A stretch of 33,276 nucleotides of DNA, from NCBI RefSeq assembly GCF_027587175.1, contig NZ_JAPCID010000073.1, positions 1-33,276 of the forward strand. Direction: 5' to 3'. The first letter of the stretch is position 1, and every line of letters starts with the position of its first letter. The DNA is from Solirubrobacter deserti. GTDB lineage: Bacteria > Actinomycetota > Thermoleophilia > Solirubrobacterales > Solirubrobacteraceae. The position numbers and the translations under genes were made by a program. The notes under the pieces are model-generated. The model saw nothing but the letters and a program-made list of their open reading frames with translations. It made no database searches and was not told the origin of the DNA. Of this stretch, positions 1 through 33,276 are shown piece after piece.

Positions 1-145
1 GACGCGAACCCGCGCCGGCCCACGCCGCGGCGGACCGACCGCCATCGCCGCGCGACCCCGCGCCGGTCGACGCTGCGCTGTCGCGCGCGGCCGCCGGCCA
101 GCCAGCCGCGCCGCGCGGCGCCCCACTGTCGTCCTCGCGGCGCAC
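1..145 (-). CDS. possible 5' end of a gene downstream of comEA (comEC candidate), partial
   Basis: On the minus strand a GTG at 145..143 lies 6 nt beyond the comEA stop, and the frame stays open to the window edge (about 48 codons). The visible residues are low-complexity Ala, Gly, Arg and Ser, so no domain can be recognised. In many bacteria comEC, the DNA-import channel, directly follows comEA, and this position fits that arrangement. The identity is inferred from position only. With G+C this high, an open frame of this length can arise by chance. Confidence 0.25.
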   Translation of the reverse strand, partial: MRREDDSGAPRGAAGWPAAARDSAASTGAGSRGDGGRSAAAWAGAGSR

Positions 146-151
146 CGGGCC

Positions 152-778
152 TCAGACGCCGACGTGGTCGCGGAGGGCGGCGAGGCGCTTCTCGCCGATG
201 CCGGAGACCTGGTCGAGCTCGTCGACGGATTTGAAGCCGCCGTTCTGCTCGCGGTAGTCGAGAATCTTCTGAGCCGTGGCGGGGCCGACGCCGTCGAGGG
301 TCTCGAGCTGCTCGAGCGTCGCGGTGTTCAGGTTCACCGGACCGGACGCCGGGGCCGCGGCGCCTGTGGCTGAGCCGGATGTGCCCGCGGGCGCGGCGGC
401 GGCGGTCTGGCCGCGGGCCGGGACGAGGATCTGGCGGCCGTCCTCGAGCTTGGCGGCGCGGTTGACGGTCGAGAGGTCGGCGCGCCGGGTCGGGCCGCCC
501 GCGCGCTCGAGGGCGTCCTCGACGCGGTCCTCGCTCGTGAGGCGGTAGACGCCGGGCTTGCGCACGGCGCCGGAGACGTCGACGACCACCGGCGTTCCCG
601 CGGCGGCGCGGCCGCCGCTCGGCGTGGCTTGGCCGGCGGCGGCGATGGTGGCGACGGCAGGCTCGGCAGCGGCGTCCGCGGTGGGGCGCGAGCGGGCCAG
701 GTACCAGGCGGCGAGGAGCGCCAGGATCAGGCCGGCGGCGACCCAGGCGGCCAGCCGGCGGGGGTCTTGGGCGGGCAT
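152..778 (-). CDS. comEA: ComEA-family helix-hairpin-helix DNA-binding competence protein
   Basis: This 208-residue protein is the membrane-anchored DNA receptor of natural transformation. It binds incoming double-stranded DNA outside the cytoplasmic membrane and hands it to the ComEC channel. Residues about 10-28 form one N-terminal membrane segment (WVAAGLILALLAAWYLA) after a short charged start. An SLBB-type domain follows (about 65-120, VSGAVRKPGVYRL...ILVPARG), then an Ala/Gly/Ser-rich linker, then a C-terminal (HhH)2 domain beginning VNLNTATLEQLETLDGVGP and ending GIGEKRLAALRDHV. The length and domain order are those of Gram-positive ComEA. It lies 117 bp downstream of leuS on the same strand, so it may be read from leuS or from its own promoter in that gap. 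The ATG start at 778 precedes the membrane segment directly. Whether this organism is naturally competent cannot be seen here. Confidence 0.9.
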   Translation of the reverse strand: MPAQDPRRLAAWVAAGLILALLAAWYLARSRPTADAAAEPAVATIAAAGQATPSGGRAAAGTPVVVDVSGAVRKPGVYRLTSEDRVEDALERAGGPTRRADLSTVNRAAKLEDGRQILVPARGQTAAAAPAGTSGSATGAAAPASGPVNLNTATLEQLETLDGVGPATAQKILDYREQNGGFKSVDELDQVSGIGEKRLAALRDHVGV

Positions 779-895
779 GCCGGCAACTTAGGTGGCAGGT
801 CGTCACGGATCAGCACGTGCTTTGCACCAAAACACGCGCGACTTTGCCAATTAAGACGCGCGGCACCCCAAGACGGCGCCGCGCGGCCGCAGACT

Positions 896-3346
896 TCAGC
901 GCACCACGAAGTTCACGAGCTTCGAGGGGACCACGATGACCTTCACGAGCTGCTTGCCATCGATATGAGCCACGACGTTCGGTCGCTCGCGCGCGAGTGC
1001 CTCCAGCTCCTCGCGGGTCGCGTTCGTCGGGGCCTCCACGCGGTCGCGCAGCTTGCCGTTGACCTGCACGACGACCTCGACGACGTCCTGCTCGAGCAGC
1101 GACAGGTCGGCGTCCGGCCACGGCGTCTCCCACACGCGGTCGCCCGTGAGCAGCTCGTACACCTCCGCGGCCGTGTGCGGCGCGAACGGGAAGATCAGCG
1201 AGGCCGCCGTGGCGGTCGCGAAGTGCAGCGTGCCCGAGCTGACGCTCTCGCGCCGGCGGTAGGCCTCGTTGATGAGCTCCATCACGGCCGCGATCGCGGT
1301 GTTGAACGCGAAGCGGCCGGCCATGTCGTTGGTGACCTTGTCGATCGCCCAGTGCGCCTTGCGCATCAGCGCCAGGTCGTCGCCCTCGGGCGCCTCCAGC
1401 GGGCCCAGCAGCGCCTGCTGGCCCGTCTGCTCGGCCACGTCCTCCCCCAGGCGCCACAGGCGCGCGAGGAAGCGGTGCACGCCCTCGACGCCCTCGTCGT
1501 TCCAGTCGGCGTCCTGGTCGGGCGGGCCGATGAAGAGGATGTACGAGCGCGCGGTGTCGGCCCCGTAGCGCTCGACGTACGGCGCCGGGCTGATCATGTT
1601 GCCCTTGGACTTGGACATCTTCGCGCCGTCGCGCGTGATCATCCCCTGCGTGAAGAGCGCCTTGAAGGGCTCTTGCGCCTCCATCAGGCCGAGGTCGGCC
1701 AGCGCCTTCACGAAGAAGCGCGCGTACATCAGGTGCAGGATCGCGTGCTCGACACCGCCGACGTACTGGTCGACCGGCATCCAGCTGTCGAGGACCTTCT
1801 TGTCCCACGCCGCGTCGTCGTTGTTGGCGTCGCAGTAGCGCAGGTAGTACCAGGACGAATCGACGAACGTGTCCATCGTGTCGGTCTCGCGGCGCGCGGG
1901 CCCGCCGCACACCGGGCAGGTCGTGTTGACCCAGTCCTCGGCCGCGGCCAGCGGGGACTTGCCCTGCGGCGCGTAGTCCTGGATGTCGGGCAGTTCGACC
2001 GGCAGCTGGTCGTCGGGCACGGGCACCATGCCGTGCTCGTCGCAATAGACGATCGGGATCGGGCAGCCCCAGTAGCGCTGGCGGGACAGCAGCCAGTCGC
2101 GCAGGCGGTAGTTGATCGAGCGGTGGCCCTTGCCCTCGCGGTCGAGCCAGTCGACGATCTTCTCCAGCGCCTCGCGGTTGTGCATCCCGTCGAACTCGGG
2201 CGCGGAGTTGACCAGCGTGCCGTTGCCGGGGTACGGCAGCTCCGCGCCTCCCTCGACGACGCGGCGGATCGGCAGGTCGAACTCGGTCGCGAAGTCGAAG
2301 TCGCGCTCGTCGTGGCCCGGGACGGCCATGATCGCGCCCGTGCCGTACTCCATCAGCACGTAGTCGGCGACGTACATCGGGATGCGCTCACCGTTGACCG
2401 GGTTGATGACGCTGCGGCCGAGCGCCACGCCGGTCTTCTTGCGCTCGGTGTCCGCGCGCTCCTCCTTGGACTCCGTCAGCACCGTGTTGACGTAGTCGCG
2501 CACCGCCTGCTCGTGCTCGGTGCCGGCGGCCAGGCGCAGCACGTCCGGGTGCTCGGGCGCCATGACGAAGAACGTCGCGCCGAACAGCGTGTCCGGGCGG
2601 GTGGTGAAGACGGGGTACTCGCGGCCGGAGTCAGGCTCGGTGAACGTCACCTCAGCGCCCTCGGAGCGGCCGATCCAGTTGCGCTGCATCGTGACCACGT
2701 GGCCCGGCCAGTCGATCGTCTCCAGATCGTCCAGCAGGCGGTCGGCGTAGTCGGTGATGCGGAAGAACCACTGCTCGAGCTGGCGCAGCTCGACGGCCGT
2801 GCCGCAGCGCTCGCAATGCCCGTCGATGACCTGCTCGTTGGCGAGCACGGTCGCGTCCTTCGGGCACCAGTTGACCGCGGCCTCCTTGCGATAGGCCAGC
2901 CCGCGCTCGAACAGCTTCAGGAAGATCCACTGGGTCCAGCGGTAGTAGCGCGGCTCGTGCGTGCCGAACTCGCGCGACCAGTCGATCGAGATGCCCCAGG
3001 ACCGGAACTGGCGCTGGAAGGAGGCGATCGACTCCTCCGTCGCCTCGCGCGGGTGCTTGCCGGTCTTGATCGCGTTGTTCTCCGCCGGCAGCCCGAACGC
3101 GTCGTAGCCCATCGGGTGCAGGACCCGCATGCCGTTGCGACGCCGGAAGTGGGCGACCGCGTCACCGACGCTGTAGTTCTTCAGGTGCCCCATGTGGGGC
3201 TCGCCCGACGGGTACGGCAGCATTTCGAGCACGTACGAGCGCGGCGCCCCATCGGCGTCGTTCGGAACTTCCCAAGTGCGCTCCCGCTCCCAGATCTGCT
3301 GCCACTTGCGCTCGATCTCGTGCGGCTCGTAACGGTGCTCGGCCAT
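896..3346 (-). CDS. leuS: leucyl-tRNA synthetase
   Basis: This 816-residue cytoplasmic class I aminoacyl-tRNA synthetase charges tRNA-Leu with leucine using ATP. The HIGH motif appears as HMGH at residues 51-54 (PYPSGEPHMGHLKNYSVGD). The KMSKS loop is at about 576-580 (GAKMSKSKGNMI). Paired cysteines typical of the zinc-binding insertion are visible (WCPKDATVLANEQVIDGHC, ERC). The CP1 editing domain, which hydrolyses mischarged tRNA, lies between the two catalytic halves (TFTEPDSGREYPVFTTRPDTLFG). The C-terminus ends with the usual LeuS-specific domain (VNGKLRDRVEAP...KLVNFVV). The length is normal for a bacterial LeuRS. The start is the ATG at 3346, which gives the standard N-terminus YEPHEIERKWQQIW, although no clear Shine-Dalgarno sequence precedes it. 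A plus-strand tRNA gene starts about 90 bp upstream, so the promoter must lie in that short gap. Confidence 0.98.
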   Translation of the reverse strand: MAEHRYEPHEIERKWQQIWERERTWEVPNDADGAPRSYVLEMLPYPSGEPHMGHLKNYSVGDAVAHFRRRNGMRVLHPMGYDAFGLPAENNAIKTGKHPREATEESIASFQRQFRSWGISIDWSREFGTHEPRYYRWTQWIFLKLFERGLAYRKEAAVNWCPKDATVLANEQVIDGHCERCGTAVELRQLEQWFFRITDYADRLLDDLETIDWPGHVVTMQRNWIGRSEGAEVTFTEPDSGREYPVFTTRPDTLFGATFFVMAPEHPDVLRLAAGTEHEQAVRDYVNTVLTESKEERADTERKKTGVALGRSVINPVNGERIPMYVADYVLMEYGTGAIMAVPGHDERDFDFATEFDLPIRRVVEGGAELPYPGNGTLVNSAPEFDGMHNREALEKIVDWLDREGKGHRSINYRLRDWLLSRQRYWGCPIPIVYCDEHGMVPVPDDQLPVELPDIQDYAPQGKSPLAAAEDWVNTTCPVCGGPARRETDTMDTFVDSSWYYLRYCDANNDDAAWDKKVLDSWMPVDQYVGGVEHAILHLMYARFFVKALADLGLMEAQEPFKALFTQGMITRDGAKMSKSKGNMISPAPYVERYGADTARSYILFIGPPDQDADWNDEGVEGVHRFLARLWRLGEDVAEQTGQQALLGPLEAPEGDDLALMRKAHWAIDKVTNDMAGRFAFNTAIAAVMELINEAYRRRESVSSGTLHFATATAASLIFPFAPHTAAEVYELLTGDRVWETPWPDADLSLLEQDVVEVVVQVNGKLRDRVEAPTNATREELEALARERPNVVAHIDGKQLVKVIVVPSKLVNFVVR

Positions 3347-3436
3347 GAGGCGCGGAGGTTAGCGCCCGGACGCACCCGTTCTCCGTGGCGCGCCGCGGAT
3401 TCGCTCGCTAAAGTGTTGTCCGGCAACCAGCTGCAT

Positions 3437-3509
3437 GGGGCTATAGCTCAGCTGGGAGAGCGCATGACTGGCAGTCATGAGGTCGCCGGTTCGATCCCGG
3501 CTAGCTCCA
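3437..3509 (+). tRNA. tRNA-Ala (anticodon GGC)
   Basis: The 73-nt cloverleaf can be drawn by hand. The acceptor stem GGGGCTA pairs with TAGCTCC, the D-arm carries the AGCTCAGCTGGGAGAGC signature, and the anticodon stem CATGA/TCATG closes the loop CTGGCAG with anticodon GGC. The T-arm contains GGTTCGATCC, and the discriminator base is A. The 3' CCA is not encoded and must be added by a nucleotidyltransferase. It reads GCC (and GCU) alanine codons, heavily used in this G+C-rich genome. A hairpin terminator follows within 10 bp, so it is probably a single-gene transcript. Confidence 0.97.
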
Positions 3510-3515
3510 CTGAAA

Positions 3516-3546
3516 CGAAGGGCCGTCCGATCCGGGCGGCCCTTCG
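3516..3546 (+). terminator. hairpin terminator after tRNA-Ala
   Basis: CGAAGGGCCG and CGGCCCTTCG form a perfect 10-bp stem around an 11-nt loop, starting 7 nt after the tRNA. The right arm is followed by TGTTT, a weak T-tract. Position and shape fit an intrinsic terminator for the tRNA. Confidence 0.75.
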
Positions 3547-3579
3547 TGTTTCCCGGGCGCGATTGGCGTGACGGGCCTC

Positions 3580-3628
3580 GGGGTGCCCAACGCTGGTCCC
3601 GCTGAGCGCAACTCACGTTGGGCACCCC
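3580..3628. repeat. 13-bp perfect inverted repeat between tRNA-Ala and the DUF559 gene
   Basis: GGGGTGCCCAACG (3580-3592) and its exact complement CGTTGGGCACCCC (3616-3628) flank a 23-nt centre. The element lies between the tRNA terminator and the chosen start of the next gene. It could be a second terminator, an RNA hairpin in the leader, or a small palindromic repeat of the REP/MITE kind. The sequence alone does not decide. Confidence 0.6.
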
Positions 3629-3636
3629 TGTCCAGC

Positions 3637-4473
3637 GTGGCGAATGCTCAGCACGGGATCGTTCGCGGGGCGCAATTGCGAGCGCTCGGGTGGTCGAACA
3701 GCGCGATCTCGCGCAGCCGCGTGCTCCATCGGCTGTACCGCGACGTCTACGCGGTCGGCCACACCGCGCTCTCACGCGAGGCGCGCTGGCTCGCGGCCGT
3801 GTTCGCTGCCGGCGAAGGCGCAGCGCTGTGCCGACGGTCTGCCGTTGCGCTCCTCGCGCTCGACCGCTGGGCGCCCAACGTGCCGGAGGTGCTCGTGCCG
3901 CGCCCACATCGCGCCATCACCGGCATCAAGCTCCACACCGCGCGGCGTCTGGACTCGCGTGACGTCACGACGGTCGACGGCATCCCGGTGACCAACGTGC
4001 CGCGGGTGTTCGTCGACCTCAGCGACGGCTCATCCCCGAGGAGCTCACGCGCTACATCCACGAGGCCGTTCCGCGGCATCCTCGATCTCGGCGCGATCCG
4101 GCGGGCGATGGCGCGGGCGACCGGGCACCGCCACCTCGACGTGCTCGAGTGCGCCATCGACGACTGGCTCGCCGGAAGCGCCGGTGTCCGCAGCCGCGGC
4201 GAGCTCGCGTTCCGGCGCGCGGTGGCCGCGGCCGGGCTCCCGCGACCGGACACCAACCGCAAGTTCCTCGGCGTCGAGGTGGACTTTCACTGGCCCGACC
4301 TCGACCTGGTGATCGAGCTCGACGGGCCGGGCCACCTGCGGCCGCCGTCCCGTGCCGAGGACGCCCGGCGCGACGCGCACCTGGCCGGGATGGGCTATCG
4401 GGTCGTGCGGTGCCGGACGCCGGAAGCGGCGATCGCCGCCCTCGCGGACGCCTTCAGGCGGAGCGAGGCGTGA
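3637..4473 (+). CDS. AbiEi-type winged-helix N-terminus plus DUF559 (Vsr-like) nuclease-like domain protein, with probable compensating frameshifts
   Basis: This 278-residue protein belongs to an actinobacterial family combining an N-terminal AbiEi-antitoxin-like HTH (QHGIVRGAQLRALGWSNSAISRS...LYRDVYAVG) with a C-terminal DUF559 region related to very-short-patch-repair endonucleases. The C-terminal core is visible as EVDFHWPDLDLVIELDG, then H, and RRDAHLAGMGYRVVR; its acidic residues match the PD-(D/E)XK-like pattern. The family's cellular role is not established. I chose the GTG at 3637 because the AbiEi domain normally begins just before QHG. An in-frame GTG at 3568 would add 23 residues encoded across an inverted repeat. 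Residues 131-144 (4027-4068) do not look like the family. The frame shifted by one base there reads LIPEELTRYIHEA, as expected before FRGILDLGAIRRAM, so a base seems lost near 4027 and another gained near 4068. The product may still fold. The stop overlaps the next gene's GTG. Confidence 0.75.
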   Translation: MANAQHGIVRGAQLRALGWSNSAISRSRVLHRLYRDVYAVGHTALSREARWLAAVFAAGEGAALCRRSAVALLALDRWAPNVPEVLVPRPHRAITGIKLHTARRLDSRDVTTVDGIPVTNVPRVFVDLSDGSSPRSSRATSTRPFRGILDLGAIRRAMARATGHRHLDVLECAIDDWLAGSAGVRSRGELAFRRAVAAAGLPRPDTNRKFLGVEVDFHWPDLDLVIELDGPGHLRPPSRAEDARRDAHLAGMGYRVVRCRTPEAAIAALADAFRRSEA

Positions 4474-5297
4474 GGGTCCGGAAGTCGGGTACTTGGTCGC
4501 TCATGCTCCGGATTGCTGCAACGCTCAGACGACCTGGTGGTCTCGCGAAGACCGTGGGATTGGCGTGTGTGATCGGCGGCATCGCGGCCGCCCCGGCACA
4601 GGCGGAGCGGGTCGCGACGGAGTTCACCGCGTCCGCGGGCACGTACACGTCGATCGGGCAGGACATCGCGTTCCCGCGCGCGGGGAGCGGGTTCCGCTGG
4701 CGGGTGGCCAACAGCCTGCGCGTCAACGGTCAGCGGTCCCCGTACCGGTGGTACGTCGATCTGGGAATCGGGCCCGACGGGCAGCGGACGCTCGACTTCG
4801 AGCTGCGGGTCTCGGAGGGAGAGGGCGCTGCGCCCACGGTCGCCGCCACTCCGGCGGCCGGCCGTTGCTCCACGGGTCTGGGCGGCGAGGGCGGCAGCGA
4901 TCCGACCGCGTACTGCGTCGTCCCGTTCCCGAGCGCGATCGGCGGGAAGACGCTGCGCGTCGTCGTCCGCAGCCTCACCCCGACCAGCACGACCGGATCG
5001 ACGTGGCAGGCGTACGCGGAGATCAAGGGCGGTGCCCGCTACGAGCTCGGGTCACTGCGGATGCCTGCGGCCGGCGCCGGGACGGTCGACACGACGGTGA
5101 GCAACTTCACCGAGGACTGGAACGTCTACGGGACGTGTCCCGCCGCGCGCGTCGAGGCGGTCTACCGCCCGCCGACGTTCCGGCGCGCGGACGGCACGGC
5201 GACGGCCGGCGCGCTCAACGCCCTGCGCGGGAAGACGTGCGCGGCCTCGCAGGTCGGCCCGTTCATGGACGGCGCGTACCACCGGCTCGGCAACTGA
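4470..5297 (+). CDS. secreted protein of unknown function
   Basis: I do not recognise this 275-residue protein. An N-terminal signal peptide is clear: a basic start, a hydrophobic run (TVGLACVIGGIAAA), then PAQA, a typical signal peptidase I site. The mature part of about 230 residues is rich in Thr, Gly, Val and Ser and looks beta-rich. It has four cysteines (RCSTG, AYCVV, GTCPA, KTCAA), which could form two disulfides outside the cell. I chose the GTG at 4470 because it overlaps the preceding stop (GTGA), suggesting translational coupling. An ATG at 4503 would give 264 residues with the same signal peptide. Third codon positions are strongly G/C, supporting real coding. The gene converges on rsfS with only 15 bp between stops. 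Confidence 0.7.
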   Translation: MRVRKSGTWSLMLRIAATLRRPGGLAKTVGLACVIGGIAAAPAQAERVATEFTASAGTYTSIGQDIAFPRAGSGFRWRVANSLRVNGQRSPYRWYVDLGIGPDGQRTLDFELRVSEGEGAAPTVAATPAAGRCSTGLGGEGGSDPTAYCVVPFPSAIGGKTLRVVVRSLTPTSTTGSTWQAYAEIKGGARYELGSLRMPAAGAGTVDTTVSNFTEDWNVYGTCPAARVEAVYRPPTFRRADGTATAGALNALRGKTCAASQVGPFMDGAYHRLGN

Positions 5298-5312
5298 GCC
5301 GGTCCGGCCGCG

Positions 5313-5684
5313 CTACTCGACGACGCGCTTGGGTGCTTCGCCCCAGAGCTGCTCGAGGCGGTAGTACTCGCGCGCCTCGGCGGTGAAGACGTGGACGATC
5401 ACGTCCAGGTAGTCCATGAGGATCCAGCGGGACTCGCTCAGGCCCTCGACCCGCCGCGGGAGCAGGCCGTGGTCCTTCTTCATGTTCTCGTGGATGCGGT
5501 CGTGGATGGCCTTGACCTGGCGGTCGGAGCCGCCGGTGGCGATCACGAAGTAGTCCGTGTAGCCGAGCACGCCGCGCAGGTCGAGCTCGACGATGTCCTG
5601 AGCCTTGACGTCCGAGGCGTAGCCCGAGACGAGCCCGGCGAGCTCGGACGGCTCGATCGGCGCGGACGCGCGGGGTGCGGTCAT
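5313..5684 (-). CDS. rsfS: ribosome silencing factor RsfS (Iojap/YbeB family)
   Basis: This 123-residue cytoplasmic protein binds ribosomal protein uL14 on the large subunit and blocks joining to the small subunit, lowering translation in stationary phase or starvation. The family signature is visible: DVKAQDIVELDLRGVLGYTDYFVIATG, then SDRQVKAIHDRIHE, and near the end RWILMDYLDVIVHVFTAEAREYY with LEQLWG. The length is normal. Its ATG at 5684 overlaps the nadD stop as ATGA, so it is translationally coupled to nadD in the proA-nadD-rsfS operon, the usual neighbourhood of this gene. Confidence 0.96.
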   Translation of the reverse strand: MTAPRASAPIEPSELAGLVSGYASDVKAQDIVELDLRGVLGYTDYFVIATGGSDRQVKAIHDRIHENMKKDHGLLPRRVEGLSESRWILMDYLDVIVHVFTAEAREYYRLEQLWGEAPKRVVE

Positions 5685-6274
5685 GCGTACAACCCTTCGG
5701 CGGCGATGAACTCGGCCACGGAGTCGGGGACGAGGTAACGGATCGGACGGCCGGCCGCGACGCGTTGGCGGATGGCCGAGGAGGAGATGTCGAGACGAGG
5801 CATGTCGAAGAAGCGGATCTGGTCGACGCCGGCGAGGCCGGCGAGGTGCTCCACGATGTCGCCGCGGCGGATGCCCGAACGCTCGGCCACACCCAGGGTG
5901 GCCAGGGACAGGACGGCCTCAGGCTCGTGCCACGTGGGCAGCGAGTAGGCCATGTCGCCTCCCATGATGAACGTCAGGTCGTCCGCCGGACTGGACTCAT
6001 GCAGCCGTTGCAGCGTATCGACCGTGTAGGACCGACCGGCGACGTCGGCGTCCACCCGTGACACCCAGAAGCGCGAGTCGCCCGCTGTGGCGCGACGCGT
6101 GAGCTCGACGCGCGCCTCCACTCCCGGGTCGGAGTCGATCTCCTTGTGTGGCGGCTGGTTGACGGGCACGAACGCGACCTCGTCGAGCTCGAGCTGATCG
6201 ATCGCCTCCGCGGCGCACACCAGGTGGCCGATGTGCGGCGGGTTGAACGTCCCGCCGAGCAGCCCGAGCCTCAA
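5681..6274 (-). CDS. nadD: nicotinate-nucleotide adenylyltransferase
   Basis: This 197-residue enzyme adenylates nicotinate mononucleotide to nicotinate adenine dinucleotide in NAD biosynthesis. The nucleotidyltransferase motif GGTFNPPHIGH stands near the N-terminus, and the second motif is ISSSAIRQRVA near the C-terminus. Other family blocks are FVPVNQPPHK and DLTFIMGGDMAYSLPTWHEPE. The open frame runs far upstream within proA, but homologues start at MRLGLLGG. I therefore place the start at the TTG at 6274, whose last two bases overlap the proA stop (TTGA). The gene ends in an ATGA overlap with rsfS. proA-nadD-rsfS is thus a three-gene coupled unit. Confidence 0.95.
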   Translation of the reverse strand: MRLGLLGGTFNPPHIGHLVCAAEAIDQLELDEVAFVPVNQPPHKEIDSDPGVEARVELTRRATAGDSRFWVSRVDADVAGRSYTVDTLQRLHESSPADDLTFIMGGDMAYSLPTWHEPEAVLSLATLGVAERSGIRRGDIVEHLAGLAGVDQIRFFDMPRLDISSSAIRQRVAAGRPIRYLVPDSVAEFIAAEGLYA

Positions 6275-7527
6275 GCGCGAACTTGCCCGTCGCCTTCGAC
6301 GAGGTAGCGCGTCGAGCACAGCTCCCGCAGCCCGATCGGCCCGCGCGCGTGCAGCTTCTGGGTCGAGTTGCCGATCTCGGCGCCCATCCCGAACTCGCCG
6401 CCGTCCGTGAACCGCGTGCTGGCGTTCACGTAGATGCAGGCGCTGTCGATCCCGAGCTGGAACGCCCGCGCCGCCGAGCGATCGTTGGTGACGATCGCCT
6501 CGGAATGGCCAGAGCCGTACTCGTTGACGTGGTCGATCGCCTCCTCGACGGAGTCCACGACCTTCACCGCCAGGATCAGCGCGAGGAACTCCTCGCCCCA
6601 GTCCGACTCCACGGCCGCGTTCACGGACGGATCGACCGTGCGCACGCGCTCGTCCCCGCGCAGCTCGACGCCCTCGGCCCGCAGCGCGGCGATCGCGCCA
6701 GGCAGGAACCGGTCGGCCACGTCCGAGTGCACGAGCAGCGTCTCGGCCGAGTTGCACGTGCCGGGGCGCTGGACCTTGGCGTTGACGATGATCCGCTCGG
6801 CGGCCGCGAGATCGGCCGACGCGTCGACGTAGACGTGGCAGTTGCCGGCCGCGGCGTAGATGACCGGGACCTTCGCCACCGCGCTGATCGCCTTCTTGAG
6901 GCCCTCGCCGCCGCGCGGGATGATCAGGTCGACGATGCCCTCCAGCTGGGCGAGCTCGGTCAGCGCCTCGCGGTCGCCGCCGACGAGCCCGATCGAGCCG
7001 GCCGGGAGCTCGGACGCCGCTTCGGCCGCGATCCGCGCCAGCACCGCGTTCGAATGCGCCGCGGAGGACGAGCCGCGCAGCAGCACGGCGTTGCCCGACT
7101 TCAGCGCGAGCGCGGCCGCGTCGATCGTCACGTTCGGGCGCGCCTCGTACACGACCGCCACCACGCCGAGCGGGACTCGAACCTTGCGCACCTCGAGCCC
7201 GTTCGCCAGGCGCCCGCCGTCCACGACCTCGCCGACCGGGTCGGGTAGCGCCGCGATCGCCCGCGCGCCGGCGGCGATCGAGCGCACCCGCGCGTCGGTC
7301 AACGCCAGCCGGTCCATCAGCGCGTCGGACAGCCCGTTCTCGCGCCCGGCCTCGAGATCGCGCGCGTTGGCCTCGAGGATCTCGGGGATGCGCGCCTCGA
7401 GCGCGTCGGCGATCGCGTGCAGCGCCGCGTCCTTGGTCGCCGACGGCACGGTCGCGAGCTTCCGCGCCGCGGCCTTCGCGGCCAGGGCAAGGTCAAGAAC
7501 AGAGGTCGAGGGGAGCGTCGCGGCCAT
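6271..7527 (-). CDS. proA: gamma-glutamyl phosphate reductase (glutamate-5-semialdehyde dehydrogenase)
   Basis: This 418-residue cytoplasmic enzyme reduces gamma-glutamyl phosphate to glutamate-5-semialdehyde with NADPH, the second step of proline synthesis. The aldehyde dehydrogenase-fold catalytic cysteine is Cys258 in RPGTCNSAETLL. Further family blocks are PLGVVAVVYEARPNVT, SGNAVLLRGSS, DLIIPRGGEGL, and near the end STRFTDGGEFGMGAEIGNS and KLHARGPIGL. The length is normal. Its partner proB is not adjacent: guaD, on the opposite strand, lies between them. proA therefore needs its own promoter in the 120-bp gap shared with guaD. The ATG at 7527 gives the expected N-terminus. Confidence 0.98.
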   Translation of the reverse strand: MAATLPSTSVLDLALAAKAAARKLATVPSATKDAALHAIADALEARIPEILEANARDLEAGRENGLSDALMDRLALTDARVRSIAAGARAIAALPDPVGEVVDGGRLANGLEVRKVRVPLGVVAVVYEARPNVTIDAAALALKSGNAVLLRGSSSAAHSNAVLARIAAEAASELPAGSIGLVGGDREALTELAQLEGIVDLIIPRGGEGLKKAISAVAKVPVIYAAAGNCHVYVDASADLAAAERIIVNAKVQRPGTCNSAETLLVHSDVADRFLPGAIAALRAEGVELRGDERVRTVDPSVNAAVESDWGEEFLALILAVKVVDSVEEAIDHVNEYGSGHSEAIVTNDRSAARAFQLGIDSACIYVNASTRFTDGGEFGMGAEIGNSTQKLHARGPIGLRELCSTRYLVEGDGQVRA

Positions 7528-7647
7528 GCGCGCAGTCTAGGGGCCGCACACGCGCGGGGCGAGAGCGCGGCGGCGACGCGGACGGCGCGTGGCGTGGCGC
7601 CGCGGCGCGGTCGACGCGTCAGCCGGAGGCGCCCGTAGGCTGCAACC

Positions 7648-8961
7648 GTGCCTGGCACGACGATCATCCGCGCCCGAGTCGCGCACACGCCGCGTGATCC
7701 CTTCGCCACGAGCGACGCGCTCGAGACGTTCGACGACGGGGCGGTGGCGTTCGACCAAGCGGGGACGATCCTGGCGACCGGCCCGCACGCCGCGGTGGCG
7801 GAGGCACATCCCGCGGCGGAGACGCTCGACCGGCGGGACTGCGTGCTGCTCCCCGGCCTCATCGACACGCACGTGCACTTCCCGCAGATCCCGGTGATCG
7901 GGGCGATGGGGCTCGAGCTGCTGGACTGGCTGGCGCAGCGCACCTTGCCCGAGGAGGCCAAGATGGCCGACCTCGATCATGCGACCAAGGCGGCGCGCCG
8001 GTTCACGCGGTTGCTGGCGCGCAACGGGACGACTTCGGCGCTCGTGTTCGGCAGCCACTTCCCGCACGCGCAGCACGCGCTGTTCGAGGCGGCGGACGCC
8101 TCCGGGCTGCGGATCGCGTCCGGCCTGGTGGTGTCCGACCGCAACCTGCGGCCCGAGCTCGAGGTCACGCCGGACGAGGCGTACGAGCACAGCCGCGTCC
8201 TGATCGACCGCTGGCACGGTCACGGCCGGCTGCGCTACGCGGTCACGCCGCGGTTCAGCGTGTCAGCGAGCGAGCCGATGCTGGCCGCCTCCAAGGCGCT
8301 GCTCGACGAGACCGCCGGCGCCCTGTTCACCAGCCACGTGAACGAGTCCGTCGGCGAGATCGCGTTTGTCAAGGAGCTGTTTCCCGACGCGCGCGACTAC
8401 GTCGCCACCTACGAGGACGCGGGCCTCCTGACGGCCCGCAGCGTCCTCGCCCACAACGTGCACGTCTCCGACGACGAGCTCGCTCGCCTGGCCCACGCCC
8501 ACACCGCGGTCGCGCACTGCCCGTCCAGCAACGCGTTCCTCTCCAGCGGCATCTTCCCCATGGCGCGGCACGTCGAGCACGGCGTGCGCTTCGGGATGGG
8601 CACGGACGTCGGCGCCGGCACGGGCCTGTCGATGCTCAAGGAGGGCCTGGTCGCCTACCACGTGCAGATGGTGCGCGACCAGGGCCACATGCTCGGCCCC
8701 GCGCACCTGCTGTACCTGGCGACCGCCGCGGGCGCCAAGGCGCTCAACCTCGGCGACATGGCCGGCGACCTCACGCCCGGCAAGCAGGCGGACCTCGTCC
8801 TGATCAAACCGCCGCTCGACGGCACACTCGAGGCGGTCCTGGAGGAAGCGCCGGACTGGGACGCCGCCCTCGGCGCGATCTTCACCCTCGCGCGCGAGGA
8901 GGCCATCGCGGAGACCCGCGTGGCGGGCGAGGTCGTCTGGTCGCGAGTTCGCGAGGCGTGA
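7648..8961 (+). CDS. guaD: guanine deaminase
   Basis: This 437-residue metal-dependent amidohydrolase converts guanine to xanthine and ammonia, an entry step into purine degradation. It shows PGLIDTHVHFPQ with metal ligands His75 and His77 and the GuaD-typical glutamine. Further ligands sit in FTSHVNES and LAHNVHVSDDE, and the catalytic Asp is in GMGTDVGAGTGLSML. AHCPSSNAFLSSG and the C-terminal GDLTPGKQADLVLI are also typical. The length matches the family. The start is the GTG at 7648, which gives a normal N-terminus. The gene stands alone on the plus strand between proA and proB, which are normally neighbours, so it looks inserted into a minus-strand biosynthetic operon. It belongs functionally with the uricase and allantoin genes further right. 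Confidence 0.93.
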   Translation: MPGTTIIRARVAHTPRDPFATSDALETFDDGAVAFDQAGTILATGPHAAVAEAHPAAETLDRRDCVLLPGLIDTHVHFPQIPVIGAMGLELLDWLAQRTLPEEAKMADLDHATKAARRFTRLLARNGTTSALVFGSHFPHAQHALFEAADASGLRIASGLVVSDRNLRPELEVTPDEAYEHSRVLIDRWHGHGRLRYAVTPRFSVSASEPMLAASKALLDETAGALFTSHVNESVGEIAFVKELFPDARDYVATYEDAGLLTARSVLAHNVHVSDDELARLAHAHTAVAHCPSSNAFLSSGIFPMARHVEHGVRFGMGTDVGAGTGLSMLKEGLVAYHVQMVRDQGHMLGPAHLLYLATAAGAKALNLGDMAGDLTPGKQADLVLIKPPLDGTLEAVLEEAPDWDAALGAIFTLAREEAIAETRVAGEVVWSRVREA

Positions 8962-8980
8962 GCGCCCGCGGCGAACTCGC
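8943..8980. repeat. 10-bp inverted repeat spanning the guaD stop codon
   Basis: GCGAGTTCGC (8943-8952) and GCGAACTCGC (8971-8980) are exact complements around an 18-nt centre that contains the guaD TGA. The element directly precedes a second, tighter hairpin. Together they probably serve transcript 3'-end formation or stability. Confidence 0.5.
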
Positions 8981-8984
8981 CGAA

Positions 8985-9005
8985 GCATCGCCCTCTGGGC
9001 GATGC
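8985..9005. terminator. bidirectional hairpin between convergent guaD and proB
   Basis: GCATCGCCC and GGGCGATGC form a perfect 9-bp stem with a 3-nt loop, placed between the guaD stop (8961) and the proB stop (9009). No T-tract follows on either side, as is common in high-G+C actinobacteria. It probably terminates both genes. Confidence 0.65.
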
Positions 9006-9008
9006 GAC

Positions 9009-10100
9009 CTATACCAGGACGAAGTAGTCCCGGTGCACCGCTTCTTCGGTCGCGCGCGGCAGCACCTCGCGCACCTGGCCTGACTTCAAGCCCATCACCC
9101 GCCGCAGCTCCGCGGCCGAGTAGTTGGAGATGCCCTTGCCCACGGCGCCGCCGTCCGCGACCACCTCGATCGCGTCGCCCGCCTCGAACGCGCCCTCGAC
9201 GTCGACGATCCCGACCGGCAGCAGCGAGGTCCCGCCGTCGCGCAGCGCCCGCGCCGCGCCCGCATCCACGACCACCGACCCCTGCGACGGCTTGGCGTAG
9301 CGCAGCCACAGCTTGAAGGAGGGCTGGCGGACCGGGTGCGGCGCGAAGTGCGTCCCCGCGGGCTCGCCCGCCCACGCGCGCGCGAGCACGCCCGGCTCGA
9401 ACCCGCTCCCGATCACGGTCGGGATGCCGGCCGCGGTCGCCATCTCGGCGGCGGCGACCTTCGAGCGCATCCCGCCCGACCCCAGGGCCGAGGTCGCGGT
9501 GGAGATGTTCAGCGCCGCCAGCTCGGCGGGATCTTCCACCGAAGCCACCAGCCGGGCGGACGGATCAGCGCGCGGATCGGCCGTGAACAAGCCCGCGGTC
9601 GAGGTCAGCAGCAACAGCAGCGACGCGTCCACCAGCACCGCGACCTGCGCCGCCAGGAAGTCGTTGTCGCCGAAGGAGATCTCGTCCGTCGTCGTGGTGT
9701 CGTTCTCGTTGATGACCGGCACGATCCGCCACTCGACCAGCTTGCGCAGCGTCCGGCGCGCGTTCAGGTAGTGGGTCCGGGCGCTCATGTCGAAGAACGT
9801 GAGCAGCACCTGCGCCGACTGGATGCCGCGCTCGCGCAGGTACTCGTCGTAGGTGCGGTACAGCCGCCCCTGGCCGACCGCGGACGCCGCCTGCAGCTCC
9901 TCGACCGCCTTCGGCCGTCCGGCCAGCCCGAGCATGTGGATGCCGCGCGCGATCGCGCCCGAAGTGACCACCACGACATCCACGCCCGACGCGTGCAGCG
10001 CCGCGACCTCCTCGCAGATGCGCGCGACAACCGACAGCCGCAGCGCACCGCTGTCCTCGGCGACGATCGACGACCCCAATTTCACGACAGCGACCGGCAA
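9009..10100 (-). CDS. proB: glutamate 5-kinase
   Basis: This 363-residue enzyme phosphorylates glutamate to gamma-glutamyl phosphate, the first and feedback-inhibited step of proline synthesis. It shows the amino acid kinase fold: VVKLGSSIVAE at the N-terminus, VVVTSGAIARG, AASAVGQGRLY, PVINENDTTTTDEISFGDND and GSGGMRSKVAAAEMA. A C-terminal PUA domain follows from about residue 270 (GSVVVDAGAARALRDGGTSLLPVGI...). The open frame extends upstream into obgE, but family proteins begin just before VVKLGSS. I therefore choose the TTG at 10100, 5 nt after the obgE stop. The spacing implies cotranscription with obgE. proA is separated from it by the opposite-strand guaD. Confidence 0.95.
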   Translation of the reverse strand: MPVAVVKLGSSIVAEDSGALRLSVVARICEEVAALHASGVDVVVVTSGAIARGIHMLGLAGRPKAVEELQAASAVGQGRLYRTYDEYLRERGIQSAQVLLTFFDMSARTHYLNARRTLRKLVEWRIVPVINENDTTTTDEISFGDNDFLAAQVAVLVDASLLLLLTSTAGLFTADPRADPSARLVASVEDPAELAALNISTATSALGSGGMRSKVAAAEMATAAGIPTVIGSGFEPGVLARAWAGEPAGTHFAPHPVRQPSFKLWLRYAKPSQGSVVVDAGAARALRDGGTSLLPVGIVDVEGAFEAGDAIEVVADGGAVGKGISNYSAAELRRVMGLKSGQVREVLPRATEEAVHRDYFVLV

Positions 10101-10105
10101 AGGAC

Positions 10106-11389
10106 TCAGGAGGGGTCGAGCTCGAACAGGGTGCCGCCGATCTCGACGTCGTCGCCAGGCTCGAACCCGGCCTTCTCGAGCGCGGAGATGACGCCCATCC
10201 GCCGCAGCCGCTGCTCGACCAACGCTGCGGCTTCCTCGTTGTCCATGTCCCAGCGCATGAACAGGCGCTCGACGGCTTCGCCGGTGACGATCCACTCGCC
10301 CGCCGGCCCGCGCGTGATGTCGAACGACGGACGCCCCTGCACGGGACGGAAGACCGCGAACTCGGCGACGTCGTCCTCGCCCGCGCCCGCTTCCTCGGGC
10401 GGCGCGACCGGCACCCGCTCGAGCAGCTCGCCGCGCAGCTCGGCCAGCCCCAGCGACGTCGCGCTGGACGTGACGATCACCGGGAACGCCACGCGCTCGC
10501 GCCACTCCGCAGCGGCCGCCTCAGCCACCTCCGGCGTCACCAGATCCGCCTTCGACAGTGCCAGCAGCCGCGGCAGCGACGCCAGCCGCGGGTCGTGCTC
10601 CGCGAGCTCGCGCTCGATGACCTCGAAGTTGGACACCGGGTCCGACCCGTCCAGCGGCGCGAGATCCAGCACGTGCACGAGCAGCCGCGTGCGCTCCACG
10701 TGCGCGAGGAAGTCGTGCCCCAGGCCCGCGCCCTCCGACGCGCCCTCGATCAGACCCGGGATGTCGGCGAGCACCAGCTGGCGGTCGTCGGCCTCGATCG
10801 TGCCCAGCACCGGCACCAGCGTCGTGAACGGGTAGGCGGCGACCTTCGGCTGCGCGCGCGTCATCGTCGCCAGCAGCGAGGACTTGCCCGCGTTCGGAAG
10901 CCCCACCAGGCCGACGTCGGCGAGCAGCTTGAGCCGCAGCTCGACGATGCCCTCCTCCCCCGGGAGCCCACGCTCGGCGAGCCGCGGCGCCTGGCGCGTG
11001 GCGGTGGCGAAGTTCTTGTTGCCGCGCCCGCCCGGGCCGCCGCGCGCCAGGGTCACCTCCTGACCCGGGCGCACGAGATCGAACGTGCGCCCGTCCCAGC
11101 GCTCCACGGTCGTCCCCGGCGGCACCGGGATCACCAGCCGGTCGCCGTCGGCGCCGTGCATGAGCTTCCCCTGGCCGTGCCCGCCGCGCTCGGCCTTGTA
11201 GCGCCCGCGGCGCCGGAAGGACTGCAAATCGCGCAGGGAGTCGTCGCAGCGCAGGATCACGTCGCCGCCGCGCCCGCCGTCGCCGCCGTCCGGCCCGCCC
11301 TTGGGCACGCGGGACTCGCGCCGGAAGGACATCGATCCATCGCCGCCGCGTCCGGCCTCCACCTCGATGCGTGCGCGATCAGCGAGCAT
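10106..11389 (-). CDS. obgE: GTPase Obg (CgtA), ribosome-associated
   Basis: This 427-residue essential GTPase binds the large ribosomal subunit and links ribosome assembly to growth and ppGpp. The glycine-rich Obg domain occupies about 1-158 (SFRRESRVPKGGPDGGDGGRGGDV). The G domain has G1 GLPNAGKSS (163-171), G3 DIPGLIEGAS and G4 as SKAD, with Ser in place of the usual Asn. A C-terminal OCT domain follows (about 345-427, FDITRGPAGEWIVTGEAVERL...GVISALEKAGFEPGDDVEIG). In most bacteria obgE directly follows rplU-rpmA. Here those genes lie 20.7 kb away on the same strand. Only 23 bp separate its ATG from the divergent SDR gene's ATG, leaving almost no room for two separate promoters. Confidence 0.97.
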   Translation of the reverse strand: MLADRARIEVEAGRGGDGSMSFRRESRVPKGGPDGGDGGRGGDVILRCDDSLRDLQSFRRRGRYKAERGGHGQGKLMHGADGDRLVIPVPPGTTVERWDGRTFDLVRPGQEVTLARGGPGGRGNKNFATATRQAPRLAERGLPGEEGIVELRLKLLADVGLVGLPNAGKSSLLATMTRAQPKVAAYPFTTLVPVLGTIEADDRQLVLADIPGLIEGASEGAGLGHDFLAHVERTRLLVHVLDLAPLDGSDPVSNFEVIERELAEHDPRLASLPRLLALSKADLVTPEVAEAAAAEWRERVAFPVIVTSSATSLGLAELRGELLERVPVAPPEEAGAGEDDVAEFAVFRPVQGRPSFDITRGPAGEWIVTGEAVERLFMRWDMDNEEAAALVEQRLRRMGVISALEKAGFEPGDDVEIGGTLFELDPS

Positions 11390-11412
11390 TCGTCGGGGTA
11401 ACGATAGGAGCC

Positions 11413-12084
11413 ATGGACAAGGTCATGGTGATCGCGGGCGCTTCGACGGGCATCGGGGCGGCGACGGCCCGCCAGGCGGCAGAGGCGGGCTACCGGGTCG
11501 TGCTCGGCGCCCGCTCGCAGGACAAGCTGGAGCAGCTCGCACAAGAGATCGGCGGGATCGCGGTCCAGTGCGACGTCTCCGAGTACGCGCAGGTCGAGGC
11601 GCTCGCGCAGCGCGCGCTGGACGAGTTCGGCCGCATCGACGCCGTCTTCGCCAACGCCGGCGTCGGCCACCCGCGCGGCTTCGAGGCCGGCGATCCCGAG
11701 GACGCCAAGCAGATGGTGATCACGAACGTCTTCGGCATCTACGCGACGATCCGCGCGACCGCACAAGCGCTGAGAGACACACGCGGCCACCTCGTGATCA
11801 CGAGCAGCATCGCCGGCCGGCGCGCGCTGAAGGGCTCGCTCTACTCCGCGACGAAGTTCGCCGTCACCGGCATGGCCGAGGCCGCCCGCCAGGACTTCAA
11901 CGGCACCGGCGTGCGCACGACCCTCATCTCCCCCGGCATGGTGCAGACGCCGGGCTTCAGCCACGAGCTCGAGGACGTGCTGACCGCCGACGACATCGCC
12001 CGCGCGGTCCTCTTCGCGCTCGCCCAGCCGGCGCATGTGGACGTGAACGAGATCTTGATCCGACCAACAGCGCAGGAGAGCTGA
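11413..12084 (+). CDS. short-chain dehydrogenase/reductase (SDR) family oxidoreductase
   Basis: This 223-residue protein is a classical SDR of the Rossmann fold that oxidises or reduces an unknown alcohol or carbonyl with NAD(P)(H). Cofactor motif AGASTGIG is near residue 8, with an Arg (GARSQDK) at the end of beta2, hinting at NADP preference. FANAGVG is the NNAG equivalent, ITSSIAGRR holds the catalytic Ser, and YSATK the catalytic Tyr and Lys. The proline-glycine motif after the catalytic site is SPGMVQT. The length is slightly short for the family. I chose the ATG at 11413; GGAG stands just 2 nt before it. An upstream in-frame ATG would overlap obgE. The substrate cannot be predicted from the neighbours. 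Confidence 0.88.
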   Translation: MDKVMVIAGASTGIGAATARQAAEAGYRVVLGARSQDKLEQLAQEIGGIAVQCDVSEYAQVEALAQRALDEFGRIDAVFANAGVGHPRGFEAGDPEDAKQMVITNVFGIYATIRATAQALRDTRGHLVITSSIAGRRALKGSLYSATKFAVTGMAEAARQDFNGTGVRTTLISPGMVQTPGFSHELEDVLTADDIARAVLFALAQPAHVDVNEILIRPTAQES

Positions 12085-12137
12085 ATCATCCTTTCGGTCG
12101 ATGGCGCGCGGCGGACGCGTCCGTAGCGTGCCGCACC

Positions 12138-12506
12138 GTGCTCGAGGCGCTCGTGGAAGCCGTGTTCGCCGCCGCGTCCTCGGCGGGCGCCGAGGAGGAC
12201 ACGGCGGCGGAGATCACGCGCCGGGTGCTGGTGGCCGACCCCCACGGCCGCCCCGACGCGCTCGCGGCCCGCGGCGCGTGCCTGGCCGCGGGCCGCGTAC
12301 CCGCCTACGCGGGGATCGACGCGCCGGAGCGGGACGCGCTCGTGCTCGCCACCGCCCTCGGCTGGAAGACCGACCGCATCGCCACCCAGCTCGGCACCAC
12401 GCCGCAGGACGTCACGGCCCGGATCGGCCGCGGGCTGCGAACGCTGCTGCCTCCGCGCGATTGCGCAGCCGCAGCTTCTCCAGCACATGGCGCACGTGCG
12501 TCTTGA
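12138..12506 (+). CDS. small protein with sigma-70 region 4-like helix-turn-helix
   Basis: This 122-residue protein has a predicted helical N-terminus (VLEALVEAVFAAASSAG), then a segment matching the region 4 DNA-binding fold of sigma factors: PERDALVLATALGWKTDRIATQ, followed by LGTTPQDVTARIGRGLRTLL. No region 2 is present, so it cannot be a complete sigma factor. It could be a DNA-binding adaptor or a remnant. Third codon positions are strongly G/C up to about residue 100, supporting a genuine gene. The last roughly 20 residues fall in the antisense overlap with the response regulator gene, losing that codon signature, so the tail may be unselected. The start is the GTG at 12138. Function unknown. 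Confidence 0.55.
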   Translation: MLEALVEAVFAAASSAGAEEDTAAEITRRVLVADPHGRPDALAARGACLAAGRVPAYAGIDAPERDALVLATALGWKTDRIATQLGTTPQDVTARIGRGLRTLLPPRDCAAAASPAHGARAS

Positions 12507-12993
12507 CCGTCGCCTCGCTCACGACGAGGCGCTCCGCGATCTCCCGGTTGCGCAGCCCCTGTCCGAGCAGCTCGAGCACCTCGCGCTCGCGCACGGACAA
12601 CGCGCCCCACTCCACCTCCGCGGACGCCATCACGACCGCCTCGTCGGAGAGCACGGCCGCGACGAGCGCGTCCGGCGGCATGTCCTTGAGCAGGTAGCCG
12701 GCCGCGCCGACCTTCAGCGCGGCGCGCACGTCCAGCGCCTCCTCGGACACGGTGAGCATCAGCACGCGCACGTCCGGCGTGCGGGCGCGGATCGCCGCGC
12801 ACGCCTCCACGCCGCCGATATCCGGCATCCCGACGTCGAGCAGCGCCACGTCCGGCCGCTCCCGCGCGGCCAGCTCGACCGCCTCACGCCCACCCGCCGC
12901 CAGCCCCACCACCTCGATGCGTGGATCGGCGGCCAGCAGCGCCGCGGTTCCCTCCCGCATGAGCCGGTGATCGTCGGCGATGCTCACGCGCAC
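12412..12993 (-). CDS. NarL/FixJ-type response regulator
   Basis: This 193-residue two-component response regulator has a receiver domain with the acidic pair Asp7-Asp8 (SIADDHRL), phospho-acceptor Asp53 (VALLDVGMPDIGG), the Thr/Ser switch in MLTVSEEAL and Lys in YLLKDMPPDAL. A LuxR-type HTH follows (LSVREREVLELLGQGLRNREIAERL, VSEATVKTHVRHVLEKL). The stretch between LLKDMPP and LSVRERE is about 20 residues shorter than usual, so helix alpha5 and the linker look trimmed. I start it at the GTG at 12993, which gives the standard VRVSIADDH beginning; a GTG two codons later is possible. It is divergent from a histidine kinase 74 bp away, its likely partner. Its 3' end overlaps the preceding plus-strand gene by 95 bp. 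Confidence 0.9.
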   Translation of the reverse strand: MRVSIADDHRLMREGTAALLAADPRIEVVGLAAGGREAVELAARERPDVALLDVGMPDIGGVEACAAIRARTPDVRVLMLTVSEEALDVRAALKVGAAGYLLKDMPPDALVAAVLSDEAVVMASAEVEWGALSVREREVLELLGQGLRNREIAERLVVSEATVKTHVRHVLEKLRLRNRAEAAAFAARGRSGP

Positions 12994-13067
12994 AGGCGTA
13001 GTATCGCGCCCGGTATGCACCTGCGTACAGGGACGTGCACAAAGGCCGCACAGTCCTGGAGCCCCGC
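12994..13067. promoter_or_regulatory. divergent promoter region between response regulator and histidine kinase
   Basis: This 74-bp gap must hold promoters for both signalling genes. It contains the imperfect dyad CCTGCGTACAGG (13020-13031) and the repeat TGCAC (13016-13020) / GTGCA (13035-13039). These are candidate binding sites for the response regulator itself, inferred from position only. No convincing -35/-10 pair is visible. Confidence 0.35.
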
Positions 13068-14096
13068 GTGTTAGAGCCCGCGGTGCTCGCCGGACTGGCG
13101 GCCGTCTCGCGCGTGTCGCGCGCGCTGGTCGCCCCCGACGAGCTCCCCGTGCTGGCGAGCACGGCGCTCGAGGAGATGCGCGAGGCGCTGCACCTGGACC
13201 GCGCCGTGCTCTACCTCCCGGACGCCGACGGCCAACCCGTGCTGCGGCGCTTCGTCGGCGACGCCGCGGCACAGGCGCTGAGCTTCGACGAGGAGGCGTG
13301 GCAGCTGGCGACCAACGCGCCGATCGTCCTGCGCGAGAGCGCGGGCTGGCTCGTCGACAACCCGTTCGACCCGCCCGCCACGGACTGGCTGATCCTGCCG
13401 CTGATCGAGGGCGTCGTGATCGCCTCGGCCCCCGCCCGGATCGCGCTCGACGCGCTGTCCGGCACGGTCCTGAGCCTGTTGTGCTCCCAGCTCAGCGCCG
13501 GCATCACCACCGCGCGCCTGCGGCGGGAGCTCCAGGCCGCCGCGATCGAGCGCGAGCGACGCCAGCTCACGGCCGAGGTCCATGACGGGCTCGCGCAGTA
13601 CCTCGCGGTGGCGCGGCGGGAGCTCGCACTGGCCGAGCCGGACCGCGCGCGGCTCACCGAGGCCGTGGAGTCCGCGCACCGGCTGGTGCGTGAGCGGCTG
13701 CGGACGCTCTCGCACGAGACCCCGGCGAGCCTGCGCGCCGCGCTGGAGGCGGCCGCCCGGCGCGCCCGCACGCCGGTCCGCGTGAGCGGCCACGGCGACG
13801 CGGGCCCCGAGGCGGTCACGCTCGCCGCGAGGGTGGTGAGCGAGGCGCTCGCCAACGCCGACGCGCACGCGCACGCCACGTCCGCGCAGGTCACCTACGC
13901 CGCCGACGACGAGCGGCTCGAGCTCACGGTCCGCGACGACGGCCGCGGCTTCGATCCCGCGCACGCCGCCGGGATCGAGGACGGCCACCTCGGGCTGACC
14001 GTCATGCGCGAGCGGGCGCGCGGGCAGGGCGGCGACTGCACCGTGACCTCGACCCCCGGCACCGGAACGGAGGTACACCTGTGGATTCCGCTCTAG
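13068..14096 (+). CDS. sensor histidine kinase (GAF-like sensor, HisKA_3, HATPase_c)
   Basis: This 342-residue kinase has no membrane segment and so senses a cytoplasmic signal. Residues about 10-145 resemble a GAF domain (ALHLDRAVLYLPDADGQPVLRRFVG). The HisKA_3 region carries the phospho-acceptor His172 in LTAEVHDGLAQYLAVARREL. The ATPase domain shows an N-box-like EALANADAHAHA, G1 VRDDGRGFDP and G2 GHLGLTVMRERA with [22 protein letters not shown]. Such kinases pair with NarL-type regulators, and one lies divergently upstream. I chose the GTG at 13068 because GGAG stands 7 nt before it; an in-frame GTG at 13035 would add 11 residues. Its 3' end overlaps the next gene by 16 bp, so the two are coupled. 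The signal is unknown. Confidence 0.88.
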   Translation: MLEPAVLAGLAAVSRVSRALVAPDELPVLASTALEEMREALHLDRAVLYLPDADGQPVLRRFVGDAAAQALSFDEEAWQLATNAPIVLRESAGWLVDNPFDPPATDWLILPLIEGVVIASAPARIALDALSGTVLSLLCSQLSAGITTARLRRELQAAAIERERRQLTAEVHDGLAQYLAVARRELALAEPDRARLTEAVESAHRLVRERLRTLSHETPASLRAALEAAARRARTPVRVSGHGDAGPEAVTLAARVVSEALANADAHAHATSAQVTYAADDERLELTVRDDGRGFDPAHAAGIEDGHLGLTVMRERARGQGGDCTVTSTPGTGTEVHLWIPL

Positions 14097-14599
14097 CGCA
14101 GGCGATTGCGCCGGGCGCGTGCCCGCACCTGGCGATGCTGCTCGCGTCGCCGGAGGAGGTCGCACCGGCGTTCGCGTCGTTCTACGCGCTCGGCGCCAAG
14201 CGCAACGGTTGGCTCTTCCACCGCACGTTCGCGGGCCAGGCCGACGCCGACCGCGCCGCGCTCACCGCCGCCGGGCTCGACGTCGCCGCGCTCGAGGCCG
14301 AAGGCCGCATGGTGTTCAGCGAGATCGCGCTCGACATCACAGTCGAGGACTACGTGCACGCGTGGGAGCCGGAGCTGGAGGCTGCGCTCGCCCGCGGCTT
14401 CGACGCCGCGTGGTGGGCGCGCGCCGCGATCGGCCCGGACGCCGACATCCTCGACCGCTCCGTCGCCTACGACGCCGCCTGGGACGCGCACTTCCACGAC
14501 AAGCCGTGCGTGTCGCTGTGCATGTTCATCGTGGGTGACGTCGAGCGCGACCGCCGCGCGGCGCAGATCGCCGCCACCCACGACCAGCTCCTGCGCTAG
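14081..14599 (+). CDS. stand-alone MEDS (DcmR sensory)-like domain protein
   Basis: This 172-residue soluble protein follows the MEDS pattern: an early His ([21 protein letters not shown]), a middle part with [15 protein letters not shown], a helical segment ([21 protein letters not shown]), a Cys-containing strand ([10 protein letters not shown]) and the closing [14 protein letters not shown] domains occur in DcmR and in sensor kinases and are thought to sense small molecules, possibly one-carbon or hydrocarbon compounds. Here the domain forms the whole protein. Its GTG at 14081 lies inside the kinase gene with a strong GGAGG 7 nt upstream, so both are made together, suggesting it is an input partner of that kinase. 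The stop shares a CTAG with the convergent lpdA stop. The family call is by eye and moderately sure; the role is inferred. Confidence 0.6.
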
Positions 14600-16371
14600 G
14601 CCTTCTTCTTGCGCTTGGGCATGATGTCGGTGATCGTGCCCTCGGCCATCTCCGCCGCGAAGCCGACCGTCTCGGACAGCGTCGGGTGCGGGTGGATCGT
14701 GAGCGCGATGTCCTCGGCGTCGAGGCCCGCCTCGATCGCCAGGACCGCCTCCGCCAGGAGCTCACCCGCGTTGACGCCGACGATGCCGGCGCCCAGCACG
14801 CGGTTCGTGCCCGGCTCGACCACCAGCTTCGTCAGCCCGTCCGAGCGACCGACGCTCAGCGCACGGCCCGACGCCGCCCACGGGAAGGCGCCGATCTCGT
14901 ACTCGATGCCGTCGGCCTTGGCCTGCGTCTCGGTCAGCCCGGTCCACGCCACCTCCGGGTCCGTGTAGGCCACCGACGGAATCGAGCGCACGTCCCAGCT
15001 GACGTCGTGCCCGGCGATCACCTCGGCCGCGAGCACGCCCTCGTGCGTGGCCTTGTGGGCGAGCATCGGCTCGCCGCGCACGTCCCCGATCGAGAAGATG
15101 TGCGGCACGTTCGTGCGCATCTGCGAGTCGGAGGCGATGAAGCCGCGCTCGTCGACGGTCACGCCCGCCGCGTCCGCGCCGATCACCTTGCCGTTCGGGC
15201 GGCGGCCGACCGCGACCAGGATCCGGTCGAAGGTCTCCTCGCTGTCGCCGAACTTGACCTTCAGGCCGTCCGGCCCCGCCTCGACCGCCTCGACGCCGGT
15301 CTTGAGATGGATGGCCTCGTAGCGCCCCTTGATGCGCTTCTCGAGCACGCGCACGAGGTCCTTGTCGGCGCCCGGGATGAGCTGGTCGAGCAGCTCCACC
15401 ACGGTCACCTTGGAGCCGAGCGCGTCGTAGACCGTCGCCATCTCGAGGCCGATGATGCCGCCGCCGATGACGAGCAGCCGCTCCGGGATCTCCTCGACCT
15501 CGAGCGCGCTGGTCGAGTCCATGATCCGGGGATCGTCCGGGAGGAACGGCAGCGTCGACGCCTCCGAGCCGGACGCGATGATGCAGTGCTCGAAGCCGAC
15601 GACCGTGTCGCCGACCTTGATCGAGTTCGGCGAGGTGAACTCGCCGGACCCGCGCACGACCTGCACCTTGCGCTGCTTGGCCAGGCCTTCGAGTCCGCCG
15701 GTGAGCCGCCCGACGACGTCGTTCTTCCACGCGCGCACGTGGTCGATGTCGATCGTCGGCTTGCCGAAGGACACGCCCGCCTCGGCCATCTCCTCGGCCT
15801 CGGTGAGCACCTTGGCGATGTGCAGCAGCGCCTTGGACGGGATGCAGCCGACGTTCAGGCACACGCCGCCGAGCGTCTCGCCCTTGTCGATCAGCGCGAC
15901 CGACAGGCCGAGGTCGGCGGCGCGGAACGCGGCCGTGTAGCCGCCCGGGCCGGCGCCGAGCACGGCGACCTGGACCTTGACGTCCGCGTCCTCGGGGATG
16001 CCGGAGGACGTCGGGGCGTCCGTCCCGGCCGAGACGGGCTGGGTCGCGGGGCCGGGCGAGTCGCCGTAGCCCTGGGCGGGCGCCTCCGGCTTGTCCTCAA
16101 CGTTGCCGCCCTCCGGCTCGGCCTCCGCCGACGCGGCCGCCTCGGCCGCCTCCAGCTGCACGATGACCGTGCCCTCGGCGACCTTGTCGCCCACCGCCAC
16201 CTCGATCGAGGTGACCTTGCCCGCGGCCGGCGACGGCACTTCCATCGTCGCCTTGTCGGACTCGAGAACGATCAGCGGCGTCTCCTCCGCGACCTCGTCA
16301 CCGACGGCGACGAGGATCTCGATCACGGGGACGTCGTCGAAATCGCCGATGTCCGGGACCTTGACTTCCAT
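14596..16371 (-). CDS. lpdA: dihydrolipoyl dehydrogenase (E3) with N-terminal lipoyl domain
   Basis: This 591-residue flavoprotein reoxidises dihydrolipoamide of the pyruvate dehydrogenase complex, passing electrons to NAD+. Residues about 1-80 are a lipoyl domain with the modifiable Lys40 ([14 protein letters not shown]). A Pro/Glu/Ala linker leads to the E3 core: FAD-binding [19 protein letters not shown], redox-active Cys171/Cys176 ([13 protein letters not shown]), the NAD-binding segment [21 protein letters not shown] and the C-terminal His-Glu dyad in HPHPTLSET. Plain E3 is about 460 residues; lipoyl-fused E3 is known in some bacteria. The lipoyl domain is nearly the same as that of the adjacent E2, suggesting duplication within the operon. 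The ATG overlaps the E2 stop by one base (TGATG). Confidence 0.97.
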
Positions 16372-17719
16372 CAGAGCAGGACCCTCCGGAGATCGGACAG
16401 CTGTTGGACCAGGTGGGCGACGAAGCGCGCCGCGAGCGCGCCGTCGATCACGCGGTGGTCGTAGGAGAGCGACAGCGGCACCATCAGGCGCGGGACGAAC
16501 TCCGTCCCGTTCCAGACGGGCTTCATCGCCGAGCGCGTCACGCCCAGGATCGCCACCTCGGGCGCGTTGACGATCGGCGTGAACGACGTGCCGCCGATCC
16601 CGCCCAGCGACGAGATCGTGAACGTCGCGCCGGCCATCTCACCCGGCGAGAGCTTGCCCGCGCGGGCCTTCCCGGACAGCTCCGTCAGGTCCTTCGCGAT
16701 CTCGAGGATGCCCTTGGAGTCAGCGTCCTTGATGACCGGGACCACGAGCCCGTTCGGCGTGTCCGCCGCGAAGCCGATGTTGTAGTAGCGCTTGAGGACG
16801 AGGTCGTCGCCGTCCAGCGAGGAGTTGACGACCGGGAACGCCTTCAGCGAGGCCACGACCGCCTTCGCCAGCAGGGCGACCATCGTCACCTTCGCCTCCT
16901 GCTGCTCACCGTTGGTGCGCTTGCGGAACGCCTCCAGCTCGGTGATGTCCGCCTCGTCGTTGTGCGTGACGTGCGGGATCATCACCCAGTTGCGGGCCAG
17001 GTTCGGGCCGCTGATCTTCTGGATGCGGGTGAGCGGCTGGCGCTCGACCTCGCCGTACTTCTCGAAGTTCGGCTTCGGCCACGGCGCGAGGTTCAGGCCC
17101 TCGACGGCCGCGCCGGAAGCGGGCGCCTCGGCGGCGGCCGGCGCCGCGGCGGGCGCGTCCTTGGCCTGCTGGACGTCCTCCTTGGTGATCCGGCCCTTGC
17201 GGCCGGTCCCGGTCACCGTCGAGAGGTCGATGCCGAGCTCTCGCGCCAGCCGGCGCACGCCCGGCGACGCGTAGGCCGGCGGGTCGCTGTGCCCGCCCTT
17301 CTGCTGCGGGGAGACCGGCGCGCCCGACGGCGTGCCCTCCACCTGGGGCGACGCGGGCGGCTCACTGGAGTCGATCGGCGTCGGCTCCTCGATCTCGCCC
17401 GCCTTCTCGGACTCCTGGGCGGCGATCGACGTCCCCTCGACGGCGCCGCCGGGCGCCGTCTCGGCCTCGGGCGCGTCCCCGCTCACCTCGAGCGAGATGA
17501 TCGGCGAGCCCTCCTTGACCTTGTCCCCGACGGACACCTCGATCGAGGCGACCTTGCCGGCCGACGGCGACGGCACCTCCATCGTGGCCTTGTCGGACTC
17601 CAGGACGACGAGCGGGTCCTCGGCAGCGACCTCGTCGCCCACCGACACCAGCACCTCGATCACCGGTACGTCGTCGAAGTCCCCGATGTCCGGGACCAGG
17701 ACCTGTTCGCTAGCCACGT

Positions 17720-17723
<4 letters not shown>
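16371..17723 (-). CDS. aceF: dihydrolipoamide acetyltransferase (E2) of pyruvate dehydrogenase
   Basis: This 450-residue E2 forms the core of the complex and moves the acetyl group from lipoamide to coenzyme A. A single N-terminal lipoyl domain carries Lys45 ([14 protein letters not shown]). A Pro/Ser/Glu-rich linker follows, then the peripheral subunit-binding domain ([19 protein letters not shown], then [12 protein letters not shown]). The acetyltransferase domain fills the C-terminal half, with catalytic His423 in [17 protein letters not shown]. The start is the GTG at 17723, which overlaps the aceE stop as GTGA; a second GTG two codons later is also possible. The operon order E1-E2-E3 and the overlaps mean the three subunits are made together. 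Specificity for pyruvate is inferred from the linked aceE. Confidence 0.95.
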
Positions 17724-20374
<2,651 letters not shown>

Positions 20375-20410
20375 TGCTGCTCCTCGGTCTCCTCGGTGCG
20401 CGGCCATTGT

Positions 20411-20422
20411 GGCTCATGAGCC
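20411..20422. promoter_or_regulatory. 12-bp perfect palindrome in the aceE/uricase divergent promoter region
   Basis: GGCTCATGAGCC is a perfect palindrome 37 bp upstream of the aceE start. Its position suits an operator for aceE. No regulator can be assigned from the sequence. Confidence 0.4.
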
Positions 20423-20442
20423 CCGCTCGGGTGAGCCTGCCC

Positions 20443-20456
20443 GGAATGTACGTTCC
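20443..20456. promoter_or_regulatory. candidate IclR-type operator upstream of uricase
   Basis: GGAATGTACGTTCC is a dyad of type GGAA-N6-TTCC, 50 bp upstream of the uricase ATG. The same GGAA-N6-TTCC arrangement occurs before the IclR-family gene (31264-31277). Known IclR operators have GGAA/TTCC half-sites with a similar spacer, so this is a candidate site for that regulator. The assignment is inferred. Confidence 0.45.
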
Positions 20457-20486
20457 ATGATACGAAAGTCGGCGTCCCGAGTGATG

Positions 20487-20503
20487 GAAATGCGATCATT
20501 TTC
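20487..20503. promoter_or_regulatory. A+T-rich near-palindrome next to the uricase start
   Basis: GAAATGCGATCATTTTC is almost self-complementary and ends 2 nt before the uricase ATG. It is unusually A+T-rich for this genome. It could be part of the promoter (a -10 element of a leaderless transcript) or an operator blocking translation or transcription. There is no Shine-Dalgarno sequence before this ATG. Confidence 0.35.
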
Positions 20504-20505
20504 GG

Positions 20506-21351
20506 ATGGCACGGCTCGGGAGCAACCAGTACGGCAAGGCGGAGACGCACCTCGTCCGGGTGGTGCGGGACGGTGCGGCGCACGAGTTGCGCGATCTGCT
20601 GGTCTCGGTCGCCCTCTCGGGCGAGCTGGAAGCGGTGCACCTTGACGGTGACAACTCGGCCGTGCTCGCGACCGACACGCAGAAGAACACCGTGTACGCG
20701 TTCGCCAAAGAGCACGGGGTCGGAACGCCGGAGCAGTTCGGGGCGCTGCTGGCGCGGCACTTCCTGGGCGGCGCGATCACGCGGGCACGCGTGGAGGTGC
20801 GCGAGGTCGGCTGGACGCGGCTGAGCGACCACGCGTTCGCGCAGGGTTCGCGGGAGGAGCGGATCGCGGTCGTCGTGGCGGATGAGTCGCAGTGGTTCGC
20901 GTCGGGGCTGTCGGGCCTGGTGGTCCTCAAGACGACGGACTCCGAGTTCCACGGGTTCCCGCGTGACCGGTACACGACGCTGGCCGAGACGCGCGACCGC
21001 GTGCTCGCCACCGAGGTGAGCGCGCGCTGGCGCCACGACGGCACCGCCTCCTTCGAGGACGCGCGACGCGCGTTGCTGGAGTGCTTCGCCGCGCACCACT
21101 CCCTGTCGCTGCAGCAGACGCTGTACGCGATGGGTTCGGCGGTGCTGGAGGCGTGCCCGGCCGTGCAGGAGATCCGGCTCTCGATGCCCAACAAGCACCA
21201 CTTCGTCGTGGACCTGACGCCGTTCGGTCTCTCGAACGAGAACGAGGTCTTCCACGCCGACGACCGGCCGTACGGACTGATCGAGGGCGCCGTCGTGCGC
21301 GACGGCGCCCCCGATGCGGGTCCCTTGTGGGACCCCTATCCGTTGGTGTGA
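20506..21351 (+). CDS. urate oxidase (uricase)
   Basis: This 281-residue cofactor-free oxidase converts urate to 5-hydroxyisourate with O2. Recognisable blocks are LGSNQYGKAETHLVRV at the N-terminus, GDNSAVLATDTQKNTVYAFAKEHG with the catalytic Thr and the Lys-containing beginning, the Phe/Arg segment TDSEFHGFPRDRYTTL, and MPNKHHFVVDL near the end, which supplies the conserved His and Asn environment. The length is close to the usual 290-300. It is divergent from aceE and ends one base before the stop of the convergent repeat protein. The next enzymes, HIU hydrolase and OHCU decarboxylase, are not in this window. Together with guaD and the allantoin operon it defines a purine degradation set, probably under the IclR-family regulator. 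Confidence 0.95.
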   Translation: MARLGSNQYGKAETHLVRVVRDGAAHELRDLLVSVALSGELEAVHLDGDNSAVLATDTQKNTVYAFAKEHGVGTPEQFGALLARHFLGGAITRARVEVREVGWTRLSDHAFAQGSREERIAVVVADESQWFASGLSGLVVLKTTDSEFHGFPRDRYTTLAETRDRVLATEVSARWRHDGTASFEDARRALLECFAAHHSLSLQQTLYAMGSAVLEACPAVQEIRLSMPNKHHFVVDLTPFGLSNENEVFHADDRPYGLIEGAVVRDGAPDAGPLWDPYPLV

Positions 21352-21352
21352 T

Positions 21353-23467
21353 TCACCAGCCGCCGGACCGGGGTTCCGGTTCGGTGAACCAGCTCCCGAC
21401 GGTGGTGGCCATCCCGTTGACCGTGTCTATCACCGGGTCGACGTACTCGTTCGGTATGGAAACCGTGACCGAGTGGGTCATCGCGACGCCCTCCTGTGCG
21501 CCGAAGGCCATGCCCTCTGTGGATTCGTACTCGGGTTTGAATCCGTTGTTCATGTTGATCGAGTGCTGCGTGGTCTGCGAGACGCCCGGGTTGACCTCGT
21601 TGGGGACCTCGACGGTCAACGTGACCCCCGAGTCCGTCCCGACCTCGCCAGACACGCTGAGCGGCCCGATGGCGCCCATGACCTTGCTCTGCGCGCTGAC
21701 CGGCGTCTCCGGCGCGTCCGCGGGGCCGGCGGAGCCGAACACCCCGTAGCCCTCGGCGATGCCCAGGGTCAGGGCGGTGTGGTCCTCGTCCCGCGCGAGC
21801 CCGCCGGTGAGACCGAGCCCGACCGTCACGGTCCCTTCCACCTCGAAGCCGTCCGTGGACGGCTGTGGCGGTTGTTCCGGCTGGGCGTAGCCCGGAACGG
21901 GCAGGCCCTCGTACTCCGCCGGGAGCTCGGGCAGGTCGCCCTCCTCCTCGTTGCGGTTGGTCTGCTGCGCGGGAGCGTGGCCCGGCGCCATCGTGTCCGG
22001 CGCCGGGTTGCGCTCCTGCGACGAGACCGGATCGGACGGGTCGTACGCGGGGCCGTACTGCTGCGTCGGCGGGTCGTACGGCGCGTCCAGCTCGGGGTCG
22101 TCGACGTGCGGCGCCTGCGAGGCCTCCGGACCCGGCAGGCCCAAATCGCCCATGGCGGTGTACGCGGGACCCTCGTAGTCGTCGCTCGTCGTCGACGGTG
22201 CCGTCGTGGTCTCCTCGGCCGGCTCGCCGACCGGGCCCGCCTGGCTCGGCGGCGCCGCGACGTCGCCCATCGGCGTCGTCACGGGGGTCGAGTCCTCGTC
22301 GGTGGTCGTCGACGGTGCCGTCGTGGTGTCCTCGGCGGATTCGCCGACCGGGCCGGCGTGGCTCGGCGGGGCCGAGTCCGCGTCGTCCGCGGCCGGGGCG
22401 GCCGCGCGGCTCTTGTCCTCGGCCGCGGGCGTAGTGGTGTCGCTCGACGGCCCAGCGACGTCACCCATCGCCGTCATCGCGGGCGGTGAGTAGTCGTTGG
22501 CCGGCACGTCGTCGGTCGACGGGTCCGAGGTGGTCTCGGTCGCGTCGGCCGTGTCGGTCTCGCTCGCGGGGGCCGCAGCCTCCTGCGAGGAGGGCGAGCT
22601 GGGGCCGACGGTGCCGTCCCAGCCGCTGTCATCGTCGCCCGAGGACGAGGAGTCCTCGGCCGACTCGCCGACCGGACCGTCATGGCTCGGCGGCGCATCG
22701 TCGCCGGAGTCGTCCGACGAGGACGCGATCGACTCGCTCGACGAGGACGTCGTCTCCTGCGAGGACGGCGAGCTCGGTCCGACCGAGCCGTCCCAGCCGC
22801 TGTCATCGCCGCCCGAGGACGAGGAGTCCTCGGCCGACTCGCCGACCGGGCCGTCGTGGCTCGGCGGCGCGTCGTCGCCGGAATCATCCGACGAGGACGC
22901 GATCGACTCGCTCGACGAGGACGTCGACTCCTGCGAGGACGGCGAGCTCGGCCCGACCGAGCCGTCCCAACCGCCGCTGCCGGAGGGATCGTCGTCGGCG
23001 GAATCCGACGACGACGAGCTCGACTCCTGCGAGGACGGCGAGCTCGGCCCCACCGAGCCGTCCCAGCCACCGCTGCCGGAGGGATCGTGGTCGGCGGAAT
23101 CCGACGACGACGAGCTCGACTCCTGCGAGGACGGCGAGCTGGGCCCCACCGAGCCGTCCCAGCCGCCGCTGCCGGAGGGATCGTCGTCGGCGGAATCCGA
23201 CGACGACGTCATCGACTCCGCCGACTCCCCGGCGGGACCGGCATGGCTGCCCGGCGCGTCCGATTCCTGTGATGAGGGCGAGCTCGAGCCGCCCCATCCG
23301 CCGCCATCGTCAGCCACCGCGCCCGCGGTGGCCGGCATGACGGTGCCGGCGGCCAGCGCCGCCGCGACCAGCACCGCCACGGGGCGGCGGCGCCAGCGTT
23401 GCAGCCGCAACTCGCGCGTGAGCTCCTCGAGCTCCGCGCGCGTCGGACCGCGTAGAAGGACCTTCAA
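21353..23467 (-). CDS. exported low-complexity Ser/Asp/Gly repeat protein of unknown function
   Basis: I do not recognise this protein of about 704 residues. A basic, helical leader (LLRGPTRAELEELTRELRL, RRRP) precedes a hydrophobic run AVLVAAALAAGTVM and a likely signal-peptidase site after AGAVA (about residue 52). Residues roughly 55-410 are acidic Ser/Asp/Gly/Pro repeats built on the module GWDGSVGPSSPSSQE. A Thr/Pro/Ala-rich part with three MGD motifs (TAMGDVAGPS, TPMGDVAAPP, TAMGDLGLPG) follows, then a Pro/Tyr/Gln-rich stretch. The C-terminal 170-190 residues look beta-rich and folded (VEGTVTVGLGLTGGL, LTVEVPNEVNPG, HSVTVSIPNEYVDPV). No cysteine and no LPXTG sortase signal is visible. 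I chose the TTG at 23467 because GGGAGG stands 5 nt before it; a GTG at 23497 would add 10 residues. It lies 64 bp after ligA. Confidence 0.75.
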   Translation of the reverse strand: MKVLLRGPTRAELEELTRELRLQRWRRRPVAVLVAAALAAGTVMPATAGAVADDGGGWGGSSSPSSQESDAPGSHAGPAGESAESMTSSSDSADDDPSGSGGWDGSVGPSSPSSQESSSSSSDSADHDPSGSGGWDGSVGPSSPSSQESSSSSSDSADDDPSGSGGWDGSVGPSSPSSQESTSSSSESIASSSDDSGDDAPPSHDGPVGESAEDSSSSGGDDSGWDGSVGPSSPSSQETTSSSSESIASSSDDSGDDAPPSHDGPVGESAEDSSSSGDDDSGWDGTVGPSSPSSQEAAAPASETDTADATETTSDPSTDDVPANDYSPPAMTAMGDVAGPSSDTTTPAAEDKSRAAAPAADDADSAPPSHAGPVGESAEDTTTAPSTTTDEDSTPVTTPMGDVAAPPSQAGPVGEPAEETTTAPSTTSDDYEGPAYTAMGDLGLPGPEASQAPHVDDPELDAPYDPPTQQYGPAYDPSDPVSSQERNPAPDTMAPGHAPAQQTNRNEEEGDLPELPAEYEGLPVPGYAQPEQPPQPSTDGFEVEGTVTVGLGLTGGLARDEDHTALTLGIAEGYGVFGSAGPADAPETPVSAQSKVMGAIGPLSVSGEVGTDSGVTLTVEVPNEVNPGVSQTTQHSINMNNGFKPEYESTEGMAFGAQEGVAMTHSVTVSIPNEYVDPVIDTVNGMATTVGSWFTEPEPRSGGW
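22613..22960. repeat. two 174-bp in-frame tandem repeats
   Basis: Two units (22613-22786 and 22787-22960) each encode 58 residues containing GWDGSVGPSSPSSQE, SSSSESIASSSDDSGDD and PPSHDGPVGESAEDSSSSG. The units are nearly identical in DNA, which points to recent duplication. They lie within the exported repeat protein gene. Confidence 0.85.
22961..23248. repeat. three 96-bp in-frame tandem repeats
   Basis: Units begin at 22961, 23057 and 23153, exactly 96 bp apart. Each encodes 32 residues containing GWDGSVGPSSPSSQE, a Ser run, DSADDDPSGSG. They share the GWDGSVGPSSPSSQE module with the adjoining 174-bp units but lack the SHDGPVGESAED part, so the array mixes a short and a long unit. Confidence 0.85.
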
Positions 23468-23531
23468 TCCAACCTCCCATCTATCGGGCCGCTGCACCCC
23501 TGCACGCGGCCTCGAAGACGTAGGTACCCAG

Positions 23532-25514
23532 TTAGGCGATGCCCGCGCTGATTAGTTGCTGCCAGATTTCGGACTGGTCCACGACGGCGACCTCGAGCTT
23601 CTCCGCCTTCGCAATCTTCGACGCACCCACATCGGCGCCCGTGATGAGCATGTCGGTGCTCGCGCTCACCGATGAGGCGGCGGTCGCGCCGGCGCGCTCA
23701 CACAGCCGCTGGAACGCCGGCCGCGGCACCTTCTCGCCGCTGCGCGGGTCGCTGATCGCGCCCGTGATCACGACGGTCTTGCCCTCCAGCGGCGCGCCCG
23801 CCGCCACCTCGGGCGGGAGGTCCTCTTCACGCACGTCGAGCGAGACGCCGCGCTCGCGCAGCTTCTCCAGCTCGGGCCGCACGCGTTCCAGGTGCCGGGT
23901 GAGCGACTCGGCGACCTTCGGGCCGATGTCCTCGACCGCGACGAGCTTCTCCTCGCCGGCGTCCGCGACCTCCTCCAGCGACCTGAAGCCCGCTCGACAC
24001 AGCCGCGCGGCCGTGCCCTCGGACGCCATCGGGATCGCGAGCCCGATCACGGCCCGCCGCAGCCCCACGTTCTTCGACGCCTCGATCGACTCGATCATGC
24101 GCTCGGCGCTCACCTCGCCGATGCGGTCGAACTCCAGCAGCCGCTCCTTCGTGAGCGCGTAGAAGTCGGACGGCTCGACCAGGTCGCCGGACGCGGCGAG
24201 CCGCTCGATCCAGACGGGTCCGACCGCCTCGATGTCGGCCGCGGCCCGCGATGCCCAGTGGATCAGCCGCCGGACGGTCTGGGCCGGGCACGACAGGTTC
24301 GTGCAGAACAGCTCGCGCGACTCGCCCCGCTCGGTCAGCGGCTCCCCGCACGAGGGGCACTCCGAGGGCGGGATGATGTCCCGCTCCTCCCCCGTACGCT
24401 TGGACTCGTCCAGCACGCCCGCGACGAACGGGATCACGTCGCCGGCGCGCCGCACCAGCACGGTGTCGCCGATCTTGATCCCGCGCGCCCGGATGACCTC
24501 CTGGTTGGCGAGCGTCGCGCGCGTCACGGTCGTGCCGCCGACGAACACGGGCTCCAGCCATGCGACCGGCGCGATCTTCCCGGTCTTGCCGACGTCCCAC
24601 ACGACGTCGCTGAGCACCGTCGTCTTCTCCTCGGCCGCGAACTTGTAGGCGAGCGCGCCGCGCGGCGACGAGGACCGCGTGCCCGCGGCGGCGAACGCGG
24701 ACCGGTCGGCCAGCCGCAGCACGGCGCCGTCGAGGTCGTAGTCGAGCTCCGCGCGCTCGGCCTCGATGGCCGAGATCACCTGCTGGGCCTCCTCGGCGGT
24801 CGAGCAGTGGCGCATGTCGGCCGCGTCGAAGCCCAAGGTCTTCAGGCCGGCCTCCAAGTCCGCCTCCGCACCTTCGGAGGCGTCGAGGTCGAAGGCGAAG
24901 AAGTGCAGCCGCCGTTCGGCCACCGCGGCCGGGTCCTTGGCCCGCACGGTGCCCGCGGCGGCGTTGCGCGGGTTGATCAGCGGCTTGTCGGGATGCGCCT
25001 CGTTGTAGGCCGCGAACGTGGACCGCAGCATCACGGCCTCCCCGCGCACCTCCACGCGCCCGCCCAGCTCGACCGAGGACGGCACCCCATCCGCCAGCGC
25101 GCGCACGATCACGGTCACGTCGTCGCCCGTCGTCCCGTCCCCGCGCGTGACGGCCCGCGCCAGGCGCCCGTCCTCGTACACCAGCGCCAGCGACAGCCCG
25201 TCGAGCTTGGGCATGACGACCACCGACTGCCCCGGGAAGCGCTCGAAGAACGCCTCGACCTGCTCTGGCTTGGTCGCCTTCTCCAGCGACAGCATCGGGC
25301 GCGAGTGCCGGACCGGCGCGTGCAGCACCGACGGCGCGCCCACGGCCTCCAGCGGATTCGGCGAGGGCGTGTGCTCGGGGTGCGCGGCGAGCAGCTCGCG
25401 CAGCTCGTCCTCCAGCGCGTCGTACTCCGCGTCCGCCACCTGCGGCGCGCCGTCGTAGTACGCGGCCCGCAGCTCCGTGATCCGCCGGGCCAGCTCCTCG
25501 ATCCGTTCCTTCAC
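23532..25514 (-). CDS. ligA: NAD+-dependent DNA ligase LigA, divergent form
   Basis: This 660-residue ligase seals nicks using NAD+. Domain Ia is visible (YYDGAPQVADAEYDALEDEL). The adenylation motif is MPKLDGLSLALVYEDG with nucleophile Lys103, and further motifs are GRVEVRGEAVM and INPRNAAAGTVR. The OB fold, a four-Cys zinc site (CPSCGEPL...FCTNLSCPAQ), helix-hairpin-helix repeats and a C-terminal BRCT domain (GKTVVITGAISDPRSGEK) follow. The length is near the usual 670. Several normally strict positions differ: VGKTG for VGRTG, ATLAN for ATLHN, and IPMASEGTAARLC where LigA has an IRHVGE-like hairpin. It may be the housekeeping ligase or a second paralogue. The start is the GTG at 25514. It lies downstream of the sugar dehydrogenase, behind a terminator. 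Confidence 0.92.
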   Translation of the reverse strand: MKERIEELARRITELRAAYYDGAPQVADAEYDALEDELRELLAAHPEHTPSPNPLEAVGAPSVLHAPVRHSRPMLSLEKATKPEQVEAFFERFPGQSVVVMPKLDGLSLALVYEDGRLARAVTRGDGTTGDDVTVIVRALADGVPSSVELGGRVEVRGEAVMLRSTFAAYNEAHPDKPLINPRNAAAGTVRAKDPAAVAERRLHFFAFDLDASEGAEADLEAGLKTLGFDAADMRHCSTAEEAQQVISAIEAERAELDYDLDGAVLRLADRSAFAAAGTRSSSPRGALAYKFAAEEKTTVLSDVVWDVGKTGKIAPVAWLEPVFVGGTTVTRATLANQEVIRARGIKIGDTVLVRRAGDVIPFVAGVLDESKRTGEERDIIPPSECPSCGEPLTERGESRELFCTNLSCPAQTVRRLIHWASRAAADIEAVGPVWIERLAASGDLVEPSDFYALTKERLLEFDRIGEVSAERMIESIEASKNVGLRRAVIGLAIPMASEGTAARLCRAGFRSLEEVADAGEEKLVAVEDIGPKVAESLTRHLERVRPELEKLRERGVSLDVREEDLPPEVAAGAPLEGKTVVITGAISDPRSGEKVPRPAFQRLCERAGATAASSVSASTDMLITGADVGASKIAKAEKLEVAVVDQSEIWQQLISAGIA

Positions 25515-25527
25515 GCCCTGAACGCTA

Positions 25528-25558
25528 CGCGCGGCCGCCGACGGACGGCGGCCGCGCG
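25528..25558 (-). terminator. strong hairpin between the sugar dehydrogenase and ligA
   Basis: CGCGCGGCCGCCG and CGGCGGCCGCGCG form a perfect 13-bp stem with the 5-nt loop ACGGA. It starts 10 bp beyond the sugar dehydrogenase stop and ends 14 bp before the ligA start. It probably terminates the upstream transcript. No T-tract follows. Confidence 0.75.
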
Positions 25559-25567
25559 GGCACTCAC

Positions 25568-27055
25568 CTACTCGGCGGAGATCTCGTAGACCGTGTTCTG
25601 CGAGGAGGAGACGACGTAGAGCGTGCCGTCAGGGCTCTCGCGCAGGTCCGGCGTGACGCCGAAGTTCTCGCCGAAGAGCAGCGACTCGCTCTCGGTGATC
25701 TCGTACTTGTGCAGGTTGTCGGCCACCTTGTCCTTCAGGCGGCGATCCTCGGGGTCGACTTCCTTGCGGTTGTTGGAGATCGGCAGGCGGAACAGATTGC
25801 CGTTGCGCAGGGCGCCGCGGGCCGAGCCGACGAACAGGTCGCCGCGGTAGTCCTTGCCGAGCTCACGCGAGGAGAGGAAGTCGATGCCGCCCGGGGCGAC
25901 CTCGTACTTCCAGGACATCTCCGGGTCGCTGTACCGCGAGCCGGGGAGCTTGAACATGCGGTCGTAGGCCTCGTGCGGGTTCGCCGCGATGTTGGCCGGA
26001 TCCCAGCGCAGCTGCTGGAGGCCGTAGTAGGTGGCGGCGTTGGGGTCGGGCGGGGTCGGCGTGACCGTCGTCTCGATCGCCCGGTACTGCGAGACGCGCG
26101 ACAGCGGGCCCATCAGCTGCACCCAGCCGCCGTTGAAGCCCTCCTCCACGCGGTTGATCTCGCTGAAGGAGTCGTCGCCGTTCTCCTGCTCCCACAGGTC
26201 GCCGCTGAACGGGTCGAACGCCATGCCGAAGCCGTTGCGGATGCCGTAGCCGTAGACCTTCTTGAGCGAGGCGCCGACCGAGCCGCCGCGCTCGGCGCCG
26301 AGCCGGTAGAACGGGTTGTCGCGCGGCGCGGTCCCGTCCGGGTTCAGGCGCAGGATCACGCCGGTCAGGTGCGCGGCGTCCGGGTCCGGGCCGCCGAACT
26401 GGTCGTCGCCGATGCTGCCGTCGTTGGTCGCCGGCAGCGGGAACACGAACGGGCCGTCGATCAGGTTCTGCATCTGCCCGCGCCGGCCGGTGTCGCCGAC
26501 CTGCAGGTAGATCTTGCCGTCCGGGCCGACGCGCAGCACGCCGCCGTTGTGGTTGCCGCGCACGGGCTGGCCGGGATCGGCCTGGAAGGAGCGGCCGCGG
26601 TGGATCGTCTTCTCGAACGTCAGGGACGTGCCGTCCCAGTGGTAGCGGTCGAGCCGGTTGCCGAGCGTCGGGACCGCCGACAGGTCGTTGTTGTCGGTCG
26701 GCAGCGTCGTCTCGCTCCAGTAGAGGTAGACGGTGCCGTTGAACTTGAAGTGCTTGTCGAGCGCGATGCCGAGCAGGCCACGCTCGGACGCGAAGTTGAC
26801 CGTGAGGTCGAGGACCGGCGTCGCGACGCCGTCCTTGACGCGCTTGACGATGCCGGTCGGCTTCTCCAGCACGAAGAAGTCGTCCTTGCCGATGAACTGC
26901 ATCTGCACGGGCTGGTTGAGCCCGGTGACGACCGGTTCGACCTTCAGCTTCGGGTCGACGACGGTCGGCGTCGGCGTCTGTGCCGATGCCACTCCCGTGA
27001 ACGTCAGGGCGACGGCCGCAGCCGCGATCCCGACGGTGCTTCGAACCGCGTTCAT
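25568..27055 (-). CDS. secreted PQQ-dependent glucose/sorbosone dehydrogenase-family protein
   Basis: This 495-residue protein has a signal peptide (MNAVRSTVGIAAAAVALTF, then VASAQ as cleavage site) and so acts outside the membrane. The body is the six-bladed beta-propeller of the glucose/sorbosone dehydrogenase family, whose members oxidise sugars using PQQ. Visible blocks include GLNQPVQMQFI, ERGLLGIALDKHF, RGNHNGGVLRVGPDGKIYLQVGD with the conserved His, GYGIRNGFGMAFDP and GDLWEQENGDD. The substrate is unknown and true PQQ use is not shown. I chose the ATG at 27055, with GGAGG 5 nt upstream, rather than the GTG two codons earlier. The gene is divergent from pyk across 82 bp and ends at a strong hairpin. 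Confidence 0.88.
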   Translation of the reverse strand: MNAVRSTVGIAAAAVALTFTGVASAQTPTPTVVDPKLKVEPVVTGLNQPVQMQFIGKDDFFVLEKPTGIVKRVKDGVATPVLDLTVNFASERGLLGIALDKHFKFNGTVYLYWSETTLPTDNNDLSAVPTLGNRLDRYHWDGTSLTFEKTIHRGRSFQADPGQPVRGNHNGGVLRVGPDGKIYLQVGDTGRRGQMQNLIDGPFVFPLPATNDGSIGDDQFGGPDPDAAHLTGVILRLNPDGTAPRDNPFYRLGAERGGSVGASLKKVYGYGIRNGFGMAFDPFSGDLWEQENGDDSFSEINRVEEGFNGGWVQLMGPLSRVSQYRAIETTVTPTPPDPNAATYYGLQQLRWDPANIAANPHEAYDRMFKLPGSRYSDPEMSWKYEVAPGGIDFLSSRELGKDYRGDLFVGSARGALRNGNLFRLPISNNRKEVDPEDRRLKDKVADNLHKYEITESESLLFGENFGVTPDLRESPDGTLYVVSSSQNTVYEISAE

Positions 27056-27137
27056 TCCCACCTCCGGTTGTGTTCAGGTGACCCCCCACGTCCACCTACG
27101 CACGGATCTGCGTCCCGGTTCGACAGAATCACGGGAG

Positions 27138-28538
27138 ATGTTGGAAAGGCGAACGAAGATCGTCGCGACGCTGGGCCCGGCGACGGATGGCGACGGAATG
27201 CTCGACCGGCTGGTGGCCGCCGGTCTCGATTGCGCACGACTGAACTGCTCTCATGGCACCCACGACGAGCTGCGGCAGCGTGCGGCCGCGGTTCGCGAGG
27301 CCGGGCACCGCGCGGGACGACCGCTCGGCCTGCTCTTCGACCTCCAGGGCCCGAAGCTGCGATTGTCGGGTGACGTACAGACGCAGACGGTGGAGGTCGG
27401 GGACGTCGTCACCTTCAGCGCGACCGCGAAACCGGACGCGATCAAGGTCGAATTCGACAAGATCGCGGCGCTGGTCACCGAACGGTCACAAATCGTCATC
27501 GGCGACGGCGTGCCGCGCTTCGCGGTCGAGCGGGTGGACGGCGAGGACATCGTCGCCCGCGCCGTCTCCCCCGGCCCGATCTCCCCCCGCAAGGGCATCA
27601 ACGTGACCTACGCGCGGCCCGAGCTGCCCGCGATCACCGAGAAGGACGAGGCCGACCTCGCGCTCGCGGTCGAGATGGGCGCGGACTTCATCGCGCTCTC
27701 GTTCGTGCGCTCGGCGGCGGACATGCAGCAGCTGCGCGAGATGGCGGTCGCGCTCGGCAGCAAGGCGCGGCTCGTGGCCAAGGTCGAGAAGATCGAGGCC
27801 TACGAGGCGCTCGACGAGATCGTGGCCGCGTCCGACGGCGTGATGGTCGCGCGCGGTGACTACGGCGTCGAGGCGGGCGTCGCGCGCGTGCCGCTGATGC
27901 AGAAGGACACGATCCGGCGCGCCACCCAGGCGGGCAAGTTCGTGATCACGGCGACGCAGATGCTCGAGTCGATGATCCAGGCGCCGGAGCCGACGCGCGC
28001 CGAGGCGGCGGACGTCGCCAACGCCGTGATCGACGGCACCAGCGCGGTGATGATGTCGGCCGAGACGAGCGTGGGCGCGTACCCGCTGGAGGCCGTCACC
28101 GCGATGGCGACGATCGCGCTGGCCGCGGAGGAGTCGCCGCTGATCCTCGGGCGCGCGAAGCCGACGCCGCAGTCGCAGACCTCGCACGCCGTGATGCAGG
28201 CTGCGGTCGAGCTGGCCGAGCAGGTCGACGCCGCCGCGCTCGTGATCCCGACCGCCACCGGCGGCGGCGCCCGGATCTGCGCCAAGTACCGCAAACGCCG
28301 GCCGATCATCGCGCTCGCCCACGCCGAGGGCGTCGCCGATCAGCTGACGCTCGAGTGGGGCGTCTACCCGACCACGATGGAGACGGCCGACAGCGTCGAC
28401 GAGATGATCGAGACCGCGCTCACGACCGCGCGCGACTGGGCGGGCCTGGAGCCGGGCGCGCGCGTGGTGCTGACGTCGGGCCGGCGCACGGGCACGCCGG
28501 GCGCCACGAACCTCGTGATGGTGCGCGAGATCCCGTGA
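27138..28538 (+). CDS. pyk: pyruvate kinase
   Basis: This 466-residue glycolytic enzyme makes pyruvate and ATP from phosphoenolpyruvate and ADP. It shows RTKIVATLGPATD, RLNCSHGTHDE, LLFDLQGPKLRLSG, the beta-barrel catalytic block LVAKVEKIEAYEALDEI, MVARGDYGVE (usually MVARGDLGVE) and KFVITATQMLESMIQ with PTRAEAADVANAVIDGTSAVM. The usual GVNLPG segment reads GINVTYARPELPA. The C-terminal allosteric domain is present. I chose the ATG at 27138 as it gives the family N-terminus. Its stop overlaps the GTG of the allantoate amidohydrolase gene (GTGA), an unusual neighbour for glycolysis. pyk genes also occur in glyoxylate-utilisation operons, which fits a role downstream of allantoin breakdown. Confidence 0.96.
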   Translation: MLERRTKIVATLGPATDGDGMLDRLVAAGLDCARLNCSHGTHDELRQRAAAVREAGHRAGRPLGLLFDLQGPKLRLSGDVQTQTVEVGDVVTFSATAKPDAIKVEFDKIAALVTERSQIVIGDGVPRFAVERVDGEDIVARAVSPGPISPRKGINVTYARPELPAITEKDEADLALAVEMGADFIALSFVRSAADMQQLREMAVALGSKARLVAKVEKIEAYEALDEIVAASDGVMVARGDYGVEAGVARVPLMQKDTIRRATQAGKFVITATQMLESMIQAPEPTRAEAADVANAVIDGTSAVMMSAETSVGAYPLEAVTAMATIALAAEESPLILGRAKPTPQSQTSHAVMQAAVELAEQVDAAALVIPTATGGGARICAKYRKRRPIIALAHAEGVADQLTLEWGVYPTTMETADSVDEMIETALTTARDWAGLEPGARVVLTSGRRTGTPGATNLVMVREIP

Positions 28539-29614
28539 ACGCCGCGCGCCGCGTGCTCGAGCGGGCGGATGAGCTGGCGGGCTTCACCGAGGAGCCCGGC
28601 CGGATCACGCGCCCGCTCGGGACGGCGGCGCTGACGGGCGCGACCGAGCGCGTCGCGGACTGGATGTACGAGTCCGGGCTGGAGACGGCCACGGACGCGC
28701 TCGGCAACCTCGTCGGCCGGCGTGGCGAGGGTGCGCGGCTGTTGATGGGGTCGCACCTGGACTCGGTCGCGGACGCGGGCCGCTACGACGGCGTGCTGGG
28801 CGTGCTGGTGGCGCTCGAGGTGGCCGACGCGACGCACATCCCGCTGGAGGTGGTCGCGTTCGCCGACGAGGAAGGGCTGCGCTACGGCTCGACGTTCCTC
28901 GGCAGCCGGGCGTTCGTGGGCCAACTCACTGCCGACGAGGAGGCGATGCTCGGCGTCTCGATCGGGTCGCCCCTGTTTGCGGGCGCGAAGGCGTACTTCG
29001 AGGTGCACATCGAGCAGGGCCCGGTGCTGGAGGCGCTCGACCGGCCGCTCGGCGTGGTGACGGCGATCGCGGGGCAGTCGCGGTACGCGCTCACGTTCGT
29101 GGGCCGCGCGGACCATGCGGGGACGACGCCGATGGCGCTGCGCGACGACGCGCTGGTGGCCGCGGCGCGCTTCGTGCTCGCCGTCGAAGGGCTCGCGTCC
29201 GAGACGGAAGGGCTGGTCGCGACGGTCGGCCGGCTCGCGGTCCCGGGCGGAGCGGTCAACGTGGTGCCCGGGCGGGTGGAGCTCTCGCTCGACGTGCGCC
29301 ACGCCGACGACACGGTCCGCCAGCGCGCGCTCGACGCGTTGCGGGCGCTGTCGGGGGAAGCGCACTGGGAGCTGATCCACGAGCACGACGCGACGCCGTG
29401 CGCGGTCGAAGCACTGGCCGCCGCGATCGGTCCGGACGCGCCCCGGCTCGTCAGCGGCGCGGGCCATGACGTGGTGACGATGGCCGCGTTCACCGACGTC
29501 GCGCTGCTGTTCGTGCGCTCCACCGGCGGCAGCCACAACCCGCACGAGGCCGTGCGCGAGGAGGACGTCGCGGCCGCGATCGACGTGGCGACGAGGTACG
29601 CGTGTTCGATCTAG
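28535..29614 (+). CDS. allC: M20-family amidase, probable allantoate amidohydrolase
   Basis: This 359-residue metallohydrolase belongs to the hydantoinase/carbamoylase amidase family and most likely hydrolyses allantoate to ureidoglycine or ureidoglycolate with ammonia release. Metal ligands are visible as His74 (GSHLDSV), Asp85 (GRYDG), Glu112/113 (ADEEGLRYG) and the C-terminal His in GGSHNPHEAV. EVHIEQGPVLE and GRADHAGTTPM are family signatures. It is shorter than the usual 400-415, mainly at the N-terminus. N-carbamoyl amino acid hydrolase or ureidoglycolate hydrolase activity is possible, but allantoinase next door favours allantoate. The GTG at 28535 overlaps the pyk stop, and its 3' end overlaps allantoinase by 13 bp, so all three are translationally coupled. 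Confidence 0.85.
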   Translation: MNAARRVLERADELAGFTEEPGRITRPLGTAALTGATERVADWMYESGLETATDALGNLVGRRGEGARLLMGSHLDSVADAGRYDGVLGVLVALEVADATHIPLEVVAFADEEGLRYGSTFLGSRAFVGQLTADEEAMLGVSIGSPLFAGAKAYFEVHIEQGPVLEALDRPLGVVTAIAGQSRYALTFVGRADHAGTTPMALRDDALVAAARFVLAVEGLASETEGLVATVGRLAVPGGAVNVVPGRVELSLDVRHADDTVRQRALDALRALSGEAHWELIHEHDATPCAVEALAAAIGPDAPRLVSGAGHDVVTMAAFTDVALLFVRSTGGSHNPHEAVREEDVAAAIDVATRYACSI

Positions 29615-30849
29615 TCGTCCGCGGCGGAGCCCCGTTCGACGTCGGGGTCAGCGAAGGCGTGATCGCCGCGCTCGGGCGGGAGCTCCCCGGCGGCGCGCAC
29701 GAGATCGACGCCACCGGGCTGCACGTGCTGCCGGCCGGGCTGGACCCGCACGTGCACTTCAACGAGCCGGGCCGCACGCACTGGGAAGGGCTGCGGACCG
29801 GCAGCGCTTCGCTGGCCGCCGGCGGCTTCTCCGCCTTCTTCGACATGCCGCTCAACTCGACGCCGCCGGTGATCGACGGCGCCGCGTTCGACGCCAAGCT
29901 CGAGGCGGCGCGGCGCGAGTCCTGCCTGGACTTCGGCCTGTGGGGCGCTCTCGTGCCGGGTGCGCGCCTGGAGGAGCTGGCCGAGCGCGGCGTGATCGGG
30001 TTCAAGGCGTTCATGTCGGACTCGGGCATCGAGGACTTCGCCCGCGCCGACGACGTGACGCTCTACGAGGGCATGGCGCTCGCCGCGCAGCTCGGCCTGC
30101 TCGTCGCCGTGCACGCCGAGAACGACGCGCTGACGTCACGCCCGCGCGGCCCGTCGGCCGCCGACTGGCTGGCCTCGCGCCCGATCGTCGCCGAGCTCGA
30201 GGCCATCTCCCGCGCGATCACGTTCGCCACCGACACGGCGTGCTCGCTGCACATCGTCCACGTGTCGTCCGCCGAGGGCGTGGACCTCGTCACCGAAGCG
30301 CGCCGGCGCGGCGTGGACGTCACGTGCGAGACGTGCCCGCACTACCTGTTCCTGACGGCGGAGGACGTCGACGCCCTCGGGGCCGTGGCCAAATGCGCGC
30401 CGCCGATCCGCGACGCGGCGCAGCAGGCGCGGCTGTGGGAGCGGGTGCGCGCCGGCGAGATCGACTTCGTCACGTCCGACCACTCCCCCAGCCCGCCGGA
30501 GATGAAGAAAGGCGCGTTCGGGGATGCCTGGGGCGGGATCGCGGGCGGGCAGTCGACGCTCGAGCTGCTGCTCGGGGAGCTCGCTCCGGAGGAGGCCGTG
30601 CGGCTCACGAACGCCGCGTGGCGGTTCGGCGTCAAGGGCAAGGGCCCGCTCGCGGTGGGGGCCGACGCCGACCTCACGTTGGTCGACCTGAACGCGACAT
30701 ACACGCTGGCCGCGGCCGACCTGCGCTCCCGCCACCGGCTGTCGCCGTACGTCGGGCGGGAGCTGCGCGCCCGCGTCGTGCGGACGCTCGTGCGCGGGCA
30801 GGACCCGGCGCCCGGCATCGGGCGGCTGCTGCGGCCTACGATCTACTGA
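29602..30849 (+). CDS. allB: allantoinase
   Basis: This 415-residue amidohydrolase opens the hydantoin ring of allantoin to give allantoate. Metal ligands are His50 and His52 (GLDPHVHFNEPGRTHWEG), the carboxylated Lys135 (GFKAFMSDSG), His in HIVHVSS and in ETCPHYL, and the catalytic Asp in TSDHSPS. The FNEPGRTHWEG and MSDSG segments are those of allantoinase rather than dihydropyrimidinase or dihydroorotase. The start is the GTG at 29602, inside the allC gene. The stop overlaps the DUF3830 start by one base (TGATG). Allantoinase and allantoate amidohydrolase act in sequence, so this pair is the clear functional core of the operon. Confidence 0.93.
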   Translation: MFDLVVRGGAPFDVGVSEGVIAALGRELPGGAHEIDATGLHVLPAGLDPHVHFNEPGRTHWEGLRTGSASLAAGGFSAFFDMPLNSTPPVIDGAAFDAKLEAARRESCLDFGLWGALVPGARLEELAERGVIGFKAFMSDSGIEDFARADDVTLYEGMALAAQLGLLVAVHAENDALTSRPRGPSAADWLASRPIVAELEAISRAITFATDTACSLHIVHVSSAEGVDLVTEARRRGVDVTCETCPHYLFLTAEDVDALGAVAKCAPPIRDAAQQARLWERVRAGEIDFVTSDHSPSPPEMKKGAFGDAWGGIAGGQSTLELLLGELAPEEAVRLTNAAWRFGVKGKGPLAVGADADLTLVDLNATYTLAAADLRSRHRLSPYVGRELRARVVRTLVRGQDPAPGIGRLLRPTIY

Positions 30850-31262
30850 TGCTCACGATCACGGCGGGCCCTTTCACCTTCAAGGGAGAGCTGGAGCGCG
30901 AGCGCGCGCCGAAGACGGTCGCGGCCTTCGAGGCCATCCTCCCGTTCCGCTCGCAGATCATCCACGTGCGCTGGAGCGGCGAGTCGGCGTGGATCCCGCT
31001 CGGCGACCTCGACATCGGGCTCGACCGGGACCCCGAGAACGCGACGTCCTTCCCCGCCCCCGGCCAAGTGCTCTGGTACCCGGGCGGGATCAGCGAGACC
31101 GAGCTGCTGTTCCCGTACGGCGGCACGCGCTTCGCCAGCATCGTCGGCCAGCTCGCCGGCAACCACTTCCTCACGATCGTCGAGGGACAGGACCAGCTGC
31201 GCCCGCTCGGCGAGCACGTGTTGTGGAAGGGCGCGCTCGACATCGTCTTCGATCGCGCATAG
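30849..31262 (+). CDS. DUF3830 family protein (cyclophilin-like fold)
   Basis: This 137-residue soluble protein matches DUF3830, small beta-barrel proteins with a cyclophilin-like fold and no proven function. Visible family features are the opening ITAGPFTFKGELERERAP, KTVAAFEAILPFRSQIIHVRW, SGESAWIPLGD and PGQVLWYPGG, followed by ETELLFPYGGTRF. The start ATG overlaps the allantoinase stop by one base, and it is the last gene before the IclR-type regulator. The tight coupling suggests a job in allantoin or ureide breakdown, such as handling ureidoglycine or ureidoglycolate, for which no enzyme is seen here. That role is inferred from position only. Confidence 0.85.
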   Translation: MLTITAGPFTFKGELERERAPKTVAAFEAILPFRSQIIHVRWSGESAWIPLGDLDIGLDRDPENATSFPAPGQVLWYPGGISETELLFPYGGTRFASIVGQLAGNHFLTIVEGQDQLRPLGEHVLWKGALDIVFDRA

Positions 31263-31279
31263 CGGAACGGCGCTTCCGC
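31262..31279. promoter_or_regulatory. candidate IclR-type operator upstream of the regulator gene
   Basis: GCGGAA-CGGCGC-TTCCGC has perfect 6-bp arms and lies in the 39-bp gap between the DUF3830 and IclR-family genes, 22 bp before the regulator's ATG. Its core GGAA-N6-TTCC matches the dyad before uricase (20443-20456). It probably serves autoregulation. Confidence 0.5.
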
Positions 31280-31301
31280 ATTCCGGTATGCTCGCGGGCA
31301 G

Positions 31302-32057
31302 ATGGCGCAGCGGGTGCAATCGCTCGACCGAGCGCTCGACCTCGTCGAAGCGCTCGCGGGCGCCGAGGAGCTCGGCGTCTCCGAGCTGGCCGCACAGACC
31401 GGGCTGGTGCCGAGCACGGCGCACCGGCTGCTCGGCACGCTGGTCGCCCGTGGCTACGCCGCGCAGAACCCGGTCACGGGACGCTACCTGCTCGGCTACA
31501 AGCTGCTGGAGCTGACGAGCGGGCTGCAGGACCGGATGGCGCGCCTGCGCACCGCCGCGCGGCCGCACCTGGAGGCGATCCAGGTCCAGACCGGGGAGAC
31601 GACGAACCTGTGCGTGCTCGAGGGCCGCAACGTCGTCTACGTCGACAGCGTCTCCGGCACGCGTTCGGTGCGCCTGTTCACGGACATCGGGCACGCGATC
31701 CCCGCGCACACGTCGGGCGCCGGCAAGGCGCTGCTGGCGTGGCGTGATCCGGAGGACGTCGAGGCGCTGCTGAGCGGGACGGAGCTCACCGCCTCCACCC
31801 CGCGCACGCTCACGTCGCTGCCCGCGCTGCAGGAGGACCTCGCGAAGATCCGCCGGCGCGGCTACAGCACCGACAACGAGGAGCACGAGCTGGGCGTCGG
31901 CTGCGTCGCCACGCCGATCCTCGATCGCACCGGCTCGCCGCTGGCCGCGATCAGCGTGAGCGGGCCGACGGGGCGCATCCTGCACGCCGACACGGCCGAC
32001 ACCGCGGGGCTGCTGCGCGAGCACGCCGAGCAAGTCGCGGCGACGCTCGTTTCCTAA
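31302..32057 (+). CDS. IclR-family transcriptional regulator, AllR-like
   Basis: This 251-residue regulator has an N-terminal winged helix (LDLVEALAGAEELGVSELA, then TGLVPSTAHRLLGTLVARGY) and a C-terminal GAF-like effector domain (TGETTNLCVLEGRNVVYVD, PAHTSGAGKALLAW, GYSTDNEEHELGVGCVATPI and AISVSGPTGRI). IclR proteins usually repress catabolic operons until a small metabolite binds; AllR of E. coli responds to allantoin and glyoxylate. The gene follows the allantoin operon on the same strand, so control of purine breakdown is the natural inference. The ATG at 31302 gives the standard AQRVQSLDRALDLVEAL beginning. The stop codon lies inside a long palindromic repeat. Confidence 0.92.
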   Translation: MAQRVQSLDRALDLVEALAGAEELGVSELAAQTGLVPSTAHRLLGTLVARGYAAQNPVTGRYLLGYKLLELTSGLQDRMARLRTAARPHLEAIQVQTGETTNLCVLEGRNVVYVDSVSGTRSVRLFTDIGHAIPAHTSGAGKALLAWRDPEDVEALLSGTELTASTPRTLTSLPALQEDLAKIRRRGYSTDNEEHELGVGCVATPILDRTGSPLAAISVSGPTGRILHADTADTAGLLREHAEQVAATLVS

Positions 32058-32083
32058 AGGGGGACTGTCCCTCTTTAGGAAAC
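32049..32083. repeat. 35-bp palindromic repeat overlapping the IclR stop codon (REP-like)
   Basis: GTTTCCTAAAG (32049-32059) pairs exactly with CTTTAGGAAAC (32073-32083). The centre GGGGACTGTCCCT continues the stem with one G-T mismatch and a 3-nt loop. The left arm supplies the last codons and the TAA of the IclR gene. The A+T-rich arms around a GGGAC/GTCCC core differ from the genome and look like a mobile REP-type element; it may also act as a terminator. Confidence 0.65.
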
Positions 32084-32100
32084 GTCTTGCCCGTTAACGA

Positions 32101-32127
32101 CGACGGGCGCCGCGTGGGCGCCCGTCG
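32101..32127 (-). terminator. hairpin terminator after rpmA
   Basis: CGACGGGCGCC and GGCGCCCGTCG form a perfect 11-bp stem with the 5-nt loop GCGTG, 24 bp beyond the rpmA stop. It fits an end signal for the rplU-rpmA transcript. It may also stop reading from the convergent IclR gene. Confidence 0.75.
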
Positions 32128-32150
32128 ACAAAGTGCGTGGCGAGGTCCGG

Positions 32151-32417
32151 CTAGGCGGCTTCGGTCTCGCCCGGGAGGATCGAGATCACGCGGCCGCGGC
32201 GGCCTTCCTTGAACTCGACCGTGCCGGCGGCGCGAGCGTAGATCGTGTCGTCCTTGCCGATGCCGACGCCGTCACCCGGCTTGAAGCGGGTGCCGCGCTG
32301 GCGGACGATGATCTCGCCGCCCGTGACGGTCTGGCCGGCGAAGACCTTGACGCCGAGGCGCTTCGCGTTCGAGTCGCGGCCGTTGCGGCTGGAGCCGAGG
32401 CCTTTCTTATGAGCCAT
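32151..32417 (-). CDS. rpmA: 50S ribosomal protein L27 (bL27)
   Basis: This 88-residue protein of the large ribosomal subunit has an N-terminus that reaches the peptidyl transferase centre. The family signature is complete: [42 protein letters not shown] and [14 protein letters not shown]. There is no Firmicute-type cleavable N-terminal extension. AGGGAG stands 9 nt before the ATG. It follows rplU by 13 bp in the same transcript. The usual next gene, obgE, is missing here and lies 20.7 kb to the left. Confidence 0.98.
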
Positions 32418-32430
32418 GGTTGCTTGCTCC

Positions 32431-32742
32431 CTAACCGATCGACGTGATCCGGATGCGCGTCAGTTCCTGACGGTGGCCGGTGCGGCGCTTGTAGCCGCGC
32501 TTCGGCTTGAACTTGAACACGCGCAGCTTCGGGCCGCGCTCGTGCGCGACGATCTCGGCCTGCACGCTCGCGCTGGCGAGGCCGTCGCCCTCGAACACCG
32601 GGTCGCTGCCGTCAGCGGCCAGCAGCAGCGGCTGCAGCGCGACGGTGGCGCCGACGTCGTCGGGGAGACGCTCGATCAGGAGGGTCTGGCCCTCGATGAC
32701 GCGGTACTGCTTACCGCCGGTCTTGATGACTGCGTAGGACAT
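32431..32742 (-). CDS. rplU: 50S ribosomal protein L21 (bL21)
   Basis: This 103-residue large-subunit ribosomal protein binds 23S rRNA. The N-terminus [13 protein letters not shown] and the C-terminal [23 protein letters not shown] are the family signatures. The length is normal. It precedes rpmA by 13 bp and follows the ribonuclease E/G-like gene by 14 bp, the common actinobacterial order. Confidence 0.98.
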
Positions 32743-32756
32743 TGTCTTTAAAGGCT

Positions 32757-33276
32757 TCAGTCGGAGACTTCGGCGTCGGCCTGCGCCTTCGCGCGCGAAC
32801 GGCGCCGTCCACCACTACGGCCACGGCGCCGGGTCGGAGAGGATAGCGCGTCCTCGCCGTCTTCCCCGGAAAACTCGCCCTCCGGCTCCGCGAAGACGGC
32901 CGGCTCGCTCTCGAGCGCGGCTGCGCGCTTGCGCGCACGCCCCTTCGGCTTCGGCGTCTCGGGTGAGTCGTCGTCGAGCCCGACGGCCGCCTCGGCCGCC
33001 TCGGCGACCGCCTCCGGGGCGGGCCGCTTGCGCGACCGGCCCTTCGGCTTCGGCGTCTCCTCGACGGCGGCTTCGTCCTCGGCCGGGCGCTTGCGCGCGC
33101 GGCCCTTGCGCTTCGGCGCGGGCGCCTCGTCCTCGGGCAGCGCCGCCTCGACGGCCTCGCCCGGCTCGGTCTCGGCGGCCTTGCGGCGCCGGGCACGCGG
33201 CTTGGGCGCGGCGGCGGCGGGCTCCTCCACGGGCGGCACGTCCGCCTCGGGCTCGGCCGCGGCGGCCTTGGCCCGG
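32757..33276 (-). CDS. C-terminal basic tail of a probable ribonuclease E/G, partial
   Basis: The frame enters from the right edge of the window, so the start and catalytic part are outside. About 173 codons are visible, all low-complexity and alternating acidic and basic. A motif of the form PKPKGRxRKR recurs (KRKGRARKR, KPKGRSRKR, KPKGRARKR), and the end is an Arg-rich block (RRRGRSGGRRRSRAKA). Disordered Arg/Lys-rich tails like this are typical of actinobacterial RNase E/G, where they bind RNA and partner proteins. The gene just before rplU is usually rne or rng, which supports the call. No catalytic residue can be seen here. Confidence 0.6.
   Translation of the reverse strand, partial: RAKAAAAEPEADVPPVEEPAAAAPKPRARRRKAAETEPGEAVEAALPEDEAPAPKRKGRARKRPAEDEAAVEETPKPKGRSRKRPAPEAVAEAAEAAVGLDDDSPETPKPKGRARKRAAALESEPAVFAEPEGEFSGEDGEDALSSPTRRRGRSGGRRRSRAKAQADAEVSD

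What the first reader, a model, noticed from the sequence alone, without database searches (positions are those of the whole stretch)
21353..23467. Exported Ser/Asp/Gly repeat protein with two interleaved repeat lengths
Near-identical 174-bp and 96-bp units share a GWDGSVGPSSPSSQE module, so the array grew by two different duplications. Three MGD-containing motifs follow, then a folded-looking C-terminal domain with the paired segments TVEVPNEV and TVSIPNEY. No anchor signal or cysteine is seen. It may be a stalk or matrix protein presenting the C-terminal domain away from the cell. I know of no such described family.
Basis: partly seen in the sequence, partly recalled or inferred. Interest (0 to 1): 0.55.

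Follow-up and report, generated by a model that had tools for sequence, protein, structure and literature searches.

The report
Secreted acidic repeat protein of Solirubrobacter
A soil bacterium encodes an exported, highly negatively charged repeat protein with a fast-evolving sheet-rich end domain that matches no family we searched; a strongly conserved hairpin-like element sits just before the gene's start, and the protein was found only in this genus and, more distantly, in one related genus.

Summary
The minus-strand gene 23467..21353 encodes a 704-residue exported-looking protein with GWDG modules at residues 102, 134, 166, 224 and 282 (32- and 58-residue units), three MGD motifs, no cysteine and a 168-residue C-terminal domain. 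The organism is Solirubrobacter (one base different over 16.5 kb from strain CPCC 204708). The gene is real: present in 6 of 7 genus genomes (5 of 6 species), between ligA and uricase, frame intact. The domain matches no Pfam, NCBIfam, PHROG or PDB sequence family. Outside the genus, profiles found convincing relatives only in two genomes of one sister genus (three copies), where the domain precedes the repeats. Its strands are two-faced (one face bulky hydrophobic, the other about 70% Gly/Ala/Ser/Thr). A sister-genus homologue is modelled as seven strands plus a helix (pLDDT 72), nearest to beta-barrels, with middling scores. The domain evolves faster (dN/dS 0.48-1.06) than its neighbours (0.12-0.27). 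New here: a nearly invariant hairpin-like leader before the ribosome-binding site, 68-90 bits in all 6 carriers against at most 25.5 bits elsewhere in 146 family genomes. Best reading: a secreted, envelope-associated polyanionic brush whose beta domain is the working or attachment unit. Function is unproven.

The parts
21353..23467 (-). CDS, 704 aa plus stop; exported-looking Ser/Asp/Gly/Pro-rich repeat protein
   Evidence: open orthologous frames in 6 of 7 genus genomes
23487..23511 (-). leader hairpin GGCCGC-G-TGCA-GGGG-TGCA-GCGGCC (RNA sense), conserved in 5 species with a variant outer stem in G005
23473..23478 (-). GGGAGG, ribosome-binding-site-like, invariant in 5 of 5 species
23312..23467 (-). 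N-terminal 52 residues: basic n-region, hydrophobic core, A-x-A-like end; export signal (sequence reading only, no signal predictor run)
22913..23219 (-). 96-bp (32-aa) tandem units sharing GWDGSVGPSSPSSQE
22580..22974 (-). 174-bp (58-aa) tandem units sharing the same GWDG module
22145..22468 (-). span holding the three MGD motifs (residues 334, 400, 439)
21356..21859 (-). C-terminal beta domain (168 aa), ending in Gly-Gly-Trp

Best explanation
A secreted, cell-envelope-associated, intrinsically disordered polyanionic protein. Shown: an exported-looking N-terminus (by sequence reading); a 491-residue region after residue 45 that is 22% Ser, 13% Asp and 0% Lys, with a computed net charge near -92, built in part from duplicated modules; and a separate, fast-evolving domain of about 165 residues with strongly two-faced strands. 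Inferred: the extended acidic region forms a hydrated, possibly glycosylated or cation-binding brush or matrix around the cell. The Gly/Ala/Ser/Thr-faced beta domain is the attachment or assembly module that holds it to the envelope or to its own kind, which would explain why the domain can sit at either end of the brush. Expression is set by a gene-specific leader element just upstream of the ribosome-binding site, acting as an RNA hairpin or as a DNA palindrome; which of the two is not settled.
For: Orthologues between ligA and uricase in G001, G003 and G004, and between the same two genes with extra genes inserted in G005; 6 of 7 genus genomes carry it. Composition and charge: repeat-region charges -59 to -92, domain pI 4.05-4.82 across 5 species. 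GWDG module under constraint: within-gene codon differences 78 synonymous to 27 non-synonymous over 375 codon comparisons, between species 291 to 171 over 1425; pairs are not independent. Domain is a separate unit: profile A1 finds a sister-genus copy (E 1.9e-5); hhalign of Solirubrobacter rows against sister-genus rows 93% probability, E 2.9e-7; domain before the repeats there. Two-faced strands: alternation 2.11 against a shuffled mean of 0.91, 0 of 200 shuffles. Model of a sister-genus homologue, pLDDT 71.8, seven strands and a helix, with beta-barrels dominating structure matches. Leader: 68-90 bits at this gene in 6 of 6 carriers, next best listed match 25.5 bits, 146 genomes searched.
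Against: No anchor, binding partner, glycosylation or localisation is shown. The window's own domain modelled badly (pLDDT 42.6); the better model is of a homologue 19% identical to it. The sister-genus link is one-sided: the profile of the three sister-genus copies (A4) found no Solirubrobacter domain at E <= 0.01 in any of the 7 genus genomes. Structure matches are middling (best VIA Z 8.2; no Foldseek match with E <= 0.001). One of 7 genus genomes (G002) lacks the gene, so it is not essential to the genus. Leader covariation is one pair only and does not beat shuffles (207 of 500); of five longer leaders the consensus hairpin, give or take a base, is in the minimum-energy fold of three, shifted in G001 and absent in G005. 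Weak leader-model matches at E <= 1 occur in 104 of 146 genomes, carriers included; I take those at or below 25.5 bits as chance and did not read them.
Confidence: 0.42

Rival explanations
1. Stalk model: the N-terminal segment stays in the membrane as an uncleaved signal anchor and the Ser/Asp stalk holds the C-terminal domain out as an adhesin.
For: Long basic n-region and hydrophobic segment; domain is C-terminal in all 5 Solirubrobacter species read; fast domain evolution fits a surface-exposed binding module.
Against: The hydrophobic segment is followed by A-x-A-like or LA ends and then EPGGWDGG in 4 of 5 species, as for a cleaved signal. In the sister genus the domain precedes the repeats.
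Confidence: 0.2
2. Freely secreted matrix or cation-binding protein: the Asp/Ser-rich region binds calcium or holds water in the extracellular polymer layer, and the domain only folds the chain end.
For: Extreme acidity, no Lys in the repeat region, Ser/Asp runs; no anchor signal seen; the nearest named strain comes from desert sand (PMC10722151, abstract start and passages).
Against: No direct evidence of metal binding; the GWDG and MGD motifs are conserved beyond what charge alone would need.
Confidence: 0.2
3. The domain is a membrane-active or pore-like beta-barrel (or a lipid-contacting 'bald' barrel that works like the R. equi Vap proteins) and the repeat is its solubilising tail.
For: One face 49-57% bulky hydrophobic, the other 67-79% Gly/Ala/Ser/Thr; Foldseek and VIA lists rich in membrane barrels; VapD, VapG, VapB at VIA Z 6.2-6.7 covering 95-100 of 109-113 residues, VapD with Foldseek probability 0.85 though E 0.13; the VapD paper reports a glycine-rich bald surface binding detergent and a disordered N-terminus (PMC4118825, abstract and passages).
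Against: Middling scores only; the Vap strand order (PMC4118825) could not be tested; the nearest named strain stains Gram-positive (PMC10722151, abstract start) and so is not expected to have an outer membrane; window domain modelled poorly.
Confidence: 0.15
4. Largely neutral low-complexity filler, kept by chance.
For: Absent from G002; domain dN/dS up to 1.06.
Against: Kept in frame in 6 of 7 genomes; conserved module, conserved terminal Gly-aromatic and conserved leader.
Confidence: 0.03

Closest known systems
Sdr/Clf serine-aspartate repeat surface proteins of staphylococci (recalled)
   Same: Ser/Asp-rich disordered stretch joined to a beta domain on an exported protein
   Different: No LPXTG or C-terminal membrane segment; mixed GWDG/MGD/SHAGPVGE modules rather than plain SD dipeptides; domain not recognised by Pfam
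Rhodococcus equi Vap proteins (PMC4118825: abstract and passages seen; PMC10903876: abstract and section list seen)
   Same: Exported actinobacterial protein with disordered N-terminal part and a Gly-rich beta domain; Gly-rich then aromatic C-terminus; VIA Z 6.2-6.7 to a homologue model
   Different: No Vap match in Pfam; much longer acidic repeat region; extra C-terminal helix in the model; Gly-aromatic end not in a predicted strand; Vap strand order not testable here
Outer-membrane beta-barrels (OpcA, intimin beta domain, KdgM)
   Same: Long amphipathic strands; among the top structural neighbours of the homologue model
   Different: Nearest named strain is Gram-stain positive (PMC10722151, abstract start); the terminal aromatic does not end a predicted strand; no Foldseek match with E <= 0.001

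Membership tests
Sdr/Clf-type sortase-anchored repeat proteins | C-terminal LPXTG, hydrophobic segment and basic tail | tested here: not met
   C-terminus reads EPEPRSGGW, no LPXTG-like motif or membrane segment; the genome does hold one sortase match
Sdr/Clf-type sortase-anchored repeat proteins | Long Ser-Asp dipeptide repeat | tested here: not met
   Repeat is a 32/58-aa mosaic; region is 22% Ser and 13% Asp
R. equi Vap family | Sequence membership (a Vap model in Pfam; its presence in the library is recalled, not checked) | tested here: not met
   0 Pfam families up to E 1 for the whole protein; for 8 domain copies only one chance-level hit, Pax2_C E 0.2
R. equi Vap family | Eight-stranded closed barrel with strand order 1-2-3-8-5-6-7-4 | tested here: inconclusive
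   Homologue model has 7 strands and VIA Z 6.2-6.7 to VapB/D/G, but coordinates and strand order were not available
Outer-membrane beta-barrel | Closed transmembrane barrel fold | tested here: inconclusive
   VIA Z up to 8.2 (OpcA), no Foldseek E <= 0.001
Outer-membrane beta-barrel | Host has an outer membrane | not tested
   Only the published Gram-stain-positive description was seen (PMC10722151); BamA was not searched for
Known RNA leader family (Rfam) | Score above a family's gathering cut-off | tested here: not met
   Only a tRNA in the whole window; no match up to E 5 at 23400-23620

The most novel reading that the evidence does not exclude
A lineage-specific family of secreted polyanionic brush proteins built on an undescribed 'bald' beta-barrel-like domain in bacteria with no known outer membrane. 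In Solirubrobacter it is controlled by a new single-target leader element (a hairpin with an invariant GGGG loop and a conserved one-base bulge next to the ribosome-binding site) that appears more conserved than the protein it precedes.
Probability: 0.3. Interest if true: 0.6.

Novelty: new variant of a known kind. Interest (0 to 1): 0.43.

Why it matters
Surface biology of Thermoleophilia is, to my knowledge, little described. Searches of the paper library for Solirubrobacter with 'serine-rich' (0 papers) and with 'surface protein' (5 papers, none about this protein as far as titles and abstract starts show) found no account of it; only open-licence papers are held. The family gives a concrete handle: one gene, one dedicated leader, one separate domain. 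It also shows an unusual pattern in which some disordered modules and the leader are better conserved than the structured domain.

Tried and rejected
Known families: Pfam, NCBIfam, PHROGs and PDB sequences gave nothing; one search listed one chance-level hit (E 0.2) and four (best E 0.3). Plasmids and phages: no tblastn match to the domain. Mobile origin: rejected, conserved locus in the genus. Wider spread: profile A1 matched 5 of 399 class genomes (four Solirubrobacter and G023); A2, which already held a G023 row, matched 8 of 146 family genomes (six Solirubrobacter, G023 with two copies, G211); A3 matched 3 of 396 phylum genomes (the window's own plus two partial matches at E 0.001 and 0.007, treated as chance and not read); A4 matched 3 of 146 (the two sister-genus genomes plus one match at E 0.003 with a stop inside, treated as chance and not read) and none of the 7 Solirubrobacter genomes. 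Class and phylum were sampled, not exhausted. The genome-contig scan gave 2 loci. The repeat-piece query matched only 5 of 146 family genomes, all Solirubrobacter. N-terminus query on the own genome: apart from this gene only weak matches (best E 0.05), not followed. Known RNA families: none. Sigma-70 promoter scan of 21100-23800: 0 found; one terminator-like site on the plus strand at 21532, shuffles mean 0.4, not used. A GGGTAC box upstream of the leader in 3 of 5 species was considered as a stress-sigma -10 box (consensus recalled); no matching -35 was seen by eye and I make no claim. Covariation as proof of RNA structure: rejected as too weak. Sortase anchoring: rejected for lack of a motif, although a sortase match exists. 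O-mannosylation: five PMT-like matches, but that family rings in 8 of 14 control genomes, so it is not informative. Structure lists that lack a fold are not read as showing a new fold. Paper search for leader or riboswitch terms listed nothing on Solirubrobacter among its first 6 of 1,489. Not run: PADLOC, a signal-peptide predictor, a search for BamA.

Full report
What is there. The minus-strand frame 23467..21353 encodes 704 residues. The window lies in a Solirubrobacter genome (G000, 7.09 Mb, 129 contigs). Over 16,504 bases it differs by one base from a record of Solirubrobacter sp. CPCC 204708, the strain named S. deserti in PMC10722151 (abstract start and passages seen). Start: TTG 23467 with GGGAGG close upstream. 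The gene begins 64 bp after ligA on the same strand, and its stop lies 1 bp from the stop of a convergent uricase gene.

The repeats. GWDG modules at residues 102, 134, 166, 224 and 282 give unit lengths of 32 and 58 residues, matching the 96-bp and 174-bp arrays found by TRF. Best 96-bp window identities are 96.9% and 95.8%, against at most 61% in 20 codon-shuffled versions. The near-identical record has the same array with one amino-acid difference in the protein. Other species have other arrangements of GWDG and SSPSS(Q/R)E, and G005 keeps only one GWDG. A G003 stretch is 90% identical to a 63-residue G004 repeat piece, while the domains of those two are 45% identical over 159 positions. 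So some modules are better conserved than the domain. For the module, synonymous codon differences outnumber non-synonymous ones (78 to 27 within genes, 291 to 171 between species; comparisons not independent).

Who has it. A search with the 168-residue domain matched 5 of 61 genomes, all Solirubrobacter. With the same-species genome G061, which may be the CPCC 204708 record itself, 6 of 7 genus genomes (5 of 6 species) carry it. G002 does not, and in the 18 kb around its uricase no ligA or repeat gene was found. In G001, G003 and G004 the order ligA, repeat gene, uricase is kept, with about 1 kb of extra sequence before uricase in G004; in G005 about 5 kb with other genes lies between ligA and the repeat gene and about 1 kb before uricase. 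Profile searches added a sister genus of the same family: G023 with two copies and G211 with one. Support for that homology: the Solirubrobacter-only profile found one G023 copy at E 1.9e-5, and hhalign between the two groups gave 93% probability, E 2.9e-7. Against it: the sister-genus-only profile A4 found none of the Solirubrobacter domains at E <= 0.01. The sister-genus proteins carry the domain before the low-complexity part and end in GGGGGW, GADASF or SDAGAF; the Solirubrobacter ends are SGGW, GGGF or GGAW. None of the 8 window proteins tried matched the three sister-genus loci by tblastn at E <= 1e-5, so the locus is not shared and pairwise similarity of the repeat protein is too low for tblastn.

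The domain. Ten species pairs give dN/dS 0.48-1.06 (ratios taken from the values), against 0.12-0.23 for ligA and 0.16-0.27 for uricase; alignment error may inflate the former. AlphaFold2 on the window domain failed (pLDDT 42.6). On a sister-genus homologue with 8 sequences it gave pLDDT 71.8, pTM 0.55: seven strands, several very long, then a long helix. That homologue is 19% identical to the window's domain. Mapping those strands on all 8 sequences, one face has 49-57% bulky hydrophobic residues and the other 2-9%, the latter being 67-79% Gly/Ala/Ser/Thr; faces were named by hydropathy, but the unsigned alternation was reached by 0 of 200 shuffles. Foldseek found no PDB match with E <= 0.001 (best 6.6e-3, intimin beta domain) and none in the viral library. 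VIA gave Z 8.2 to OpcA, 8.0 to a designed transmembrane barrel and 6.2-6.7 to VapB/D/G. These are middling values and may mean only a common arrangement.

The leader. The bases before the start hold GGCCGC-N-YGCA-GGGG-TGCR-GCGGCC in four of five species, with a variant outer stem in G005. In alignment columns 19-46, 22 of 28 are invariant, against 3 of 18 upstream and 11 of 22 downstream. A 63-nt RNA fold of the window's leader is 3.6 sd more stable than shuffles. Longer leaders of the five species give z from -0.43 to -2.29; the consensus hairpin, give or take a base, is in the minimum-energy fold of three (window, G004, G003), shifted in G001 and absent in G005. Only one pair covaries, and shuffles do as well in 207 of 500. 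So conservation is clear, and RNA as opposed to DNA function is not shown. A covariance model, built from these leaders, scores 68-90 bits at this gene in all 6 carriers; the best other match listed among 146 family genomes is 25.5 bits. Weak matches at E <= 1 occur in 104 of the 146 genomes, carriers included, and the search used strict filters. The sister-genus loci have nothing above 13.9 bits. On this evidence the element is private to this gene.

How it may work. Charge, composition, lack of anchor, separate domain and changed domain order fit an envelope-associated polyanionic brush held by its beta domain better than a one-way stalk. This is inference; no localisation or binding is shown. 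The Vap proteins (PMC4118825 abstract and passages; PMC10903876 abstract) show that an actinobacterial exported protein can join a disordered N-terminal part to a glycine-rich barrel, and that in VapA the N-terminal part, without lipobox, is needed for surface localisation. The present family may work like them but fails the sequence membership test.

Verdict. Ordinary in being one more low-complexity surface-type protein; notable for the domain, for the inverted conservation and for the leader.

Noticed in passing
window 23468-23529 (-): Leader element with hairpin, GGGG loop and one-base bulge, strong matches only at this gene in 6 of 6 carrier genomes.
   Followed up: yes
L026:6766-9507 and L037 around 6295-6867: Sister-genus genome G023 has two divergent proteins with this domain; one holds SVDAPDP-type tandem repeats, the other Ser/Gly/Asp repeats ending in GGGGGW.
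   Followed up: partly
window N-terminus 23467-23312; L012, L010, L026, L038: An R-x-PT-x-x-EL motif precedes the basic stretch and hydrophobic core in both genera; G001, G003 and the second G023 copy lack it. It may be a shared export-signal feature.
   Followed up: no
L010:2108-7207: In G005 about 5 kb with a kinase-like, a regulator-like and an ABC-permease-like frame (names from reading the sequence) lies between ligA and the repeat gene.
   Followed up: no
L012:9849-10250 (-): In G004 about 1 kb with a MarR-like frame (name from reading) separates the repeat gene from uricase.
   Followed up: no
L020 (G004:C676:6888-7730): Second, 57%-identical uricase copy in G004 with one internal TGA.
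   Followed up: no
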